Assembly: GCA_001919865.1 (NCBI GenBank)
Contig: MNIR01000002.1
Coordinates: forward strand, 1 to 64,000
Source of the DNA: Gemmatimonadetes bacterium 13_1_20CM_4_69_16
GTDB taxonomy: Bacteria > Gemmatimonadota > Gemmatimonadetes > Gemmatimonadales > GWC2-71-9
Reading direction: 5' to 3'
Length of the DNA stretch: 64,000 bases
Shown here piece after piece: positions 1-64,000 of this stretch; the first letter of the stretch is position 1; every line of letters begins with the position of its first letter. The notes below the pieces were generated by a model. The model saw only the letters and a program-made list of their open reading frames with translations, was not told the origin of the DNA and did no database searches. A program made the position numbers and the translations under genes.

Positions 1-2
1 CG

Positions 3-1052
3 CGCGGCGACCTCGACGTCGTGATCACGCATGCGCCCAGTCTGGAACAGCGGCTGCTCCTCGCGCCGGGCCACGTGCTACTCGCCTGCCCGTTCGTCGC
101 CAGCCGATTTGCAATCGTCGGCCCGGCGGCCGATCCCGCCCACGTGGGCGCCGCGCCGAGCGCGGCGGACGCCTTTCGGCGCATCGCCGCCGCAGCCGGC
201 CCGTTCGTGTCGCGGGGCGATTCCTCGGGCACCCACGTGAAAGAGCTCGCCCTGTGGCAGGCGGCGCACCTGCGGCCCGCCGGCGCTTGGTACATCCAAT
301 CCGGGGCCGACCAGGTGACCACGCTGCACGTGGCCGACGAGCGCGACGCCTACGCCCTCGCCGATCTGCCGACGCTGGCGAAGCTCACCGGCCTGCGACT
401 GCATGTCCTGTTCGCAACCGATACCGCGCTCACCAACCCCTACACCCTGTACGTCGTGAACAAGCCCGGCCCCCGGGCCACCGCCGAGGCCTTCGCCCGG
501 TGGGCGATGAGCGTGGCGCGGCCGCGCATCCTCGAGCTGCGTCTGCCCGACGGCACGCCGGGGTTCGTAACACGCGGCGGGGAGTGCGCCGCGCCGGATA
601 CGACCGCGCGGTCGGCCGGCGCGTCGGCCGAGCCCCGCTCAGAACGCGCACTAGCGCCACCGGTGGCACCGGCTCCGGCCGCCGTGCTGCTCGGCCGCTG
701 GGACTATTTCCCAGCGTCGCGAGCGCCGGCGACACAGGCCCCTGCCCTCGGTGGCGGACTCCAAGTCACGCTCGAGTTCGATTCCGTGAGCGGCGGCACC
801 GCGTACGGCCGAGTGCGGCGCTGGTTCGCGGGCGACGTGGGGATTTCCCCACGCGCGTTCGGTCAGGTGGTAGGTCGCGTGATCGGCGGGGAGGTCGAGC
901 TGACGCTATCGCGCCCGCGGCTGATCATCGTACAGGCCGCCCTGGTCGGCCGGGACACGCTGGCGATCACGACGTCCCGTATCGGCAGCGATCCGGGGCC
1001 CTTCGCCCAGGACCCCGGAGCGAAGTTCGTCAGGACAAACGCTACGGAGTGA
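3..1052 (+). CDS. Tungstate-type ABC substrate-binding protein with extra C-terminal domain (5' partial)
   Basis: The frame is open to the window edge, so the true start and signal peptide lie upstream; the first GTG inside the window (21) is internal. Residues 1-210 follow the periplasmic TupA/WtpA pattern for oxyanion (tungstate/molybdate) uptake: VVITHAP near the start, then VSRGDSSGTHVKELALW, WYIQSGAD and NPYTLYVVN. After a Pro/Ala linker (about 210-230) comes a roughly 120-residue beta-rich extension (GRWDYFPASRAP to the end) that I do not recognise. TupA proteins are normally about 270 residues without such a tail. The permease and ATPase should lie upstream but are outside the window. 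The stop overlaps the 3' end of the convergent lipoprotein gene by 11 bp. Family assignment is good; substrate is inferred. Confidence 0.75.
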   Translation, partial: RGDLDVVITHAPSLEQRLLLAPGHVLLACPFVASRFAIVGPAADPAHVGAAPSAADAFRRIAAAAGPFVSRGDSSGTHVKELALWQAAHLRPAGAWYIQSGADQVTTLHVADERDAYALADLPTLAKLTGLRLHVLFATDTALTNPYTLYVVNKPGPRATAEAFARWAMSVARPRILELRLPDGTPGFVTRGGECAAPDTTARSAGASAEPRSERALAPPVAPAPAAVLLGRWDYFPASRAPATQAPALGGGLQVTLEFDSVSGGTAYGRVRRWFAGDVGISPRAFGQVVGRVIGGEVELTLSRPRLIIVQAALVGRDTLAITTSRIGSDPGPFAQDPGAKFVRTNATE

Positions 1053-1443
1053 CGGTAACGGAGCGGAGCCCGGGCGGCAGGTCCGCAAAGGATGCGTCCG
1101 CCACGTCCAGGATCGTCCCGCTGTACGACGTGGTCCGGCTCGCGTCGGGGACCGTGATCGTCACGAGGACGCCGTTCGCCAAATTCCCGGTAACAATCAC
1201 CCGCCACCGCGCGAGTGTCTGGCGCTGAGCGAAGACGCGATAAGGCGAACCCGTGGTCGCCTGCACCGTGTCGATACGCGCGCTCGAGTCCGTCCCGGCA
1301 ACCTCGAGGAGCATCGCCCGATCGTTGGTCCCCGCGTTGGATAGCTGCAGGGAAAGATTGCCCGAAGGCGGCGCGGTGGTGTCGCTACATTGGTTCAGCG
1401 CGAGGGCGAGCACAACGCCGAGCCCAGCGACCCGCTTGATCAT
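1042..1443 (-). CDS. Small predicted lipoprotein, unknown function
   Basis: A 133-residue protein with a hydrophobic N-terminus ending in LALNQCSDTTAPP, a plausible lipobox with the acylated cysteine near residue 19. The rest is a single beta-rich domain (VEVAGTDSSARIDTVQATTG, VIVTGNLANGVLVTITVPD) that could be immunoglobulin-like. The start is ATG at 1443, which overlaps the stop of the M6 protease gene in an ATGA arrangement, so the two are probably translated together. Longer in-frame extensions are shadows of the protease gene. It may be anchored in the envelope and assist or inhibit the secreted protease (inference from coupling only). I do not recognise the family. Confidence 0.7.
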   Translation of the reverse strand: MIKRVAGLGVVLALALNQCSDTTAPPSGNLSLQLSNAGTNDRAMLLEVAGTDSSARIDTVQATTGSPYRVFAQRQTLARWRVIVTGNLANGVLVTITVPDASRTTSYSGTILDVADASFADLPPGLRSVTVTP

Positions 1444-3512
1444 GGCCGCCTCCCGGTTCCCGACACCCGCGTCGAGGGGGCCGGCGCCGAGAGGTTGCCG
1501 GTGCGCGAGAGCCACCTGAGCAGGTCGCCCAGGTCGAACGTCCCGTTGCGATTGCCCTGCAGGTCGAGGTAGCGGCGCTGATCGTCGGAGGCCGGGGCGG
1601 GCCCCTGGAAACCGACGTTGAGCGCCTGCTTCAGTGTGAGCGCCGGCTCCACAACTTGCAGGGTCAGTGTCCGGCGCGCCGTCTTCGACCCGTCCGTGAC
1701 GCTCGTCCGGAACGTGTATGTGCCTGTATCGGTTGGCGCGCCGCTCAAGGCCCCGCTCGACGACAATGCCACGCCCAGTGGTAGGGCACCCGAGTCGGGT
1801 TGGGCCCAAGTATACGCCCCTGCTCCGCAAGCAGCGGTGAATGCAGCGGCGTAGGAGTACCCCCACTGCGCGGCGACCAACGGTGACGTGGTGGTGACCG
1901 TGAGCGTGTCGCCTCCAATGCGCAGGAAGAAGCGCATCGCGCCGTTCGGTACGACCTGCGTGATCGTGTCGATCCCGAACCCTGGACACCCACCGCCGTT
2001 GAGCGCGCTGTTGGGCGTGGTGGTCAGGCTGAAGGTCTGGTTCCCCAGGATTCCGGGATACGGGTCCCCCGCGTCACCCCGGTCAGCGCAACCCTGCGCG
2101 GGTGGAATGCAAGTGGTCGCCGGGTTCGCGTCGAGATTGGCACGCGCGTCCGCCTGCATCAGCTCGAGCCCGTGGACCGGACCGACGTTCACGGCATTAT
2201 TGCCCAAACGGAAGCCGTGGTTGGCGATCTGCTGCGAGTCCACGTGCCAGATGAGCAGCCCGCCACCACACTGGGGGGGCGTGGCGTTCTGATACCATAC
2301 CTGGCAGGCATTGCGAATCAACGCCGTGTCGGCGTCGACCGCCTGCCTGTTGTCGAGCACGAAGTATTCGCCGCGCGGGTTCGACCCGGTGGGACGCACC
2401 ACGAACGCCGTGTCGGAGCTCGGCGCCGCACCGAAGCTGTAGCTGCCCGTGGCGGTGAGCGGCGCCAACGTCACCCAGCCGAGCTGGCTCAACGACCACG
2501 CATCCATGCGCGCCGGGCTCGAGGGCGAAGAGAAGTTCCCCGCCCCCATCAGACTCCAGCGGCCCACCCCTTCGGTGCTGCCACCGGTGTCGTACAAATC
2601 AGGCAGCCCGAAGGCGTGCCCGGTCTCGTGCGCCACGGTGCCGATCGGCATGATCTGCGTCGCATCGCACGAGGTCGCGCCGCCCAGGCCGCTCTGCAGC
2701 ACGTAGTCCTCAACCTGGAGAAACTGGCCGGAGTGGCCGGGCCACGCGTCCTTCGTCATGTAACCGGGGAACAACGACGCACGGTGGGCCCACAGGTGGT
2801 TCTGCGGGCTGCCCTGCGGCCCGCACTCCCCCCCGACCGTCGGATGGATGAACACCACAAGACTGACGACGCCGGTCGCGGGGTCGAAACTGAACTTGGT
2901 GAAATCGATCTGCGAGTCAGCGTGCGCGAGCGCCTCTCGGAGAGCGCCTTGCAGCGCCGTGAACGCAGTGTTGCTCCACACGCCGTTGCAGTTCGCCGAG
3001 CTGAACGGATTGACCTGCCGGCATTGGGAGCTCGTGTCCCCGGTGTAGCCCACCTCCGGCTTGCTCAACGTCACCCAGCCCCAGGTCGAGCCCTGGATGT
3101 CGAGCAGCCCGTTGGACATCTGGCTGTAGAAGCTGTGATAGGTGTAGGGGCGGCCGAGCTGCGGCGTGGTGCCGAAGAACACGGCGTCGTAGTCGGACGT
3201 CGCAAACGGCGGAGCCGACGTGCCTGCGTAGGTGAAGAGCACCGCCGGCACGCTGAGTGTGCCCGAGACCGCGGCAGCACTGGGCGCGGATGCCCCCGCG
3301 GCGAGCGGTGCGTTGAGTTCGCTGAACCTACCCTGCGAGAACAAGCGGGCCCGTGTGGCCCGCACCGCGGCCGCCTGCTTGCGCCACACGCCGTCGGGCC
3401 GGAAGTCGAGGCCCGGCACTTCGCGGCGTGGAGTGGCCCGCTCCTGCGCCACGGCGACCGCCGGCGCGCCGAGCAGACCGGCGAACAATACAGCAAGCAA
3501 GCGATGATGCAT
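1440..3512 (-). CDS. Secreted M6-family metalloprotease with Ig-like and dockerin-like tail
   Basis: A 690-residue secreted zinc peptidase. A cleavable signal peptide (ending AVAVAQ) is followed by the catalytic domain. The zinc site HETGHAFGLPDLYD at about residue 295 is the HExxHxxGxxD metzincin-like signature of the M6 (immune inhibitor A) family. A Cys-rich region (several CGG, CIPP and CADR segments) suggests disulfides. Residues about 560-640 look like a He_PIG-type Ig domain (LPLGVALSSSGALSGAPTDTG). The C-terminus carries one dockerin/EF-hand-like repeat (DLQGNRNGTFDLGDLLRW). ATG at 3512 is chosen; an adjacent GTG at 3515 is equally possible. It probably degrades extracellular protein. 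It is upstream of and translationally coupled to the small lipoprotein. Confidence 0.9.
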   Translation of the reverse strand: MHHRLLAVLFAGLLGAPAVAVAQERATPRREVPGLDFRPDGVWRKQAAAVRATRARLFSQGRFSELNAPLAAGASAPSAAAVSGTLSVPAVLFTYAGTSAPPFATSDYDAVFFGTTPQLGRPYTYHSFYSQMSNGLLDIQGSTWGWVTLSKPEVGYTGDTSSQCRQVNPFSSANCNGVWSNTAFTALQGALREALAHADSQIDFTKFSFDPATGVVSLVVFIHPTVGGECGPQGSPQNHLWAHRASLFPGYMTKDAWPGHSGQFLQVEDYVLQSGLGGATSCDATQIMPIGTVAHETGHAFGLPDLYDTGGSTEGVGRWSLMGAGNFSSPSSPARMDAWSLSQLGWVTLAPLTATGSYSFGAAPSSDTAFVVRPTGSNPRGEYFVLDNRQAVDADTALIRNACQVWYQNATPPQCGGGLLIWHVDSQQIANHGFRLGNNAVNVGPVHGLELMQADARANLDANPATTCIPPAQGCADRGDAGDPYPGILGNQTFSLTTTPNSALNGGGCPGFGIDTITQVVPNGAMRFFLRIGGDTLTVTTTSPLVAAQWGYSYAAAFTAACGAGAYTWAQPDSGALPLGVALSSSGALSGAPTDTGTYTFRTSVTDGSKTARRTLTLQVVEPALTLKQALNVGFQGPAPASDDQRRYLDLQGNRNGTFDLGDLLRWLSRTGNLSAPAPSTRVSGTGRRP

Positions 3513-3550
3513 CACGCGCGCGTCGAGGGAATTGGGTCCGGCAATCTACC

Positions 3551-4936
3551 CTAGCGCGGGAGGCTGGTGGAAGCTGTGTGCCCCCTCACACCGCGGCGCG
3601 CGAGCAGCAGGCCAATGCCCATGAACCCGATCACCCCGCCCACCACCTTGGCTTCGTATCTCCACGGGTGCACCTCGTCTCCGGGTGGAACGAAGCCGAG
3701 CACGATGGAGAAGGCGACGGCCGCGAGGCCCACTACCCCGATCAGCGCCGTAACCGCGGTGCGGGTGCGCCGCAGCCGCAGGTAGGCCGCGAAGAGGTAC
3801 AGATAAGGAATGAAGAACAGGATCAGCGTGGTCTGGGTGAGCACGAGGTACGCGTTCTTCACCGTGGACCCGATCAGGCTCGCGACCACGAAGAGGGTGG
3901 CGAGGGCTCCCTGCACCAGCAACCCGACGTAGGGCGTCTGCCAGCGCGGATGGATCCGGCCGAACGCCGCGGGCAGGGCGCCATCCAACCCCGCCACGAA
4001 CGGCAACCGGGCCGAGCCGGCGAGCCACGCGCCCACGCCGCCCAGGTTGCCGAGCGCGAGCAGGATCGCCACCACCGCGGCGATCGGCGCGAGCCAGGGC
4101 ACGCCCAGCCGGTCCACCAGTGCCGCCGTCGCCTGCGGCATGCCGTTCGTGATGCTCACCGTCGTGGCCGGCAAGGCCACCAACATGGCCGCCGTGCCGA
4201 GTACGTACAGCGCCACGATCGCGAACCCCGAGACGACGACGCCGCGACGCAGCGTCGCGGCGGGGTCGTGGATTTCGTCCCCGAGGGTGGGGGCGAGCTC
4301 GAGCCCGGCGAGCCCGAACGTCATCGTGGCGAAGAGATTGATCGACGCCAGGTCGAAGGTCGAAGGCAGGAGCCCCCGGGCGCTGAATGGCGTCGCGCTG
4401 CCGCGCGTCACGAGCGACCAGGTCGCGAGCGCCACGAAAATGAGCGCCGGCAGCCAGGTGCCGTAGCCCCCCAGGTTCTGGAGCCGCTTGCCCACGCGCA
4501 GGCCCACGACGTTCATCCCCACCGCGAGCCACAGTCCCACGAGCGACAGCACGGCGATGAACCGGCCGTCGTCGCCCAAATGCACGAACCGCGGTCCGCC
4601 GGCGTAGGCGGCGATCGCGGCCGTGGCGACGAGCAGCGACGGGAAGTAGAAGAGGTTGTTGACCCAGTAGCCCCACCCCGCCACGAAACCGTGCCGCAGC
4701 CCGAAGGCGCGCCGCACCCAGCGGTAGATGCCGCCGGCGCCGGGATCGATGTCGGCCAACTCCCGCACCGCCACCGCGGACGGCAGGAAGAAGACCAGCA
4801 TCGCGACCACCCACAACAGCAGGCTGGCAAGCCCGAACTGGCTTGCCGCCGTGGTCAGCCAGCGCAGCCCGACGATCGCGGTGATGTTGAAGAGCACCAC
4901 GTCGCGGAGCCGCATGACGCGAGGAAGCTGGGTCAC
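3551..4936 (-). CDS. APC-family amino acid permease
   Basis: A 461-residue inner-membrane transporter with about 12 hydrophobic segments. The N-terminus (LRDVVLFNITAIVGLRWLTTAASQFG) matches the first helix of the amino acid-polyamine-organocation superfamily, where the broken helix binds the substrate amine or carboxylate. RELADIDPGAGGIYRWVRRAFG corresponds to the conserved loop after helix 2. It likely moves amino acids by proton or solute exchange; the substrate cannot be told from sequence. The start is GTG at 4936; ATG at 4915 is an alternative that leaves the first helix intact. The gene lies 42 bp downstream of the PAP2 gene, so the two may share a transcript. Confidence 0.88.
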   Translation of the reverse strand: MTQLPRVMRLRDVVLFNITAIVGLRWLTTAASQFGLASLLLWVVAMLVFFLPSAVAVRELADIDPGAGGIYRWVRRAFGLRHGFVAGWGYWVNNLFYFPSLLVATAAIAAYAGGPRFVHLGDDGRFIAVLSLVGLWLAVGMNVVGLRVGKRLQNLGGYGTWLPALIFVALATWSLVTRGSATPFSARGLLPSTFDLASINLFATMTFGLAGLELAPTLGDEIHDPAATLRRGVVVSGFAIVALYVLGTAAMLVALPATTVSITNGMPQATAALVDRLGVPWLAPIAAVVAILLALGNLGGVGAWLAGSARLPFVAGLDGALPAAFGRIHPRWQTPYVGLLVQGALATLFVVASLIGSTVKNAYLVLTQTTLILFFIPYLYLFAAYLRLRRTRTAVTALIGVVGLAAVAFSIVLGFVPPGDEVHPWRYEAKVVGGVIGFMGIGLLLARRGVRGHTASTSLPR

Positions 4937-4978
4937 CCGCCCGCCGGCGAAGTCCCGCCCGCCAGCCGCCGCGCGGCG

Positions 4979-5689
4979 CTACGGGACGGTCGCATGTATC
5001 CGGGCAACGAGCCAGCCGATGGCGCTGCCGAGCACCGCCCCGCCGATCACGTCGGTCGGGAAATGCTTGCCGCCCGCCACGCGCAAGGCGGCGACGCTGG
5101 CCGCTCCCGCGTACATGAGCGCCGCGTTCCTGGCGCGGTGCGGCAATTGCTCGCGCTGGGCCATCACGAGATACGATGTCGCCGCAGCGAACGCGAGCGA
5201 TGCGTGCCCTGACGGGAACGATTGACGGTTCTCCCGCTGGGACGCCGCCGCCACGGCATCCGCCGTGTAGAGCACCGGGCGGCTGCGGTGCACGATGACC
5301 TTGAGCCACGCGGTCGTCGCCTGGGTCCAGGCAAGCGAGTTGAGCAACACCGCGGCGTTGCCCCGCGCCTGTGCCGCGTCGAGCCCGTGTAGTGAGGCGA
5401 ATGCCGCGGCGCCGACCACGCCGCCGAGCAGGACGGTGCTCCCCGTCGCCGCAGTGGCGGAGGCGTTGTGCAGCGCGGCGCGATCGATGCCCGGCACCGA
5501 CGCCGGGTCGCACGGCAAAGCGCACGACGGCAGCCCATGCGGCAACTTGAGCGCCATGGGAAGGACGGCGAGCACGCCCGCGGTCCCGACGGACCCCGCG
5601 TCCCACCAGGTCACGCGGTACGGCGTCTGACCCAGCGCCGGCCGGGCGGACGCGAACAGTAGCAGGACGGCGACCGCCGAGCGGGGCAT
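4979..5689 (-). CDS. Secreted PAP2-superfamily phosphatase
   Basis: A 236-residue protein with an N-terminal signal or anchor (MPRSAVAVLLLFASARPALG). It carries the three acid phosphatase/vanadium haloperoxidase motifs: KVIVHRSRPVLYT (C1), SFPSGHASLAF (C2, catalytic His) and AGGKHFPTDVIGGAVLG (C3, second His and Asp). It should hydrolyse a lipid phosphate or pyrophosphate on the periplasmic side. Undecaprenyl pyrophosphate, phosphatidate and ceramide phosphate are all possible. The start is ATG at 5689. It is divergent from the ceramide operon, with about 130 bp between starts, so a link to sphingolipid turnover is possible but unproven. Confidence 0.85.
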   Translation of the reverse strand: MPRSAVAVLLLFASARPALGQTPYRVTWWDAGSVGTAGVLAVLPMALKLPHGLPSCALPCDPASVPGIDRAALHNASATAATGSTVLLGGVVGAAAFASLHGLDAAQARGNAAVLLNSLAWTQATTAWLKVIVHRSRPVLYTADAVAAASQRENRQSFPSGHASLAFAAATSYLVMAQREQLPHRARNAALMYAGAASVAALRVAGGKHFPTDVIGGAVLGSAIGWLVARIHATVP

Positions 5690-5768
5690 GCGGGCTCTCG
5701 CGTGAAACGTTGGTCTGGAAGTTACCGTACTCTGGGCAACGTGGCCTAACTCACGTCCGTGCGAGACC

Positions 5769-5797
5769 TTGCGGTTTCGCGGTAGCGCCACTACTCT
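5769..5797 (+). promoter_or_regulatory. Possible sigma-70-like promoter for the ceramide operon
   Basis: TTGCGG at 5769 and TACTCT at 5792 are separated by 17 bp and lie about 25 bp before the first gene of the operon. Both hexamers are weak matches to TTGACA/TATAAT, and housekeeping promoters of this lineage are poorly defined. It is the best candidate I see in the divergent spacer. Confidence 0.22.
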
Positions 5798-5821
5798 CTA
5801 GGCTGCTGTTTCCACTCCACA

Positions 5822-7042
5822 ATGTCTGGGGGCCCCGTGAGTACCGAGACCCTGCAGCACGTCGCGCTCTTCGACAAGTGCAAGAACTTCACGCGGGCCG
5901 ATGAAGTGCGGGCGGCCGGTTTGTACGCGTGGTTCAAGCCGATTTCGCAGTCGGAAGACACGGTCGTGGTGATCGAAGGCAAACCGCGCATCATGATGGG
6001 CTCGAATAACTACCTCGGCCTCACGCATCACCCCGAGGTGCTCGCCGCGGCAAAAGAGGCCCTCGACGAGTTCGGGTCCGGGTGCACCGGCAGCCGCTTC
6101 CTCAACGGGACGCTCGAGCTGCACTGCCGGCTCGAGGCCGAGCTGGCCGAGTTCTTCGGGAAAGAGGCCTGTCTCGTCTTTTCGACCGGCTACCAGGCGA
6201 ACCTCGGCGTGATCTCCGGGCTCGTGGGCCGGGGCGACGTCGTGTTCCTCGACAAGCTCGATCACGCGTCGATCGTGGACGGCGCGAAGCTGTCCTACGG
6301 TGAGACCGAGCGGTTCAACCACGGGGACTTGGCAGGCCTCGAGCGCCGACTCCAGAAGGTCCCGGTCGGGACGGGCGTCATGATCATCGTCGACGGCGTC
6401 TTCTCGATGGAGGGAGACATCGCCGACGTGCCGAACCTGCTCAAGGTCGCCCAGAAATACGGCGCCGCGCTCGCGCTCGACGACGCGCACGCCGTGGGGG
6501 TGCTTGGCCCCAACGGGGACGGGACCGCGGCGCATTTCGGTGTGGCCGAGGACGTGGATCTCATCGTAGGCACCTTCTCGAAGTCACTCGCCTCGATCGG
6601 CGGGTTCGTGGCGGCGTCGGAGGACGTCATCGATTATCTGCGGCACTACTCGCGGCCCCTGATGTTCACGGCGGCGCTGCCGCCGGCGAACACCGCCGGG
6701 GTGCTCGCCGCGCTCCACGTGCTGCGGCGCGAGCCCGAGCGCCGGGAGCAGTTGTGGGCCAACACCCGTCGCCTGCAGGAAGGGTTGCGGTCGCTCGGCT
6801 TCGAAATTGGGCCCACCGAGACGCCGATCGTCCCGTTCCTCATCGGGGACTTCGAGAAGACGCTGACGTTCTGGCGTAAGCTATTCGACGCCGGCGTGTT
6901 CACGAACCCCGTGGTGCCGCCCGCCGTGCCGCCGTCGCAGAGTCGGCTGCGGACCAGCGTGATGGCGACGCACACCGCCGATCAGTTGGACTTTGCGCTG
7001 GAGACCTTCGGCCGGCTCGGAAAAGAGCTGGGGGTCATCTGA
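5822..7042 (+). CDS. spt: Serine palmitoyltransferase (alpha-oxoamine synthase)
   Basis: A 406-residue cytosolic PLP enzyme predicted to condense L-serine with an acyl thioester to 3-ketosphinganine, the first step of sphingolipid synthesis. Visible motifs: MGSNNYLGLTHHP (60-71), GSGCTGSRFLNG (86-96), DDAHAVGVLG (220-229) and the Schiff-base lysine K254 in GTFSKSLASIGGF. BioF and 2-amino-3-ketobutyrate CoA ligase share the fold. The two downstream genes match the other ceramide enzymes and decide for Spt. ATG at 5822 has no Shine-Dalgarno; GTG at 5837, preceded by GGGGG, is an alternative start. It is the first gene of a four-gene operon. No dedicated acyl carrier protein or acyl-CoA ligase is visible nearby. 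Confidence 0.88.
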   Translation: MSGGPVSTETLQHVALFDKCKNFTRADEVRAAGLYAWFKPISQSEDTVVVIEGKPRIMMGSNNYLGLTHHPEVLAAAKEALDEFGSGCTGSRFLNGTLELHCRLEAELAEFFGKEACLVFSTGYQANLGVISGLVGRGDVVFLDKLDHASIVDGAKLSYGETERFNHGDLAGLERRLQKVPVGTGVMIIVDGVFSMEGDIADVPNLLKVAQKYGAALALDDAHAVGVLGPNGDGTAAHFGVAEDVDLIVGTFSKSLASIGGFVAASEDVIDYLRHYSRPLMFTAALPPANTAGVLAALHVLRREPERREQLWANTRRLQEGLRSLGFEIGPTETPIVPFLIGDFEKTLTFWRKLFDAGVFTNPVVPPAVPPSQSRLRTSVMATHTADQLDFALETFGRLGKELGVI

Positions 7043-7047
7043 GCGCA

Positions 7048-8154
7048 GTGGAGATCGCGCCCGTCAACGGCGGGCGCGATCTCGAGCGCTTCATCGCCTT
7101 CCCCTACGACCTCTACCGGGGCGACCCGCGCTGGGTGCCGCAGCTGCGCGCGGACGTGCGGACGCTGCTCTCCCCCGCCCGCAACCCGTTCTTTCAGCAT
7201 GCCGTCGCCCAATGTTTCCTGGCGCGCACCGATGGCCGGGTCGCCGGACGGGTTGCCGCGATCCAGAACGACGCGCACACGCGGGAGCACCGCGACCGCG
7301 TCGGCTTCTACGGCTTCTTCGAAGCCCTCAACGACCCATCGGTCAGCGACGCGCTGTTCGATGCGGCGGCGGCGTGGCTGCGGCGCCAGGGGTTGGCCGT
7401 GATGCGCGGGCCGATGAGCCCCTCGATCAACGACGAGTGCGGCCTCCTGGTGCAGGGATTCGACACGCCACCCACCCTGATGACGTCGCATAACCCCGCC
7501 TACTACGTCGACCTGCACCAGCGCTACGGCTTCACCAAAGCCAAAGATCTGTTGATGTACGAGAGCACCACCATCCAGGTGCCCGAGCGCATCGTCCGCG
7601 CCGCGACCGTGATCGCCCAGCGCAAGGGCATCACGCTGCGGGCGCTCGACATGAAGCGCTTCAAGGCCGAGGTCGAGCTCGTCAAGGCTCTCTACAACGA
7701 GGCGTGGGAGAAGAATTGGGGATTCGTGCCGCTCACCGAAGCGGAGATCGACCACCTCGCGACGCAGCTCAAGCCGATCGTGGTGCCCGACCTCGTCTGC
7801 TTCGCCGAGCGCGCCGGGAAAGTCATCGGCTTCGCCGTGGCGTTGCCGGACTTGAACGTCGCGCTCAAGCACAATCCGTCGGGCCGCATGTTCCCCGGCA
7901 TCCTCAAGGTCCTATGGCACGCCCGCAAGGTGCACCGCTTGCGGATCCTGCTGCTCGGCGTGCTGAAGGAGTACCGCAGCACCGGGGTCGACGCCCTGAT
8001 GTATCACTGGATCTGGACCAAGGGGATCGCGCACGGGTTCACGTGGGGCGAGGGGGGCTGGATCCTGGAGGATAACGCGCCGATGAACAACGCCGCCGTG
8101 CAGCTCGGCTTCCAGCCGTACCGCACTTACCGGATCTACGACAAGACACTGTGA
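7048..8154 (+). CDS. bcerS: GNAT-fold N-acyltransferase, probable bacterial ceramide synthase
   Basis: A 368-residue protein of the GNAT/YghO-like family, starting at GTG 7048, five bases after the spt stop. The N-terminal part (FIAFPYDLYRGDPRWVPQL) and the acetyltransferase core (RGPMSPSINDECGLLVQGF, LLGVLKEYRSTGVDALMY, WILEDNAPMNNAAVQLGF) are typical. The last segment is the usual end of the GNAT fold. In Caulobacter a protein of this type acylates the sphingoid base to give ceramide and lies near spt and the reductase gene (established for that organism). Here the same function is inferred from identical gene company. Eukaryotic LAG1-type ceramide synthase motifs are absent, as expected. 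The gene overlaps the reductase gene by GTGA. Confidence 0.75.
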   Translation: MEIAPVNGGRDLERFIAFPYDLYRGDPRWVPQLRADVRTLLSPARNPFFQHAVAQCFLARTDGRVAGRVAAIQNDAHTREHRDRVGFYGFFEALNDPSVSDALFDAAAAWLRRQGLAVMRGPMSPSINDECGLLVQGFDTPPTLMTSHNPAYYVDLHQRYGFTKAKDLLMYESTTIQVPERIVRAATVIAQRKGITLRALDMKRFKAEVELVKALYNEAWEKNWGFVPLTEAEIDHLATQLKPIVVPDLVCFAERAGKVIGFAVALPDLNVALKHNPSGRMFPGILKVLWHARKVHRLRILLLGVLKEYRSTGVDALMYHWIWTKGIAHGFTWGEGGWILEDNAPMNNAAVQLGFQPYRTYRIYDKTL

Positions 8155-9119
8155 AGGCGTTCGTCACCGGCGGAACGGGGTTCGTCGGTGCCCACCTCGT
8201 TCGAGCGCTGCTCGAGCGCGGCGACGAGGTGCGCTGTCTGGTTCGCACCCCCGCCAAGGCACAGACCCTCGGCTGGAACGACGTACGCATCATCCGCGGG
8301 GATCTGGATCAGCCGGGCGCCCTCGCGGCAGGCTGCGCGGGCGCGGACGTCGTGTTTCACGTGGCCGGGCGGATCAGCGCCCGCGACCTGCGGGAATTCA
8401 TGCGGGCGAACCGCGACGGTACCGCCAACGTGCTGGAGGCCGCGTCGCACGCCCCGCCGCAACGCTTCGTGCTGGTCTCGTCGCTCGCCGCGGGCGGGCC
8501 GACATCGCCGGGGCACCCGATCGACGAGGCGCGCCCCCCGGCCCCCGTCACGCCGTACGGCCAGAGCAAGCTCGCGGCCGAAGTCCTGGTCCGGGCGATG
8601 CCGTTTCCCTGGACCATCGTGCGGCCGCCCACCGTGTACGGCGAATGGGACCACGAAGTGCTGAAAGTGTTCAAGCTGGCGCGCCGGGGGATCGTCCCCG
8701 TGTTCGGTGACGGGTCGCAGGAACTGTCGGTGATCTACGCGGGCGACCTGGCGGGCGCCTTGGTTGCCGCCGCGACCTCGCCCAACGCCGCGCGCAAGGT
8801 ATACTACACGGCGCATCCCGCCATCACGACGAGCCGCGAGCTAGTCCGCGCAGTCGGCCGGGCGGTGGGACGCGAGCCGCGCATCGTGCCCCTGCCCGGG
8901 CCGCTGGCCCGCGCGTTGCTCTGGGCCATCGGGACGGTCGTCCACCTCGCGGGGCGCGCCACGCTGCTGTCGGCCGACAAAGCGGACGAGTTCCTCGCCC
9001 CCGCCTGGACCTGTCGGCCCGATGCGCTGATGCGGGACGCCGGCTGGCGCGCCGCGACGGACCTGGAGGCGGGCCTGCAGCGCACGGCGGACTGGTATCG
9101 CAGGGAGGGGTGGCTGTGA
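8151..9119 (+). CDS. cerR: NAD-dependent epimerase/dehydratase family, probable ceramide reductase
   Basis: A 322-residue extended short-chain dehydrogenase. The Rossmann motif TGGTGFVGAHL is at the N-terminus, VFHVAG follows, and the catalytic YGQSK lies near residue 143. It is predicted to reduce the 3-keto group of 3-ketosphinganine or of oxidised ceramide to the hydroxyl. The corresponding Caulobacter enzyme (CerR) belongs to the same epimerase-like family rather than to the classical yeast Tsc10 group. Position between the ceramide synthase and the PAP2 gene supports this. It starts with GTG overlapping the upstream stop. A sugar epimerase is the generic alternative, but no sugar genes are nearby. 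Confidence 0.75.
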   Translation: MKAFVTGGTGFVGAHLVRALLERGDEVRCLVRTPAKAQTLGWNDVRIIRGDLDQPGALAAGCAGADVVFHVAGRISARDLREFMRANRDGTANVLEAASHAPPQRFVLVSSLAAGGPTSPGHPIDEARPPAPVTPYGQSKLAAEVLVRAMPFPWTIVRPPTVYGEWDHEVLKVFKLARRGIVPVFGDGSQELSVIYAGDLAGALVAAATSPNAARKVYYTAHPAITTSRELVRAVGRAVGREPRIVPLPGPLARALLWAIGTVVHLAGRATLLSADKADEFLAPAWTCRPDALMRDAGWRAATDLEAGLQRTADWYRREGWL

Positions 9120-10072
9120 ACCACACGTCGCACGACGTCACGACGGCACGACCCGCGGACCTGCTGGCCGCGGCCCGTCGTGCCGTCTTGCAACGCTTCA
9201 CCGCCGTCGACCTCGTCACCCTGCTGTACGTCGCGATCGCGACCGTCGCCGTGCTCGCCTTCACCGCCGACGATCGCACTGGTTGGGGCTGGTTGCTCGT
9301 GGCGCACGGGCTGCTCGTGGCGCTGGTCCTGCTCGCGCCGCGCGCGCGCGAAGCGGGGCGCCTGGGCCGCTTCCTCGGCGACTGGTACCCGATGTTGTTG
9401 CTGGGCGGGCTGTACGCCGAGGTGGGCGTGCTGAACGTGGACGTCGGCTACCAGCACGACCTCGCGATCCAACGGCTCGAGCTGTGGGTGTTCGGCTCGC
9501 AGCTGTCGTACCGCTGGATCCGCGAATGGCCCAACCCGGTGTTTTCGTGGATCATGCACACCTGTTATCTCGCCTATTACGCCATCCTATGCGCCTCGCC
9601 GCTCGGCCTGTGGTTGAGCGGGCGGCGCGACGCGGCACGGCGCACCATCTTCGCCGTGATGATCACCTTCTACCTCTGCTACGTCGTCTTCCTCTTCTTT
9701 CCCGTCGCGGGCCCGCGCTACGCGTTCGATCTCGCTCACAACACCGCCACACAGACGTGGCCGGCGCGCTTTACGCAGTGGCTGCTCGACCGCGGCGACT
9801 CTTGGGGCGCGGCGTTCCCTTCATCTCACGTCGCGGCCGCCGTGGTTGCGGCGATCTGCGCGCTGCGGTATTGGCGCGCGCTAGGGCTCGCGCTCGTGCC
9901 TCCCACGCTCGGGCTGGTGTTGTCGGTGGTGTACGGGCAGTTCCACTACGCGGTGGATGCCGTGGCGGGGCTGTTCGTGGCCGGCGCGGTGCTCGCATCC
10001 CAGTACGTCTACGGTGCAGAGCCGGAACAAGCGGGCGCGCCCCTCCCGGCAGGGAGCCTCGAGCAAGCTTGA
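9116..10072 (+). CDS. PAP2-superfamily membrane protein resembling inositolphosphorylceramide synthases
   Basis: A 318-residue protein with about six transmembrane helices. The C2 motif FPSSHVAAAVV and the C3 motif GQFHYAVDAVAG carry the two catalytic histidines and the aspartate of the lipid phosphatase/phosphotransferase family. The short C1 region and the spacing (catalytic His, about 45 residues, HYxxD) resemble AUR1/IPC synthases and sphingomyelin synthases more than soluble acid phosphatases. It could transfer a phosphorylated headgroup to ceramide or remove a phosphate. GTG at 9116 is preferred: it sits in a GTGA overlap with cerR and has a strong AGGGAGGGG ribosome site; GTG 9110 is the alternative. 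It is last in the ceramide operon. Confidence 0.75.
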   Translation: MNHTSHDVTTARPADLLAAARRAVLQRFTAVDLVTLLYVAIATVAVLAFTADDRTGWGWLLVAHGLLVALVLLAPRAREAGRLGRFLGDWYPMLLLGGLYAEVGVLNVDVGYQHDLAIQRLELWVFGSQLSYRWIREWPNPVFSWIMHTCYLAYYAILCASPLGLWLSGRRDAARRTIFAVMITFYLCYVVFLFFPVAGPRYAFDLAHNTATQTWPARFTQWLLDRGDSWGAAFPSSHVAAAVVAAICALRYWRALGLALVPPTLGLVLSVVYGQFHYAVDAVAGLFVAGAVLASQYVYGAEPEQAGAPLPAGSLEQA

Positions 10073-10082
10073 CCAGCTAAGA

Positions 10083-10136
10083 GGGGGCTCGGGGTTAGGG
10101 GCTGGAGATCTCCCGAGCCCCTAACCCCGAGCCCCC
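10083..10136. terminator. 54-bp hairpin between convergent operons, probable bidirectional terminator
   Basis: Two perfect 21-bp inverted arms (10083-10103 and 10116-10136, rich in GGGGCTCGGGG) flank a 12-base loop that itself contains GGAGATCTCC. It sits exactly between the ends of the ceramide operon (stop 10072) and the minus-strand headgroup operon (stop 10121), and the second arm runs into the coding end of the latter. There is no long T tract on either side. The symmetric placement suggests a two-way terminator or a dispersed REP-like element. Confidence 0.6.
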
Positions 10137-10729
10137 AGCCTCGCCGCGCGCGACGCGACGGTGTCCAAGTCGCCGCCGAGCGCGTCCATGCGGCGCTGGA
10201 ACTGGATGTCGACGAGCAACAATCCCACTACATACGCCGCGAGATTCACCGCGAAGATCACGGTGAAGATCACCGGGTAGGGGAGCCAGATCCCGAAGTA
10301 GAGCGCGAACCGCTTGACGCCGGGGTCGAGCTTGGAGCGTTCGGCGATGCTCGTCATGAGCAGGATCGCCACGAGCGCCAGCAGCGCGAGCTTGAGCGGA
10401 ACGAGCCCGGCGTAGGCGAACCCGGCGAAGATGACCGCCTCCGACGCCCGATCGAGCTGGGTGTCGAGCCGCCGCCCCGCTTCGGAGGCGAGCCCGAACT
10501 CGCGCGCGATACCGCCGTCGATCCCGTCGAGCACCTGGCCCAGGGCCATCAGCCCGAGGCCCCAGCCGAGCCGTCCGGCCGCGACCGCCGCCCCGGCGGC
10601 GACGCTCGCGCCAAACGCCGCCCACGTCACCTGTGCCGGCGACAGGCCGAGCGTCAGGTGAAGGAACCGCAGCGCGGGACGGATCGCCCGGTCCAGGCCG
10701 CGCCCGATGGCGGGCGCGAAGTCATACAT
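10121..10729 (-). CDS. CDP-alcohol phosphatidyltransferase family protein (copy 1)
   Basis: A 202-residue integral membrane enzyme with the complete family signature DxxDGxxAR-x8-GxxxDxxxD ([20 protein letters not shown], then LDTQLDR). The first and last aspartates bind the catalytic metals. It should transfer a phospho-alcohol between a CDP-activated partner and an alcohol in the inner membrane. Its small size resembles phosphatidylglycerophosphate or phosphatidylinositol-phosphate synthases. It is the last gene of a long minus-strand operon with a second member of the same family, so donor and acceptor could be specialised. It overlaps the gene upstream by 8 bp. Substrates are unknown. Confidence 0.85.
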
Positions 10730-11165
10730 GACGTTTGGTCCAGTACACCAGCAGGTTGAGCGCGACGAGCAGCGCGAGCAACACCCCCTCCTTCGCCTTG
10801 TCCGGGATTCCGGTCCACCAACCGCGCGTCACCCACGACGTATACGGGTAGAACGGCATCTTCTCGAACCGGACGCTGTAGTCCATGGCCAGGTGCACCG
10901 CGAAGAACAGCAGCGGGACGACGGAGCCGAGAAACCAACAGAGCGGCAGGATCCACAGCAGGGCGACGGGCTCCTGGAGCGACGAGCGCCAGTAGTAGCC
11001 GCGCTTGTCCCGCAGCCCGACGGCGCGTAGGTAGAACGGCGCCTTCACCGCGTGGTCGACGTCCACGCCCACGCCGAAGGCGTAGGCGAGGGCAGCGTCG
11101 CGGCCGTGCAGGTCGAGCGCCTGCGCGCCGAGCGTCGTGGCGAGGATGTGCGTGAAGATCGTCAC
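10722..11165 (-). CDS. Small membrane protein related to DUF457/YdjM metal-dependent hydrolases
   Basis: A 147-residue protein with about three hydrophobic segments. Conserved-looking polar residues sit at membrane borders: FTHILATT near the start, GVDVDHAV, and [12 protein letters not shown]. These H, DxDH and HxxxD positions resemble the LexA-binding/YdjM inner-membrane hydrolase group, where they may bind metal, but the match is loose. It starts with GTG in a GTGA overlap with the flippase-like gene, so it belongs firmly to the headgroup operon. Function unknown; processing of a lipid intermediate is conceivable. Confidence 0.7.
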
Positions 11166-12163
11166 GGCGTGATCGCGCGCTCGGCGGCGGGACGCCGGTT
11201 GGACAGCCAGACGAGGCCGAGTCCCGCCGCAATCCAGGCGAGGTCACGCAACCGGCTCACGATCGCGGTGTACACGCCGAGTGCCGGGTCGAGGCCCAGC
11301 AGGCGGAACAACACGTACAGAGAGCCCTCCTTGGTGCCGACTTCGAAGGGCACGATGAAGATCACGTTCTGGATCAGCGAGGTGAGCCCGCCGATGGCGT
11401 ACGCCTGCAGATAGGTGATCTTGAAGCCCACGCTCAGACCGATGAGCACGTACTCGAGCATGAAGATGGAGCGGCTGAGATACTCGAGCACGAGCGCCTG
11501 GTAGAAGCGCCGCGGCCTCTTGTGATAGAACTCCGTGATCTGCCCGTCCATTTGCGCGAGCGTGGCGCGCGTGGGCTCGAGTCGCCGCGCGAGGCGATCG
11601 AGCAACGGGATGCGATGCATCAGGTTCAGGGCCTGCTCCAGCACGCCCCGGCGGTGTCCGGTCAACAGGAGCCAGCACAGGGCGGCCAGCACCGTGAACG
11701 CCACGGCCAGCCCGGCCAGCAGCGCCGCATGCGGCGGCAGCAGCAGCGCGCCGAGCACGATGGCCGTCAGGAAGCTCAACAACATCCCCAGCGTATGCAG
11801 CATCTGGTAGGTCACGACCGACCCGGCCGCGCGGCGCACACCGAGCCAGCGCGACGCGGCCGCGATCTTGAACGGCTCGCCGCCGACGTTGACCATGGGC
11901 GTCACGAAGTTGAGCGCGAACCCGGCGGTGGTGATCGCGTAGGTACGCCAGAACGGCGGGCGACTCGGCTCGTCGGCCATGATGAGCCACCAGGCCGCCG
12001 TATTGCAGGCGTACACCACACCATAGAGGCAGAGGATCGGCAGGAACATCCAGCCCGTTTGGGCCGCGTCGGCGAGCAGCTTCCCCACCCCGATGCGGGT
12101 CACCAGGTACGCGAAGACCGCCGAGCCGCCGAGGAACAGCAGGGCTTGGAGCTTGCGACTCAC
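11162..12163 (-). CDS. Lysylphosphatidylglycerol synthase/UPF0104-type membrane protein, possible lipid flippase
   Basis: A 333-residue protein with about eight transmembrane helices, matching the membrane domain of the MprF/YbhN family (AglD/UPF0104). Recognisable parts are the N-terminal LGGSAVFAYLVTRIGVGKL, the segment NFVTPMVNVGGEPFKI, which is the most conserved loop of the family, and the late helix segment IVPFEVGTKEGSLYVLF. MprF membrane domains translocate modified phospholipids, so this protein may flip the sphingolipid or phospholipid assembled by neighbouring enzymes (inference). There is no catalytic aminoacyltransferase domain. The GTG start overlaps the stop of the oxidoreductase gene. 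Confidence 0.8.
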   Translation of the reverse strand: MSRKLQALLFLGGSAVFAYLVTRIGVGKLLADAAQTGWMFLPILCLYGVVYACNTAAWWLIMADEPSRPPFWRTYAITTAGFALNFVTPMVNVGGEPFKIAAASRWLGVRRAAGSVVTYQMLHTLGMLLSFLTAIVLGALLLPPHAALLAGLAVAFTVLAALCWLLLTGHRRGVLEQALNLMHRIPLLDRLARRLEPTRATLAQMDGQITEFYHKRPRRFYQALVLEYLSRSIFMLEYVLIGLSVGFKITYLQAYAIGGLTSLIQNVIFIVPFEVGTKEGSLYVLFRLLGLDPALGVYTAIVSRLRDLAWIAAGLGLVWLSNRRPAAERAITP

Positions 12164-13215
12164 GCGCCGTCCGTGATCGCGACCGTCTTGCCGGTGCGGG
12201 CCGCTGCGTACGCGTGCTCCACGACGACCGCCACCCGTCGAATGTCGTCGAGGTAGGGCGCCGTGGCGCGGGCCGGGTCGCCCCGGTCGAGCGATGCCAC
12301 GAACGACGCGAACAGCCCCGCGAACCAGCGATGGTACGACGTCTTGTCGAGCTCGGCCGCGTAGTCATGCCGCTCGAGGCGACCGTCGCGCTCGAGCCGC
12401 AGCTCGCCGCCCACCCACTCGATCGCACCACGCTCCCCGACGAACCGGATACGGCTCTCTCGCTGGCGCGCGGCCCACGTGAAGAACATCGTGACCAGCC
12501 GCTCGCGATACTCGAAGCGCAGGGACGCCGTGTCCTCGACGTCGTAGCTGTGGTGACGCAGCCGGCCGGTCCACGCATTCACGGCCGCCGGAAGCCCCGC
12601 GATGTCGAGCAGCTGGTAGACGAGATGGGTCCCGTGGTCCAGCAGCACGCCGCCCCGCCCCGTGGCGCTCGTTCCGCGCCACGGCGTGGAGTCGGCCGTC
12701 CCGGCAAACCCGGCGTCGGCCGCGAGCCGGTGGACCGAGAACTCGGCGAGGTGCCAGCGCCCGATCGCGCCGTCCTGCAGCCACTCCTTCACCTTCACCC
12801 ACACCGGATTGAAGCGGTACTGATGGCACGGCATCACGATTCGGCCGCGGGCCCGAGCCGCGACGGCGAGGCGGTCCGCTTCCGCGCGCGTGACCGCCAC
12901 GGGTTTTTCACACACCACATGGTAGCCCTGCCCGAGGCCCCACAGCGCGAGGTCGAGGTGAGACGCCGTCGGCGTGCAGATGTCGATGAAGTCGAGCGGG
13001 CCGAGTCCAGCCAGCTGGTCTCGGTGCGACAGCAGCGGGATCCCGTCCACCGGCGGGAGGGCGGGCGCGCTGTCCACGACGGCGACGATCTCGACTCGCT
13101 CGCGCACCCCGGCGGCCGAGAGCAGCGCGGGGAGATGCGACTGGCGCGCGATGCCGCCCGCCCCGATGACGGCGCCACGGTACCGCGGCACGTCAGGTGA
13201 CGCGGACGTAGGCAT
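12160..13215 (-). CDS. Gfo/Idh/MocA-family NAD(P)-dependent oxidoreductase
   Basis: A 351-residue cytosolic enzyme. The N-terminal Rossmann fold has VIGAGGIARQSHLPAL, and the family signature CEKPVA appears near residue 105. The C-terminal beta-sheet domain contains the catalytic-type segment LLDHGTHLVYQLLDIAG, where the HGTH histidine takes the place of the D-x-x-x-H pair found in inositol dehydrogenases. Members oxidise hydroxyls of inositols, sugars and similar polyols. Beside an aminotransferase this would supply a keto-polyol for amination (inference). The gene overlaps the upstream CDP-alcohol transferase gene by 23 bp. Confidence 0.82.
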   Translation of the reverse strand: MPTSASPDVPRYRGAVIGAGGIARQSHLPALLSAAGVRERVEIVAVVDSAPALPPVDGIPLLSHRDQLAGLGPLDFIDICTPTASHLDLALWGLGQGYHVVCEKPVAVTRAEADRLAVAARARGRIVMPCHQYRFNPVWVKVKEWLQDGAIGRWHLAEFSVHRLAADAGFAGTADSTPWRGTSATGRGGVLLDHGTHLVYQLLDIAGLPAAVNAWTGRLRHHSYDVEDTASLRFEYRERLVTMFFTWAARQRESRIRFVGERGAIEWVGGELRLERDGRLERHDYAAELDKTSYHRWFAGLFASFVASLDRGDPARATAPYLDDIRRVAVVVEHAYAAARTGKTVAITDGA

Positions 13216-14113
13216 GGCGCTCGTGCTCGAGGAGGTCGGCGAGCGTGGTGGCGTTCCATTCGTGCATCAGCAGCAACACCACCAGCAGCAGGCTCATCGG
13301 CACCGCTTCCGCCCAGAGAAACGCGGAGATGTGGCCCGCGACGGCCGCCGCGCCCAGCAGCCCGAAGCGGATATTCTGGCCCAGCCAGCTGCACAGCGGC
13401 AGCAGCACCCCCTGACGCTCGCGGTACTCCGCCCGGAACGCCTCGCTCACGGCTCCCCCTTCCTGCCGGAGCGGCCGCATGATCAGCTTCACCGACCGGG
13501 GAAACAGCTGCGACTGCCGCAGCACATAGTCGCGGTAGACCCGGGCCCCGAAACGCTCGAGCAGCGTGCCGCCGGCTCCGCCTTCCACGTCTTCGGGGAG
13601 GTCGAGCTCGCCCGCCTTGCCGCTGCCCACGTACAGGAAGGCGTTCCGAATGAAATCGACCGCGGCGCTCTGGTAGGTATGGGCGAGCCCCGCGCATGCG
13701 ACCAGCAACGCCGCGCCGGGCCACCACACGCCGCCGTGGATCAACCGGTACATCAGGTGGAAGTAGAGGTTGACGAACCGCAGGTTGTCGCTGATGCCGT
13801 CGAGCGCGCGCCCAAAGCGAGTCGACGAGCCTCGCAGCCGGGCGAGCTGGCCGTCCGCCGAATCGAAGACGTCCGACACGATGAACAGCACGAAGCCGAT
13901 AACGTCGATCCAGCGGTCCTGGTACACGAACAGGTGTCCCGCCACCAGACCGATGAGGAGCGACCACAGGGTGACCTGGTCAGGCGAAATCCCCGTCGGG
14001 TACAGCGCCCGCGCGATCCGGATCCCGATGGGCCGGAAGAATCGCAGGTCGAGCCACTCCTCGACCGCGTGTCCCTTATCCGACAAGTCGTTCGGCGGCT
14101 TCACCGAGCACAT
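13193..14113 (-). CDS. CDP-alcohol phosphatidyltransferase family protein (copy 2)
   Basis: A 306-residue membrane protein. The complete motif DSADGQLARLRGSSTRFGRA, continuing LDGISDN, is at about residues 84-110. A soluble-looking stretch follows (GKAGELDLPEDVEGG region, about 165-250), then C-terminal helices. It is longer than typical phosphatidyltransferases and similar in scale to archaeal and Bacteroides inositol-phosphate transferases and to the transferase half of IPCT-DIPPS enzymes. With the nucleotidyltransferase gene of the same operon it could use a CDP-polyol rather than CDP-diacylglycerol as donor. ATG at 14113 lies inside the aminotransferase gene (38-bp overlap). Confidence 0.83.
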   Translation of the reverse strand: MCSVKPPNDLSDKGHAVEEWLDLRFFRPIGIRIARALYPTGISPDQVTLWSLLIGLVAGHLFVYQDRWIDVIGFVLFIVSDVFDSADGQLARLRGSSTRFGRALDGISDNLRFVNLYFHLMYRLIHGGVWWPGAALLVACAGLAHTYQSAAVDFIRNAFLYVGSGKAGELDLPEDVEGGAGGTLLERFGARVYRDYVLRQSQLFPRSVKLIMRPLRQEGGAVSEAFRAEYRERQGVLLPLCSWLGQNIRFGLLGAAAVAGHISAFLWAEAVPMSLLLVVLLLMHEWNATTLADLLEHERHAYVRVT

Positions 14114-15410
14114 CCTTCATGATGGCGAGGGCACCCATCGCCTGGTCCTCCTGGATGACCAGGGGCGGGTTGATCCGCACTTCGGGATTGTAGATCATCG
14201 CAAGCACGCCCCGCGACAGCAACGTGTCGAAGATCCAGCGGGTCGTCTTCTTGTCGAGCAGCTGGCGTGTGCCGGGCACCACGAGGTCCATGCCAAGCAG
14301 CAAGCCGCGCCCCCGCACGTCCGAGACGATCGGCACGTCGGACTCCCAGCGCCGCAGCTCGGCCAGCATCGTGGCGCCCAGCCGCCGGGCGTGCTCCACC
14401 AGACCCTCCTCCAGGATCGTCTCGACGGTGATCCGCGCGGCCGCGGCCGCGAGCGGATTCCCGCCATAGCTCGACGAGCTGCCGCTCGGATTGGCGAACG
14501 GCTTGGCGAACGCGATCTCCTCGCGCGCGATGATGCCGCTCATCGGGAACCCGCCGCCGAACCCCTTCCCGACCGTGAGCACGTCGGGGATGACGTTTTC
14601 ATGCTCGATCGCGAACATCTTCCCGGTGCGCCCGAAGCCCGTGATCATCTCGTCGCAGATCAGGAGGGCGCCCAGCTCGTCGGCGAGCCGACGGAGCACC
14701 CGCAGATAGCCCGGCGGGGGGACGATGTTGCCGGCGGTCCCCTGGATCGGCTCGACGATGATCGCCGCCACGTCCTTCGTGGTCTCGAGCTCCACCTTCT
14801 GCTTGAGAAACGCGACGCAGTGCCACTCGCACGACGGAAACGTCTTGTCGAACGCGCAGCGCGCGCAGCTGGCGTAGGGCGAGAGGTAGGCGCCGGGCAG
14901 GAGCGGCCCCAGGGCGTGCTTGAAGCTCGAGCCGAGCACCGGGAGGACACCGCTGGTCTTGCCGTGGAACCCGCCCCAGAACCCGATCACTTCCGTGTGG
15001 CCGGTGCGCGACTTCGCGAGACGCAGGGCCGCCTCGACGGCTTCGGCGCCGCTGGAGTAGAACTGCGTGCGATTCAGGTCGCCGGGCGCCAGCTCGGCGA
15101 GCAGCTTGACGAGTGCCGCACGGTGCTCGGTCGTGAAACTCCCCACGTGGATCCGGGCGATCTGTCGCTGCAGCGCCGCCACGTACTTGGGATGGGCGTA
15201 GCCGAGGCTCGCGACCCCCACGCCGGCGAGCAGGTCGACGTAGCTGTTCCCGTCGACGTCGTACAGCACCGCACCGGTACCGCGGTCGATCGCGAGCTGG
15301 CTGAACAGCGCGACGCTCTGCGTGCCGGGGGCGAGATACTGCGCCTCGGCGTCGAACAGGGCCTTCGACTTGGCCCCGGGGACCTGGATGTTGCGGAGGG
15401 TATGCGTCAC
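14076..15410 (-). CDS. Class III PLP-dependent aminotransferase
   Basis: A 444-residue enzyme of the ornithine/4-aminobutyrate aminotransferase fold. Motifs include DGNSYVDLLAGVGVASLGYAH, FYSSGAEAVEAALRLA, FHGKTSGVLPVLGSS, LLICDEMITGFGRTGKMFA and the lysine loop TVGKGFGGGFPMSG carrying the PLP lysine. An unusual insertion, CARCAFDKTFPSCEWHC, holds four cysteines and a histidine spaced like a metal-binding knuckle. A similar Cys-rich loop occurs in some sugar/polyol and glycine-type class III transaminases. In this operon it probably aminates a keto-polyol or a lipid-headgroup precursor. It starts at GTG, overlapping the ATP-grasp stop (GTGA). Confidence 0.85.
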   Translation of the reverse strand: MTHTLRNIQVPGAKSKALFDAEAQYLAPGTQSVALFSQLAIDRGTGAVLYDVDGNSYVDLLAGVGVASLGYAHPKYVAALQRQIARIHVGSFTTEHRAALVKLLAELAPGDLNRTQFYSSGAEAVEAALRLAKSRTGHTEVIGFWGGFHGKTSGVLPVLGSSFKHALGPLLPGAYLSPYASCARCAFDKTFPSCEWHCVAFLKQKVELETTKDVAAIIVEPIQGTAGNIVPPPGYLRVLRRLADELGALLICDEMITGFGRTGKMFAIEHENVIPDVLTVGKGFGGGFPMSGIIAREEIAFAKPFANPSGSSSSYGGNPLAAAAARITVETILEEGLVEHARRLGATMLAELRRWESDVPIVSDVRGRGLLLGMDLVVPGTRQLLDKKTTRWIFDTLLSRGVLAMIYNPEVRINPPLVIQEDQAMGALAIMKDVLGEAAERLVG

Positions 15411-16252
15411 GCGTGTTTCCGATGGGCGAAGCGCCGGGTGATATAGTCGCCGATGGCCCGTGCCGCCTCCTCACGGAACGGCGCGAAGCTCGGCCAGTCG
15501 TTGATGTCGATCAGCACGGGACGGTCGGGCTCGGGGAACGCCACGTCGCCCCCGAACACCTCCAGGCCGAGAATCGCCGCCGCCTCGAACGCGAGCGCCT
15601 TCAGGCGGTTCTCGTCCACCTTCGGTCGCTCTCCGGCGAACCCCGCCTCCGAGCCGTACCACCGGAAGAAACGTCCGTCCGTGACGCCGTAGAACTTCAC
15701 GATCGGACCGGGCACATGCTCCTGCAACGCCACCCAGGGGATGCCTCGCGCGGTGAACGCCCGCAGCTCCTCTGCCACGCGCTCACGCGGGGCCGCGACC
15801 ACGTCCTCCGGCCGCTCGGCGTGGACGTCGCCCCGCTTGATCCAGACCTTCTGGCCGTCGGGGCACAGGGCGTCGAGCTGCTCCGGCGGAGGCAGCGGCG
15901 CGGAGCTGGCGAGGATCAGGGTTCGGGGGAACGCCAGCGTGCTGTCGCCCAGGCGCTTCACCAAACGGTAGCGGTGGCAGTTGAGCGCGCTGGATGGCCG
16001 GTTCACCACCACCGCCCCGTCGGACTCGAGCGGCATGAGCTGCTCCGCGGCAAGCGACCCCTGGCACATGTTCAGGTACAGCTCCGCGACCGGCAGCTGC
16101 CCTTGCTCGACCTCGAACTCGCTGGTCTTGACGGCACGCCACCCCTTCGCCGTCAGCTCGCCCACCGTCGCGTCCAGGATGGCCGAGTCGTTCACTCGAT
16201 GCTGCATGGGTGAGTACAACGGGCTGCGGTAAATCGCGACGAGTTGAGGCAA
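15407..16252 (-). CDS. ATP-grasp-type ligase
   Basis: A 281-residue cytosolic protein with an ATP-grasp layout. The N-terminal part is VAIYRSPLYSP. The central lid has KVWIKRGDVHAERPEDVV, and VALQEHVPGPIVKFYGV lines the nucleotide site. The metal-binding end is FGGDVAFPEPDRPVLIDINDWPSF, where the D and the N of DIND coordinate magnesium. Such enzymes form amide or similar bonds through an acyl phosphate, or phosphorylate inositols (ITPK-like). TTG at 16252 is preferred because homology-like sequence (VAIYRSP) begins there and GGGGAG lies 10 bases upstream; ATG at 16207 would cut the first strand. In this operon it may conjugate or phosphorylate the polyol headgroup. Confidence 0.75.
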   Translation of the reverse strand: MPQLVAIYRSPLYSPMQHRVNDSAILDATVGELTAKGWRAVKTSEFEVEQGQLPVAELYLNMCQGSLAAEQLMPLESDGAVVVNRPSSALNCHRYRLVKRLGDSTLAFPRTLILASSAPLPPPEQLDALCPDGQKVWIKRGDVHAERPEDVVAAPRERVAEELRAFTARGIPWVALQEHVPGPIVKFYGVTDGRFFRWYGSEAGFAGERPKVDENRLKALAFEAAAILGLEVFGGDVAFPEPDRPVLIDINDWPSFAPFREEAARAIGDYITRRFAHRKHA

Positions 16253-16278
16253 AGCGGTCTCGCTCCCCGGGTCTGGTT

Positions 16279-16989
16279 TCAGGCCTCGCGCGCCGCCAGC
16301 CACGCGTTGGCAGTTTGCAGATCTGATGGGCGATCGATATCGATGATACGCGGCACCTCCACGGTCGCCACCCGCGCACCCTCGGCGACCGCGGCCCTGA
16401 GGAACCGGCGCATCTTGTGCGCACCGCCGCGGACGGCGTCGATCGCGGCGCGGCGGGCCGCGGCGCTCACACCGTAGACCCCGCCGGTGACGCAGAGCGG
16501 CAGGATCGGCTCGTCGCTCACGGCCAGGACGAACCCCCCCGCCTGCCTGCTCACGTACACAGGAGACTCGTCGTCGACATGCGGCGTCACAGCGAGCACC
16601 ATGTCGGCGCCCTCCGCCAGATGCCGCTCCGTGCCCCGGTAGACCGCCTGCCAGTCCTCCGGGCGCATCACGGTATCCACCATGGTGCAGAACACCGCGC
16701 CAGGCGGCACCGCGGACAGCCCCTCGACCAGCGTGTGCAGCGACGAGGGGGTGCGGCACTCGATCACCCTAAAGGGGCGTGCAAACTGCATTCCGTCAAG
16801 CAAGCGGCGGACGACCGGGAAATCCGCACGAACCGCGCACGTCAGGCTGGTGCAGCCGAGGGCCTCGAACGTCCGGAGCAGCCGCGCGATCTGCGGCTGG
16901 CCCGCGACCTCGACGAGCGGCTTGGGGAGCGTGATCCCGGCGGTCGCCAGTCGCGATCCTTCCCCCCCTGCGAGGATCAGGCCGTGCAC
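16279..16989 (-). CDS. Sugar/polyol-phosphate nucleotidyltransferase
   Basis: A 236-residue GT-A-fold enzyme. The signature LAGGEGSRLATAGITLPKPLVEVAG at the N-terminus binds NTP and phosphate. MVDTVM in the middle replaces the usual D-x-D metal site in part, and PRIIDIDRPSDLQTA closes the protein. Family members make NDP-sugars, CDP-choline and, in inositol-lipid producers, CDP-inositol. Presence with two CDP-alcohol phosphotransferases makes CTP plus polyol phosphate the most likely substrates (inference). It starts at GTG 16989, one base after the HAD stop. Confidence 0.82.
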   Translation of the reverse strand: MHGLILAGGEGSRLATAGITLPKPLVEVAGQPQIARLLRTFEALGCTSLTCAVRADFPVVRRLLDGMQFARPFRVIECRTPSSLHTLVEGLSAVPPGAVFCTMVDTVMRPEDWQAVYRGTERHLAEGADMVLAVTPHVDDESPVYVSRQAGGFVLAVSDEPILPLCVTGGVYGVSAAARRAAIDAVRGGAHKMRRFLRAAVAEGARVATVEVPRIIDIDRPSDLQTANAWLAAREA

Positions 16990-16990
16990 C

Positions 16991-17656
16991 TTATGCGAGA
17001 ATCCTTTCGATGGCGGGGAGGTGCGTGATGCGCGCGGTCGGATCCGGGCCGGCCGGCTGCGCCCGGTCCGGCGGCGCCAGCCAACAGGTGCTGATCCCGA
17101 GTCGGGCGGCCCCGCCGATATCCGCCTCGAAGTTGTCGCCCACCATCCACGCCCGGTCCGCGGGTGCCCCGAGCGCGGCCAGCGTCTCGAGAAAGATCCG
17201 GGGATCGGGCTTGGCCGCCCCCACGACCGCCGAATCGCTCACGGCCGTGAACAATCTCGCGAGGCCCAGCTCATCCAAACAAGGTGCCAGATTCCCGGTG
17301 AAATTCGACACGACACCGAGACGGTAGCGCCGCCCCACACGCTCGAGCACCGGCCGGTTGCGCTCCACAACGGCGCGGGCCGGAGCGTGGAACGCCTCCG
17401 CCATCCGTCCGGGGTCCACCCGCGCGCGGTCGGGCACGAGCGCGAGGAGCAGCCGGACCTGGGCCTCAACCATCTGCCGGAAGCCGAAGTCGCGGATTCC
17501 CGCGGCTTGCGCCAGCGCCTCGTCGGACCGCTTGTAGAGCGGATCGAACGCCGCATACTCAAGCGCGCCGCCGGCGGCTCGATACGCCGCGTGAAACCGC
17601 GGGCACCAGTGCACGCCGTCCGCGTCGAGCGTGCCGGCGAAGTCGAAGAGGACGAC
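16991..17656 (-). CDS. HAD-superfamily phosphatase with DxA motif and no standard start codon
   Basis: About 221 residues. Motif I is FDFAGTLDADG at the very N-terminus; motif II is GVVSNFTGN; the lysine is in GAAKPDPRIF; motif IV is MVGDNFEADIGG. Motif I reads D-x-A rather than D-x-D, as seen in phosphonoacetaldehyde hydrolases. It should dephosphorylate a small phosphate ester such as a polyol phosphate. No ATG, GTG or TTG precedes motif I in this frame. AGGAG (17664-17668) followed by seven bases points to GTC at 17656 as the start, either a non-standard initiator or a one-base change from GTG. The internal GTG at 17614 would delete the catalytic aspartate. It lies 10 bases after the stop of the gene upstream. 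Confidence 0.75.
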   Translation of the reverse strand, partial: VVLFDFAGTLDADGVHWCPRFHAAYRAAGGALEYAAFDPLYKRSDEALAQAAGIRDFGFRQMVEAQVRLLLALVPDRARVDPGRMAEAFHAPARAVVERNRPVLERVGRRYRLGVVSNFTGNLAPCLDELGLARLFTAVSDSAVVGAAKPDPRIFLETLAALGAPADRAWMVGDNFEADIGGAARLGISTCWLAPPDRAQPAGPDPTARITHLPAIERILA

Positions 17657-17666
17657 CTCGGTACTC

Positions 17667-18746
17667 CTAGTGGTGCCCGTGGGCCGTAACGTGCTCGTGC
17701 GCGCCCATCCGCATCGGCATCTGCATCTCGTGCCCGCCGCTGAGCCGCATGTAGTGCCGGTAGTCCTGCTGATAGAGCGAGTCCGTCCGGTCGGCTGGCG
17801 GCCACTCGACGCCGCGGTCGGGCACGAACAACCCGCCCACGACCCCCATCCCGCCGTCCGGAACGGCCTGGCCCGTGGGATTGTCGTAATAAACAGTCAC
17901 GCGGTACCGGTGGTCCGGCACGACGTGCACCCCGAGCCCGGTCCACCCGTACAGCCGACTGGTCGGGACGGACGCGATGTGCCCAGTCGAGTCTGCGACC
18001 GGCGCCGCTTGGTAAATCACCTCGCCCGTGGTCGCGTCGACGAACTCGATGAGGCGGCCGTAGTCGTGCATGTGGCCCCCCAGACCGACGATCTTGCCCG
18101 GCACGCTCGGGCTCCCCGTGTACGAGCGCGATGAGCGTCCCGCGGGCAGCGCAAAGGACTTGTCGCCCACCGGAAACGCGACGTCCATCTGCCAGGGTGA
18201 CGCCCGGAACAGCGGCCACGGCCGCCCCACGGGGGTGAAGTCCATGAGGAGTCGCACCCGCGCGTGACGGTAGGTCGTGGGCGTGGGGTTCTCGATCATC
18301 GCGCTCGCGACGACGTGCTCGCCCCGTTTGAGCGGCAACCCGAACAGCAGCCCCGGCAGCCGCACTGGGCCCGTCTCGCGTCCCGCGGCGAGCAGGCGGC
18401 GCGAGATGGGGAGAAACAACTCGCGATGGTCCGGGTCGATCAGGTTGAAATGATGGATCAGCTCGTCGGGCAGCTCGTGGTCCGCGCTATCCACTACTTC
18501 GACACGAAAGCCGTGGATGTACCCGTCCACCGGGAGCTCGAGCGTGGCGATGGGCGGCTGCGCCAGCTCGTGGTGCGACGTGTGCGCCGGGAGGTCCACC
18601 GGGGCGAGGTCGATAACCAGCACGCCGCGGTCGCGGTCGCTGAAAATGCGCGCGTCGGCGGCGTCGCCCGGCGGCACGGGCCGGTGCCGCTCCCCGGGCC
18701 AGAGGGCGAGCAGGAGAGCGAGCGGGAGGCAGCGACGTCCTGTCAT
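17667..18746 (-). CDS. Secreted His-rich protein, possibly copper-monooxygenase-like
   Basis: A 359-residue protein with an N-terminal signal-like segment (CLPLALLLALWP), first gene of the headgroup operon. Two beta-rich halves each carry histidine clusters: DELIHHFNLIDPDHREL near residue 100 and VGLGGHMHDYGRLIEFVD near residue 215. The C-terminus ends in a His/Met tail (GGHEMQMPMRMGAHEHVTAH, then GHH). This spacing recalls peptidylglycine-monooxygenase-like or SURNod19-type proteins, where HH and HxH sites bind two coppers, but I cannot confirm the family. It is probably periplasmic or extracellular and metal binding. Why it leads a lipid-headgroup operon is unclear. Confidence 0.7.
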   Translation of the reverse strand: MTGRRCLPLALLLALWPGERHRPVPPGDAADARIFSDRDRGVLVIDLAPVDLPAHTSHHELAQPPIATLELPVDGYIHGFRVEVVDSADHELPDELIHHFNLIDPDHRELFLPISRRLLAAGRETGPVRLPGLLFGLPLKRGEHVVASAMIENPTPTTYRHARVRLLMDFTPVGRPWPLFRASPWQMDVAFPVGDKSFALPAGRSSRSYTGSPSVPGKIVGLGGHMHDYGRLIEFVDATTGEVIYQAAPVADSTGHIASVPTSRLYGWTGLGVHVVPDHRYRVTVYYDNPTGQAVPDGGMGVVGGLFVPDRGVEWPPADRTDSLYQQDYRHYMRLSGGHEMQMPMRMGAHEHVTAHGHH

Positions 18747-18785
18747 GGGGGGGAATTGTAACAGGCGCTCGCGACCCGGGGCAAC

Positions 18786-18804
18786 GGACCAGCCTTCTTG
18801 GTCC
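18786..18804 (-). terminator. Short hairpin after the alpha/beta hydrolase gene
   Basis: GGACCA (18786-18791) and TGGTCC (18799-18804) form a 6-bp stem with a 7-base loop directly after the hydrolase stop at 18807. A T-rich tail is missing, so it is a weak terminator candidate at best. Confidence 0.35.
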
Positions 18805-18806
18805 CC

Positions 18807-19703
18807 TCAAGGAGCTGCAGGGCCAGCGAGCCGGGCTGCGTCGCCCGAGTGGACCCGGTTCACGGCCGCCACCACCGCGGCCGGCTGCTCCTCATAGAGG
18901 AAGTGGCCCGCGCCGGGCACGGTGTCCACAGCGAACGAGTTGAGCAGACCGGCGAGCGTTGCCACCTCCTCTGGACTCACGCCGGACCCGCGCCCTGCAG
19001 TGCCCACGACGAGGCGCACCGGGCAGCGGATCTCGCCGAGGTGCGGCGCGAGCCGCTCGCGCTCGCGCGCCTGCGCCATCGCCAGATACGCCTTGAGCGT
19101 CCCGTCCAGATCGCGCGCGGCCCCGGCCGTGTAGCCGTCCACGACCTGATCGGTCACCCACGTCGTATCGCCCGACGCGGCGATCAGGCCGCGCCGGACC
19201 TTGGCTCGGACCAATCGCGTGCCGCCGAACAGCTTGATCCAGGGTGCGAGCTGGATCGCCCGACGGAAACCGCGGGTCGTAGCGGCCTCGGCGGGGCCGC
19301 CGTCGAGCGACACGATGCCCCGAACCAGATTGGGCCGCCGATACGCGAGCCGGTAGGCGATTGCGGCGCCGACCGAATGCGCGATGACGATCGCGTCGCT
19401 AACGCCCAGGAGGTCGAGTGCGGCGGCCACTCGATCGGCCTGGGCGGTGAGCGAATAGTCGGCGTGCTCGGGCCGGGCCGAGGCGCCGATCCCGAGCGGC
19501 TCGATCACGATCGTGCGGTACCCCGCGTCGACGAGCCTCGGCAGCACGCTGCGGTAGCCAAACGCCGATCCGAACAACCCAGGAATGAGCACGACGGGGT
19601 CGCCCGCTCCGCCGACCGTTACCCGTACCGACTCGGCCGGCGCGAGGGCGATTGAGAATGCGCGCGACGTGTCCGCGAGCAGCAGCAAGGCAAGGAGCCA
19701 CAT
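18807..19703 (-). CDS. Alpha/beta hydrolase, predicted secreted or membrane-anchored
   Basis: A 298-residue protein with an N-terminal hydrophobic stretch (MWLLALLLLADTSRAFS). The oxyanion-hole region is VVLIPGLFGSAFGYRSVL. The nucleophile elbow is IAHSVGAAIAY (G/A-H-S-x-G with serine near residue 117). A late histidine in VPGAGHFLYEEQP completes the triad, with an aspartate likely in the GVSPEEVATL region. An esterase/lipase-type reaction on a hydrophobic ester is expected. It is last of a three-gene operon with a DedA-like and a DUF457-like membrane protein; the substrate may be a lipid. The spacing to the upstream gene is three bases. Confidence 0.82.
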   Translation of the reverse strand: MWLLALLLLADTSRAFSIALAPAESVRVTVGGAGDPVVLIPGLFGSAFGYRSVLPRLVDAGYRTIVIEPLGIGASARPEHADYSLTAQADRVAAALDLLGVSDAIVIAHSVGAAIAYRLAYRRPNLVRGIVSLDGGPAEAATTRGFRRAIQLAPWIKLFGGTRLVRAKVRRGLIAASGDTTWVTDQVVDGYTAGAARDLDGTLKAYLAMAQARERERLAPHLGEIRCPVRLVVGTAGRGSGVSPEEVATLAGLLNSFAVDTVPGAGHFLYEEQPAAVVAAVNRVHSGDAARLAGPAAP

Positions 19704-19706
19704 CGG

Positions 19707-20216
19707 TCACTCCGCAGGAAGAAGACGGCGCGCGACGGTGAGCCCGACGAGCGCGACGGTGCTGACGAGCAGGAGCCAGGTCGGCATGTGCACCAACACG
19801 CCGAACCCCGCGATCAACAGCAGGCGCGGGAAGCGTCCGAACGCAACGGCTGCGAGGAACTTGGGGAGTGGGTAGCGCGAGAGCGGCGCGAGAATCCTGA
19901 CCGCGGAGTCCGGGATCGGCGAGAATATCACGATCGCCGTCGTCCAAAAGGGCGCGCGCGAGAACGCGTCGATACTCCACCGGACGCCTTTCCGAGCTTT
20001 CAACGCCGAGAGCTTCGGCAGCTCGGCCGCCCAGTCGACCAGCCGGTAGTTGACCGCCTCGGCAAGCGACGCGGCCGCCGTCCCTACGAGCGCCAGCACC
20101 CACCCCGGGTAGAAGCGAGCGTAGTAGAGGAGGGTCGCTTCGAACGCGGTCGGCAGCAACGGCGAGAGCGGGCCGTGCACGAACAGCGCGAGCAGGAAGA
20201 AGGCGGCGAGCTTCAC
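19707..20216 (-). CDS. DedA/VTT-domain-like membrane protein
   Basis: A 169-residue membrane protein with about four hydrophobic segments. The layout, with a long loop containing two basic/aromatic stretches (KARKGVRWSIDAFSRAPFWT) and then FSPIPDSAVRILAPLSRYPLPKFLAAVAFGRFPR, resembles the SNARE-associated/VTT (DedA) family, whose members scramble or flip undecaprenyl phosphate and phosphatidylethanolamine. The FSPIPD segment takes the place of the family re-entrant loop. The start is GTG at 20216, in a GTGA overlap with the gene before it. Longer in-frame extensions shadow that neighbour. Confidence 0.72.
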   Translation of the reverse strand: MKLAAFFLLALFVHGPLSPLLPTAFEATLLYYARFYPGWVLALVGTAAASLAEAVNYRLVDWAAELPKLSALKARKGVRWSIDAFSRAPFWTTAIVIFSPIPDSAVRILAPLSRYPLPKFLAAVAFGRFPRLLLIAGFGVLVHMPTWLLLVSTVALVGLTVARRLLPAE

Positions 20217-20671
20217 GCGAGCAGTCCCGCGTAGCGCCACACCACGACCGCGAACACGGCGCCTTCGAGGATCCATGCCCACCGCTGCCGGTAGTAGCCC
20301 GCATACATCGAGCGGCCCCAGTAGCCGGTGTTCTTCCACAGGTCGAGGGAAAAGCGGCGCTCGCTGAACGGCAGCAGGAGCGGGATGCCCGTGTCGGTCG
20401 GCAGATCGGCCACGACGTGCAGCACGATGCTCGCGAGGGCGAGTACGCCGAGCCACGGACCGAACACGACGGCGGCCAGCGCGCCGACGCCGGCACAGAA
20501 CGGCAGGCTGTGACTCCAAGTGCCGTGGAACTCCGGGCGAGCCCAACCGGCCCGGATCAGGAGCGAGTCGGCGTTGGGGAGGAATTGCGCGGCGGCGACC
20601 ACGGCGAAGGTCTCCGCCCGCGGATCGATCGAGGCGATCGCCAGGGCGATGCCCAGGTGGCCGAATTGCAT
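20213..20671 (-). CDS. DUF457/YdjM-like inner-membrane metal-dependent hydrolase
   Basis: A 152-residue membrane protein with the pattern of the LexA-binding/YdjM group. FGHLGIALAIASIDP carries an early histidine, QFLPNADSLL an aspartate, HGTWSHSLPFC two histidines, and LHVVADLPTDTGIPLLLPFSERRFS the HxxxD site. These are the probable metal ligands. A hydrolytic role in envelope lipid metabolism is often suggested but not proven. ATG at 20671 lies right after a stable hairpin that contains its own ribosome-binding site. It is first in a three-gene operon. Confidence 0.75.
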   Translation of the reverse strand: MQFGHLGIALAIASIDPRAETFAVVAAAQFLPNADSLLIRAGWARPEFHGTWSHSLPFCAGVGALAAVVFGPWLGVLALASIVLHVVADLPTDTGIPLLLPFSERRFSLDLWKNTGYWGRSMYAGYYRQRWAWILEGAVFAVVVWRYAGLLA

Positions 20672-20672
20672 C

Positions 20673-20700
20673 GTGTCTCCCGGAAAGGATCCGGGGACAC
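20673..20700 (-). promoter_or_regulatory. Leader hairpin that sequesters the ribosome-binding site
   Basis: Read on the minus strand, GTGTC-CCCGGA pairs with TCCGGG-A-GACAC around a 5-base loop: 11 base pairs and one bulged A. The 3' arm contains GGGAG, the Shine-Dalgarno of the DUF457-like gene, five bases before its ATG. It could gate translation or terminate readthrough from the BTAD-AAA gene upstream. Confidence 0.5.
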
Positions 20701-20726
20701 ATTGGCCTCAGCCCTTCAAGCCAGTT

Positions 20727-22625
20727 TCAAGTGGAGCGATTCTCGCGGTACCGCTTGGCCTGCCCCGGCGTGACCATTTCCTGGAGCAGCACGCTGCGAA
20801 CGATCGGCGCGGCGAAGACGTAGCCCCGCGCGTCCGCCACGAGCCAGCGCTCCCACTCGAGCAGGTCGAGCCCCTGTTCGACGGCGACGCGATCGAGCCG
20901 GGTGGCGCGCGCCAGCTGGCCGGCGTCGGCCCGCTCCTCCAACGCCGCCGCGGCGCTCAGTACCTGCTGCGCCGCCGGCGTGAGCTGGCGAAAGCGTTGA
21001 CAGATCACTCCCACCGCGGCCGGCGGGAGGTCGTTCGGAAGCGAGTCGACCAGGGTGCGTTTGGGCGACGGCCACGCGGCCGCATCCGGCGCGAGCTTGT
21101 ACCCACCCGCCACGGCCTCGAGCAGGGCCGCGGCGAGAAGCGGAATCCCCGCCGTGTCCCGCTCGACGCGGCGGGCCAGCCGCGCGGCCTCGGCCGCGTC
21201 GTAGCGAGGGAGCGCCCAGGCGACGAGCGCCTCCAGCGCGGCGCTGTCGAGGCGCCCGAGCCGGACGACCTCGCCCTCCAAGTCGCGCCCGAGGCGCGCT
21301 CGCAGGTCGTCCAGGCGCCCGCGCTCGGGGGAGCCCCGGGCGAGTCCGAACAGCAGTAGCACCGGTCGCCGCGCCGTATCGCGCGCCAGCGCGGGGAGCG
21401 ACTCAAGCGTCGCGGCGTCGATCCAGTGGGCGTCGTCGAGCGCCAGCAGGACCGGCCGCTCTGCCGCCGCCGCGACGAGTACGTCTCGCAACGCCTCGGC
21501 CACAGGAGGCCCCGAACCCGCGACACGGAACCGCGCCGCCAAGTCCGGGGCGAGGAACCCGAGCGCGGCGAGCGAGCCGGGCGGCGCTCCCGCGAGCCCC
21601 GGGGCTTCCGCGAGGCCGGCCGAGAGCAGTCCCGCGACCGCGCTCCACGACTTCTCCTGATCGGCCGCCACGGCGCGAGCCACTGCGACCGTCGCGTCAT
21701 CGAGGCGAGCGCGGGCGACGAGCTCGTCAATGAGCCGGGTCTTGCCCTCACCGGGCTCGCCCTCGACGAGGAGCAGCTGCCCCCGTCCGCTCCTGGCCCG
21801 TTCCCACGCCGCCGCCAATGCCGCGAGCTCGGCGCCCCGGCCGCACAGCGGCGGGCGCGGGCGCGCAGCCTGCGGCGCCGCCAGCACCCGGCGCCCGACG
21901 CGCGCCTCCCGCAGACGGTCGAGTAGCCGCGCGGTGTCGGGGCCGGGCGCCGTCCCCAGCTGCTCGCGCAGCGCTCGGGCTAGATCGTCGGCCACGCGCA
22001 GCGCCCCGGCTCGGTCACCGGCGAGTGCCAGGGCGCGCATGGCGGCTCGTGCGGCCGGCTCGGACGTAGGATCCAAAGTGACTGCCCTGAGGGCGGCGGT
22101 CACGGCCGCGGTCGCGTCGCCTTGTGTCAGCAATCCGGCGGCGTGCCGCACCAAGGCGTCGATGCCCTGAGCGCGCCACCGGACCCGCTCGGCGCCGAGC
22201 CAGCTCTCGAATTCGCTCGCCCCGGCGATGGAGAGACCCTCGAGGAAGTCCCCTTCCACGAGCGCCGCGGCCCCCGGCCAGTCGTTCTGCGCGTACCGCT
22301 CGGCGAACTGGTCGCAGTCCAGTGCGATCGCCGTCGCGCCGAGGCGGATCTGGTCGCTATCGGCGGGCACCTGATCGTCGCCGAGGATGCGGCGCAGCAC
22401 GCGTAACGCCTCGCTCAACGAATGGCGCGCCTGGCGCTCGTCGCGTTCGCTCCACAGCAATCCCACGAGGTGCTCGCGCGTGCGGCTGCGGCGCGGGCTC
22501 CGGGCCAGGTAGACGAGCAAAGCGAGGTGCTTGCGCCACAGTAGCTCGGGTGGAGCGTCCACGCCGTCGACCGTGACGCGTGCGGGCCCGAGCACCCGAC
22601 AGTGGACGCGGGCGAGGGAAGACAT
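20727..22625 (-). CDS. BTAD-AAA (SARP-like) transcriptional regulator, copy 1
   Basis: A 632-residue cytosolic regulator. The N-terminal DNA-binding winged-helix part (CRVLGPARVTVDG, LWRKHLALLVYLARSPRRSRTREHLVGLLWSE) is followed by the bacterial transcriptional activator domain of helical repeats (about 95-245). A STAND/AAA ATPase module comes next, with Walker A GEPGEGKTRL near residue 290 and Walker B VLLALDDAHWID near residue 395. Helical C-terminal repeats follow. This is the layout of SARP/AfsR-type activators. It is divergently transcribed from a Ser/Thr kinase gene with 60 bp between starts, so the kinase may phosphorylate it (inference). A paralogue lies at 33-35 kb. Confidence 0.88.
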   Translation of the reverse strand: MSSLARVHCRVLGPARVTVDGVDAPPELLWRKHLALLVYLARSPRRSRTREHLVGLLWSERDERQARHSLSEALRVLRRILGDDQVPADSDQIRLGATAIALDCDQFAERYAQNDWPGAAALVEGDFLEGLSIAGASEFESWLGAERVRWRAQGIDALVRHAAGLLTQGDATAAVTAALRAVTLDPTSEPAARAAMRALALAGDRAGALRVADDLARALREQLGTAPGPDTARLLDRLREARVGRRVLAAPQAARPRPPLCGRGAELAALAAAWERARSGRGQLLLVEGEPGEGKTRLIDELVARARLDDATVAVARAVAADQEKSWSAVAGLLSAGLAEAPGLAGAPPGSLAALGFLAPDLAARFRVAGSGPPVAEALRDVLVAAAAERPVLLALDDAHWIDAATLESLPALARDTARRPVLLLFGLARGSPERGRLDDLRARLGRDLEGEVVRLGRLDSAALEALVAWALPRYDAAEAARLARRVERDTAGIPLLAAALLEAVAGGYKLAPDAAAWPSPKRTLVDSLPNDLPPAAVGVICQRFRQLTPAAQQVLSAAAALEERADAGQLARATRLDRVAVEQGLDLLEWERWLVADARGYVFAAPIVRSVLLQEMVTPGQAKRYRENRST

Positions 22626-22685
22626 CGCGCCGGATTATCGGGCTGAGTGCGGCGGAGGGCAAGCGCCGATAGATTCAGCACGCGC

Positions 22686-25460
22686 ATGCAGCCGCCCGAC
22701 TCCGCAGACGTGCAGCGCGCCATCGGCGATCGCTACGAGCTGCTCGCTCCCGTGGGCGCCGGTGGCATGGGCTTCGTCTACAGCGCGCGCCACCGCGCGC
22801 TCGGTCACATCGTGGCGGTCAAGGTGCTGCCACCCGAGGTCGCCGCCAGCGAAATGCGGCTCAAGCGGTTCCAGCAAGAAGCCGCGCTGGCGGCGTCCCT
22901 GGCCCACCCGCATATCGTGCCCGTTTACGACTTCGGCTCGCGCGCCGGGATCACGTTTCTGATCATGCCGTTCGTGCGGGGTGTCACCTACGAGAGCGTG
23001 CTCGCGACGAGTCGCCCGCCGCTCGCGCGGGGCCTGCGCGTGGCGCGCGAGGTCGGCGCGGCGCTGGACCACGCCCACCAGCGTGGCGTGGTGCACCGCG
23101 ACGTGAAGCCGGCGAACATCCTGATCGACGAGGACTCGGGCCGCGCGCTCCTCGCGGATTTCGGCGTGGCGCACGTGGTGCGGGCGGCGAGCTCCGCGCT
23201 CACCGCGCCGGGCGTACCGATCGGCACGCCCGGCTACATGGCGCCCGAGCAGGAGGTCGGGAGCGAAGAGCTCGACGGTCGGGCGGACCTCTACTCGCTG
23301 GCCGTCGTGACCTTCGAGGCGCTCACGGGTACGCGGCCCGCCCGTGGCGCTGACCGCACCACGCTGGCGCGTTCGCTGCGCGGCGCCCGTCCGGAGGTAT
23401 CCGCAGCCGTGGCCGCGGCGCTCGTCGCCCCGCTCGCCCCTGAGCGCGACCAGCGGCCCGGGACCGTCGCGGCGTGGCTCGCGGCGGTGGACCGGGCCGG
23501 CGCGCGTCCCTGGCGACGGTGGGGCACGGCGGCGGCGACCATTGCGGTGGCGCTCGGCGGCGTCGGCTGGTACCTGTGCCGCGCCCACGTGCTCGGTATC
23601 TGCCGCCCACCGGCGGTCGTGACCGTCGCCGTGATGCCGTTCGCCAAGCTCGGAGGGGAGAGCCTGCCGGACCGACAGCTGATGGAAGTGTTCGCCCGGC
23701 GGCTGTCGGCCGCGCCCAACATCGTCGTCCTGTCCGGCGCCCGGGTCTACACGGAGGCCGTGCGCCGCTACGGGCCAGGCCCACTCAGCGACCCCGAGGC
23801 CGACTCGCTTGCCGAGTACTTCGGTGCCACGCACTTCATCCAACCGAGTCTCGTCTTCACGGGACCGCGCGTGCGGCTCACCGCCCAGCTGTACCGACGG
23901 CACGCGCGGGGCGCGCTGGGCAGCGGCGACTTGACCGGGCCGGTGGACTCACTCGCCGACCTGATGACGCCCGCTGGAGAGAAGGCGCTGCGGCCGATTC
24001 TCGGTCGCGCCGGAGGACTCGGGCCCGGGAGGACCTGCCCCGCTGGCTTCCTGGCGTGCGCGGCCTACCTCAAAGCCGACGAAGCATTCCGCCGGGGCGA
24101 CTACGAGCGGGCGGCGGCGCTTTACAACGAGGTCATCGTCCAGGCCCCCGATTTCGCCCCCGCGTACTTCGGCCGCCTCCTCGTGGTCGGCCAGACCAAC
24201 CCCAGCGAGACGACGCTGCGGCAGGCGATCACCGGCGCGCGCCGGCACTCGACCGGGCTGGAGCGGGTCGACAGCCTGCTCCTCGCCGGCTACGTGCAGC
24301 TGCTCGAACGGGGCGACGGGCAACGGGCGCTCGAGGACTTTCAGAGTGCCGCCCGCGCGGCGCCGGACCAGCCGTACGTCCACTTCATACTGGGGGAGTT
24401 CTACCTCTTCTTCGGCGCGCTGTTCGAGCAGCGTCTCACCAGCGCCCGACCGGAATTCGACAGCGTCCTCGCGCTCGATCCGAAGTTCGCCCCCGCGATC
24501 GCCAACGGCATCTCGCTCGCGCACCTGAGCGGGGAGGACGACGAGGTGCGGCGCCTCATCCAGCTGTACGCGACGATCGACACGACGTCGGTGGTCGCGG
24601 AGCTCGTCCGGATCGCCGACACGGTGATCTTCCACCCGGCGGACGCGCTGCGCGTCCTGGCGGCGCCGGCGTTGGAGCGGCGTCGCTTCCCGGTGCTCGA
24701 GTTTCTGGCCTTTCAGGCCGCGCAGTTCGCCACGCCCGCCGACAGTACGCTGAAGCAATCCGTGACACGCCGCGTCATGCGCGCGCTGGAACGGCGCGCC
24801 GCCACCGAATACGAGCGGGCGCTCGCGCTCCGGTGGGCGGTCGCGGCGCACCTGCGCGCCGGCCTCAAGGACAGCGCCCGAGCTCGGATCGCCCGGGCGA
24901 TGCCTGGCGGTGCCGCCCGGGCGGGCGATGCCTGGATCGCGCTCGCCCATGTGACGGGACTCGATTCGCTGGGCGATTGGCGCGGTGCGCTCCAGCGGCT
25001 CAGCGTCTGGGCCGGTTCGGCCGCCGGCGGCGGGGATGCGGCGGCGCACTGGATCCTCGCGCGGGCCGGCCGGGAGCGAGCCGCCCACGCGGCGGCGCTG
25101 CAGCGCCTCGCCGGTCCCGACAGCGCGCCGCTGCCCGTGAGCTTAAGCCTCGACCTGGACGCGCGCGCGCGACTGGCGGCGGCCGACACGGCAGCGGCGC
25201 TCGAGCTGTGGGGCCGCGCCACCCACCGCTACGCGGTGCTCAGCGCGCCGTGGGATCTCGTCGCCTCCCTCTGGCCGCTGCGCTTGGACCAGGCGCGCGT
25301 GGCCGTCGCGCGCGGCGACACCGCCGCCGCCGCGGCGGCGTGCGACAGCTTCGACGCCCTCGTAGGCTACGTGGACCAGGTCGCCCTGTCCGAGCGGGAG
25401 CGTGTGTGCCGTCCCCGCCGACAAGGTGAGAGCCGGCCTCAGGGGCCGGTCACCCGGTAG
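22686..25460 (+). CDS. Transmembrane Ser/Thr protein kinase with TPR-rich sensor region, copy 1
   Basis: 924 residues. The PknB-type kinase domain spans about 15-270: VGAGGMGFVY, VAVKVLPP, the catalytic HRDVKPANIL, ADFGVAHV and GYMAPEQEV. One transmembrane helix (TAAATIAVALGGVGWYLC) is near residue 285. A TolB-N-like segment follows (VTVAVMPFAKLGGESLP), then some 500 residues of TPR-like helical repeats (RGDYERAAALYNEVIVQAPDF). The repeats would be periplasmic and could sense or bind a partner. ATG at 22686 is used; the longer frame lacks homology. The gene is divergent from its BTAD-AAA partner. Its 3' end overlaps the convergent small-protein gene by 22 bp, where a CCGGCC/GGCCGG hairpin (25433-25449) may end transcription. 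Confidence 0.9.
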   Translation: MQPPDSADVQRAIGDRYELLAPVGAGGMGFVYSARHRALGHIVAVKVLPPEVAASEMRLKRFQQEAALAASLAHPHIVPVYDFGSRAGITFLIMPFVRGVTYESVLATSRPPLARGLRVAREVGAALDHAHQRGVVHRDVKPANILIDEDSGRALLADFGVAHVVRAASSALTAPGVPIGTPGYMAPEQEVGSEELDGRADLYSLAVVTFEALTGTRPARGADRTTLARSLRGARPEVSAAVAAALVAPLAPERDQRPGTVAAWLAAVDRAGARPWRRWGTAAATIAVALGGVGWYLCRAHVLGICRPPAVVTVAVMPFAKLGGESLPDRQLMEVFARRLSAAPNIVVLSGARVYTEAVRRYGPGPLSDPEADSLAEYFGATHFIQPSLVFTGPRVRLTAQLYRRHARGALGSGDLTGPVDSLADLMTPAGEKALRPILGRAGGLGPGRTCPAGFLACAAYLKADEAFRRGDYERAAALYNEVIVQAPDFAPAYFGRLLVVGQTNPSETTLRQAITGARRHSTGLERVDSLLLAGYVQLLERGDGQRALEDFQSAARAAPDQPYVHFILGEFYLFFGALFEQRLTSARPEFDSVLALDPKFAPAIANGISLAHLSGEDDEVRRLIQLYATIDTTSVVAELVRIADTVIFHPADALRVLAAPALERRRFPVLEFLAFQAAQFATPADSTLKQSVTRRVMRALERRAATEYERALALRWAVAAHLRAGLKDSARARIARAMPGGAARAGDAWIALAHVTGLDSLGDWRGALQRLSVWAGSAAGGGDAAAHWILARAGRERAAHAAALQRLAGPDSAPLPVSLSLDLDARARLAAADTAAALELWGRATHRYAVLSAPWDLVASLWPLRLDQARVAVARGDTAAAAAACDSFDALVGYVDQVALSERERVCRPRRQGESRPQGPVTR

Positions 25461-26068
25461 ACCGGATGGATCTCCCAGAGGGCACTGACCGACGCATTGC
25501 AGCGCCCGTGTGGCGGGTCGATCGTGTCGCGCCGCCGGCGACGGGAACGGTGGTTGCCGTCGAAGAACGCCGCGCCCACGATCTGTACCTCCACCGGTCG
25601 CGCGAGCGTCCCGCTCTTCGACCGCTTCCGCCCGCGCAGCACGACCGCGAGATCCGCACGCGCCTGCCGGTACACATCGCCGAACTCCGGTGGCGGGATC
25701 TCGGCCACGATGCATGAGTCACGAGGAGCATCGCGCCGATCCGTCAGCTCGATGTGCCAGTCACCGTCGTCCTTGGACGTCTCGAGCCGGCGCACCCAAC
25801 CCCGCACCGTGTAGGCGGCCAGCTCGCGCCCGGCGCGAGCGGCGCAGCGATCTCGAGCGGTGATCTCGGGTGGTTCCCAGCTCGCCAGCATGGTGGGAAT
25901 CGCGACGGGCTGCGGTGGCAGCCCCACGAGGGAGGTGTCGACCTTAGCGCTCCAGCGGTAGTGCGGCTCCCGGCACGCCTGGCCCGGCGCGGCTCTCGAC
26001 CACAGCGCGAGGCAGGCGAGAAGGGGGATGCGGCATGCCCCTGGGGGGCTAAGCGAACGCCGCTTCAC
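25439..26068 (-). CDS. Small secreted protein, unknown function
   Basis: A 209-residue protein with a basic N-terminus and a hydrophobic stretch (RIPLLACLALWSRAAPGQA) suggesting export. Four or more cysteines (CREP, DRCAARAG, SCIVAEI, RCNASV) could form disulfides. The central region (LAAYTVRGWVRRLETSKDDGDWHIELTDR) looks like a beta-barrel nucleic-acid/OB-like strand pattern, and DPPHGRCNASVSALWEIHPVYRV closes it. The same closing pattern (Trp-Glu-Ile-His-Pro-Val) is typical of a family of small secreted proteins of unknown role. It starts at GTG 26068 inside the end of the polyphosphate kinase gene (20-bp overlap), so it belongs to that operon. Confidence 0.6.
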   Translation of the reverse strand: MKRRSLSPPGACRIPLLACLALWSRAAPGQACREPHYRWSAKVDTSLVGLPPQPVAIPTMLASWEPPEITARDRCAARAGRELAAYTVRGWVRRLETSKDDGDWHIELTDRRDAPRDSCIVAEIPPPEFGDVYRQARADLAVVLRGRKRSKSGTLARPVEVQIVGAAFFDGNHRSRRRRRDTIDPPHGRCNASVSALWEIHPVYRVTGP

Positions 26069-29000
26069 CGAGACGCATCAGTCGTTCCTGCGCGCTCGCG
26101 GCGGCGCCACCGGGTGGCGCGGCGCGATGGTAGTAGCCGCCATCCGGCCCCAGCTCCCAGGCGGTGGGGTCGGCCAGCTCCGCCTCCAGAATGCGGTCGA
26201 GGCGGGTCCGGCAGCGGGCGTCCAGGATCGGAGCCGCTACCTCCACTCGACGACGCAGGTTCCGCGGTCGCCAGTCGGCCGACCCGATGTAGTAGTCGGG
26301 CGCGCCGCCATTCGCGAACGCGAAGGCGCGTCCGTGCTCGAGGAAGCGCCCGAGCACGCTGATCACGCGAATGCGCCCGGAGAGTCCTGGCACCCCTGGC
26401 CGCAGACAACAGATGCCCCGGACCAGGAGATCGACCTCCACCCCAGCCTGGGACGCGCGGTATAGCGCATGGATCACTTCGGCTTCCTCGAGGCCGTTCA
26501 ACTTAGCGCGGATGCGCCCGCCGCGTCCCGCGCGCGCATGCTCCGCCTCACGGTCGATCAAGGCGACGACGCGTGACATCATTTCCCCTGGCGCGACGAG
26601 CAGCCGACGAAACGTGACCCCGGGGGGACGCGACGACCCGGACAACTCGTTGAACAGGTCGTTGAGATCGGCGCCGAGGTCGGGGTTGGCGGTCAGCAGC
26701 CCGAAGTCCGTGTATACCGCCGCGGTCGCGGCGTTGTAGTTCCCCGTCCCGATGTGGACGTACTGCCGCACCGTGTCGCCCTCCCGGCGCACCACGAGGC
26801 CGACTTTGGCGTGGGTCTTCACATCGACCAGGCCGTACACGACGTGGATGCCGGCGCGCTCCAGCCGCTTGGCCCATTCTACGTTGCGCTCTTCGTCGAA
26901 TCGCGCCTTCAGCTCGACGAACACGAAGACTTCTTTCCCCGCCGCCGCCGCTCGAACGAGCGCGTCGACGATACGGGAGCGGCCCCCGGCCCGGTACAGC
27001 GTCAGCTTGATCGCCACCACCTCCGGGTCGTCGGCCGCCTCGACGAAGAAGCGCTCCACCGTGTCCGTAAACGAATCGTAGGGGTGGTGGAAGAGCACGT
27101 CGCTCTCGCCCACGAGATCGAAGACCGACTTCGCGGAGTCGAGGACGCGGCGTCCTTGGAAAGGGGGATACTGCAACTCGGGCCGGGCCAGGTCCGCGAT
27201 CTCAAGCAGGGCGAGCGGATCCAGCAGCCCGTCCACGTCGAACAGATCCCCTGGGCCGATCGTGCTCACGCGAGCGACGTCCTCGAACTGCAGCTCGCGC
27301 AACAGCAACCGGCGCACGTCGCCCCGCATCCCATGCTCCACTTCCAATCGTACGACGTCGCCGTAGGGGCGCCGCTGCGCTTCCTCCTCAATCACGTGCA
27401 GCAGGTTCTCGGCGCGTCGCTCGTCGAGCTCGAGATCGCCGCTGCGCGTGACACGAAAGGTGTAGGCAGCCTCGACCTCGCGCCCCCGATAGACGAGATC
27501 CAGATTGGCGCGCACCACGTCCTCAAGCGGTACCAGGCCCCGGCCGTCCGGCAGGGAAACGAGGCGCGGCAAGCCCTCCGGCAGCTTGACGTACGCGAAG
27601 TGCATCGGGCCCGTCGCGGCGTCCCGCACCAGGACCGCTAGCGACAATCGCAGGTTGGCCATCACCGGAAACGGGTGCCCTGGAGCCCGCGTGATCGCCT
27701 GCGGGGTCAACAGTGGAAAGACCTGCTCCGTGAAGTAGCGGCGGAGCACCGCCCGATCGGGCTCGCTCAGCTCGCTCCAGCGCTGCAGGCGGATGCCCTG
27801 GGCGGCGAGCTGGGGCAGACAGCCCTGGAGCAGACACTGCGTATAGCGCTCCAGCTCCGAGCGCAGACGGATGAGGATGGCATCGAGCTGCTCCTGCGCG
27901 CTGAGCCCGTCCTCGCTCGCCTCTCTGCCGCCGACCTGCAGCGCGTGCTTGAGGGCGCCGACCTGGACCATGAAGAACTCGTCGAGATTGGTGCGGAAGA
28001 TCGAGAGGAACCGGACCCGTGCCAGCAGGGGGACTGTCGCATCCTCCGCCAGCGCGAGCACCCGTCCATTGAACTCGAGCCAGCTGAGCTGGCTGCTCAG
28101 GAAGTGGTCGCTCGCGATCGATTGCTCGGCAACCGAGCGAGGCGGCTCGCGCAGGCCGGCGATGGTCCACTCGCGGGTGATCACGCCCGGCGAGAGCACC
28201 GCCATCGATTCCCGCGGCTCCCCTCCGCTGCGTCGCCCCGGGCCGCTCGGCCATTCGGGGACGAGCTCGGACCGTGCCGCGACGGTGAGCGCGGCGAGCG
28301 TGCGAGGCTCATGCAACACGGGCGCCCCCACCAGCTCCACGACCTCGGCCAACGGTACCCACTGGAGGTTCGTCCCCTCGACCGCCGCGAGGCCCTTGCC
28401 CAGGCGCCGCACGAGCCAGACCTCCAACAGGGGTCGGCCAGCGGCCGCTGGCGCCATCCCCAGCAGCCGTACCTGGCCGTCGGAGCTGCCGAAGGCCGTG
28501 CGTAACACGTAGCGGCACGCCTCCTCACCGCTCCCCCTCCGGACGGGCAGCATCAGCGTCCCACCCTCGTGCCGCAGCGCGATCTGCCCTTGTTCCAGCG
28601 CAAGCACCGCCACTTCGCGATTCTGCTGCACGGCGCGCGCGAGCCCTTCGCTCTCCAGCGCGCGGCTCAGCTTCTCCGCCCGCTCGAGCTTGCCGACCAG
28701 CAGCGGCCGCACGGCGTAGCCGTCGCGGAACGCGGTCACCAGCCGCTCGAGCCCGGGCCACCCCCGGCGCCGCGGGCGGATCTTGAGCTCCTGGAACGAG
28801 CGGGATAGCCCGCCGCCGCGCACCGTGACGACGTCGTAATACAGCTCGTAGACGGCCTCGAGCAGCCAGCGTGGCCGGCTCCGGCGCACGCGCCGCTCGG
28901 TTTCGAACTCGATCCGCGGCGCCAGCGCCGCAGGATCGATCAGTGCGCGCAGCCGGCGCGCCGGCTCGGACGTGCCCGCGAGCGCCGCCGCTCCGTCGAG

Positions 29001-29273
29001 CTCCACCACTTCGGCTTCGAACACTTCGCGCGGTCCGTCGGCGGAGCCCGGCCCCGGCGGCACCTGGAGGGTGAGGAGCCGCCGATCGTCCATGCGCGTC
29101 CTGAAGCGGCAGGTGACGCCGCGCCGCCGCAGGGTCCAGTCGGCGGCGTCGAAGTAGGCGTCCCTATGGAACAGCGTTTGGACGGGTCCCGCGCGCAGTC
29201 CGGCCGGGAGCGGCGCCGCGACGAGCCGGTTCAGCAGCTCCAGACTCGCGACCTCCCCGTAGTACTCGCGCAT
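26049..29273 (-). CDS. ppk1: CYTH-domain/polyphosphate kinase 1 fusion protein
   Basis: 1074 residues. The C-terminal 690 (from about 388) are a complete PPK1, which reversibly makes polyphosphate from ATP. Visible parts: LSWLEFNGRVLALAED, FRTNLDEFFMV, the catalytic phospho-histidine in DVKTHAKVGLVVRR, YVHIGTGNYN, FLEHGRAF with the second histidine, and GSADWRPRNLRRRVE. Residues 1-215 form a CYTH-type triphosphate-tunnel domain (AYFDAADWTLRRRGVTCRFR, LTLQVPP, RIEFETERRV, SFQELKIRPRRRG, VGKLERAEKL). Residues about 220-320 resemble a degenerate Nudix fold without the catalytic box. ATG at 29273 is used; GTG at 29282, two bases after the upstream stop, is possible. Normal PPK1 is about 690 residues. 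Confidence 0.85.
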   Translation of the reverse strand: MREYYGEVASLELLNRLVAAPLPAGLRAGPVQTLFHRDAYFDAADWTLRRRGVTCRFRTRMDDRRLLTLQVPPGPGSADGPREVFEAEVVELDGAAALAGTSEPARRLRALIDPAALAPRIEFETERRVRRSRPRWLLEAVYELYYDVVTVRGGGLSRSFQELKIRPRRRGWPGLERLVTAFRDGYAVRPLLVGKLERAEKLSRALESEGLARAVQQNREVAVLALEQGQIALRHEGGTLMLPVRRGSGEEACRYVLRTAFGSSDGQVRLLGMAPAAAGRPLLEVWLVRRLGKGLAAVEGTNLQWVPLAEVVELVGAPVLHEPRTLAALTVAARSELVPEWPSGPGRRSGGEPRESMAVLSPGVITREWTIAGLREPPRSVAEQSIASDHFLSSQLSWLEFNGRVLALAEDATVPLLARVRFLSIFRTNLDEFFMVQVGALKHALQVGGREASEDGLSAQEQLDAILIRLRSELERYTQCLLQGCLPQLAAQGIRLQRWSELSEPDRAVLRRYFTEQVFPLLTPQAITRAPGHPFPVMANLRLSLAVLVRDAATGPMHFAYVKLPEGLPRLVSLPDGRGLVPLEDVVRANLDLVYRGREVEAAYTFRVTRSGDLELDERRAENLLHVIEEEAQRRPYGDVVRLEVEHGMRGDVRRLLLRELQFEDVARVSTIGPGDLFDVDGLLDPLALLEIADLARPELQYPPFQGRRVLDSAKSVFDLVGESDVLFHHPYDSFTDTVERFFVEAADDPEVVAIKLTLYRAGGRSRIVDALVRAAAAGKEVFVFVELKARFDEERNVEWAKRLERAGIHVVYGLVDVKTHAKVGLVVRREGDTVRQYVHIGTGNYNAATAAVYTDFGLLTANPDLGADLNDLFNELSGSSRPPGVTFRRLLVAPGEMMSRVVALIDREAEHARAGRGGRIRAKLNGLEEAEVIHALYRASQAGVEVDLLVRGICCLRPGVPGLSGRIRVISVLGRFLEHGRAFAFANGGAPDYYIGSADWRPRNLRRRVEVAAPILDARCRTRLDRILEAELADPTAWELGPDGGYYHRAAPPGGAAASAQERLMRLGEAAFA

Positions 29274-29284
29274 GTCGCTCACGG

Positions 29285-31870
29285 TCAGAACGCGAACCCG
29301 GCCCGCACGTACGCGCGCGTCCCCTCCACGCTGCGGGCCGCGGCGACGCTCAGCGTGTTCGTGTGGCTCAGGAACGCGAGCCAGACACCGCCTCCGACGC
29401 CGGCGTGCCAGCGATCCGAGGTCTCCCCGGCCAGGTAGACGCGGCCGACGTCGGCCAGCCCGAACACGCCCAGCTCCTCCGGCAGGAGCGCGAAGAACCT
29501 GAGGCACGCCAAGCGGAGCTCCGCGTTACCGTACACGGCGGCATCCCCGGCGTAGCGGTGCTCGGAAAACCCGCGCACCGTCGTCGCGCCGCCGATATAG
29601 GCGGCTTCGTGGAACGGGTATCGTCCCCACACCTTCTTTCCCGCCACCCGTAGCGCGAGCGTGGGCTGGAGCGGGATCGCCGCTGTGAGATAGGCGGACG
29701 CGTCGCCGTGCGCTTCCCCGAACGGGGCAGCGACATCGTACGCCGCGGGATACCAGCTCCCGCCCAGCGTGACCAGGGCGCCCTTGCTCGGAGCCCGCGC
29801 TCGGTCGCGGGCGTCGACACGGAGCTCGGCCTGCGCGCCGGCTTGCAGAAAGTCGCGGACCCCATAGGGCGGCGACACGGCGACGAACGTCCCCGAGTCG
29901 AGGGCGGTGTGGGCGTACTTCAGGAGCGGTCCGATCGAGAAGCGGGACGCGCCGGCGCGCGCGACCAGGGAGGGTGCGATGAGATACTGCTCCTGGTGAA
30001 CCTTGTAATAGTCGTCCGACCGTGGGGCGGCGCTCTCGTTACCGACGCCGTAGAACCGCACGATCTCGATACCCGACGCCCGCAGCTCGAGGCCGGCGTC
30101 CAAGCCCCACACGACGTCGCGAAAGTCGCCGCTCACGGTCGTCCGAAAGCGCTGCGCCGCCGTCGCGTAGCTCACCCCAAAATTGAGCTGAGACTTGTAC
30201 GGGTCTTGCCGGAAGCCGTACCAGGTGCCCGTCTCGGCGACGCCGGCGACGACGCCCAAGTCCGGGGCGAACATGAGTCGCACCGCCGGACTCCAGCGGC
30301 TGCCCCAGTCGCGCAGTTGCCGCTGCGTGGGATCGGCTCGCGGTCCGGCCCGAGCGGCGCCGCGGTCGATCGACGTGCGCGGCCCGGTGATCAGCTGGGT
30401 TGGTGTACGATGGAGGTAGAAGGAGTTCCGCCCCGCACCCCGTGCCGAGTCAACGATTTCACTGTTCCCCGCCCCGGTGACGACCCGCACGGTGATGCCG
30501 CCGCGTCCCCCTCCCCGCACAACGACGCGATCATCCCCGCCGTGGAGATACAAGCGGACCTCGCTCGTCTGCTGCGGGCGGAACGTGCGCGCGTAGTAGG
30601 TTGGCCCGTTGCGCCGCGACAGCACAACCGCCACCGACCCATCCCCCCGGCGCTCGACCTCGGCGAGGTCGGCGTCGTCGGTCGCCTGGACGTCCACCAC
30701 GTCGGCCAGCAGTGCGTAATACCGATCCGACATCTCCCGCAACCGGTCGCGCCGCTGCTTGAGCGCGCGGGACAGCCGCGCCCCGTCACGCGTGTAGTAC
30801 TCGGGCGGGAGGCGTCGCGCCGCCGCGTCGATCACCGGATCCGTCAAACGGGCCTGCAGCGCCGCGGCCACTGAATCCCACACCGGCTTGTCGATGTCGG
30901 TGAGTAACCGGCGATCCAGCGCCCGACCGTTCCACGTCAGCCCCACCGCGTCAGGGTATCGGTCGCCGAAGCTCACGACGTCCGGATGGTAGTAGCGGGC
31001 GAGCCACGGGAGCAGACCGTCGACCCGCGAAAACGCTTGGTCGCGATCGCGCGGGATCGGCCGCCATACGTGGACGGCGCCCTCATCGAATCTCGCCCAG
31101 CGCCACTGGTCGGGGTGCCGGTCCCAGTCGCCCACGAAGACGTCCATCAATCGGGCCGCGAGGAAGGCCCGCGAGTCCACCCGATCCCGCGAATCCCGGG
31201 TGAGGCGGTCCCACAGCTTGGCGGTGCCCACGATCTTCTCCGCCCCCTCGAACCCGACGTCCTCCTCCGGGTCCACGGTGGGTCGCTCTTCCACCTGGCC
31301 CAGCATCCTCTTGAATTCCGGGAAGGAATCGAGTCGGGCGTCGTCCGGCATGACGAAGAGTGCGGGTTCAGCGTGGGACACGCCGGCGGCGCTCAACAAC
31401 GGGCCCACGACGAGCGCCCCAGCCGGATGGCTCGCGCTGATCTGATCCTGCAGGATCTGCTGCACGAAGGTCGCCCGCAGCTCGGGTGGCATAGCGGCGG
31501 CCACGTCCTTGTCGACCGAGCGGAAGACGTACACGCGACCGTCCGCGGCATGCAGCCGCAGCGACTTCGTCTGGCGCCCGCCGCCGCGCTTGACGGGCGT
31601 GAGCCCGCCGCCGAACCGCGACAGGTCGAGCACCTCCACCTGGATCGGCGTCGCCCACAACTCGCGATAGTGCGCACCGAGCAACGCCCGGTGCAGCCAA
31701 CCGGCGCGGTACTGTGTGCCCGCCGTCACAGTCACGACGCCCGGCGCCGCCGCGTCACGCAGCCGCGGAGCTGCCTGCCCCGCGAGCGGTCCGCACGCGA
31801 CGGTCCCCGCGGCCGCGACGAGCGCCATGCAAGCCCACGCGCTGTCGCCGCTGCTCGCCGCGGGTGTCAT
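29285..31870 (-). CDS. CotH/HipA-like kinase domain fused to Omp85-type outer-membrane barrel
   Basis: 861 residues. After an export signal (AWACMALVAAAGTVACG), residues about 90-400 carry an atypical kinase-like pattern. KSLRLHAADGRVYVFRSVD resembles the N-lobe strands, FVGDWDRHPDQWRWARF (247-261) the catalytic loop and PIPRDRDQAFSR (272-282) the metal-binding D-x-D loop, as in CotH, HipA and FAM20-type kinases. From about 505 to the end is a 16-strand-type Omp85/BamA barrel with the typical GGATTVRGFSEHRY motif and a terminal aromatic residue. The kinase part would lie in the periplasm. ATG at 31870 is 13 bases after the DUF4956 stop. Kinase activity is inferred from residues only. Confidence 0.72.
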   Translation of the reverse strand: MTPAASSGDSAWACMALVAAAGTVACGPLAGQAAPRLRDAAAPGVVTVTAGTQYRAGWLHRALLGAHYRELWATPIQVEVLDLSRFGGGLTPVKRGGGRQTKSLRLHAADGRVYVFRSVDKDVAAAMPPELRATFVQQILQDQISASHPAGALVVGPLLSAAGVSHAEPALFVMPDDARLDSFPEFKRMLGQVEERPTVDPEEDVGFEGAEKIVGTAKLWDRLTRDSRDRVDSRAFLAARLMDVFVGDWDRHPDQWRWARFDEGAVHVWRPIPRDRDQAFSRVDGLLPWLARYYHPDVVSFGDRYPDAVGLTWNGRALDRRLLTDIDKPVWDSVAAALQARLTDPVIDAAARRLPPEYYTRDGARLSRALKQRRDRLREMSDRYYALLADVVDVQATDDADLAEVERRGDGSVAVVLSRRNGPTYYARTFRPQQTSEVRLYLHGGDDRVVVRGGGRGGITVRVVTGAGNSEIVDSARGAGRNSFYLHRTPTQLITGPRTSIDRGAARAGPRADPTQRQLRDWGSRWSPAVRLMFAPDLGVVAGVAETGTWYGFRQDPYKSQLNFGVSYATAAQRFRTTVSGDFRDVVWGLDAGLELRASGIEIVRFYGVGNESAAPRSDDYYKVHQEQYLIAPSLVARAGASRFSIGPLLKYAHTALDSGTFVAVSPPYGVRDFLQAGAQAELRVDARDRARAPSKGALVTLGGSWYPAAYDVAAPFGEAHGDASAYLTAAIPLQPTLALRVAGKKVWGRYPFHEAAYIGGATTVRGFSEHRYAGDAAVYGNAELRLACLRFFALLPEELGVFGLADVGRVYLAGETSDRWHAGVGGGVWLAFLSHTNTLSVAAARSVEGTRAYVRAGFAF

Positions 31871-31883
31871 CGGTCACGCCCTG

Positions 31884-32930
31884 TTATTCGTTCCTCAGGC
31901 CGCGCAACGAGCGGTACTCGGCCGCGATCACGTGCGGGGCACCGCGCGTCTTCATCTGATCGAGCAGCGGCCCCGGGGGGGTGTCCTTGGCGAGCCGCAC
32001 GAGGTATTCGAGGGTGGACCTGCCGTCTCCCGCGGGGAGAATCTCGCGGAGCTCCCACCGTTTGGCGTGTTGGTCGAGCACCGACTGGGCGGCCTCTTGG
32101 GCCGGCTCGAGTGCGGTGACGTGCACCAACAGCAACGTATTGAACGGCTTCTTGTTGGCGCGCTCGACGATGTAGCGCTGCAGCCGATCCGATGCCGCGG
32201 CCACCTTCTCGAACTCTTCCGGCGCCAGGGCGCGCAAGAGCTCGGGATTCCCGATCACCTGGTACTCCCCCGTCTTGGCATTCGGCGCCACGATCGCCTG
32301 GCCGAGCTGGAGCCGTCCGGTGAGAGTTTGGTGCGCGTAGATGTTCCCGACGTTGAAATGCCAGAGCGTCAGCAACGTGTAGTTGAACACCAGCGACATC
32401 GCCGCCGACACGACCGGGACGAACACGCCCGCGGACATCCCGACTCCGAGGGCCAGATAGACGTAGACGACGTCCTTCGTATCCCGGAGCGTGTTGCGGA
32501 AGCGGATGGCGGCGACAATTCCGCCCAGCGCGAACGCGAGGGCGAGGCTGTTCTGCACCAGAATGAGGGTGCCGGCAATCGTCATCGGAAGGACGATGAC
32601 GGTCTGCACGACGGACTGGTCGTAGCCCCGGTGCTGCTTCGTTACCATGTACACCCACGCGGTGGGGAGCGCCAGCACCAAGGCTCCGAGCATGGACAGC
32701 GCCGTCAGCAGCCCGAGCGCCCGGAACCCGAGACTCCCGATCCCGGGCGAGGTCGCCGCCTCCTCGATCGCCTTGCTCTTGGAAACGCCGTGGATGGACG
32801 AGAGCTCTTGCGCGCGCGCGAACAGATCTCTTAACGGTGGGAACAGCGCGAGCAGCAACGCGACGGCGAGGCTCAGCAGCACGTAATAGGCCGCCAGCCG
32901 TACGAACGGGGACTTCCAGATGCGCGCCAT
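31884..32930 (-). CDS. DUF4956-domain membrane protein
   Basis: 348 residues. Four to five N-terminal transmembrane helices (from LAAYYVLLSLAVALLLALF to VFVPVVSAAMSLVFNYTLL) include the family-typical GIVAAIRFRNTLRDTKDVVYVYLALGVGMSAG, followed by a cytosolic domain of about 140 residues. In other bacteria DUF4956 proteins are found next to VTC/CYTH polyphosphate-polymerase-domain proteins and CotH-like kinases (established genomic association, function unknown). Exactly those partners follow here. It is first in a four-gene operon, 115 bp after the second BTAD-AAA gene, with a palindrome upstream. Confidence 0.85.
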   Translation of the reverse strand: MARIWKSPFVRLAAYYVLLSLAVALLLALFPPLRDLFARAQELSSIHGVSKSKAIEEAATSPGIGSLGFRALGLLTALSMLGALVLALPTAWVYMVTKQHRGYDQSVVQTVIVLPMTIAGTLILVQNSLALAFALGGIVAAIRFRNTLRDTKDVVYVYLALGVGMSAGVFVPVVSAAMSLVFNYTLLTLWHFNVGNIYAHQTLTGRLQLGQAIVAPNAKTGEYQVIGNPELLRALAPEEFEKVAAASDRLQRYIVERANKKPFNTLLLVHVTALEPAQEAAQSVLDQHAKRWELREILPAGDGRSTLEYLVRLAKDTPPGPLLDQMKTRGAPHVIAAEYRSLRGLRNE

Positions 32931-32977
32931 ACGAGTTCTTTCTAGGCGCTCGACCGCAAGCGCGCATCAAGCGCCCT

Positions 32978-32989
32978 GTCCTGCAGGAC
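32978..32989. promoter_or_regulatory. Perfect 12-bp palindrome upstream of the polyphosphate operon
   Basis: GTCCTGCAGGAC lies 48 bp upstream of the DUF4956 start in the only non-coding gap of the region. A TAGTAT hexamer on the minus strand (just upstream, around 33010) could be a -10 box. The palindrome may be an operator, perhaps for one of the neighbouring BTAD-AAA regulators; this is a guess from position. Confidence 0.3.
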
Positions 32990-33045
32990 CAAGCTGCCCG
33001 TTGTGCAATACTACGTGTACGGACGAAGCGCGGCCAGACGCCCGG

Positions 33046-34932
33046 TCATCCCGGCGGGCCGGCCGCGTCGAGAATCCGCTGCCGCTGACCCGGCGTAAGC
33101 ATGTCGCGCTCCACTACCTCGCGGACGATCCCCGCCACAAACGCGTAGCCACGCGGCTCGGCGGTCAACCAGCGCTGCCACTCGAGCTCATCCAACGCCG
33201 CCGCCAGCGCGTCCGCATGGAGCGCCGAGCCGCGCTCGAGCGGGGACCTGGGCACCCGACCGCCCAGGACCGCCGCCACCGCGAGCACACGCTGCGCTCC
33301 AGCGCTCAGGCGGCGGAATCCGATCCGGATCGCCGCCACCACCGCGTCGGGGAGGTCCCCCGGGAGCGTCTGGTCCAGCGTCCGAAACGGCTCCGGCCAG
33401 GCACCGGGCGAGTCACGCAGGTCGAGGCCCGCCGCCACCGCGCGCAGCAGCTCGACCGCAAGCAGGGGGATACCCGCCGAATCGGTCGCGACGCGTCGAG
33501 TCACGCGGTCGAGCTCCACCTCGCTGTAGCCGGGGAGCGCCCAGCGCGCCAGGGCTCGCAACGCGTCGCTCGAGAGCGACTCAAGCGACACGACGGCGCC
33601 CAGGAGCTCCCGCCCGATCCGCACGCGCAGCGCATCGAGCTCGGCTCGCGGCGGCTGGGCCGTGACCGTCAAGAGCAGGAAGAGCGGTGACTGCGTGAGG
33701 TCGCGGGCGACGGCGCCGAGCGCGAGCAGCGACTCGCGGTCGAGCCATTGCGCGTCGTCCACCAGCACAACGAGCGGGTGCTCCTCCGCGACCGCGCGCA
33801 GCACTTCGCTGAGCGTCCGGCCGAGGGGCTCCGCCGGCGCGCCGCCGGCGCGGAGGGCGGCGAGGGCGGGCGGCGCCGCTCCGGCCACCCCGGGCGCCTC
33901 GAGCAACCCGCCCCGCGCGATGCCATGCAGCCCACTCCACGGTTCGTGCGAGTCCGCTTCGACCGCGCGCACCGCGACGGTCGCCGCACCTTCGAGCCGC
34001 GCGCGGTCCATCAGCTCTTCGGCGAGCCGCGTCTTCCCCGTCCCCGCGTCGCCTTCGAGGATCACAACCGCCGGGCAGCGCTTTCGCCGGCATGCGCCCC
34101 ACACCTCCAGCATCCGCTCCAGCTCCGCGGCGCGTCCCACCAGCGGCGCCCGCTGCTGTGTCGCCGCCACCTCCTCCCCGGTAGCACGGCCTGGGGGAAG
34201 TCGCCACACCCGTTCCCGCCGGATCCGCTCCGCGAGGGCCTTCGTCTCGTCAGCCGGCTCGGTGCCCATTTCCGATGAGAGGTGAGCCGCAAATGCCTGG
34301 AACTGGGCGAGCGCGCCCGCCCGATCTCCGGCGAGGGCGCAGCAGCGCATGACCGCCTGCACGGCGCGATCGGAGTCGCGCGCGAGCCCGAGCGCCCGTT
34401 GCGCCACGGCGCGCGCGGGAGCGACACTCCCCGCCCGCAGGAGCTGTTCGACGCGCTGGATGAGCGCGTCCACCGAGCGCGCGCGCCAGAATGCCCGTTC
34501 GGCCGCGATCCAGTCGTCGAGCCCGGATGCGCCCCGCACGCCGAAGCCCTCGAGGAACTCTCCGCTCACCAGCGCGGCGGCCGCTTCGTAGTCCTGTCCC
34601 GCGACGAGCGCGTCGAGCCGATCGGTGTCGAGCTCCACCGCACCGGCGCCGAGTCGCACCTGGTTGCCGTCCGACTCGAGCCCCCCCTCGCCGAGGTAGC
34701 GGCGCAGTGTGCGCACCGCCTCGTTGAGCGAGTGGCGCGCGTCCTCCTCGGGCTTGTCAGCCCACAGCAGCCCGATCAGATGCTCCCGGGTGCGGGCGCG
34801 TTTCGGCGAGCGCGCGAGGTACACGAGGAGCGCGAGGTTCTTCCGCCACAACAGCGCGGGCGGCGCCCCGGCGCCGTTCACGCTCACATCCACCGGGCCC
34901 AGCGTGCGGCAGACGATCACGCAGCCTCGCAT
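33046..34932 (-). CDS. BTAD-AAA (SARP-like) transcriptional regulator, copy 2
   Basis: A 628-residue paralogue of the 20.7-22.6 kb protein with the same order of parts. The winged-helix segment is CRTLGPVDVSVNG with LWRKNLALLVYLARSPKRARTREHLIGLLWAD. The BTAD repeats span about 95-245. Walker A is GDAGTGKTRL near 295 and Walker B is LVVLVDDAQWLD near 395. The C-terminus again ends in TPGQRQRIL, matching TPGQAKRYR of copy 1. ATG at 34932 gives the same N-terminal length as copy 1 and overlaps the kinase gene by 16 bp. Here regulator and kinase are co-transcribed. The likely target is the polyphosphate operon just downstream (inference). Confidence 0.87.
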   Translation of the reverse strand: MRGCVIVCRTLGPVDVSVNGAGAPPALLWRKNLALLVYLARSPKRARTREHLIGLLWADKPEEDARHSLNEAVRTLRRYLGEGGLESDGNQVRLGAGAVELDTDRLDALVAGQDYEAAAALVSGEFLEGFGVRGASGLDDWIAAERAFWRARSVDALIQRVEQLLRAGSVAPARAVAQRALGLARDSDRAVQAVMRCCALAGDRAGALAQFQAFAAHLSSEMGTEPADETKALAERIRRERVWRLPPGRATGEEVAATQQRAPLVGRAAELERMLEVWGACRRKRCPAVVILEGDAGTGKTRLAEELMDRARLEGAATVAVRAVEADSHEPWSGLHGIARGGLLEAPGVAGAAPPALAALRAGGAPAEPLGRTLSEVLRAVAEEHPLVVLVDDAQWLDRESLLALGAVARDLTQSPLFLLLTVTAQPPRAELDALRVRIGRELLGAVVSLESLSSDALRALARWALPGYSEVELDRVTRRVATDSAGIPLLAVELLRAVAAGLDLRDSPGAWPEPFRTLDQTLPGDLPDAVVAAIRIGFRRLSAGAQRVLAVAAVLGGRVPRSPLERGSALHADALAAALDELEWQRWLTAEPRGYAFVAGIVREVVERDMLTPGQRQRILDAAGPPG

Positions 34933-37712
34933 CGCAGAGCCGCGAGCCGTTGAGCCGCGGTGTCGGCCCGCGCGCGGTAGCGCGGCTCGCCGTCGGCCCA
35001 GAGACGCGCAACCGTACGGTAGGCGCGGCACGCTTCCTCAGACGATCCGGGGGAGCGCTCGACCAACCGGGCCAGCCGCCACTCGGCGAGTGGGGCGAAC
35101 GCCCAATCCACCTCCGCGGCCTGGGGATCTCCGGTCGGATAGCGAAACACATCTGAGTTCTCGTGCCAGATCAGCTCCGCGTGCCCGTTCGCGAGTTGCC
35201 CTGCTCGCTCAAACCACTCGGCTCGCGAGAGATGCAACACCGCGCGAAAGAAGGGGTCTTCCGTCCGTGCAGCGGGGACGCCGGCGAGGCCGTCGGTGGA
35301 CGCGAGGGCCGCGCCGTACGCGCCGCGCCGAGCTAGGGCATCGGCCTCCAACAGCCCCGCCAAGATTGGGGGTGGCTGCTCGTCGGCCAGCCGCCCGCTC
35401 GGCGGCGGATCGGCGCGAGGGGAACGCACCCGGTCGAGCACAGCCACCATCCAGGCGGCGCGCCGCCGTCGGTCTGCGGGCCCCGGCCGCTCGAACTCAT
35501 CTGCGAGGCGTGCCCGCACGCTCGGCAACTCGGCCGCCAGCCGGGCCGAATCCGCGTCGAACAGCAGCGTCGCGGCGTGCAACTCCTCGGCGAAAATCGC
35601 CAGCTCGGGAGAGCGACGAGCCAGCCGGCGAGCGAGGGCGATCGCCGTGTCGGGCCGTCCCAGGGCCACCAGGGCCAGCACCCGAGCGAGGCTCGCCGAC
35701 CGCTCGAACCCCGGCTCGTGCAGCAGTCGCTCGGCAAACACCAGCTCCCCCTGAGGAACGCCAAAAGCCCCCAGGTACCGGGCCCCGGCGTCGAGCTGAG
35801 TGACTCCCACGCGCTTTGCCTGTCGCACGAGGCCGTCTGTCCGGCGCACGGCCTCGGCGCTCGGCAAGAACCGCCACGCGTACGCGAGCTCGACGAGGGC
35901 GAGGGTAGCGAACGAGGGCGGGTCGCTCGGGTTGCCGAGCCGCTCTCGGCCCGCGAGGGCCGCCGTGGCGCGGGCCGAGTCCCCTTCGACGATGTGAACC
36001 CACGCGAGATGCTCCAGCGCGGGACCGAAAGCCGGCTGGAACTTGAGGACATCCTCGAACGGTGCCAGTGCCTCGCGCCGCGAGCGCCCCACCAGCGGCC
36101 CGCGGTGCAGCAGCTCGTCACCGCGCCGGAATTGGCCGAACAGGAAGTCTCTCCAGCGCCGCGTCAGCCCGTCGAGCGAGTCCAGGCGCGCCGCGAGCGG
36201 CAGCTGTTGCGCGCGTATCAATCGCTGGTAAGGAAGCGGGAACGCGTCGACATGGGCGAGGTAGTGATTGTCGCGCGGGTCGTCCTCAAGGTCGAGCCAC
36301 CGACCCACCTCCGCGTGGCGGAGGTAGCAGAGCCAACAGGTCGAGTCGATAGCGCTGGCGGCAGCGTAGGCCGCGCGGGCCTCGGCCCAGCGGGCTTCCG
36401 CGAACAACCGCTCCGCTCTACGGAAGGCGAGGAGCCCTGGCTGTGTCTTGGGCAGCACCGCCGCTGGCAGCGAGCGATCGAGCAGTTTGGGAGTCCCCAG
36501 CATCGACCCGAACACACGATCGGCCAGGTCCGCGATCAACACGGGCCATTGTTCCGCACGCCCCCGCACGTCGATCGTGTCCAGTCCCGGCACTGCGCTC
36601 GCCACGCGAAGTCGCACGCCGCCGCCGCTCTGCTCGATGTCCACCGCGAGATGCGACGCGCGATGGAAGTACCGCGCGAATCCGGAGCCGCAGTCGGCCG
36701 ACAGCGCGGGGTAGCGGTCGAGGTCCCGGGCCAGTCCGCACGCGACGGAATCGGCGAGCCAGGGCGCCAGCCCCGGTATCGAGCTCGCCGCCCCGACCTC
36801 CAGTCGCACCGTCGTGGGCGGCGCCGTCCACAAGACCACGATCGCCATCCCCGCCAAGGTACAGCCCACCGCCACGCCGATCGTGTTGCGCCGATACCGC
36901 CAGACGCGCGTGCGCCACAGCGCGTGGCGGAACGACGCAGCGTCAGGCCACCGGTCCGCGGGATCCCGCTCGAGGGCCAGCCGCAGCACGCGCGCGACGT
37001 GGCCCGGCACGCCCTGCCACACGCGGTGCGATCCCTCCCGCTGCGCCTCGAACCAGTGCCGACCGGTGAACGCCTCGTAGATGACCATCCCCGCGGCGTA
37101 CAGATCCGTCCGCTCGGTGACCTCGTCGCCCGCTGCCTGCTCGGGGGGCATGTAGTCCAGCGTGCCGATGACGGTCCCCGGCTGCGTGACCGGAAGCGCG
37201 TCGTCAGCGCCACGCCCCGCGGTGGCCTGCCGCTTCGCTATTCCGAAGTCCACCAGCACAGCACGCTCACCCACCAGGAACACGTTCGCGGGCTTGACGT
37301 CCCGATGCACGACTCCGCGGCGATGGGCGGCCTCGAGCGCGTCGAGCAGGTCCCGGCCGAGCTTCAAGGCGCGTGCGGGGGGGAGCGGGCCCCTCACCAG
37401 CCCATCCGCCACCGTCTCGCCCACGAGGAAGTCCATCACGTAATACGGCATCCCCTCCGCCTCATCGGCGTCGTGGATCGGGACGATGTTCGGATGGCTG
37501 AAGCTTGCGAGGGTCTGAGCTTCCTGCCGGAAGCGCTCCGCCGCTTGTGCCGTGTAGAGTTCCGGACGGATGATCTTGACCGCCACCAGCCGGTCCAGGG
37601 CGCGCTGCCGGGCGAGAAACACCGTCCCCATGCCGCCGCTCGCGAGCACGCGTTCGACGTCATAGCCCTTCGGCGCCAGAGCGGCGCGCACCCGCTCCAA
37701 CCACGTTGTCAT
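34917..37712 (-). CDS. Transmembrane Ser/Thr protein kinase with TPR-like region, copy 2
   Basis: 931 residues. The kinase domain spans about 15-280 with LASGGMGTVF, LVAVKIIRPE, HRDVKPANVF, LVDFGIAKR and GTLDYMPPEQAAG (PPE in place of the usual APE). A transmembrane helix (GVAVGCTLAGMAIVVLW) is near residue 300. The periplasmic part has paired cysteines in DSVACGLARDL and SADCGSGFARY, and many TPR-like helices (AERLFAEARWAEARAAYAAAS). The architecture equals that of copy 1 but sequence divergence is large. The gene is first in a two-gene operon with its BTAD-AAA regulator. A phosphorylation-coupled regulator pair is the natural reading. Confidence 0.9.
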   Translation of the reverse strand: MTTWLERVRAALAPKGYDVERVLASGGMGTVFLARQRALDRLVAVKIIRPELYTAQAAERFRQEAQTLASFSHPNIVPIHDADEAEGMPYYVMDFLVGETVADGLVRGPLPPARALKLGRDLLDALEAAHRRGVVHRDVKPANVFLVGERAVLVDFGIAKRQATAGRGADDALPVTQPGTVIGTLDYMPPEQAAGDEVTERTDLYAAGMVIYEAFTGRHWFEAQREGSHRVWQGVPGHVARVLRLALERDPADRWPDAASFRHALWRTRVWRYRRNTIGVAVGCTLAGMAIVVLWTAPPTTVRLEVGAASSIPGLAPWLADSVACGLARDLDRYPALSADCGSGFARYFHRASHLAVDIEQSGGGVRLRVASAVPGLDTIDVRGRAEQWPVLIADLADRVFGSMLGTPKLLDRSLPAAVLPKTQPGLLAFRRAERLFAEARWAEARAAYAAASAIDSTCWLCYLRHAEVGRWLDLEDDPRDNHYLAHVDAFPLPYQRLIRAQQLPLAARLDSLDGLTRRWRDFLFGQFRRGDELLHRGPLVGRSRREALAPFEDVLKFQPAFGPALEHLAWVHIVEGDSARATAALAGRERLGNPSDPPSFATLALVELAYAWRFLPSAEAVRRTDGLVRQAKRVGVTQLDAGARYLGAFGVPQGELVFAERLLHEPGFERSASLARVLALVALGRPDTAIALARRLARRSPELAIFAEELHAATLLFDADSARLAAELPSVRARLADEFERPGPADRRRRAAWMVAVLDRVRSPRADPPPSGRLADEQPPPILAGLLEADALARRGAYGAALASTDGLAGVPAARTEDPFFRAVLHLSRAEWFERAGQLANGHAELIWHENSDVFRYPTGDPQAAEVDWAFAPLAEWRLARLVERSPGSSEEACRAYRTVARLWADGEPRYRARADTAAQRLAALRCEAA

Positions 37713-37762
37713 AGGAAAGCGACCCGCCGGTGAACATCCCGGGCCGCGGCTGGAAAGTCAAA

Positions 37763-37793
37763 CGGCCCCGGAGCGCATCCCCCCCCGGGGCCG
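37763..37793 (-). terminator. Rho-independent-type terminator after the first cupredoxin gene
   Basis: CGGCCCCGG (37763-37771) and CCGGGGCCG (37785-37793) form a perfect 9-bp stem with a 13-base loop. On the minus strand the stem is followed by TTTGACTTT. It lies 28 bp after the cupredoxin stop. Confidence 0.65.
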
Positions 37794-37821
37794 TACGGAC
37801 TCGGCTGGTCGGGCCGGCGGC

Positions 37822-38304
37822 TTACTGCACCGTGATCGTGATGTGCATCCCCAACGCGACGTGTGGCATACAGTAGCCCTTGTAGACACCCGCCGGAGCG
37901 CCGGCGAACGACACGTCGTACTTCTCGTTCGGCTGCGTGAGGAACGGCCCGGTGAGATCGCCCATCGGATTCGGCATCCCCTTCTTCAGCGCGTCGGCTG
38001 CGCCCTTGGGAATCGAGTCGCCGTAGAAGGCGACGTTGTGCGGGCCGCCCGACACGTTGATGAACCGCACCGTGGTGCCGGTCTTGAGGGCCAGCGTGGC
38101 CGGCTCGAACGCGGCCTTGGTGGTCCCGTTGCCGGTCATCTTCACCTCGACGACGACCGCCGCCGTCGTAGGTGCCGCGGGCGCCGCTGCGGCGTTCGCC
38201 GTCGCGGGAACGGCGGCCGCCGCCTGAGACGCGTCCGGCTTGCTCCCGCCACCACAGGCGACGGCGCCGAGGGCGAGAAGAGTGGTGAGCGCAGTCAACC
38301 GCAT
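37822..38304 (-). CDS. Plastocyanin/auracyanin-like blue-copper lipoprotein
   Basis: 160 residues. A lipoprotein signal (LLALGAVACGGGSKP, cysteine near residue 18) and an Ala/Pro-rich linker (25-52) precede a cupredoxin domain. The copper ligands are visible: histidine in SGGPHNVAFYG, then cysteine, histidine and methionine in YKGYCMPHVALGMHITITVQ. It should carry single electrons at the outer face of the inner membrane. An insertion between the first His and the Cys (SIPKGAADALKKGMPNPMGD) is longer than in plant plastocyanin. Together with alternative complex III about 7 kb away it could serve as an electron acceptor. It is divergent from the rhodanese gene, with a CRP-like site between. Confidence 0.88.
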   Translation of the reverse strand: MRLTALTTLLALGAVACGGGSKPDASQAAAAVPATANAAAAPAAPTTAAVVVEVKMTGNGTTKAAFEPATLALKTGTTVRFINVSGGPHNVAFYGDSIPKGAADALKKGMPNPMGDLTGPFLTQPNEKYDVSFAGAPAGVYKGYCMPHVALGMHITITVQ

Positions 38305-38341
38305 TGCTGATGTCCTCCGATACGTTGGCTGAATAATCGTT

Positions 38342-38357
38342 TGTGAACGGGTTCACG
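38342..38357. promoter_or_regulatory. CRP/FNR-type palindromic operator candidate
   Basis: TGTGA-N6-TCACG, with the core GTGAACGGGTTCAC perfectly palindromic, matches the CRP-family consensus TGTGA-N6-TCACA in 9 of 10 half-site positions. It lies in the divergent spacer between the cupredoxin gene (start 38304) and the rhodanese/MBL gene (start 38443), so it could control both. Confidence 0.42.
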
Positions 38358-38442
38358 ATAACCCAGCAGCCCCCAAAACGGGAGACCTGGAAAGCCGCGG
38401 TGGCGGTTGCATTTTCGCACGCCCCCAACGACACTCATCCGC

Positions 38443-39594
38443 ATGTCGAGCGCTTCCGTTCCTCAGATCTCGCCCGAGCAGCTCGCCCAGAGCCTCGAGC
38501 GCGGCGACCGCGTGCAGCTGCTCGATATCCGCGCCGCAGAGCGAGTGGCGCAAGGCGCCGTACGCTTCGGGTCGACGCTCGACTTCCGCGCCCTCCCCGC
38601 CTCCCAGATGTACGAACTGCGGGACCTCGAGCCCCTCCGGCTGGACCCGCGCCACCCAGTCGCGGTGATCTGCGGACATGGTAACTCGAGCAAGCGAGCC
38701 ACCTCGTTCCTGCGCGCGAAGGGATTCGAGGCCTACTCGATGACTGGCGGAATGGCGGCGTGGGAAACGGTCTATCTGCCTCGCTTCCTCACCCCCACGC
38801 CGTCCCTGCAGCACGTGGTCCAGCTCGACCGGGTGGGCAAGGGCGCGCTGTCCTACGTACTGGTCAGCGAGGGCGACGCCGTCGTCGTAGACCCCGGTCG
38901 CCACCTGGAGCGCTACGACGCGTTACTCCAGCAGCTCGGCGCCGCGCCCGCCGCCGTGGTTGACACGCACATGCACGCCGATTACCTGAGCGGCGCACGC
39001 GCGGCCGCCGCGCGGTGGCAGGTGCCCTACTTCCTCCATCTCGATGACGCTCGCTCGCCGTACGACGGGACCGAGGGTCGCTTCGCGTATCGGCCGGTCG
39101 CGGAAGGCGACACGATCGCGTTCGGGCGCGCCGCGCTGCGCGTCGAGCACGTGCCCGGGCACACGCTGGGGAGCATCGCGTTGATCGCGGACGAGTCGCT
39201 CGCGCTCACCGGGGACTTCCTGTTCGTGCACTCGGTGGGCCGGCCGGACCTGGGTGGCAAGCGGGACGCCTGGGCGCGGCTCCTGTGGCACAGCCTCGTC
39301 CGGGTGCGGCGCGAGTGGCCGGGCGACCGCCTCGTGCTGCCCGCGCACTACGCCGGTGAGCCGGAGCGCCGCGCCGACCGCAGCGTCGCCGTGCGGTTTG
39401 ACGTGCTCACCGCCCTCAACCCAGCGGCCGCCGTCACACAAGAGCCGCTGTTCCTCGACTGGGTGGCTGGCAACACGCCAGCGCCCCCGGAGAGCTACCG
39501 GATGATCAAGCTGGCGAATCTGGGACTGTTGGACGTGGCGGAGACGGACGCCGAGGCTTTGGAGTTCGGACCCAATCAGTGCGCGGTGCAATAG
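38443..39594 (+). CDS. Rhodanese/metallo-beta-lactamase fusion, persulfide dioxygenase-like
   Basis: 383 residues. Residues about 8-105 are a rhodanese domain with the active-site loop VICGHGNSSKRA (cysteine nucleophile). Residues about 115-345 are a metallo-beta-lactamase fold with DTHMHADYLSGA, EHVPGHTLGSIAL, LTGDFLFVHSVGRPDL and LPAHYAG. This metal-ligand set matches ETHE1/glyoxalase II-type persulfide dioxygenases; the sixth position of HxHxDH is tyrosine. Sulfane-sulfur handling (glutathione or protein persulfide oxidation) is likely. In most known fusions the rhodanese is C-terminal; here it is first. ATG at 38443 is chosen by the domain start. Confidence 0.83.
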   Translation: MSSASVPQISPEQLAQSLERGDRVQLLDIRAAERVAQGAVRFGSTLDFRALPASQMYELRDLEPLRLDPRHPVAVICGHGNSSKRATSFLRAKGFEAYSMTGGMAAWETVYLPRFLTPTPSLQHVVQLDRVGKGALSYVLVSEGDAVVVDPGRHLERYDALLQQLGAAPAAVVDTHMHADYLSGARAAAARWQVPYFLHLDDARSPYDGTEGRFAYRPVAEGDTIAFGRAALRVEHVPGHTLGSIALIADESLALTGDFLFVHSVGRPDLGGKRDAWARLLWHSLVRVRREWPGDRLVLPAHYAGEPERRADRSVAVRFDVLTALNPAAAVTQEPLFLDWVAGNTPAPPESYRMIKLANLGLLDVAETDAEALEFGPNQCAVQ

Positions 39595-39613
39595 ACATCA
39601 GACGTCAGACATC

Positions 39614-39946
39614 TCACTCCACCGGCGCCTGTAACACCACGTAGCTCCAGTCCGCCCCCCCCAGCGTCTGGAAGCCATACGGCACGCCGGCCGGAATGTG
39701 GACCAGGTCGTTCGCCGCCACTTCGATGCGGTCGCCGTCCAGCAGCATCACCCCGCGGCCCGCCAGCGTGAAGATAAGGACTCCTGTGTCCTCCACGGAG
39801 ATCGGTACCACGGCACCCGCCTGCATGACCGTGTGCTCGAAGCGGAGCCCCGCCAGCATACCGGGGAGATTGAGAACGGTGTGGCGGCGCAGGTCTTCGA
39901 CCGTCGTCGGGAGCTTGGTGAGGCGGCGGTAAGTGTAGCGCGGCAC
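39614..39946 (-). CDS. Small cupin-domain protein
   Basis: 110 residues with one cupin barrel: VMQAGAVVPISVEDTGVLIFTLAGRGVMLLDGDRIEVAANDLVHIPAGVPYGFQTLG. The two motifs are present, but the usual histidine pair of motif 1 is replaced (VPISVEDT), leaving only the HIPAG histidine, so metal binding and catalysis are doubtful; it may bind a small ligand. GTG at 39946 is selected because GGGAAC and AGGGG lie just upstream; the longer frame to 40324 has no domain content. It converges on the rhodanese gene, with only 19 bp between stops. Confidence 0.72.
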   Translation of the reverse strand: MPRYTYRRLTKLPTTVEDLRRHTVLNLPGMLAGLRFEHTVMQAGAVVPISVEDTGVLIFTLAGRGVMLLDGDRIEVAANDLVHIPAGVPYGFQTLGGADWSYVVLQAPVE

Positions 39947-40118
39947 GAGTTCCCGTCCCCTAGGGCGCTGCGATCTTACGGCCGATGGCGGGCGCGCTCC
40001 AAGATGGGTGCGGGCCTCCCCTCGCCGCAACCCCTTGGCGCGATGAGTGCTAGTGCGCTTGTGCAACCCGTTCCAGGTCAAGCGTCTCTCATGGCGTCTC
40101 TCACAGGAACCGGTCGCC

Positions 40119-42260
40119 ATGCTGTCCCCGAAGCGTCTGCTGGTGCTGTCCGCCGCCTTCCTCTTGATCGCGCCGGAGCTACGGGCGCAAGGCTGGATCG
40201 AGCCGATCCGGCCGTTCCCCCGCGGGGCCATCCAGAAAGTGCGCAGCGCCGTCCAAGTCGCGGTGACGGGGCGCTTCGCCCGCGTGACGGTAGAGGAATG
40301 GTTCCGCAACACCGGCCCGGTCATGGATGAAGCAAGCTACCTGTATCCCCTGCCGGGCGAGACCGTGTTCAGCGAGTTCTCCCTGTGGCAGGGAGACCGC
40401 GAGCTCAAAGGTGAGCCGATGGACGCAGCGCAGGCGCGCGCGATCTACGAGGAGATCGTGCGACGCAAACGCGACCCCGCCCTGATCGAACTGGCGGGCC
40501 ACGGGCTGCTGCGGGCACGCGTGTTCCCCATCACCCCCGGCGAAACGCGCAAGATCACGCTGCGCTACACGCAGATCCTCGAGCGAACGGGAGACGCGTT
40601 GCGCTTCCGCTATGCCGCCGGCACCGCGGCCGCCTCACTCAGCTTTCGGCTTCAGGTGGACAGCGCCGCCCGCGTCGGTGATCCCTACTCGCCCACGCAT
40701 CGGCTGACCGTGAACCGGAGCGGCGATCGCCTCGAGCTGGCCCTGGCCGACACCACCGGCAGCGGCGACCTCGAGCTGTTACTGCCGCTCACGCGCGGGC
40801 TGGTCGGGATGTCGCTCCTCACCCATCAACCGGTCGGCGAGGACGGGTTCTTCATGCTGCTGCTCGCGCCGGGTCGCGCCGCCGCGGCCGAGCGCCTGCG
40901 GCGCGATGTCGTCGCGGTGCTCGACGTGTCGGGCTCGATGTCGGGTGACAAACTCGACCAGGCGAAGGCGGCGCTCGTGCAGCTGCTCGGGACGGTGCGC
41001 AGCGGGGACCGGTTCCGCGTGGTCACGTTCGCGAGCGGCGTGCACCGCTACGCCGCGGGGTGGACCGAGGTGTCGGCCGACAACATCCGCGCCGCCCAGG
41101 ACTGGGTGCGCCGCGTCGACACCGACGGCGGCACCAACATCGCGGGCGCGCTGACCGAGGCGCTCGCCGAACCGCCGGGGGAGGGCGCCCTCGGCGTGGT
41201 CGTGTTTCTCACGGACGGAATGCCCACGGTGGGGGAGACCGATCCGGAACGGATCGCGGAGCAGGCGGACCACGGCCGCGGGGCGTTTCGGGTCTTTGCC
41301 TTCGGAATCGGGTACGACGTGAACACGTACTTGCTGGACCGGCTGACCGACCGCGCCCGCGGCGTCACCGAATACATCCGACCGGGAGGAGACATCGAGC
41401 AAGCGGTGGGGTCGCTCGCCACGAAGATCTCGAGCCCCGTGCTCACCGATCTCGCCCTGCGGGGCGACGGCGTCGAGCTGTACGACCTGCAGCCGGAGCG
41501 CCTGCCCGACCTGTTCGCGGGCGAGGAGCTGGTGATCTTCGGACGTCATCGGGGAGGCGGCAGCGGGGAACGGGTCGTGACGGTCACCGGACGGCGCAAC
41601 GGCCACGAAGAGCGGTTCACCACCGAAGCTCGCTTCGGCGGCGAGGGGTCGGGCAACGATTACGTCCCCCAACTGTGGGCCGCGCGCAAAGCAGGCGCGC
41701 TGTCGCGTGAGATCCGGCTCCATGGGGCGAACCCCGAAGTCGTGGGCGAGCTGAAGCGTCTGGCACTGCGGTACGGCATCCTCACCGAGTACACCTCCTA
41801 TCTCGTGCAGGAGCCGAACCAGGTCGTGGTTCGACCGATGCTCCTACAGGCGCCAGCCCCGCAGGACCAGGCGGGCGCCGAAGCGGTACGCCGCTCGCGC
41901 GCAGAGAAGGCGCTCGTCGGCTCGGCGCAGCTGAGCGCGGTGACCGTGAGCGATGGCGCCGAGGTCGACGCCTCGAGCGCCAGCCGCTCGCAGCGGATCG
42001 GCGGGCGCGTCTTCGTGTGGCGTGACAGCACCTGGACGGATATCGCGCACGGCGACTCGCTTCGCGTGGTGCGGGTCGCGGCGTTCAGCGATGCGTACTT
42101 CGCGTTGCTGCGGGCTCTGCCGGAGCTCAGGAAGGCGGCAACGCTGGAACCGGCCGTCCTGGTGGCCGGACGGCACGTGAGCATCAAGATTGAGGCTGTG
42201 GGAAGGACCACCTGGCAGGACGGCGAGCTGGCGACGCTGGTCCGCGACTTCCGGTCGTGA
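40119..42260 (+). CDS. Secreted VIT-VWA domain protein
   Basis: 713 residues with a signal peptide (LLVLSAAFLLIAPELRAQ). Residues about 25-150 form a vault/inter-alpha-trypsin (VIT) domain (VEEWFRNTGPVMDEASYLYPLPGETVFSEF, ARAIYEEIVRRKRDPALIE). Residues about 265-435 are a von Willebrand A domain with the metal-binding DVSGSMSGDK, later FLTDGMPTVGETD. The C-terminal 250 residues contain strands and a region (SAVTVSDGAEVDASSASRSQRIGG) with a conserved-looking closing part. Such proteins act in adhesion or protein scaffolding at the cell surface; here it precedes an ECF sigma/anti-sigma pair, suggesting surface-signal control. ATG at 40119 has AGGA 11 bases upstream. Confidence 0.85.
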   Translation: MLSPKRLLVLSAAFLLIAPELRAQGWIEPIRPFPRGAIQKVRSAVQVAVTGRFARVTVEEWFRNTGPVMDEASYLYPLPGETVFSEFSLWQGDRELKGEPMDAAQARAIYEEIVRRKRDPALIELAGHGLLRARVFPITPGETRKITLRYTQILERTGDALRFRYAAGTAAASLSFRLQVDSAARVGDPYSPTHRLTVNRSGDRLELALADTTGSGDLELLLPLTRGLVGMSLLTHQPVGEDGFFMLLLAPGRAAAAERLRRDVVAVLDVSGSMSGDKLDQAKAALVQLLGTVRSGDRFRVVTFASGVHRYAAGWTEVSADNIRAAQDWVRRVDTDGGTNIAGALTEALAEPPGEGALGVVVFLTDGMPTVGETDPERIAEQADHGRGAFRVFAFGIGYDVNTYLLDRLTDRARGVTEYIRPGGDIEQAVGSLATKISSPVLTDLALRGDGVELYDLQPERLPDLFAGEELVIFGRHRGGGSGERVVTVTGRRNGHEERFTTEARFGGEGSGNDYVPQLWAARKAGALSREIRLHGANPEVVGELKRLALRYGILTEYTSYLVQEPNQVVVRPMLLQAPAPQDQAGAEAVRRSRAEKALVGSAQLSAVTVSDGAEVDASSASRSQRIGGRVFVWRDSTWTDIAHGDSLRVVRVAAFSDAYFALLRALPELRKAATLEPAVLVAGRHVSIKIEAVGRTTWQDGELATLVRDFRS

Positions 42261-42264
42261 CAGT

Positions 42265-42768
42265 GTGAGCCCAGAGGATCTGGCCGACGTCTACCGCACC
42301 ACGTACCACGCGCTCGTGCGGTTTCTGTACCGCAAGGTGTGGGACGCCGAGCGCGCGGAGGACCTGGCTCAGGAGGCGTTTGCCCGAGCGCTGGTCCACA
42401 AGCCGGCCAACGCGCGTGGCTGGCTGTTCGTGGTGGCGGCGAACATGGCGCGCGACGATGCGCGCCGCGCGGCGCGCGAGCGGCGCCACCTCACGCTCCT
42501 GACGAGCGAGCCGGCAAGCGCCCCGCCGTCCGACGAGGCGGTACACACCGAGAGCGAGCGCGCCAGTGTGCGCGCCGCGCTCGAGCAGCTCACGCCGCGC
42601 GACCGCGAGGTGTTGCTCTTGTGGGACTCGGGGCTGTCGTACGACGAGATCGCGTCTCAGACGGGCCTGGCGCGCGGCGCCATCGGCACGACCCTCGCTC
42701 GGGCGCGCCGCCGGCTGGTGGAAGCGTTCGAGGCGGGAAAGGCGGGTGAACATGTCGCACGTGGATGA
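42265..42768 (+). CDS. ECF-type RNA polymerase sigma factor
   Basis: 167 residues. Region 2 is YRTTYHALVRFLYRKVWDAERAEDLAQEAFARAL, with the DLAQEAF core-binding signature. Region 4 is LEQLTPRDREVLLLWDSGLSYDEIASQTGLARGAIGTTLARARRRLVEAF, a helix-turn-helix for -35 recognition. Starting at GTG 42265, four bases after the VWA gene stop, it lies in one operon with it and with the anti-sigma gene, which overlaps by 17 bp. It probably directs its own operon in response to an envelope cue sensed by the anti-sigma partner. The ECF subgroup is not assigned. Confidence 0.9.
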   Translation: MSPEDLADVYRTTYHALVRFLYRKVWDAERAEDLAQEAFARALVHKPANARGWLFVVAANMARDDARRAARERRHLTLLTSEPASAPPSDEAVHTESERASVRAALEQLTPRDREVLLLWDSGLSYDEIASQTGLARGAIGTTLARARRRLVEAFEAGKAGEHVARG

Positions 42769-43852
42769 CGGCACACTGCACGCCTATCTCGACGGCGAGC
42801 TCTCGCCGGTCGAGGCGCACGGCGTCGAAGCGCATGTCGCACAGTGCCCCGGTTGCCGCGGTCGCGTCGAGGAGGAGCGGGCGCTCATCGCACGGGCTGA
42901 CGAGTTGCTCGGGCGCGCGGCACCGCCAGACCGCGCGGTCCCGCCGTTCCGCCCCGGCGACCTCGAGCCACCGGTGCGCCTGTGGTGGCGAGTGCGACTG
43001 CCGCTCGCCTGGGCCGCCACGGTGCTGCTGGCGCTCGGGGTCGGCAGGTACCTGGGACGGCAACGACCCGAGCAGCTCGCCAGTCAGGCCGCGCGCAACG
43101 ATGGGGATGCGAGATCGCAGATCGCGCTGCGCGAGATCGCCCCGACCGAAACCGCTGGCCCCGCCGCACGCGCCCCAGCCGCGGCTGCGGCCGCCACCCC
43201 TCCGGCTTACCAGCCGGCGCGTGCCAAACAGTCGCTCGCCACACGACCACGCCCCACGAATGCACCGACACCGACGGCCCCGATGGTCGGCGCCTTGGAC
43301 GAAGCAACTCGGATCGCACAACAGGCGGCGCCGCGCGCGGAAGCCCCGGCCGCGGCGGCCGCACCCTCGGGCGTCGTCATGCTCGACGGCTATGAAGCGC
43401 TGGACCCCCTCACAACCGACGGCGCCCGAGCGCTGCTCGGCACGGACCCTCGGGCCGTTCCCGGCCTGCCGATCCGGGGGATCTACCGGGCGCGGCGGAT
43501 CGGTTACTCCGCAGTGGTCGTCGTCGAGCAGGCGCTCGACTCGAGCAGGGTGATCAGGGTGATCAACGCTCACCCGTCTTCCGTCGCGCTCGAAGCGATC
43601 GTCGTGAGTGACGCAGCGCGCCCCGACACCGTGCATGCGGCGGAGCGTGCGGAGCGGGCACAGTTGGGCCGCGCCGCCGCGGCGACCGCCGATTCGGCGG
43701 CAGTCGCACCGCTCGCGCGCAAGGCGGCCGCGCAGCGCGCCCGCTCCGCCGCGGGCGATCGACCGACAGATCTGCTCCTGGAAGTGCGGGGCCCCCTCTC
43801 TCCCGACTCGCTCGCCGCGCTCCAGCGCCGGCTCCAGCCTCTGCGGCCCTAG
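42752..43852 (+). CDS. Zinc-finger transmembrane anti-sigma factor
   Basis: 366 residues. The N-terminal zinc-binding anti-sigma domain (ZAS) reads HAYLDGELSPVEAHGVEAHVAQCPGCRG, with the HxxxCxxC pattern. A transmembrane helix (LPLAWAATVLLALGVGRYLG) is near residue 90. A long Ala/Pro-rich low-complexity linker (about 110-210) precedes a periplasmic domain with GYEALDPLTTDGARALLG and IGYSAVVVVEQALDSSRVIRV. It should hold the adjacent ECF sigma factor inactive and release it on an outer signal. ATG at 42752 overlaps the sigma gene; the ribosome site is GGCGGG. Confidence 0.87.
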   Translation: MSHVDDGTLHAYLDGELSPVEAHGVEAHVAQCPGCRGRVEEERALIARADELLGRAAPPDRAVPPFRPGDLEPPVRLWWRVRLPLAWAATVLLALGVGRYLGRQRPEQLASQAARNDGDARSQIALREIAPTETAGPAARAPAAAAAATPPAYQPARAKQSLATRPRPTNAPTPTAPMVGALDEATRIAQQAAPRAEAPAAAAAPSGVVMLDGYEALDPLTTDGARALLGTDPRAVPGLPIRGIYRARRIGYSAVVVVEQALDSSRVIRVINAHPSSVALEAIVVSDAARPDTVHAAERAERAQLGRAAAATADSAAVAPLARKAAAQRARSAAGDRPTDLLLEVRGPLSPDSLAALQRRLQPLRP

Positions 43853-44015
43853 GCGGGCGCGGCGAGATCGCGGGCGGCTCCTCGAGACGCACCACCGCGC
43901 GACGCAAGTGGGGGATCACGATGGACCCGCCGACCACCAGGGCCACCGCGAACGCATCATAGAACTCCGCATCCGAACGACGAAACGCGTCGAGTGTGTC
44001 GGGGGCGTCGCTCAT
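43563..44015 (-). CDS. Doubtful open frame with one plausible transmembrane start
   Basis: From ATG at 44015 the first 55 residues (MSDAPDTLDAFRRSDAEFYD, then AFAVALVVGGSIVIPHLRR) look like a small membrane protein in the otherwise non-coding gap between convergent genes. The remainder runs antisense through 290 bp of the anti-sigma gene and has the Arg/Pro-rich composition of a shadow frame. A short real gene whose stop was lost is possible. I would not rely on it. Confidence 0.15.
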   Translation of the reverse strand: MSDAPDTLDAFRRSDAEFYDAFAVALVVGGSIVIPHLRRAVVRLEEPPAISPRPPRAAEAGAGAGARRASRERGGPALPGADLSVDRPRRSGRAARPPCARAVRLPPNRRSPRRRGPTVPAPHAPPHARCRGALRHSRRSLRARRKTGER

Positions 44016-44049
44016 GCGGACCAAGCTACGCGCCGCGCCCCGCCACTCG

Positions 44050-44442
44050 CTACTGCACCGTGATGGTTCCGTGCATCCCGGTCGGCGGCGCACCGTTGAT
44101 GCCGTGATTCTTGCAGTAGTAGTTGTAGGTACCCGCGGTGTTGAACAGGTGCGAGGCCGTGCCGCCGGCGGGAAGGTTCAAGTCATACGTGTCGGCTGAC
44201 CCGGTCGCGTTGGTGACCGTGTGTGCGCCGCCATCCCCATTTTGCCAAGTCACGGTCGCCCCCACCGACACCGTGAGGGTCACAGGGCTGAATTGATTGC
44301 CCGCGACCGTGCAAGCCTTCGTGGCCGTCGGCGTGCAGCCGCCGCCCCCGCCACCCCCACCGCCGCCGTACGGCGACGTCGAGCTACCGCACGCCACAAG
44401 CACGCCCAGCCCGATCACCAGTCCCGCCAAGTGCGACCGCAT
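44050..44442 (-). CDS. Plastocyanin-like blue-copper lipoprotein near complex III
   Basis: 130 residues. The lipoprotein signal ends LVACGSSTSP. A run of ten glycines (about 25-35) forms the linker, followed by a cupredoxin domain. Copper ligands are visible: histidine in DGGAHTVTNATG, then cysteine and histidine in NYYCKNHGINGAPP and a late methionine in TGMHGTITVQ. A strong AGGAGGG ribosome site precedes ATG 44442. It lies on the same strand 142 bp after the last alternative complex III gene, which makes it a candidate acceptor for electrons from ActA or ActE. It is not overlapped by the complex genes and may have its own promoter in that spacer. Confidence 0.85.
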   Translation of the reverse strand: MRSHLAGLVIGLGVLVACGSSTSPYGGGGGGGGGGCTPTATKACTVAGNQFSPVTLTVSVGATVTWQNGDGGAHTVTNATGSADTYDLNLPAGGTASHLFNTAGTYNYYCKNHGINGAPPTGMHGTITVQ

Positions 44443-44584
44443 GCAGCCCTCCTGAACGTCCGTGAGAGAAATCCGACCGTTGTAACGCGCATGTATGCTA
44501 CCCTTAGAGACGTCGAAAGCGCCCCACTGGATTCCCGGGGACGTCTGTGTGTGCTTCAAGAAAGCGTGTGGACCCGAAGCGGGG

Positions 44585-45796
44585 TTAGTGCTGTTCCCGC
44601 TCCAGGGTATCGGCGGCGAGCCGGGGGGAGATCATCGGATAACGCGTGGCGAACCACCCCATCGCGAGCAGGAACAGGCCCCCGAACAGGACGGTCACCC
44701 CGAGCTCGGGGATACCGATCGCGGGACCGGCGCCGCCGTTGATGGATGGAACGATCTCGAGATAGCGCTCCAGCCAGATGCCGGCGAGGCTCACCAGCGC
44801 GAATGCCAGGAAGGTCGGCGGGTATTTCTTCGGCTTCGCCCCGAGCAGGCCAACGAAGGGGAGCAGGAACACGAGCAGGAACACCGCGATTCCGACCGGC
44901 CGCCACGGCCCGATCAGACGGTAGAAGATGAAATAGGTCTCCTCCGGCAGGTTGCCGTACCAGATCACCAGAAACTGGGACCACATGAGATATGCCCAGA
45001 ACACGGTGAATCCGAAGCACAGCTTGCCGAGGTCGTGCAGCTGCTTGGGAGAAACGAGTTGCGCGAGCCCCATGACGCGACGCAGCACGATGGTGAGGAT
45101 TGCGAGCCCCATCAGCGCCGCGAGGAAGCTCCCCATGAAGTAGAAGGCGCCGAACAGGTTGCTGACCCACTTGTGGGCCAGCGCCATCATCAAATCGAAC
45201 GCCAGCAGGCTGTAGCCGAACGCGTAACCGACGATCAAGATCGCCGCCTCGCGGCCGATCTGGTCCCGGCCCTCGAGCCGGTCGGCGGGACGGCCGTCCG
45301 CGAGCTCGCGCACGTCGGGTGCCAGGTCGTGACGCACGAAGCGCCACGACAGCCACGCCAGCGCCGCGAGGACCAGGCCGTTCCGCGGGAAGAAGAACCG
45401 GCTCGTCAACCAGCCACCGAGGTCAGGGCGCGGCTCGCGCAGCCAGCTGAAGATGTAGGCTCGTCCCAGCACCAGGCCGACGTACAGGGCGAGCGCCACC
45501 ACCAAGAACGCGGCGGCGGATTCGGCGAACCGGATGACGAGCCCCGACCAATGCCCCTTCGCGAGCTTCTGCGTGGCGGCAAACACGACCAGGCCCTGTG
45601 CGAGTCCGGTCCAGAACATGAAGTTGACGTGGTAGGACTGCCAGGCGCGTGCGGCCTGCCCCGTGGTGAGCGCCCACAGGAACACGGCGGCACCGCCGCC
45701 GGCAGCGATGATCCCGGCGACCATGAACGTCCGCGCCGGAAACTGTCGCGCCTTCTCGACCAGCTGGGCACGCGAAACCGTGGCGGCCGGGCTCAT
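44585..45796 (-). CDS. actF: Alternative complex III subunit ActF
   Basis: A 403-residue integral membrane protein with about ten hydrophobic helices and no cofactor motif. It matches the quinol:cytochrome-c/auracyanin oxidoreductase quinone-binding subunit 2 by order in the operon and by segments such as AWQSYHVNFMFWTGLAQGLVVFAATQKLAKGHW, FDLMMALAHKWVSNLFGAFYFMGSF and GLAQLVSPKQLHDLGKLCFGFTVFWAYLMWSQFLVIWYGNLPEET. With ActC it forms the membrane core. ATG at 45796 overlaps the ActE stop (ATGA). It is the last gene of the complex; no ActG or cytochrome oxidase genes follow. Confidence 0.88.
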   Translation of the reverse strand: MSPAATVSRAQLVEKARQFPARTFMVAGIIAAGGGAAVFLWALTTGQAARAWQSYHVNFMFWTGLAQGLVVFAATQKLAKGHWSGLVIRFAESAAAFLVVALALYVGLVLGRAYIFSWLREPRPDLGGWLTSRFFFPRNGLVLAALAWLSWRFVRHDLAPDVRELADGRPADRLEGRDQIGREAAILIVGYAFGYSLLAFDLMMALAHKWVSNLFGAFYFMGSFLAALMGLAILTIVLRRVMGLAQLVSPKQLHDLGKLCFGFTVFWAYLMWSQFLVIWYGNLPEETYFIFYRLIGPWRPVGIAVFLLVFLLPFVGLLGAKPKKYPPTFLAFALVSLAGIWLERYLEIVPSINGGAGPAIGIPELGVTVLFGGLFLLAMGWFATRYPMISPRLAADTLEREQH

Positions 45797-46347
45797 CGCT
45801 TCCCGCCGCTCCGGGCCTCGGCTTGCAGCGTGCGGACGTAGTTGACGACATCCCAGCGGTCGGTGCCTCGCACTTTATCGCCGTACACCGGCATCAGGCC
45901 ACGCCCCATCACTTGCCCGCTCACGATCACCGCGTAGATGTAGCCGTCTGTCCTTCGGGCGATCGCGTCGTCCACCAGAGAGCGCACACCGAAGAACGGC
46001 CCCGGTGGTGTCTGGCCGTTCGTGGCCGAGATCGGGCCGTCGCCCTTCCCGGCCACGCCGTGGCACACCAGGCAGTAGGTCTCGTACAGGAAACGTCCGC
46101 GGTTGATCGACTCGGACGTGCGCGTGCGCTGGTTGGCCAGCCGGTCCGCCATCTGGAGATTCACCGCGGGCTCGGCTCCGGTGATCGGCACTGTGCCCGC
46201 CACCGACGGGATCGGTCTGGCATACGGCTTGATGCTGCGCTGGTGCCGCATCGTGGCGAACCAGCCGACGCGGTGCACGACGTCGTCGGGATTACAGGCC
46301 GCCAGCGCGCCGAGCGCGAGAGCAAGCGCCCACCCGAGGTTACGCAC
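45793..46347 (-). CDS. actE: Alternative complex III subunit ActE, monohaem cytochrome c
   Basis: 184 residues. A lipoprotein-type N-terminus (LALALGALAACNPDD, cysteine near 18) and one haem c site, ETYCLVCHGVAGKGDGPI, at about residue 91. The axial methionine is likely in SGQVMGRGLMPVYGDKV. The fold is a typical class I cytochrome c. It receives electrons from the multihaem subunit ActA and passes them to a soluble acceptor or oxidase. GTG at 46347 has an excellent GGAGGAGG site and overlaps the ActD stop by 8 bp. Confidence 0.9.
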   Translation of the reverse strand: MRNLGWALALALGALAACNPDDVVHRVGWFATMRHQRSIKPYARPIPSVAGTVPITGAEPAVNLQMADRLANQRTRTSESINRGRFLYETYCLVCHGVAGKGDGPISATNGQTPPGPFFGVRSLVDDAIARRTDGYIYAVIVSGQVMGRGLMPVYGDKVRGTDRWDVVNYVRTLQAEARSGGKR

Positions 46348-46885
46348 GCCGCACCTCCTCCGCGCCGCTGCCCCGGAGCAGCGCTTCCACCGGCCCAGCC
46401 CGCGCCGGCTCGCACGGCACGAAGATGCCGAACTTGTCGTTCGTGAAGCGCGGGTCGTAGGCCACCGTCCCGAGGCGGCGCGCCGCGAACAGCGCGTTGA
46501 ACAGGATGCCGAGGATGGTCGAGAGCGCGCCGAACAGGATGGTCATCTCGAACATGATCACGACGTAGGGCGGGATCGAGCCGACGGGCTTACCGCCCAG
46601 CACGATCGGCCAGTCGTACGACATGTAGAGCGTGATCCAGGCGCCGACGGCGCACCCCGCAATACCGCCGATCAGGGTGAACATGCGGACCGGGCTCACC
46701 GGCTGATCGAGCGCGTCCTCGATCTCGTGCCGCGGAATCGGCGAGTAGACGGTGAAGTCGGTGTGGCCGCCCTGGCGCAGCTTGCCGATGGCGTCCACAG
46801 TCGCGTCCAGGTGCCCGAACACGCCGAGCACCCCCGGAGTGGGCGGCGGGTGGAAGATGGCGGCGAGGGGGTTCTCGAGCTTCAC
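46340..46885 (-). CDS. actD: Alternative complex III subunit ActD (DUF3341)
   Basis: 181 residues with two transmembrane helices (FTLIGGIAGCAVGAWITLYMSYDWPIVLGG and YVVIMFEMTILFGALSTILGILFNALF) and the DUF3341 N-terminal segment GVLGVFGHLDATVDAIGKLRQGGHTDFTVYSPIPRHEIEDAL. It is a structural subunit that contacts ActC. GTG at 46885 overlaps the ActC stop (GTGA) and starts immediately before VKLENPLAAIFHPPPTPGV; longer frames upstream shadow ActC. Confidence 0.9.
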   Translation of the reverse strand: MKLENPLAAIFHPPPTPGVLGVFGHLDATVDAIGKLRQGGHTDFTVYSPIPRHEIEDALDQPVSPVRMFTLIGGIAGCAVGAWITLYMSYDWPIVLGGKPVGSIPPYVVIMFEMTILFGALSTILGILFNALFAARRLGTVAYDPRFTNDKFGIFVPCEPARAGPVEALLRGSGAEEVRRA

Positions 46886-48234
46886 GCGTGCACGCCCCTG
46901 CCGCGCTGGGGCGCTGGGAGTACTTCCTTGACCTCGGAGATCGACACCGCCGGGAAGTTCTTCACGAACAACAGGAACCACATGAAGAACCAGCCGAAGC
47001 TGCCGGCCATGATCCCCCAGTCGGCCCAGGTCGGGTTGTAGGTGGCGTTGGTGAAGCGCTCATACGGCTCGCCCGCGAGCGACACCACGATGATCACGTA
47101 GCGCTCGAACCACATCCCGATGTTCACGAAGATTGAGATCACGAACAGGCCCAGGATGTTCGTGCGGATCGGCTTGAACCACAGCAGCTGCGGCAGGAAC
47201 GCGTTGCAGATGATCATCGTCCACGACGCCCACCAGAACGGCCCGAAGGCGCGATACCAGAACGCGGCGCGCTCCGCCGGATGCCCGCCGAACCACGCGG
47301 TGAAGAATTCCACACAGTACGCGTAGCCGACGATCATCCCGGTGAGCAGGCAGAGCTTCGCCAGGTTCTCGAAGTGGTGGACGGTGATCAGCTCCTCGAG
47401 GTGGAAGAACTTGCGGATCGGGACGAGCAGCGTGATCACCATGGCCACGCCCGAGTAGATCGCGCCGGCCACGAAGTAGGGGGCGAAGATGGTGGCGTGC
47501 CACCCGGGGACGATCGCCATCGCGAAGTCCCACGACACCACGCTGTGCACCGACAGCACGAGCGGGGTCGCGAGCGCGGCGAGGTAGAGGTAGCCGCGCG
47601 AGTAGTGGCGCCATTGCTCGTTGGTGCCGCGCCAGCCGAGCGACGTGATCGCGTACAGCTTCTTGCGCCACCCCGTCGCCACGTCGCGCACCGCCGCGAT
47701 GTCGGGGATCAGCCCCATGATCAGGAACACCGTCGACACGGTGAAGTACGTCCCGATCGCGAACTCGTCCCAGATGAGCGGCGACTTGAAGTTGGGCCAC
47801 AGGCCGCGCTCGTTGGGATAGGGAATGAGCCAGTAGAAGTACCACTGCCGGCCGATGTGGATCAGCGGGAACAGTCCCGCCGTCATCACCGCGAACACCG
47901 TCATCGCCTCCGCGGTGCGGTACACCGCGGTGCGCCACCCCGACCGGAACAGGAACAGGATCGCCGAGATCAGCGTGCCCGAGTGCGCGATACCCACCCA
48001 GAACACGAAGCAGGTGATGTAGACCGCCCAGTACACGGGGTGGGAATAGCCGGCCAGCCCCAGCCCGTAGCGGAGCAGCATCAGGAGACACCCGATACCG
48101 ACCGCGAGCAGCGCCACCGCGCTGCCGAGCAGCGCGAAGTACCCCTTGCCCGGGTGGCCGAGTGTGCGCGCGATGGCGCGCGTGACGAAATCGTACGTCA
48201 CGCGCGCGCCGCGGGCCGGGGAGGCGTCGGCCAT
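46882..48234 (-). CDS. actC: Alternative complex III subunit ActC (NrfD-like quinone-binding)
   Basis: 450 residues with about ten transmembrane helices of the NrfD/PsrC family. Segments include YWAVYITCFVFWVGIAHSGTLISAILFLFRS, LIHIGRQWYFYWLIPYPNERGLWPNFKSPLIWDEFAIGTYF and SRGYLYLAALATPLVLSVHSVVSWDFAMAIVPGWHATIFAPYFVAGAIYSG. Histidine and aspartate residues in these loops shape the quinol site. It oxidises menaquinol and hands electrons to the iron-sulfur part of ActB. ATG at 48234 is used; the frame extends upstream only as a shadow. The gap to ActB is four bases. Confidence 0.93.
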   Translation of the reverse strand: MADASPARGARVTYDFVTRAIARTLGHPGKGYFALLGSAVALLAVGIGCLLMLLRYGLGLAGYSHPVYWAVYITCFVFWVGIAHSGTLISAILFLFRSGWRTAVYRTAEAMTVFAVMTAGLFPLIHIGRQWYFYWLIPYPNERGLWPNFKSPLIWDEFAIGTYFTVSTVFLIMGLIPDIAAVRDVATGWRKKLYAITSLGWRGTNEQWRHYSRGYLYLAALATPLVLSVHSVVSWDFAMAIVPGWHATIFAPYFVAGAIYSGVAMVITLLVPIRKFFHLEELITVHHFENLAKLCLLTGMIVGYAYCVEFFTAWFGGHPAERAAFWYRAFGPFWWASWTMIICNAFLPQLLWFKPIRTNILGLFVISIFVNIGMWFERYVIIVVSLAGEPYERFTNATYNPTWADWGIMAGSFGWFFMWFLLFVKNFPAVSISEVKEVLPAPQRGRGVHA

Positions 48235-48238
48235 CGCG

Positions 48239-51226
48239 CTATGCCCCTCCCTCCGCCGCCGCGCGGTGCACGACCCGCGCCAGATACGTGATGGCGGGCT
48301 TGGTGTTGAGCTCGGCATGGACGTGGTAGCCGCGCGGGTCGTCCGCGAGCCGGGCGACGAGCGACGTCTTGTCGTGCAGATCGCCGAACACGATCGCCTC
48401 CGACGGGCAGGCCTGAGCGCAGGCGGGCGTGATCTCGCCGTCCCGCACGCCGCGGTCCTCGAGCCGGGCGCGGTTCTGGGCGCCGCGGATGCGTTGCACG
48501 CAGAAGGTGCACTTCTCCATCACGCCCTTCTCCCGCACCGTGACGTCGGGGTTGAGCAGCATGTTGAGCGGGTCCGGCCAGCTCTCCCACTCCCCCCCCG
48601 GCTCGGCGAAGTTGTACCAGTTGAAGTAGCGCACTTTGTACGGGCAATTGTTGGCGCAGTAGCGCGTGCCGACGCAGCGGTTGTAGACCTGGCCATTCAG
48701 CCCGTCGGGGGTGTGGTAAGCGGCGTACACCGGGCAGACCGGCTCGCAGGGTGCGTTGCCGCATTGCTGGCACAACATCGGGTTGACGACCGCCCCCACC
48801 GGCTTGCCCTCGCCACCGGTGTAGTAGCGCTCGATCCGCATCCAGCTCATTTGGCGGCGCCGCACCACCAGCTCCTCGCCCACCGTGGCCAGGTTGTTCT
48901 CCGCGTAACACGCGGTGACGCACGCCGAACAGCCGGTGCATTTCGACAGGTCGATCGCCATCCCCCAGCGCGGCTGCGTGCCGGCGTAGTTGCCGAGTGA
49001 AGCCTGCTTGTGCTGCGCCTCGGCCCACTGCTTGAGCGCGTCCTCGGCGTACGCCGGTGCCTCGACCTCCTCGAAGGGATGCGTCCCCGGCTTGAGCCCA
49101 CGCGCCTGCGCGAGCGGCAGGGCTTCGATGATCCCGCGGCCCTGCTCCCGGGCGTCGCCCTCGACCGTCGCGAGCCGGCGGTGGTCGCCGGTCTTCACGA
49201 CCGAGACCGGCACGACGAACGCGCGCCCGCCAAAGGCCGTCGGCTTGTCATCCAGCAGCTCGAAGGCGTTGAACGAGCGATCCTTGGCGTAGCGGCCGTA
49301 GGCCTTGTGACCTTGCCCCGTGGGAACCGCCAACACGTCGGGCCGGACACCCGGGGTGATCCACACGGGGGCGCGCACGGCGCCGTGCGGCGACTTGAGC
49401 AGCAGGACGTCACCGTTCGCCAGCTGCCACTTCGCCGCGGTCTCGGGGTGGACCTCGACCCACCCGTGCCAGGTGATCTTCGAGACCGGATCGGGGAGCT
49501 CCTGAAGCCACGGCTTGTTGGCGCCACGCCCGTCGTGCAGCGCCATCGAGGGGAAAACGATTAGCGTAACCTGCTCCGCCGGGTTGCCGCCGATGGCCCA
49601 CGCCAGCGTCTCCAAGGCGCCCGGCCCGAGTCGTACGGGCTGCGAGGGTGCCTCACCGTATAACCCGCCGTGCTGCAGGGCATCGGTCCAGAACTCTGAG
49701 AAGTCTCTGCCCTTTCCGAAGCGCTGATGCAGCTCCTTCCAGCGACTCTGGAGGTAGTCGTTGAACGTGCCGGGCCTTCCGGCCACGCGGAGCAGCACGT
49801 CGCCGGCATGCATGGCGTTGGGGAAAACGGGCTGCATCACCGGCTGTTGCAGCGCGTAGATCCCGGCTCGGGGGCGCGAGTCGTTCCACTGCTCGAGCGG
49901 GTGCAGATCGGGGAGCACGAGATCCGACGCCGCGGCGCTCTCGTCCAGATACGACGAGAAGCTGACCTTGTAGCCGACTTTTCCGAGTGCTTGCGAGAAG
50001 GCGGCTGGGAGGGAATGACCCGGGTTCGCCCCATGCACGAGCAGCAGTGCGACCTTGCCCGCGCCCATATCGGTCGCGAGGTCCGTGACCGCCTTGAACG
50101 AGCCCGCGCCCTCGAGCGCCTGATTGGGCCCGAACTTCACGGTCTTGCCGATCTGACCCGCCACGTAGTTCAGCAGATTCACGTCGGCCACGATCTGGGC
50201 GCCGGTGGCGTACTGCGCCGCCATGCCCCCAGCGACCGCGAGACCGCCCTTGGACCCCGCGAACTCCCGCGCCAGCCGTCTGATCTCCTTGGCATCGATC
50301 CCGATGAACAGGGCCACCTTCTCCGGCGCCAGCGTGGCGAGGCCGTCCCGCAGGCGCGCGGCATCGGGCGGAGCCGGCGCGAGGCGCTCGCTGAGAATGA
50401 CGTGCGCCATCGCGAGCGCCAGCACGCCTTCGGTTCCGGGCTGGGCGGCGATCCACTCGTCCGCGCTCATCCCGGTGAGCGACAGTCGCGGGGCGACGTA
50501 GACGAACTTCGCCATCGCGGCGTCGCGGTCCCCGTCGAAGCTGTGGGCGCGAGTGAAGCCGTTCTGATAGCCGACCGGGGAGAGCCACGTCTCCATGAAG
50601 TCGGCGCCGAAGGACATGATGTAGCGGGCGTTCGCGAAGTCATAGAAGGGGACCGTCGCGGTGCCGAACGCGAGACGGTTACCCTCGCGCAGCGCCTCGA
50701 AGGCGAACGGCTCGTAGGCGACGCGCCGGCCGCCCAACTCCTTCATCCACGAGTCCACCAGGTCGCCGAACGAGCCCGTCTCGAGGCCCGTGACGAATAC
50801 GATCCCCCGCCCCCGCGCGTCCTTCACCTTGGCCGCCAAGCGGCCCAACGCCTCGTCCCACGTGAGCCGCTGCCACTCGCCGTTCGGCCCGCGGGCCATT
50901 GGCTCGGTGACGCGATCCGGGTTATAGAGCCCCTGGAGCGCCGCCTGGCCGCGCGAGCAGAGCCGGCCCTCGTTGATCGGCGACTCCGGGTTGCCCTCGA
51001 GCTTGATCACCCGACCCTCGCGCACCTTGGCGTGCAGCCCGCACCCAGCGGCGCATTCGCGGCACGTGGTGGCGTAATAGGTCGCCGTCCCCGGGATCTG
51101 CTCCTCGGGGGGCACGATGTACGGCACGAGGTGTTCGGTCGGCTCGGGGCCGATGCCGCACGCGGAGAGCGCGGCGGCGCCGCCGCTCGTCGCGCCCAGG
51201 ACTGTGAGGAACCGTCTGCGATCCAT
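48239..51226 (-). CDS. actB: Alternative complex III subunit ActB (molybdopterin-like plus iron-sulfur)
   Basis: 995 residues. A twin-arginine signal with lipobox-like end (MDRRRFLTVLGATSGGAAA, then LSACG). A molybdopterin-oxidoreductase-like half (about 45-700) starts with the CxxCxxxC cluster segment TTCRECAAGCGLHAKV and later RLCSRGQAAL. The C-terminal half (from about 740) has ferredoxin-type cysteine sets: KCTGCSACVTACY, CQQCGNAPCEPVCPVYA, CANNCPYKVRYFNW, KCTFCVQRIRG and CAQACPSEAI. In characterised complexes this subunit carries one 3Fe-4S and three 4Fe-4S clusters and no molybdenum. ATG at 51226; the longer frame enters actA. Confidence 0.94.
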   Translation of the reverse strand: MDRRRFLTVLGATSGGAAALSACGIGPEPTEHLVPYIVPPEEQIPGTATYYATTCRECAAGCGLHAKVREGRVIKLEGNPESPINEGRLCSRGQAALQGLYNPDRVTEPMARGPNGEWQRLTWDEALGRLAAKVKDARGRGIVFVTGLETGSFGDLVDSWMKELGGRRVAYEPFAFEALREGNRLAFGTATVPFYDFANARYIMSFGADFMETWLSPVGYQNGFTRAHSFDGDRDAAMAKFVYVAPRLSLTGMSADEWIAAQPGTEGVLALAMAHVILSERLAPAPPDAARLRDGLATLAPEKVALFIGIDAKEIRRLAREFAGSKGGLAVAGGMAAQYATGAQIVADVNLLNYVAGQIGKTVKFGPNQALEGAGSFKAVTDLATDMGAGKVALLLVHGANPGHSLPAAFSQALGKVGYKVSFSSYLDESAAASDLVLPDLHPLEQWNDSRPRAGIYALQQPVMQPVFPNAMHAGDVLLRVAGRPGTFNDYLQSRWKELHQRFGKGRDFSEFWTDALQHGGLYGEAPSQPVRLGPGALETLAWAIGGNPAEQVTLIVFPSMALHDGRGANKPWLQELPDPVSKITWHGWVEVHPETAAKWQLANGDVLLLKSPHGAVRAPVWITPGVRPDVLAVPTGQGHKAYGRYAKDRSFNAFELLDDKPTAFGGRAFVVPVSVVKTGDHRRLATVEGDAREQGRGIIEALPLAQARGLKPGTHPFEEVEAPAYAEDALKQWAEAQHKQASLGNYAGTQPRWGMAIDLSKCTGCSACVTACYAENNLATVGEELVVRRRQMSWMRIERYYTGGEGKPVGAVVNPMLCQQCGNAPCEPVCPVYAAYHTPDGLNGQVYNRCVGTRYCANNCPYKVRYFNWYNFAEPGGEWESWPDPLNMLLNPDVTVREKGVMEKCTFCVQRIRGAQNRARLEDRGVRDGEITPACAQACPSEAIVFGDLHDKTSLVARLADDPRGYHVHAELNTKPAITYLARVVHRAAAEGGA

Positions 51227-51237
51227 CGACGCGGGCC

Positions 51238-51804
51238 TCAGTAGTGGCACAACGTGCAGTCGCGACTCACCTGCCGCTGCACGTGACAGTTGATGCACCA
51301 GCCCATCTTGAGCGTAGCGAACTGATGTACCTGGGGCATGGTGCGCACGTCCCCGTGGCAGGTGCTGCAGCTTTCGGTGCCGAGGACCTTGATGTGGCGC
51401 ATGTGGGGAAACCGCACGAAGCCGGGCAGCGCGTGGATGCGGATCCACTCGGGCGGCTTCTTGGCGGTCCACGCCTCGCGCACCTTCTTGATCTCCGCCT
51501 GATGCGCCGGTGTCGAGCCGGCGATCATCTGGTGACAGCCGAAGCACGTCTGCAGCGCCGGGATCCCCGGCTCGCTCGAAACCGTCACCGTGTTGTGGCA
51601 GTACAGGCAGGGAATCTTGTCTTGACCGGCGTGAACGTCGTGGCGAAAAAAGATCGGTTGCCGGGGGCCGGCGAGTTTCCCCGTGTCGCTGATGACGGGA
51701 GCCGTGTAGGTAGGCGTAGCTTGCCGGTCTTGCGCCGCGGCGGGGCCGGCAACGAACAGAGCGACTGCGACGCCGGCCGCGGCCCTACCACTCCTCTTCG
51801 TCAT
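51238..51804 (-). CDS. actA: Alternative complex III subunit ActA, pentahaem cytochrome c
   Basis: 188 residues with a signal peptide (AGVAVALFVAGPAAA) and five haem c motifs: CLYCH, CFGCH, CSTCH, CINCH and CTLCH, the number expected for ActA. Several extra histidines (RHDVHAG, FPHMRHIKVL, QVHQFATL) are likely axial ligands. It is the periplasmic electron-transfer subunit and first gene of the actABCDEF operon. ATG at 51804 begins MTKRSGRAAAG, a standard export signal. The operon promoter should lie in the 115 bp upstream. Confidence 0.92.
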   Translation of the reverse strand: MTKRSGRAAAGVAVALFVAGPAAAQDRQATPTYTAPVISDTGKLAGPRQPIFFRHDVHAGQDKIPCLYCHNTVTVSSEPGIPALQTCFGCHQMIAGSTPAHQAEIKKVREAWTAKKPPEWIRIHALPGFVRFPHMRHIKVLGTESCSTCHGDVRTMPQVHQFATLKMGWCINCHVQRQVSRDCTLCHY

Positions 51805-51893
51805 CAATCGCGCTCGATGGCGAATGTATCGTGTGTGTGTGGAACGGCTTGCGGGCGCCAGAATGTAGCGCCGCCGGCAAACGGCGCACAAGC

Positions 51894-51913
51894 CCCGCGC
51901 CTGCCGGCGCGGG
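51894..51913 (-). terminator. Hairpin at the end of the catabolic operon
   Basis: CCCGCGCC (51894-51901) and GGCGCGGG (51906-51913) form a perfect 8-bp stem with a 4-base loop, six bases after the stop of the DUF3788-like gene on the minus strand. There is no T tract. It separates the operon from actA. Confidence 0.45.
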
Positions 51914-51919
51914 CGCGGG

Positions 51920-52390
51920 TCATTCCGGTCGCGCCAGGAACTGATGTTTCAGCTGGATCACGCCGACGAAGGCGTCGACCGCGTCCAGGTCCGGGAATTC
52001 CATCCAACACCACCGGACCCCGGCCGACACGGCCCCGCCGCGCATGGCCTGGCGCAGCGGCCTTGGCAGGCCGTCGGCGACGGAGAATTCCCGCTCTTCG
52101 ATCTCCGTCAGCACGAACGTCCCGCTGACGCCGGCCTTCATGGGATGAAGGTAGCCGAGCTTGCGCCCTCCCACCTCGTACATCCACACCCACTTCCACG
52201 CGGTTCCCAGAAAGACGACCTGCTCGGTGACGTGCTTGAGCGCGCGGATCCCCTCCCGCGCCTTCCTGAAGCGCTGCGCGGCGCGGGGCGGCAGATCCTT
52301 GATCGGCGCATCCGACTTGGGTCGCTTGCGCGGGTTCTCGTACAGGTTGGTCGCCCAGTAGCCCGGCGGCTGGTGCTCGATGGGAATCAT
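51920..52390 (-). CDS. Small conserved-looking protein, DUF3788-like
   Basis: 156 residues, soluble, no signal peptide. The central segment HVTEQVVFLGTAWKWVWMYEVGGRKLGYLHPMKAGVSGTFVLTEIEEREF resembles DUF3788/YdhG-type small proteins that carry a tryptophan-rich core. The family function is unknown. A final WCWMEFPDLDAVDAFVGVIQLKHQFL helix closes the domain. It lies five bases after the VPS10-like gene, so it is probably co-transcribed as the last gene of that operon. Confidence 0.65.
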   Translation of the reverse strand: MIPIEHQPPGYWATNLYENPRKRPKSDAPIKDLPPRAAQRFRKAREGIRALKHVTEQVVFLGTAWKWVWMYEVGGRKLGYLHPMKAGVSGTFVLTEIEEREFSVADGLPRPLRQAMRGGAVSAGVRWCWMEFPDLDAVDAFVGVIQLKHQFLARPE

Positions 52391-52395
52391 GGCTC

Positions 52396-55300
52396 CTATT
52401 GTAAGGGGCGAGCCACCGAACGGAAACGCCCCTCGAGCTCCCGCAGGCGCGCCAGCCCACGCCCGAGGGCGCGCTCCAGGTCCCCAACCGCGGCGCGAGC
52501 GGCCGTGGTGGGCGCCGCATCCGCACCCTCCACTACGCCGTAGGCGGCGACCAGGTCACCGTTGAGGCGGGTGAGGTTCTCGGCTTGGCGCGCCCCCGCG
52601 GACGGCGGCTCGCCCGCGCCGGACTCGAGTGCCGCCGCTCGGGCGTCGAGCGAATCCACCGCGGCCCACGCGCCCTGCCCTAGGTGTTCTCGCGCGCCCT
52701 TGAACTGCGTCCGCAGCGCCCGCACACGCTCCAACGCCACAGAGTCGCCACGCATGGCTGCGACGAGCCGCGTCGCCAGCGCGAACTGCTGCGCCAGCAC
52801 GCCGGGGGCGAGCCGCACGCGCGGGTCCATCCGGACGGCGAGCGGCTGGGTGAGAGTATCCCCACCCGCGCTGAGCCGCACCGTGTACGATCCCGGCAGG
52901 ACCCACGGCCCGCGCGGCTCGCGCGGCGTGTCGCCCCGAATGGCGGAGATGGGGTACTCGCGCCGCAGCGCGGGCGGCGGCGGGTAATGCAGGTCCCACA
53001 CGAAACGGTGCATGCCCGCCGTGGTGGAGAGGGTCTGGGGAGACCGGATCCAGTACAGTGGAATGTTGACCGTCGTATCCGGGGATTCAGGCCTGTCGTC
53101 GCTTGCGAAGCGGCGCACGATTCGTCCCGCTCGGTCGAGGATCTCGAGCGTGATCGGCCCTGCAGCCGCGCCCGGGAGGTAGTAGTCCAGAATCGCACCA
53201 TCCGGCGGGTTCTTCCCGGCGGGCTCATCCGGGGGCAACGGGGTGTCGGTGTTTTCGTTCCACCGCACCCGCACGGCGCCAGCCGGCCGGTACAGGAAGG
53301 CGCGGCGCGCCGCCCCGGCGGCGGCGACCTGGCGTAGCGGCGTGATGTCGTCCAGGACCCAGAACGAGCGGCCATGCGTCGCGACGACCAGGTCGCTGTC
53401 GTGCACGACGAGGTCGCGCACCGAGCTCGCCGGCAGATCGAGGCGCAGCGATTGCCAGTGGTCGCCATCGTCGAACGAGACGTAAACGCTCCGCTCGGTG
53501 CCGGCGTAGAGCAAGCCCCGCCGCCCCGGGTCTGCGCGCACGGCATTCACGACGGCGTCCGCAGGGAGGCCCTCCACGATCTCGCTCCACCGCTTGCCGC
53601 CGTCTTTCGTCCGGTAGATGTGCGGGTGGAGGTCGTCAAGGCGAAAACGGTTCACCGCCGCATAGACCTCTAGGGTATCGAAATGCGACGCTTCCAAGAG
53701 CGACACCTTGCTCCAGGGCGTGAGCGCCGACGGCGTCACATTGGTCCAGCGGCGGCCGCCGTCGTGGGTGACGTGAATGAGCCCGTCGTCGGTCCCGACC
53801 CATAGCAGTCCGGGCCGCGTGAACGACGGGGCGATGCTGTAGATCACCCCGCGGTGGCGCCCCTGCTCCGGATCGAGCGACGCAAACGCTCCCAGGCTGG
53901 CCGGTACGTCCGCGGTTGGGCGCGTGAGATCGGGGCTGATCGTCTGCCAGCGCGCCCCGCCGTTCAGCGTCTTGAAGACGACGTTCGCACCCAGGTACAG
54001 CACGTGGGGATCGACGGGCGAGAACAGGACCGGCATGGTGCGCACCCAGCGATACTTCCCCATGCGCACCGGCTCGGGGGACACATCCTGCACCTGCCCG
54101 GTGCTCCACTCGAAGCGCGCGAGCTTGCCGCCGTACACGATGCCGGGGTGTAGCGGATCGGGAGCGACATAGCCGTACTCCTCCGCGCCGACGGGGTGCC
54201 ACTCCCGGAAGGTGATCTCCCCATCGTTGCCGCGGCTCACGATCCCGGCGGATCCACTCTCCTGCTGGCCGCCGTACACGCGGTACGGGAACTGGTTGTC
54301 GGTGCTGACGTGGTAAAACTGCGCTGTCGGCTGGTTGTACCACGAGCTCCACGTCTCGCCCCCGTTCACGGTGACGACGGCGCCCTGATCGCCGGCCAGC
54401 AGGATGATGTTGGGATCGTTCGGGTTGATCCAGAGCCGGTGGTAGTCGTCCCCTCCGGGCGCGCCACGGAACGCGGTGAAGCTGCGGCCGCCGTCGCTCG
54501 ACTTCCACGTCACGACGTTCGCCACGTAGAGGACGTCGGCGTTCTTCGGATCCACCTTCACCTCATTGAAGTCCCCGTCGCGGCCCCACAAGCGCGGGTC
54601 GCCGTTGACCAGGCGCCACTGCTCCCCTGCGTCGTCGGAGCGATACACCCCGCCACCGTTGGCCGCGCCCACCACCGCGTACATCCGCCCCGGCTCGCTC
54701 GCGGACACCGCGAGCCCGATGCGGCCCAGCCGGTCCTGAGTCGTGGGCAACCCGGCGGTAATCCTCCGCCAGCTGGTCCCGCCATCGGTCGACTTGTAGA
54801 GGCCGTTGTTGGCGGACAGGGTCCAGGAGCTGCCGATCTCCCACGGCGCCTGGCGCGCGGCCCAGAGCACGGCGAACACTGTTTGGGGGTTCGCGGGATC
54901 GAAAGTGACATCCATCGCGCCGGTGTTTTCGTCGGTGTACAGCACCTTCTGCCACGACTCTCCACCGTCCGAGGAGCGGAACACCCCGCGCTCTGCGTTG
55001 GCGCCGTACGGATGCCCCAGCACGGCGACGAGGACGCGGTTCGCATCGCGTGGATCGACGATCACCGCCGGGATCTGCTGGCCGTCCCGCAGTCCGACGT
55101 GGCGCCAGCTCCGCCCACCGTCGGTGGACTTGTAGATCCCGTCGCCCACCGACAGGTCGGGCCGCTGCAGGCCTTCGCCGCTCCCGACGTACAACACGTT
55201 CGGGTCCGATGGGGCGACGGCGACCGCGCCGATCGAACCGGTCGGCTGATCGTCGAAGATCGGCGTCCACGTGCGTCCGTAGTCGGTGCTCTTCCACACG

Positions 55301-55503
55301 CCGCCGTTGTTGACGCCGATGTAGAACACATTGGGTTGACCCGGGACGCCCATGGCTCCCACGGTGCGGCCGCCGCGGAACGGCCCGATCAGGCGCCAGT
55401 GCAGCCCGGCGAACAGAGATGGGTCGTACTGCTGGGCCCGGACACCTGCCGGGCAGAGGGCGACGAGGCAGATCAGCGAGACGCAGCGAACGAAGGCGAT
55501 CAA
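52396..55503 (-). CDS. Secreted VPS10/sortilin-like beta-propeller protein
   Basis: 1035 residues with a signal peptide (CVSLICLVALCPAGVRAQ). Many BNR/Asp-box and sortilin repeats follow (GVWKSTDYGRTWTPIF, GIYKSTDGGRSWRHVG, GVFRSSDGGESWQKV, GLYKSTDGGTSWRRI), building one or two large beta-propellers. The C-terminal 250 residues have beta-sandwich features. Such proteins are abundant in Gemmatimonadota, Acidobacteria and Bacteroidetes and are loosely called glycosyl hydrolases; no catalytic residue can be identified. TTG at 55503 is chosen: it overlaps the enolase stop (TTGA) and has GGAGGG nine bases upstream. Confidence 0.83.
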   Translation of the reverse strand: MIAFVRCVSLICLVALCPAGVRAQQYDPSLFAGLHWRLIGPFRGGRTVGAMGVPGQPNVFYIGVNNGGVWKSTDYGRTWTPIFDDQPTGSIGAVAVAPSDPNVLYVGSGEGLQRPDLSVGDGIYKSTDGGRSWRHVGLRDGQQIPAVIVDPRDANRVLVAVLGHPYGANAERGVFRSSDGGESWQKVLYTDENTGAMDVTFDPANPQTVFAVLWAARQAPWEIGSSWTLSANNGLYKSTDGGTSWRRITAGLPTTQDRLGRIGLAVSASEPGRMYAVVGAANGGGVYRSDDAGEQWRLVNGDPRLWGRDGDFNEVKVDPKNADVLYVANVVTWKSSDGGRSFTAFRGAPGGDDYHRLWINPNDPNIILLAGDQGAVVTVNGGETWSSWYNQPTAQFYHVSTDNQFPYRVYGGQQESGSAGIVSRGNDGEITFREWHPVGAEEYGYVAPDPLHPGIVYGGKLARFEWSTGQVQDVSPEPVRMGKYRWVRTMPVLFSPVDPHVLYLGANVVFKTLNGGARWQTISPDLTRPTADVPASLGAFASLDPEQGRHRGVIYSIAPSFTRPGLLWVGTDDGLIHVTHDGGRRWTNVTPSALTPWSKVSLLEASHFDTLEVYAAVNRFRLDDLHPHIYRTKDGGKRWSEIVEGLPADAVVNAVRADPGRRGLLYAGTERSVYVSFDDGDHWQSLRLDLPASSVRDLVVHDSDLVVATHGRSFWVLDDITPLRQVAAAGAARRAFLYRPAGAVRVRWNENTDTPLPPDEPAGKNPPDGAILDYYLPGAAAGPITLEILDRAGRIVRRFASDDRPESPDTTVNIPLYWIRSPQTLSTTAGMHRFVWDLHYPPPPALRREYPISAIRGDTPREPRGPWVLPGSYTVRLSAGGDTLTQPLAVRMDPRVRLAPGVLAQQFALATRLVAAMRGDSVALERVRALRTQFKGAREHLGQGAWAAVDSLDARAAALESGAGEPPSAGARQAENLTRLNGDLVAAYGVVEGADAAPTTAARAAVGDLERALGRGLARLRELEGRFRSVARPLQ

Positions 55504-56642
55504 GCGTGAACCCTCCCCAATAGGCGCGACGCCGCCCGAAACCGCCCCTGGTCCAGCAGTCGCGCGACCGATACCCCTGGCACCGCCATGCACCCGTCCT
55601 TCCCCATCGTCAGCTTGATCACGTCCACATCCCTCCCGTACCACCGCGTGCTCGGCTCGAGGTCGGAAGGATAGACGCACAGCGGCAACGCGGCGGCCGC
55701 GACGGCGGCCTGCGAGCCGATCCCCGATTCCGGCATCGTCCCGGCCCACAGCTCGGCACGATATTGGGCCGCCAACTCGTGAACGCGGCACACCTCCGCC
55801 AGGCCGCCCATCCGGTGCACCTTGATATTCCATACGCGCGGCCCCTCCAGGTCCATCACCTGACGCGCGACGGCGGCGCTCTTGAGCGTCTCGTCGAGGC
55901 ACAGCGGCGTCCGCAGCGCCCGGCTCAGGGCCGCGTGGGCGACCAACTCGTCGGGAGCGAGCGGCTGCTCGATATACAGCAGCCCCGCGTCGTCGAGCGC
56001 GCGTAGGTTCGGCTCGTGCGCGGGCCACGCGTAGGCACCGTTGGCGTCGACGGTGAGCGGGAGATCGACGTTCGCCATCGCGACGCGCGCCGCCCTGACC
56101 GCGACCTCGTCCCAGCCCGGCATCACTTTGATCTTCACGCGGCGATACCCCTGTTCCAGCGCGGCGGAGATACGCCGGGTGAGCGTGTCGGCCTCGCCGT
56201 CCTCGGGGATGCCGAGGGCCACGCCGCAGGGCACGCTCGCCGCGGGTTGCACGCCGAGCCGGGACGCGACCAACCGCGCCAGCCCGACGCCGCACCGGTG
56301 GGCTTCGAGGTCCCACGCCGCCGTCTCGATGCCCGCTCGCGCAAACTGGTTGCCGCGCACGCCGTGCCGTAGCGCCGCATCCACCCCGTCGGGGGATTCG
56401 AACTCCATGCCGACGACGCGCGGGACCAGGACCCGCTCGATCAGGTCACGGGCGCCCGCGAGCGTCTCCTCGGAGTAGAACGGCGACTCGAACGGCGGCG
56501 ACTCGCCGTACCCAACGTGCCCGGCGTCGTCATGCAGGGCGACGATCAGCGAACGGCGCGCGTCGATCCGCCCACCCGAGATGATGAACGGCTCGAGGAA
56601 CGGGAGCGTGAGCTCGAACAGCTCAGCCAGCGCGATGCGCAT
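55500..56642 (-). CDS. Enolase-superfamily enzyme (muconate-lactonising subgroup)
   Basis: 380 residues. The capping domain is followed by the barrel with KIKV (lysine base), the metal ligands in DANGAY, YIEQPLAP and CLDETL, and the second lysine in VWNIKVHRMGGLAEV. AGTMPESGIGSQAAVA resembles the GMxExGIG loop of o-succinylbenzoate synthase and N-acylamino acid racemase. It abstracts an alpha proton next to a carboxylate. Menaquinone menC and racemase or dipeptide epimerase roles are all possible; no other men gene is present, so racemisation or dehydration in the local catabolic route is favoured. It overlaps the upstream gene by 20 bp. Confidence 0.8.
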   Translation of the reverse strand: MRIALAELFELTLPFLEPFIISGGRIDARRSLIVALHDDAGHVGYGESPPFESPFYSEETLAGARDLIERVLVPRVVGMEFESPDGVDAALRHGVRGNQFARAGIETAAWDLEAHRCGVGLARLVASRLGVQPAASVPCGVALGIPEDGEADTLTRRISAALEQGYRRVKIKVMPGWDEVAVRAARVAMANVDLPLTVDANGAYAWPAHEPNLRALDDAGLLYIEQPLAPDELVAHAALSRALRTPLCLDETLKSAAVARQVMDLEGPRVWNIKVHRMGGLAEVCRVHELAAQYRAELWAGTMPESGIGSQAAVAAAALPLCVYPSDLEPSTRWYGRDVDVIKLTMGKDGCMAVPGVSVARLLDQGRFRAASRLLGRVHA

Positions 56643-57768
56643 CGGTGGTGAGGTCGAGGAAGCGCAGCTCGCCGCCCCGCCGCTCGAGCCCGCCCGCCGC
56701 TTCGAGCTCGAGCAGCGCGGCGATCAATCCGTCGTTCGGATGAAACACCAGGGCGTGCAGCGCCCGCTGCGTGCGCGAGCCCTGGGTCGCGGGATACTGA
56801 GACAGCGGCAACTGGAAGAACGTATGCAGCTGGACGCTCTCACAGCCGCGCCGGGCGTATTCAAGAATCATACGGCCCGAGCAGACGTTGCCGGTGCCGG
56901 AGAGCCCCGGGTGTACGCCGGGGGCCATGGCGTCCAACACCCGCAGGTTCCGGTCGCTCAAGTCCCACCCGCCGTACGCCACGCTCCGTTCTGCATCGAA
57001 CAATCGGTTGAAGCAAACGAGGGCGTCGACCTCCTGGCAGGCCTTGATCATCTCGAGCTGGAAGGCGTCATCGAAGCACGCGTTCATGAGCTTGACGGCG
57101 ATCCGGACGGGCACGGGGGACGCGGCGCGAATGTGCCGCGGCACTTCGCGCAGCCAGCGCAGGATCTGGGCGCGATCCGCCGCCAGCGAATCGCCCGCGA
57201 GGGTCGGCGAGAAATCCTTCTCGACCAGCAGCGGAGCCTCACCCCAAGCGCCCGCAAGCAGGCGTGTGGTGTGGCGGTACTCGGCCTCGTGAAACGGGTC
57301 TTCGAGCCTGGGCAAATGGTACTTCACCGATGGGACCACGAGCAGGCTCCCGGCGCGGGTCAGGTCGCGTCCCGCCCGCACCAGCGCCAGGTACTCCTCG
57401 AGGCTGCGGTCCCAGCCCCGGCCCTTCCAGGTGACGGTCCACCCCGTCCGCCCGCCCGCGGAGCGGCGCGGCTCGACCTGCATCTTCGTCTCGTGGATCG
57501 CCCAGGCGGCCATGGATTGCGTGCCCGCCTCGTCCTGCGCGATCACCGTCTTCAAGACGACGAAGGCGAGCCCGGCACGCGCGTCCTCCGCGAGCTGGGT
57601 CTCGTTCAACGACAGCTGGCCCGAGCCCTTCCCGACCGGGTGTGGGATCATCTGCCCGAGGTAGCGCGCGGTGAGGTCGATTCGGTAAGTCTCGCGTACG
57701 TGGTCCGGGAAGGCGCGCGGCAGCCGCAGCCCGAACCGCTCGAAGTCCCGCGTGAGCTCGGTGTGCAC
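56623..57768 (-). CDS. Dihydroorotate-dehydrogenase-like TIM-barrel protein
   Basis: 381 residues. Segments IPHPVGKGSGQLSLNETQLAEDARAGLAFVVLKTV, PLLVEKDFSPTLAGD, VPVRIAVKLMNACFDDAFQLEMIKACQEVDALVCFNRLFD and LSGTGNVCSGRMILEYARRGCESVQLHTFFQLP follow the FMN-binding dihydroorotate dehydrogenase barrel: substrate loop, K-x-S/M, N-R-L-F and the G-x-G-N/I phosphate-binding turn. The active-site cysteine or serine position is unclear. It may be a flavin oxidoreductase acting on a cyclic or heteroaromatic substrate. GTG at 57768 begins one base after the flavoprotein stop. I do not know a characterised homologue. Confidence 0.65.
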   Translation of the reverse strand: MHTELTRDFERFGLRLPRAFPDHVRETYRIDLTARYLGQMIPHPVGKGSGQLSLNETQLAEDARAGLAFVVLKTVIAQDEAGTQSMAAWAIHETKMQVEPRRSAGGRTGWTVTWKGRGWDRSLEEYLALVRAGRDLTRAGSLLVVPSVKYHLPRLEDPFHEAEYRHTTRLLAGAWGEAPLLVEKDFSPTLAGDSLAADRAQILRWLREVPRHIRAASPVPVRIAVKLMNACFDDAFQLEMIKACQEVDALVCFNRLFDAERSVAYGGWDLSDRNLRVLDAMAPGVHPGLSGTGNVCSGRMILEYARRGCESVQLHTFFQLPLSQYPATQGSRTQRALHALVFHPNDGLIAALLELEAAGGLERRGGELRFLDLTTDAHRAG

Positions 57769-57769
57769 C

Positions 57770-58987
57770 CTACTTGGGGAAGCGCGACAGCCGGAACTGC
57801 GGGTCCGGCGCCTGGCCTGTGAGCACGAGTCCGGCCACCAACTCGCCCACCGCCGGGCCGTGCTTGAAGCCGTGCCCCGATCCGCCGCCTACGAGCCACA
57901 CGTTCTCCGCGCCCGGATGGCGGTCGATGATGAAGTGCTCGTCGGGGGAGTTCTCGTACTGGCACACGCGCGCCTCGAGCAGCGGGGCTTCTTTGAGCGC
58001 CGGGAAACGAAATGCCAGGTAGTCGCGGGCGCTGCGGAGCGCCTCCGGCGATGGCAGGCGCTCACCGACAGTCGGGTCGAACACCGGCCCGCGCGCGTCG
58101 TCCGCCACTTTGAACCCCCGCCACTCGTTCCCGGGGATCCCGTACATGAAGTGATTGGCGTGATCCGCCCACACCGGGAGGGCCTCCTCGGTGAAGCGGC
58201 GGTCACCTGGGGGCGTGCCGAAGAAGAACACCTCCTGGCGCGTAGGGCGCACGCGATCGCCGATCACGTCCGGAAACAGCGAGCCGAGCCACGGCCCGCA
58301 CGCGAACACGAACGCGTCGGCGACGAGCGCACTGCCGTCGCTCAACTGCACCGCACCCAGCGTACTGCCCCTGGGAGCTGCGGGCGGCTGGACGGCCAGC
58401 TGCCGATACGCCCCGCCCTCGGCGCGCACCGCGTCGAGCACCGCGGCGCAGGCGCGCCGGGCGGTGAGATAGCCGCCGTCCTGCTCGAAGATCGCCCAGC
58501 GTACGCGCTCGCAGTTGATCTGCGGGTAACGTTTCGCCGTCTCCGCCCCGCTCAGCTGCTCGAACCGTGCCCCGGCCTGCTTGAGAATGGGGAGGGCGGC
58601 CTGCTCATAGGTGTCGTCGTCCTCGACCAGCCAGAGCACACCGATCGGATGGAACAAGTGGCGCTGCCAGCGCCGCTCGTGCTCCTGCCAAAGCGCGAGT
58701 GCGCGCAGCGCGAGGTGCGTGTAGACGGCGCGCGGCCCGTAGGTGGCGCGGATCACCCGGGTCTCTCCCCCCGAGCTGGCGCGCGAGTTGCCGGGCCCCC
58801 AAGCGTCGACCAGGGTCACGCGCGCCCCCCGCCGCGTGAGATACAACGCGGTCCAGCCGCCGAACGCCCCGGCCCCCACCACGACGACGTGCGGTTTTTG
58901 CTTCATGGCAACGACGCCTTTGACAAGAGAGAAGGTCGCCGCCGCGGCGCAGGCCTGGAGAAACGAGCGCCGCGGGACACGACTCAC
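57770..58987 (-). CDS. Sarcosine-oxidase-like FAD-dependent amine oxidase, Tat-exported
   Basis: 405 residues. The N-terminus VSRVPRRSFLQACAAAATFS is a twin-arginine-type signal. The dinucleotide fold VVVVGAGAFGGWTALYLTRRG and the loop SRASSGGETRVIRATYG match monomeric sarcosine oxidase and N-methyltryptophan oxidase. ARVCQYENSPDEHFIIDRHP holds the cysteine that attaches FAD covalently in that family. Oxidation of a secondary or N-methyl amino acid to imine and hydrogen peroxide is predicted. The enzyme is normally cytoplasmic; the export signal makes a periplasmic version likely. The GTG start overlaps the DapA-like stop (GTGA). Confidence 0.85.
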   Translation of the reverse strand: MSRVPRRSFLQACAAAATFSLVKGVVAMKQKPHVVVVGAGAFGGWTALYLTRRGARVTLVDAWGPGNSRASSGGETRVIRATYGPRAVYTHLALRALALWQEHERRWQRHLFHPIGVLWLVEDDDTYEQAALPILKQAGARFEQLSGAETAKRYPQINCERVRWAIFEQDGGYLTARRACAAVLDAVRAEGGAYRQLAVQPPAAPRGSTLGAVQLSDGSALVADAFVFACGPWLGSLFPDVIGDRVRPTRQEVFFFGTPPGDRRFTEEALPVWADHANHFMYGIPGNEWRGFKVADDARGPVFDPTVGERLPSPEALRSARDYLAFRFPALKEAPLLEARVCQYENSPDEHFIIDRHPGAENVWLVGGGSGHGFKHGPAVGELVAGLVLTGQAPDPQFRLSRFPK

Positions 58988-59919
58988 GGCAAGCTCAAGC
59001 GGGCCCCACGGGCCTCGCGGACGGCGCGGCGGACGGCCTCCCGCTCGCTCTCCGGCAGCGCCGGACCCCACGGGTCGTCGCACGCATCGTCCGGGATGAC
59101 GCCGTCCGCCGCGAGGGCCCACAGCATGCGGCGCACGTACCCCTCCATCGGTGGGATGAACGTCGCCGCCGCGAATCGATCACAGATACCGGAGAGCCGC
59201 ACGAACTTCGCGAAGTCGCCGCTGCGGAACGTCTCCAGCAGCCCGACCTGCAGGTTCGTCAGCGCCGCGCCCATGCCGACGAGGGCCGTGCGGGCGCCCA
59301 TCGTGAGCGAATACCCGAAGAACCGGTCTTCGCCGGTGATCAACAGCTTCTCGGGGTGATCGCGGATCAGGCCCGCGAGCCGCTGGAACGTCATCACGGA
59401 GTCGAGGGTCGCTACTTTGATGCCGATCACTCCGGGGAGCTCGAGGATCGCGTGCAGCGTCTGGTTGTCATACGCGACGCCGCCCGCGGCCTCGTACAGA
59501 TAGAACGCGATCACCGGCAGCTCGCGGCCGAGCGCGTCGTGGTAGCCGACGGGGTCGTCGGCCCGCGGGAAGGCGAGTAGCGCATCCGCGCCACCTTCCT
59601 TCGCCTCGCGCGCCGTCTCCACGCTCGCCGCGCCCGCCACGATCACGCTCATGGGAAGGGCAGCGCGCCACGTGGCGAGCACTTCGCGGCGCTGCGACGG
59701 CGTGAGGTGCCGCCCGCGGCCCGTGTGAGCCCACACCGCCACGCCCGCCACTTGCTGGCCGCCCATCCACTGCGCATAGTCGCGCTGCACGTCCCCAGCC
59801 AGCACCCCGCCCCGAAACGGCACCGGGACGGCCGGGACCAGACCCCACTCGAGGCGGGTGGTCAGGCGATCGGGCGGTCGCGCGGTCAGCCGGCGAGCCC
59901 CGCGCGAACGTTGTCGCAC
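58984..59919 (-). CDS. DapA/N-acetylneuraminate-lyase-family aldolase or hydratase
   Basis: 311 residues. The (beta/alpha)8 class I aldolase pattern is visible: WGLVPAVPVPF, VWAHTGRGRHLTPSQRREVL with the T-G-R/E loop, VIVAGAASVETAREAKEGGADALLAFP, PVIAFYLYEAAGG and the Schiff-base lysine in GVIGIKVATLD. It should cleave or dehydrate a 2-keto acid, not make dihydrodipicolinate, given the operon. The start is uncertain: GTG at 59919 overlaps the amidohydrolase end by 34 bp, and a CTG in a CTGA overlap (59889) is the tight-coupling alternative. Both give a full barrel. Confidence 0.8.
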   Translation of the reverse strand: MRQRSRGARRLTARPPDRLTTRLEWGLVPAVPVPFRGGVLAGDVQRDYAQWMGGQQVAGVAVWAHTGRGRHLTPSQRREVLATWRAALPMSVIVAGAASVETAREAKEGGADALLAFPRADDPVGYHDALGRELPVIAFYLYEAAGGVAYDNQTLHAILELPGVIGIKVATLDSVMTFQRLAGLIRDHPEKLLITGEDRFFGYSLTMGARTALVGMGAALTNLQVGLLETFRSGDFAKFVRLSGICDRFAAATFIPPMEGYVRRMLWALAADGVIPDDACDDPWGPALPESEREAVRRAVREARGARLSLP

Positions 59920-60659
59920 TCGATCGCCGAGCGCTGTGCGTCCGAGAGCTCCACCAGATCGAGCTTCGCCACGCTGGTGTCCGGGATGCGGAGCGGCTGC
60001 CCCGTCCCGAACACGAACCGGCCGACCCCGACGGTGCCGAGCAGCGTCTCGAGGTGGTCCTCGGGCGGGCCCCAGATGCAACAGATGTCCCACCAGATGC
60101 GCGCCGCTTCCTCGGGCGTCGAGCCGAAGTGCACCTCCTCGACGAACGCGCGGTCGGCATGGGTGACGACCAGGCGTACGGCGTCGTCGCTCCGGATCAG
60201 TGCCCGCACCGCCGCCGCGGGGAGCTCGGCAGCCCGATCGTTGGGGTGCCGTTGGCGGCCGTCCTCGAGGCGCACGCCCATCACGAGCGGCACGTCCGCG
60301 GCGCCGCACGCGGCGGTCAGTACGCGCATCTCCGCGCCAGCGGGGTCGAGCCCGCAATAGGTCGGGTCGCACCGCACCGCGGGGGCGCCGCGGTCGACGG
60401 CCTCCCCGAGCACGTCCTCCCATCCCGCCAGGCCTGGGTGCACCGCGGGCACCGGCTTGAGCCGCCGCTCGCGAGCCGTCGTCTCGTACAGCCAGGCGTT
60501 TCCCTCCGGCGGCGCTTGCCAGAACAGGCCGGGGAGGTGGGTCACCCAGGCTTCGTCGATCCCAACGCGCTCCATCGCCCGGAGCACCGCGTCGGGGGCG
60601 GTGCCGGGCACGCGGCGGTACGGGTAGGCACCGAGGAAGGCGTTGACGTCGATCCGCAT
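59886..60659 (-). CDS. Amidohydrolase-superfamily protein (second of two)
   Basis: 257 residues. The amidohydrolase-2 (PF04909-type) barrel starts MRIDVNAFLGAYPYRRVP, where the first strand H-x-H ligands are replaced by D-V-N. Later segments are LVVTHADRAFVEEVHFGS and GVGRFVFGTGQPLRI, where the usual G-S-D reads G-T-G. Two metal ligands therefore appear changed, so it may bind a different metal or act without one. ATG at 60659 overlaps the previous stop by one base (TGATG). It pairs with the better-conserved first copy. Confidence 0.75.
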   Translation of the reverse strand: MRIDVNAFLGAYPYRRVPGTAPDAVLRAMERVGIDEAWVTHLPGLFWQAPPEGNAWLYETTARERRLKPVPAVHPGLAGWEDVLGEAVDRGAPAVRCDPTYCGLDPAGAEMRVLTAACGAADVPLVMGVRLEDGRQRHPNDRAAELPAAAVRALIRSDDAVRLVVTHADRAFVEEVHFGSTPEEAARIWWDICCIWGPPEDHLETLLGTVGVGRFVFGTGQPLRIPDTSVAKLDLVELSDAQRSAIECDNVRAGLAG

Positions 60660-61459
60660 CAGTCGGACGGGAACGCGCCGGGAGGGAAGATGCGGGCCGC
60701 GTTCTTCCAGCGCACCAGATCGAGCTCTGCCGGAGGGAGCAGGTGCTCGAGATAGCGCAACTTGGCCCAGCCGGTGTCCATGGTGATGTCGCTTCCCCAC
60801 AACAGACGCTCGACCCCCACCGCGGCGACGCAGCCCTCGAGCATCCCGCCGTCGGCGCCGCTGCCCGAGAGATCGACGTACACGTTGGCCGCCGCCCGGA
60901 GCGCGGCGAGCGAGTGTTGCCAGTCTCCCCCGCCACCGATGTGGGCCAGAATAAACCGGACGTCGGGGTGTCGGCGCGCGAGCGCACACAGCTCCACGGC
61001 GTCCGACGCCTCCTGCCCCGGCCAGTCCCGGCGCCGGTGCTGCCACACGTGCTGCAGCACCGGCGCGCCGTGCTCGGCGGCGAGCTCACAGATCGGGTCG
61101 AGTAGGGGGTCGTTGGCGCGCCGGCTCGCCGCCAGTTTGATCCCGATCATGCCCGCGCGGAGGCAGCGCACGATCTCACCGCGCGCGTGGGCCGTATAGT
61201 TCGGATTGACGGTCACATAGCCGCGTATCCCGTCGGGGTGCTCCCGCTGAAGGGCGAGCAGGGCGTCGTTCCCGTACGGCAGGTCGGCCGGGGAGGGGAA
61301 GTATGTCGGCGAAGTCCTCCCCCAGCTGCCGAGGATCGAGGCGACGTGAATCGTGATGCCGATCTTTGCCCCGGCGGAGAGACGGCTGGCGTTGCGCTCG
61401 CGCCAGTCGGCCCGCGGCGTGCGGTCGTGGTAAAAGTGAGCGTGTACATCGATCAGCAT
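60659..61459 (-). CDS. Amidohydrolase-superfamily metal-dependent hydrolase (first of two)
   Basis: 266 residues. The metal-binding H-x-H is in MLIDVHAHFYHD. PVLQHVWQHRRRD and FILAHIGGGGDW give the next histidines, and LLWGSDITMDTG gives the final aspartate. This is the amidohydrolase-2 family, which includes decarboxylases of 2-hydroxymuconate-type compounds and lactonases. It is first gene of the 61.5-51.9 kb operon. ATG at 61459; a longer frame upstream has Arg/Pro shadow composition. The start is only 26 bp from the divergent Yip1-like gene. Confidence 0.82.
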   Translation of the reverse strand: MLIDVHAHFYHDRTPRADWRERNASRLSAGAKIGITIHVASILGSWGRTSPTYFPSPADLPYGNDALLALQREHPDGIRGYVTVNPNYTAHARGEIVRCLRAGMIGIKLAASRRANDPLLDPICELAAEHGAPVLQHVWQHRRRDWPGQEASDAVELCALARRHPDVRFILAHIGGGGDWQHSLAALRAAANVYVDLSGSGADGGMLEGCVAAVGVERLLWGSDITMDTGWAKLRYLEHLLPPAELDLVRWKNAARIFPPGAFPSD

Positions 61460-61485
61460 GGCTTGAATCTGAGTCACACGACGGC

Positions 61486-62199
61486 GTGACGCCACGCTGC
61501 CGGAGCGGCGGGAGCACGCGGGGACCCTGCCGTCCCACGCCGCCCCCCCGCGGCCCGACCCCGCCGCGCGGGCCCGCGGCCCGGCCGGCGCCCCCCAGGC
61601 CGGCCGCGAGGAAACCACCCCGCAAGCTCCCAGCGTGGCTCGCTCGCGCCCGCAATCTGATGCTCACACCGAGCCAGGAGTGGGCCACCATTGCCGCCGA
61701 GTTCACGACCCCCGGCCCGATCTACGGCCGCTTCCTCCTGCCGATGGCCGCCATCGGGCCGCTGGCAGCCACGCTCGGGACGGTCGTTTTCGGCGTACGC
61801 GGGATCCTGTGGGACGCGTACGACATGGCTGCACTCGACGCGCTCACGGCCGGCGTGCTGCAGTACGGGCTCAACCTGGCGGGCGTCTACGCGCTGGCCC
61901 TGGTGGTTGACCGGCTGGCTCCGACGTTTTCCGCGCACCGCAATCCGGTGCAGGCTCTCAAGGTCGCGGCCTACAGCGGCACGCCGTATTGGCTGGGTGG
62001 CGTGCTGGCCCTACTCCCGAAACTCTCGTGGATGGGAGCACTGTTCGGGTTCTACGGGATCCGCATGCTCGCGTTGGCCTTGCCGAGCGTCATGAAGGCG
62101 CCGCGGGACAAGGCCGGCGCCTACACGCTGGTGGTCGCGGTAGCGGGTATACTCATCACGCTACTCACGCGGGCGCTCCCGACGTTCTTCATCCGCTAG
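61486..62199 (+). CDS. Yip1-domain membrane protein with Pro-rich N-terminal tail
   Basis: 237 residues. A Pro/Arg-rich tail (about 1-50, GPTPPRGPAARPAPPRP) precedes LPAWLARARNLMLTPSQEWATIAAEFTTPGPIY, the typical entry of bacterial Yip1-family proteins, then about five transmembrane helices (from FLLPMAAIGPLAATLG to YTLVVAVAGILITLLTR). GTG at 61486 is the most upstream reasonable start; ATG at 61660 would remove the conserved entry motif. The function of bacterial Yip1 proteins is unknown. The 3' end overlaps the convergent permease gene by 4 bp. Confidence 0.65.
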   Translation: MTPRCRSGGSTRGPCRPTPPPRGPTPPRGPAARPAPPRPAARKPPRKLPAWLARARNLMLTPSQEWATIAAEFTTPGPIYGRFLLPMAAIGPLAATLGTVVFGVRGILWDAYDMAALDALTAGVLQYGLNLAGVYALALVVDRLAPTFSAHRNPVQALKVAAYSGTPYWLGGVLALLPKLSWMGALFGFYGIRMLALALPSVMKAPRDKAGAYTLVVAVAGILITLLTRALPTFFIR

Positions 62200-62828
62200 C
62201 TTCCTCCGCGAAACGCCGCGCGGGTCACGCCGCCCTCGCGGGCGAGTAACGCGGCCGCCGCGCAGAGCCCGCCCAGGGCGAACGCAACCAGCGCCGCGAT
62301 GTCGAGCGCCAGCGGCAGCTCGCCCCCGTAGCCCGCGCTCTGCCAGCCGCCCAGCAGGGCGTGTTTGAGCAGATCGACTCCGTAGGCGAACGGGTTGACG
62401 TAGACCAGGGCCTGCAGCGCCGGCGCCAACCGGCGCACCGGGTAGAGCGCCCCCGAGAGAAACAGCATCGGGAACACCACAAAATTCATCACCCCCGCAA
62501 AGTTCTCGATCGAGCGCATGCTCGCGGCCAGGACCAGCCCCAGGGCGCCCAAGGCGAGACTCGACAACACCAGCCCCGCGAGCGTTAGAAGCAGCGCCCC
62601 GGGGCTCGGCCACAGCCGCACGATTGAGAGGAGAATCACGCCGACCGCGGCAGCCTGGGTCGTGCCGAGCAGCGTCGCCCCCAGGGCCTTACCGAGCGCG
62701 ACCGTACTGCGGCGGATGGGCGCCACCAACACCATGCGCAGCACGCCGGCATCGCGGTCCGTGACCGTGGAGAGCGCCGCCAGGAGCGACCCGAACAGCA
62801 CGACCATGCCGAGCAGCCCGGGCGTCAT
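62196..62828 (-). CDS. ABC-2-type transporter permease lacking its N-terminus
   Basis: 210 residues from ATG at 62828. The second half of an ABC-2 permease is intact: TPGLLGMVVLFGSLLAALSTVTDRDAGVLRMVLVAPIRRSTVALGKALGA and several helices up to ARFRGGS-like end residues. The normal N-terminal cytosolic helix, first transmembrane helix and external loop (about 60-70 residues) are missing. A 14-residue open frame that looks like the true beginning sits just upstream (62825-62869). The gene has probably lost an internal segment, so function is doubtful unless a homodimer of the remainder works. It pairs with the ATPase of a PQQ-associated exporter. Confidence 0.7.
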   Translation of the reverse strand: MTPGLLGMVVLFGSLLAALSTVTDRDAGVLRMVLVAPIRRSTVALGKALGATLLGTTQAAAVGVILLSIVRLWPSPGALLLTLAGLVLSSLALGALGLVLAASMRSIENFAGVMNFVVFPMLFLSGALYPVRRLAPALQALVYVNPFAYGVDLLKHALLGGWQSAGYGGELPLALDIAALVAFALGGLCAAAALLAREGGVTRAAFRGGS

Positions 62829-62869
62829 GTAGCGGCGGCGCGCACCACGATCCCGTACACGGGGCGCAT
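62825..62869 (-). pseudogene. Fragment encoding the original start of the ABC-2 permease
   Basis: ATG at 62869, three bases after the ATPase stop, opens MRPVYGIVVRAAAT and hits TGA at 62825. This stop overlaps the ATG of the remaining permease (ATGA). The peptide looks like the cytosolic start of an ABC-2 permease, cut off before its first membrane helix. A deletion of roughly 180-200 bp with frame change, or a sequence error, would explain both pieces. Confidence 0.5.
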
Positions 62870-62871
62870 CG

Positions 62872-63624
62872 TCAGGCCGCGCTCGGTTCGGCGAGCGGAT
62901 GGCCGGTGCGCGCGAGGAACACTTCCTCCAGCGTCGTCGCGCCCGCCGCCCGCTTGAGCTCCGCCGGCGTCCCCAGCGCGACGAGCCGCCCGCCGTCGAG
63001 CACCGCTACGCGGTCGCACGGCTCCGCCTCCTCGACGTAGTGGGTCGTGAGGAAGACGGTGAGGCCGGACGCCCGGCGCAGCTGCCGGATCAGCTCCCAC
63101 AAGGAGCGCCGGGCGCGAGGGTCGAGGCCGGCGGTGGGCTCGTCGAGGAACAGGACGCGCGGCTGGTGCAGGATGCCACGGGCGATGTCGAGGGCGCGGC
63201 GCATACCGCCGGACAGCGCGCGCACGGGATCGCGCCGCCGCTCGAGCAACCCGAACTGCCCGAGCAGCTCGGCAATCCGTGGGGCGGCCAGCCGGCCCGG
63301 CAGGCCCCACAGCCGCGCGGCGAAGCGGAGGTTTTCCTCCACCGTGAGGTCGCGGTCGAGCGTCGTCTCCTGGAAGACGAGGCCGATGCTGCGCCGTGTC
63401 CGGAGGTCGTCGCGCACGACATCGTAGCCGGCGACGCGGGCCGTGCCGCGCGTCGGCTTGAGCAGGGTGGCGAGCAGATGGACGGTGGTGGTCTTCCCGG
63501 CGCCGTTGGGCCCGAGGAAGCCGAAGAACTCGGCCTCGTGCACGGCGAGGTCGAGGTCGTCGAGGGCGCGGATCGAGCCGAAGTCCTTGCCGAGGCCGCG
63601 CGCTTCGATGGCGGCGAGGGTCAT
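62872..63624 (-). CDS. ABC transporter ATP-binding protein (PQQ-associated type)
   Basis: 250 residues. Walker A is FLGPNGAGKTTTVHLLATLL, the Q-loop VFQETTLD, the signature LSGGMRRALDIARGI and Walker B VLFLDEPTAGLDPRARRSLWELI, with the H-switch in VFLTTHYVEEAE. It powers the ABC-2 exporter encoded by the next gene. Such ATPase-permease pairs next to pqq genes are known in PQQ-dependent alcohol oxidation clusters; the substrate is unknown. ATG at 63624 overlaps the pqqE stop (ATGA). Confidence 0.88.
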   Translation of the reverse strand: MTLAAIEARGLGKDFGSIRALDDLDLAVHEAEFFGFLGPNGAGKTTTVHLLATLLKPTRGTARVAGYDVVRDDLRTRRSIGLVFQETTLDRDLTVEENLRFAARLWGLPGRLAAPRIAELLGQFGLLERRRDPVRALSGGMRRALDIARGILHQPRVLFLDEPTAGLDPRARRSLWELIRQLRRASGLTVFLTTHYVEEAEPCDRVAVLDGGRLVALGTPAELKRAAGATTLEEVFLARTGHPLAEPSAA

Positions 63625-64000
63625 CCTTTCGCGGCGAGCGCGCGCGAGGCAGGCGCCGCGCGGTAGGTCCACTGCTCGGGCGTCGCCTGCGCCGCGGCGC
63701 CGCGCTCGACTTGGGCAACGGTCGCGTCGATCAAGTGCCGGCGCGGCGAAAGCGAGCACACCGGATCGGTGACGCCCGCGTCGCCTGCGACGAGGAACGC
63801 CTGACAGCGACAGCCGCCGTAGTCCATCTCCTTACGCGGGCAGGACCGGCACGGCTCGGGCATCCACGACTCGCCGCGGAAGCGGTTGAACGCCTCCGAT
63901 TCGTGCCAGATCCACTCGAGCGGCCGCTCGCGTACGCTTTCGAATCGGAGCGTCGTGATACGCCCCGCCGCGTGACACGGCCACACCTCTCCGGCCGGCG
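63621..64000 (-). CDS. pqqE: PqqE, PQQ biosynthesis radical SAM protein (C-terminal part)
   Basis: The frame runs off the window edge; about 125 C-terminal residues are visible. They hold the SPASM cluster-binding region: WPCHAAGRITTLRF, then EPCRSCPRKEMDYGGCRCQAF and DPVCSLSPRR, with the cysteine spacing of PqqE. PqqE joins the glutamate and tyrosine side chains of the PqqA peptide. The radical SAM CxxxCxxC part lies outside. It is followed directly by the ABC transporter genes. Confidence 0.9.
   Translation of the reverse strand, partial: PAGEVWPCHAAGRITTLRFESVRERPLEWIWHESEAFNRFRGESWMPEPCRSCPRKEMDYGGCRCQAFLVAGDAGVTDPVCSLSPRRHLIDATVAQVERGAAAQATPEQWTYRAAPASRALAAKG

Follow-up and report, generated by a model that had tools for sequence, protein, structure and literature searches.

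A kinase-fold domain joined to an Omp85 barrel and encoded in an operon with CYTH-PPK1 and DUF4956 genes

The 64,000-nucleotide stretch of DNA analyzed here (the window) encodes a protein, which we call kinase-Omp85, in which a kinase-fold domain, a linker of beta strands and an Omp85 barrel form one chain (Table 1). A kinase-like domain on an Omp85 barrel had previously gone unlabelled. We propose, with a probability of roughly 0.6, that kinase-Omp85 is a phosphotransferase anchored in the outer membrane and acting with the products of its operon. The reading rests on confident kinase-fold models whose only PDB matches at E ≤ 0.001 are CtkA and CotH, on active-site residues that are invariant across phyla, on the recurrence of PPK1 and DUF4956 as neighbors together with fused DUF4956-PPK1 genes, on a family profile that weakly ranks CtkA first in the PDB, and on a barrel recognized by both Pfam and structure. 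The location of the protein, its catalysis, an envelope substrate and the coupling to the membrane are the parts of the explanation that we infer.

Table 1. Genes of the operon and features of the kinase-Omp85 protein, in window coordinates
Feature	Position	Strand	Basis or remark
DUF4956 membrane protein, 348 aa, first operon gene	31884..32930	-	PF16316, E 3.8e-10; four hydrophobic stretches
Kinase-Omp85 gene, 861 aa, ATG start	29285..31870	-	Stop codon 29285-29287
Signal-peptide-like N-terminus, residues 1 to ~33	31772..31870	-	Single hydrophobic segment, residues 11-31
Kinase-fold domain, residues ~45-390	30701..31738	-	AlphaFold2 and Foldseek
Gly-rich loop GGGRQT, residues 96-101	31568..31585	-	Between strands 90-96 and 103-108 (model); conservation
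K121, putative nucleotide/phosphate-binding Lys	31508..31510	-	After strand 113-118; 79/79 relatives
Catalytic-loop motif GDWDRHPDQW, residues 247-256	31103..31132	-	Conservation; aligned with CtkA GNFDRHNGNW
Metal-loop motif PIPRDRDQAF, residues 271-280	31031..31060	-	Conservation; in register with CotH PWDxNxA
Beta-strand linker, residues 391-502	30365..30700	-	Secondary structure, full-length model
Omp85 barrel, 16 strands, residues 524-861	29288..30301	-	Pfam, full-length model, Foldseek
VRGF motif, Omp85 L6 loop, residues 765-768	29567..29578	-	Sequence position
CYTH-PPK1, probable ATG start 29273	26049..29273	-	Frame open up to 29507; CYTH E 1.6e-5, all four PPK1 domains

The sequence-only reading had placed a kinase-like domain of the CotH/HipA/FAM20 type in front of the barrel, and structure prediction, the check that had been set to refute it, upholds the fold: residues ~45-390 are predicted to form a kinase fold that matches CtkA, which is HipA-like, and CotH. 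The AlphaFold2 model of this domain, built with 37 relatives, has a mean pLDDT of 88.2 and a pTM of 0.86. A Foldseek search of the PDB with the model returned nine matches at E ≤ 0.001, namely seven CtkA chains (best E 3.9e-6, probability 1.00) and a pair of CotH chains from Bacillus cereus (best 5jda, E 6.4e-4, probability 0.99). Behind them, at weaker E-values, came Rio2, HipT (probability 0.99), PI4KII-alpha and Fam20, the last as the Fam20C/Fam20A complex (E 0.068, probability 0.87). The TM-scores by target, 0.51-0.56 for CtkA and 0.34 for CotH, are modest and count against the kinase reading; they put the relation to these two proteins at the level of a superfamily.

Assignment to the three named families by sequence, however, did not hold. 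Residues 1-390 of the window protein were unmatched in Pfam even at E 10; the kinase domain had no significant match to Pfam or NCBIfam in the window protein, or to Pfam in sets of 37 and 79 relatives. The CotH profile (PF08757) left the window protein unmatched at E 10, did not recognize it at the Pfam curated cut-off, and among the relatives reached no better than E about 0.2, in two of the 37 and two of the 79. HipA_C of Pfam was unmatched in all 37 and all 79 members, and the Pfam FAM20 profile found no match among the same relatives. An hhalign comparison with the CotH alignment was likewise not significant (P 0.026 and 0.054); the stretch it aligned is collinear over the catalytic region, with both loops in register. 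Because none of these profiles matches the window protein and the hhalign result is not significant, we assign the domain to a new family within the atypical-kinase superfamily and not to CotH. It probably works as CotH or CtkA does. When the profile of the 79 relatives was compared with the PDB, CtkA of Helicobacter pylori ranked first at an E-value of 0.58, which is insignificant alone, with GDWDRHxDQW aligned to the corresponding loop of CtkA. This protein is both the best structural match and alike in its catalytic loop; it differs in having no significant sequence similarity to the window protein and no barrel, and to our knowledge it is not part of a comparable operon. A phmmer search of the PDB with the single sequence gave a photosystem protein as its sole match, which we judged to be chance. 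That no known kinase family is significantly similar in sequence counts against our explanation.

Conservation of the active site was measured in a non-redundant set of 79 domains drawn from several phyla. All 79 share R117, K121, D142, R240, D243, D248, D275 and D277; Q255 is present in 75 (with asparagine in the remaining four) and D250 in 74 (glycine in four, asparagine in one). Judged from these sequences, the Gly-rich loop (96-98), K121, the acidic helix residue D142, DRH (250-252), the Asn/Gln at 255 and DxD (275-277) are what a catalytic kinase needs. The two motifs had been said to be spaced like catalytic and metal-binding loops, and so they are: D250 and D275 lie 25 residues apart, as do D193 and D218 of CotH (numbered on the first of 18 aligned true CotH sequences), and the motifs are conserved beyond chance. 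The numbering D250/D275 was also right, with GDWDRH running from 247 and PIPRDRDQAF from 271. From the analogy with CtkA and CotH, D250 is expected to be the catalytic base, with D248 as a candidate too, since it is the more conserved and five members do not have D250. Replacement of the expected base in these five of the 79 relatives counts against our explanation. Natural D250G variants are found in Chitinophagaceae and Hymenobacter (L127, L129, L130 and L156), with the other catalytic residues all kept.

The missing D250 would also fit a pseudokinase, the kinase fold serving as the client-binding module of an Omp85 insertase in place of POTRA domains. The domain does lie where POTRA is normally found, and the motifs are lost in two distant relatives (L062 and L067) that, from their sequences, look like pseudokinases. 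A scaffold of this kind would nevertheless have no need for K121, D142, D248, D275 and D277, each present in 79 of 79 relatives, and we give this account only a slim chance.

The Omp85 barrel with its VRGF motif, also part of the sequence-only reading, was confirmed. It is the sole region of the window protein matched by Pfam (Omp85 E 3.3e-5, ShlB E 1.7e-6), and the full-length AlphaFold2 model (61 relatives, pLDDT 90.4, pTM 0.87) matched TamA/BamA in Foldseek at E about 5e-11; R766 of the VRGF motif, which begins at 765, is invariant in 61 relatives. In the full-length model the kinase domain spans about 45-390, the linker (391-502) is made up of some 11 short strands, and the barrel is built from 16 strands at 524-857. 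Turns of the GGDD and GxGN-like kind in the linker suggest that it may be a short beta-solenoid. Of the features that mark the Omp85 superfamily, the 16-strand C-terminal barrel and the L6 VRGF/Y motif are present and POTRA is absent, both from the Pfam matches of the window protein and from the secondary structure of the full-length model. Some recognized Omp85 subfamilies are also without POTRA (PMC4104836). From the signal-like N-terminus and the barrel we infer export to the outer membrane, where the kinase domain would face the periplasm, as N-terminal domains of Omp85 proteins generally do. Hydrophobic N-terminal segments with Ala-x-Ala-like ends also occur in kinase-Omp85 relatives. Three genomes of the same genus hold orthologues that are 79-80% identical. 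Barrel-only paralogues without the kinase domain exist as well (L063:7015-8262 on G000:C17, L064, L066 and L070), with 46-48% identity to the window barrel.

The operon runs from the DUF4956 gene through kinase-Omp85 to CYTH-PPK1, the genes lying about 13 and 11 bases apart; a promoter scan restricted to the sigma-70 type found none against 0.2 expected. The next gene had been called a polyphosphate gene, and it is indeed a PPK1, with a CYTH domain at its N-terminus. It carries KTHAKV and LEHGRAF, which we take to be the PPK1 catalytic-histidine motifs, and is predicted to be cytoplasmic, its sequence having no export signal and no hydrophobic or membrane segment. Since another PPK1 is encoded elsewhere in the window's genome, the copy in the operon seems to be a dedicated one. 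The window gene and the CYTH-PPK1 fusions at L031-L036, L039 and L046 share, between the CYTH and PPK1 parts, a conserved region of ~170 aa that has no assigned family.

The suggested link between the kinase-Omp85 and polyphosphate genes recurs across phyla. Within the window's order, DUF4956 is a neighbor of the kinase gene at 14 of 26 loci and PPK1 at 8 of 26; for the remainder of the class the figures are 7 of 20 and 5 of 20, and in other genomes PPK1 is nearby at 23 of 66. Each occurs about once per genome of ~3 Mb, so that ~0.5% would be expected by chance; binomial probabilities at a 1% background range from 1e-6 to 1e-29 and are overstated, as the loci are not independent. The neighbors are on the same strand in Gemmatimonadota and convergent in Ignavibacteria and Hymenobacter, and because the order differs between phyla we regard the association as a repeated one. 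Many family members have neither gene nearby, which counts against our explanation. At four loci DUF4956 and PPK1 are a single open reading frame (L209:7929-10754, L210:6960-9899, L211:7130-10087 and L212:4699-7512; Pfam was run on one), and in three of these four genomes a further, unfused PPK1 lies about 2 kb from the fusion. Such fusions connect the making of polyphosphate with a membrane protein and, as gene-sequence data, are strong evidence that the two work together.

These neighbors and fusions would also suit a machine for polyphosphate secretion or handling. In it, PPK1 and DUF4956 would push polyphosphate across the inner membrane, the Omp85 protein would serve as a portal in the outer membrane, and the kinase-fold domain would bind the chain, cap it or trim it and phosphorylate no other molecule. 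The metallophosphoesterase that Bacteroidota relatives carry in the same chain (see below) would be in keeping with such a machine too. The family, however, keeps the full catalytic set, more than binding needs, several members lie far from any PPK1 or DUF4956 gene, and we know of no Omp85 barrel that acts as a polyphosphate pore; we consider such a machine doubtful, with some chance of being right.

A parallel gene set lends the kinase reading independent support from genomic context. In Gram-positive bacteria, CotH, a polyphosphate polymerase and DUF4956 form a contiguous set (PMC7112168), which resembles the window operon in its kinase fold, in the 25-residue spacing of the loops and in the partnership with DUF4956 and a polyphosphate-making enzyme. 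It differs in that the polymerase is of the VTC type where the window has CYTH-PPK1, and in that the window domain falls outside the CotH profile and is joined to an outer-membrane barrel. One relative of the window's family (G020) has VTC, DUF4956 and CotH together (L208:125-6042), a Gram-positive module in a Gram-negative phylum, and elsewhere in the same genome (L039) a kinase-Omp85 gene adjoins CYTH-PPK1. Given the published set and these two loci, kinase-Omp85 by analogy holds the position of CotH in a parallel module.

On the phosphotransferase reading, the exported HipA/CotH/FAM20-type kinase domain would hang into the periplasm from a barrel that has no POTRA, with Q255 and D275/D277 holding a divalent metal and D250 (or D248) acting as the base, and would phosphorylate a protein or polymer of the envelope as this meets or passes the barrel. 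CYTH-PPK1 would make or handle polyphosphate in the cytoplasm, DUF4956 would couple the system to the inner membrane, and the three proteins would act as one unit. Few enzymes that phosphorylate outside the cytoplasm of Gram-negative bacteria are known to us, and we know of no agreed phosphate donor for them. A conserved kinase domain that is joined to a barrel of the outer membrane and occurs in hundreds of species is a defined candidate enzyme, and its operon points to a candidate donor system.

As far as we know, no free ATP should be available in the periplasm, which counts against a phosphotransferase there. Polyphosphate, if it were the donor, would solve this problem: CYTH-PPK1 and DUF4956 would make polyphosphate and extrude it through the inner membrane for kinase-Omp85 to use. 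Since PPK1 is predicted to be cytoplasmic, the polymer would have to cross that membrane, by way of DUF4956. Yeast VTC moves polyphosphate across a membrane into the vacuole. We hold this particular donor to be unlikely. The domain might instead transfer another group, since some kinase-fold enzymes have been reused in this way, for example to transfer AMP, and the D-x-D and Gln variants of the catalytic loop are unusual. CtkA and CotH, however, the solved structures closest to the domain, both belong to enzymes that transfer phosphate, and we consider this account very improbable.

A pattern scan of GTDB genomes gave at least 584 confirmed relatives of kinase-Omp85, mainly in Gemmatimonadota, Ignavibacteria and Bacteroidota, with 60 of 200 genomes of the window's phylum carrying one and cultured Hymenobacter and Pedobacter among the carriers. 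The 80 matches listed come from Gemmatimonadota, Ignavibacteria, Chlorobi, Bacteroidota and Calditrichota; among them are also single MAGs assigned to Acidobacteriota, Deltaproteobacteria and Actinobacteria, for which binning errors could account. Most Bacteroidota frames are about 1200-1300 aa long; in several members tested, the roughly 400 extra N-terminal residues are a calcineurin-like metallophosphoesterase (PF00149). These Bacteroidota relatives, with PF00149, kinase domain and Omp85 barrel, have the 'Metallo' architecture already described for Omp85 proteins by Heinz and Lithgow (PMC4104836), from which the window protein differs in having no PF00149 match in Pfam. The word "kinase" is absent from the main text of that survey, which terms PF00149 a metalloprotease where Pfam has a calcineurin-like phosphoesterase. 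The domain missing from this catalogued subfamily can now be assigned, with kinase and phosphatase domains in a single chain. PlpD-type patatin-Omp85 proteins (PMC4104836; PMC11116518) also carry an enzyme domain on an Omp85 barrel; theirs is a patatin lipase with POTRA, in contrast to the kinase fold without POTRA of the window protein.

Several variant arrangements were seen. In Pontibacter ramchanderi (L145) the kinase and the barrel are in separate adjacent frames, and tandem duplicates of kinase-Omp85 occur at L031, L032, L059 and L089. One frame from a relative of the window's family (L069:1451-4582) has no barrel, and membrane segments at its N-terminus precede a metallophosphoesterase-like region and the kinase domain; its weak match to CHAD, a polyphosphate-binding domain, was rejected, the stretch being metallophosphoesterase-like (GDLVYPSG, TGNHD, GGHDH). 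Long upstream frames at L188, L193 and L205 suggested DUF4956-kinase fusions and proved to be overlapping frames. In the window itself, large Hanks-type Ser/Thr kinases are encoded on both sides of the operon (22647-25460 on the plus strand and 34917-37712 on the minus strand), and a BTAD/AAA_16 regulator at 33046-35031.
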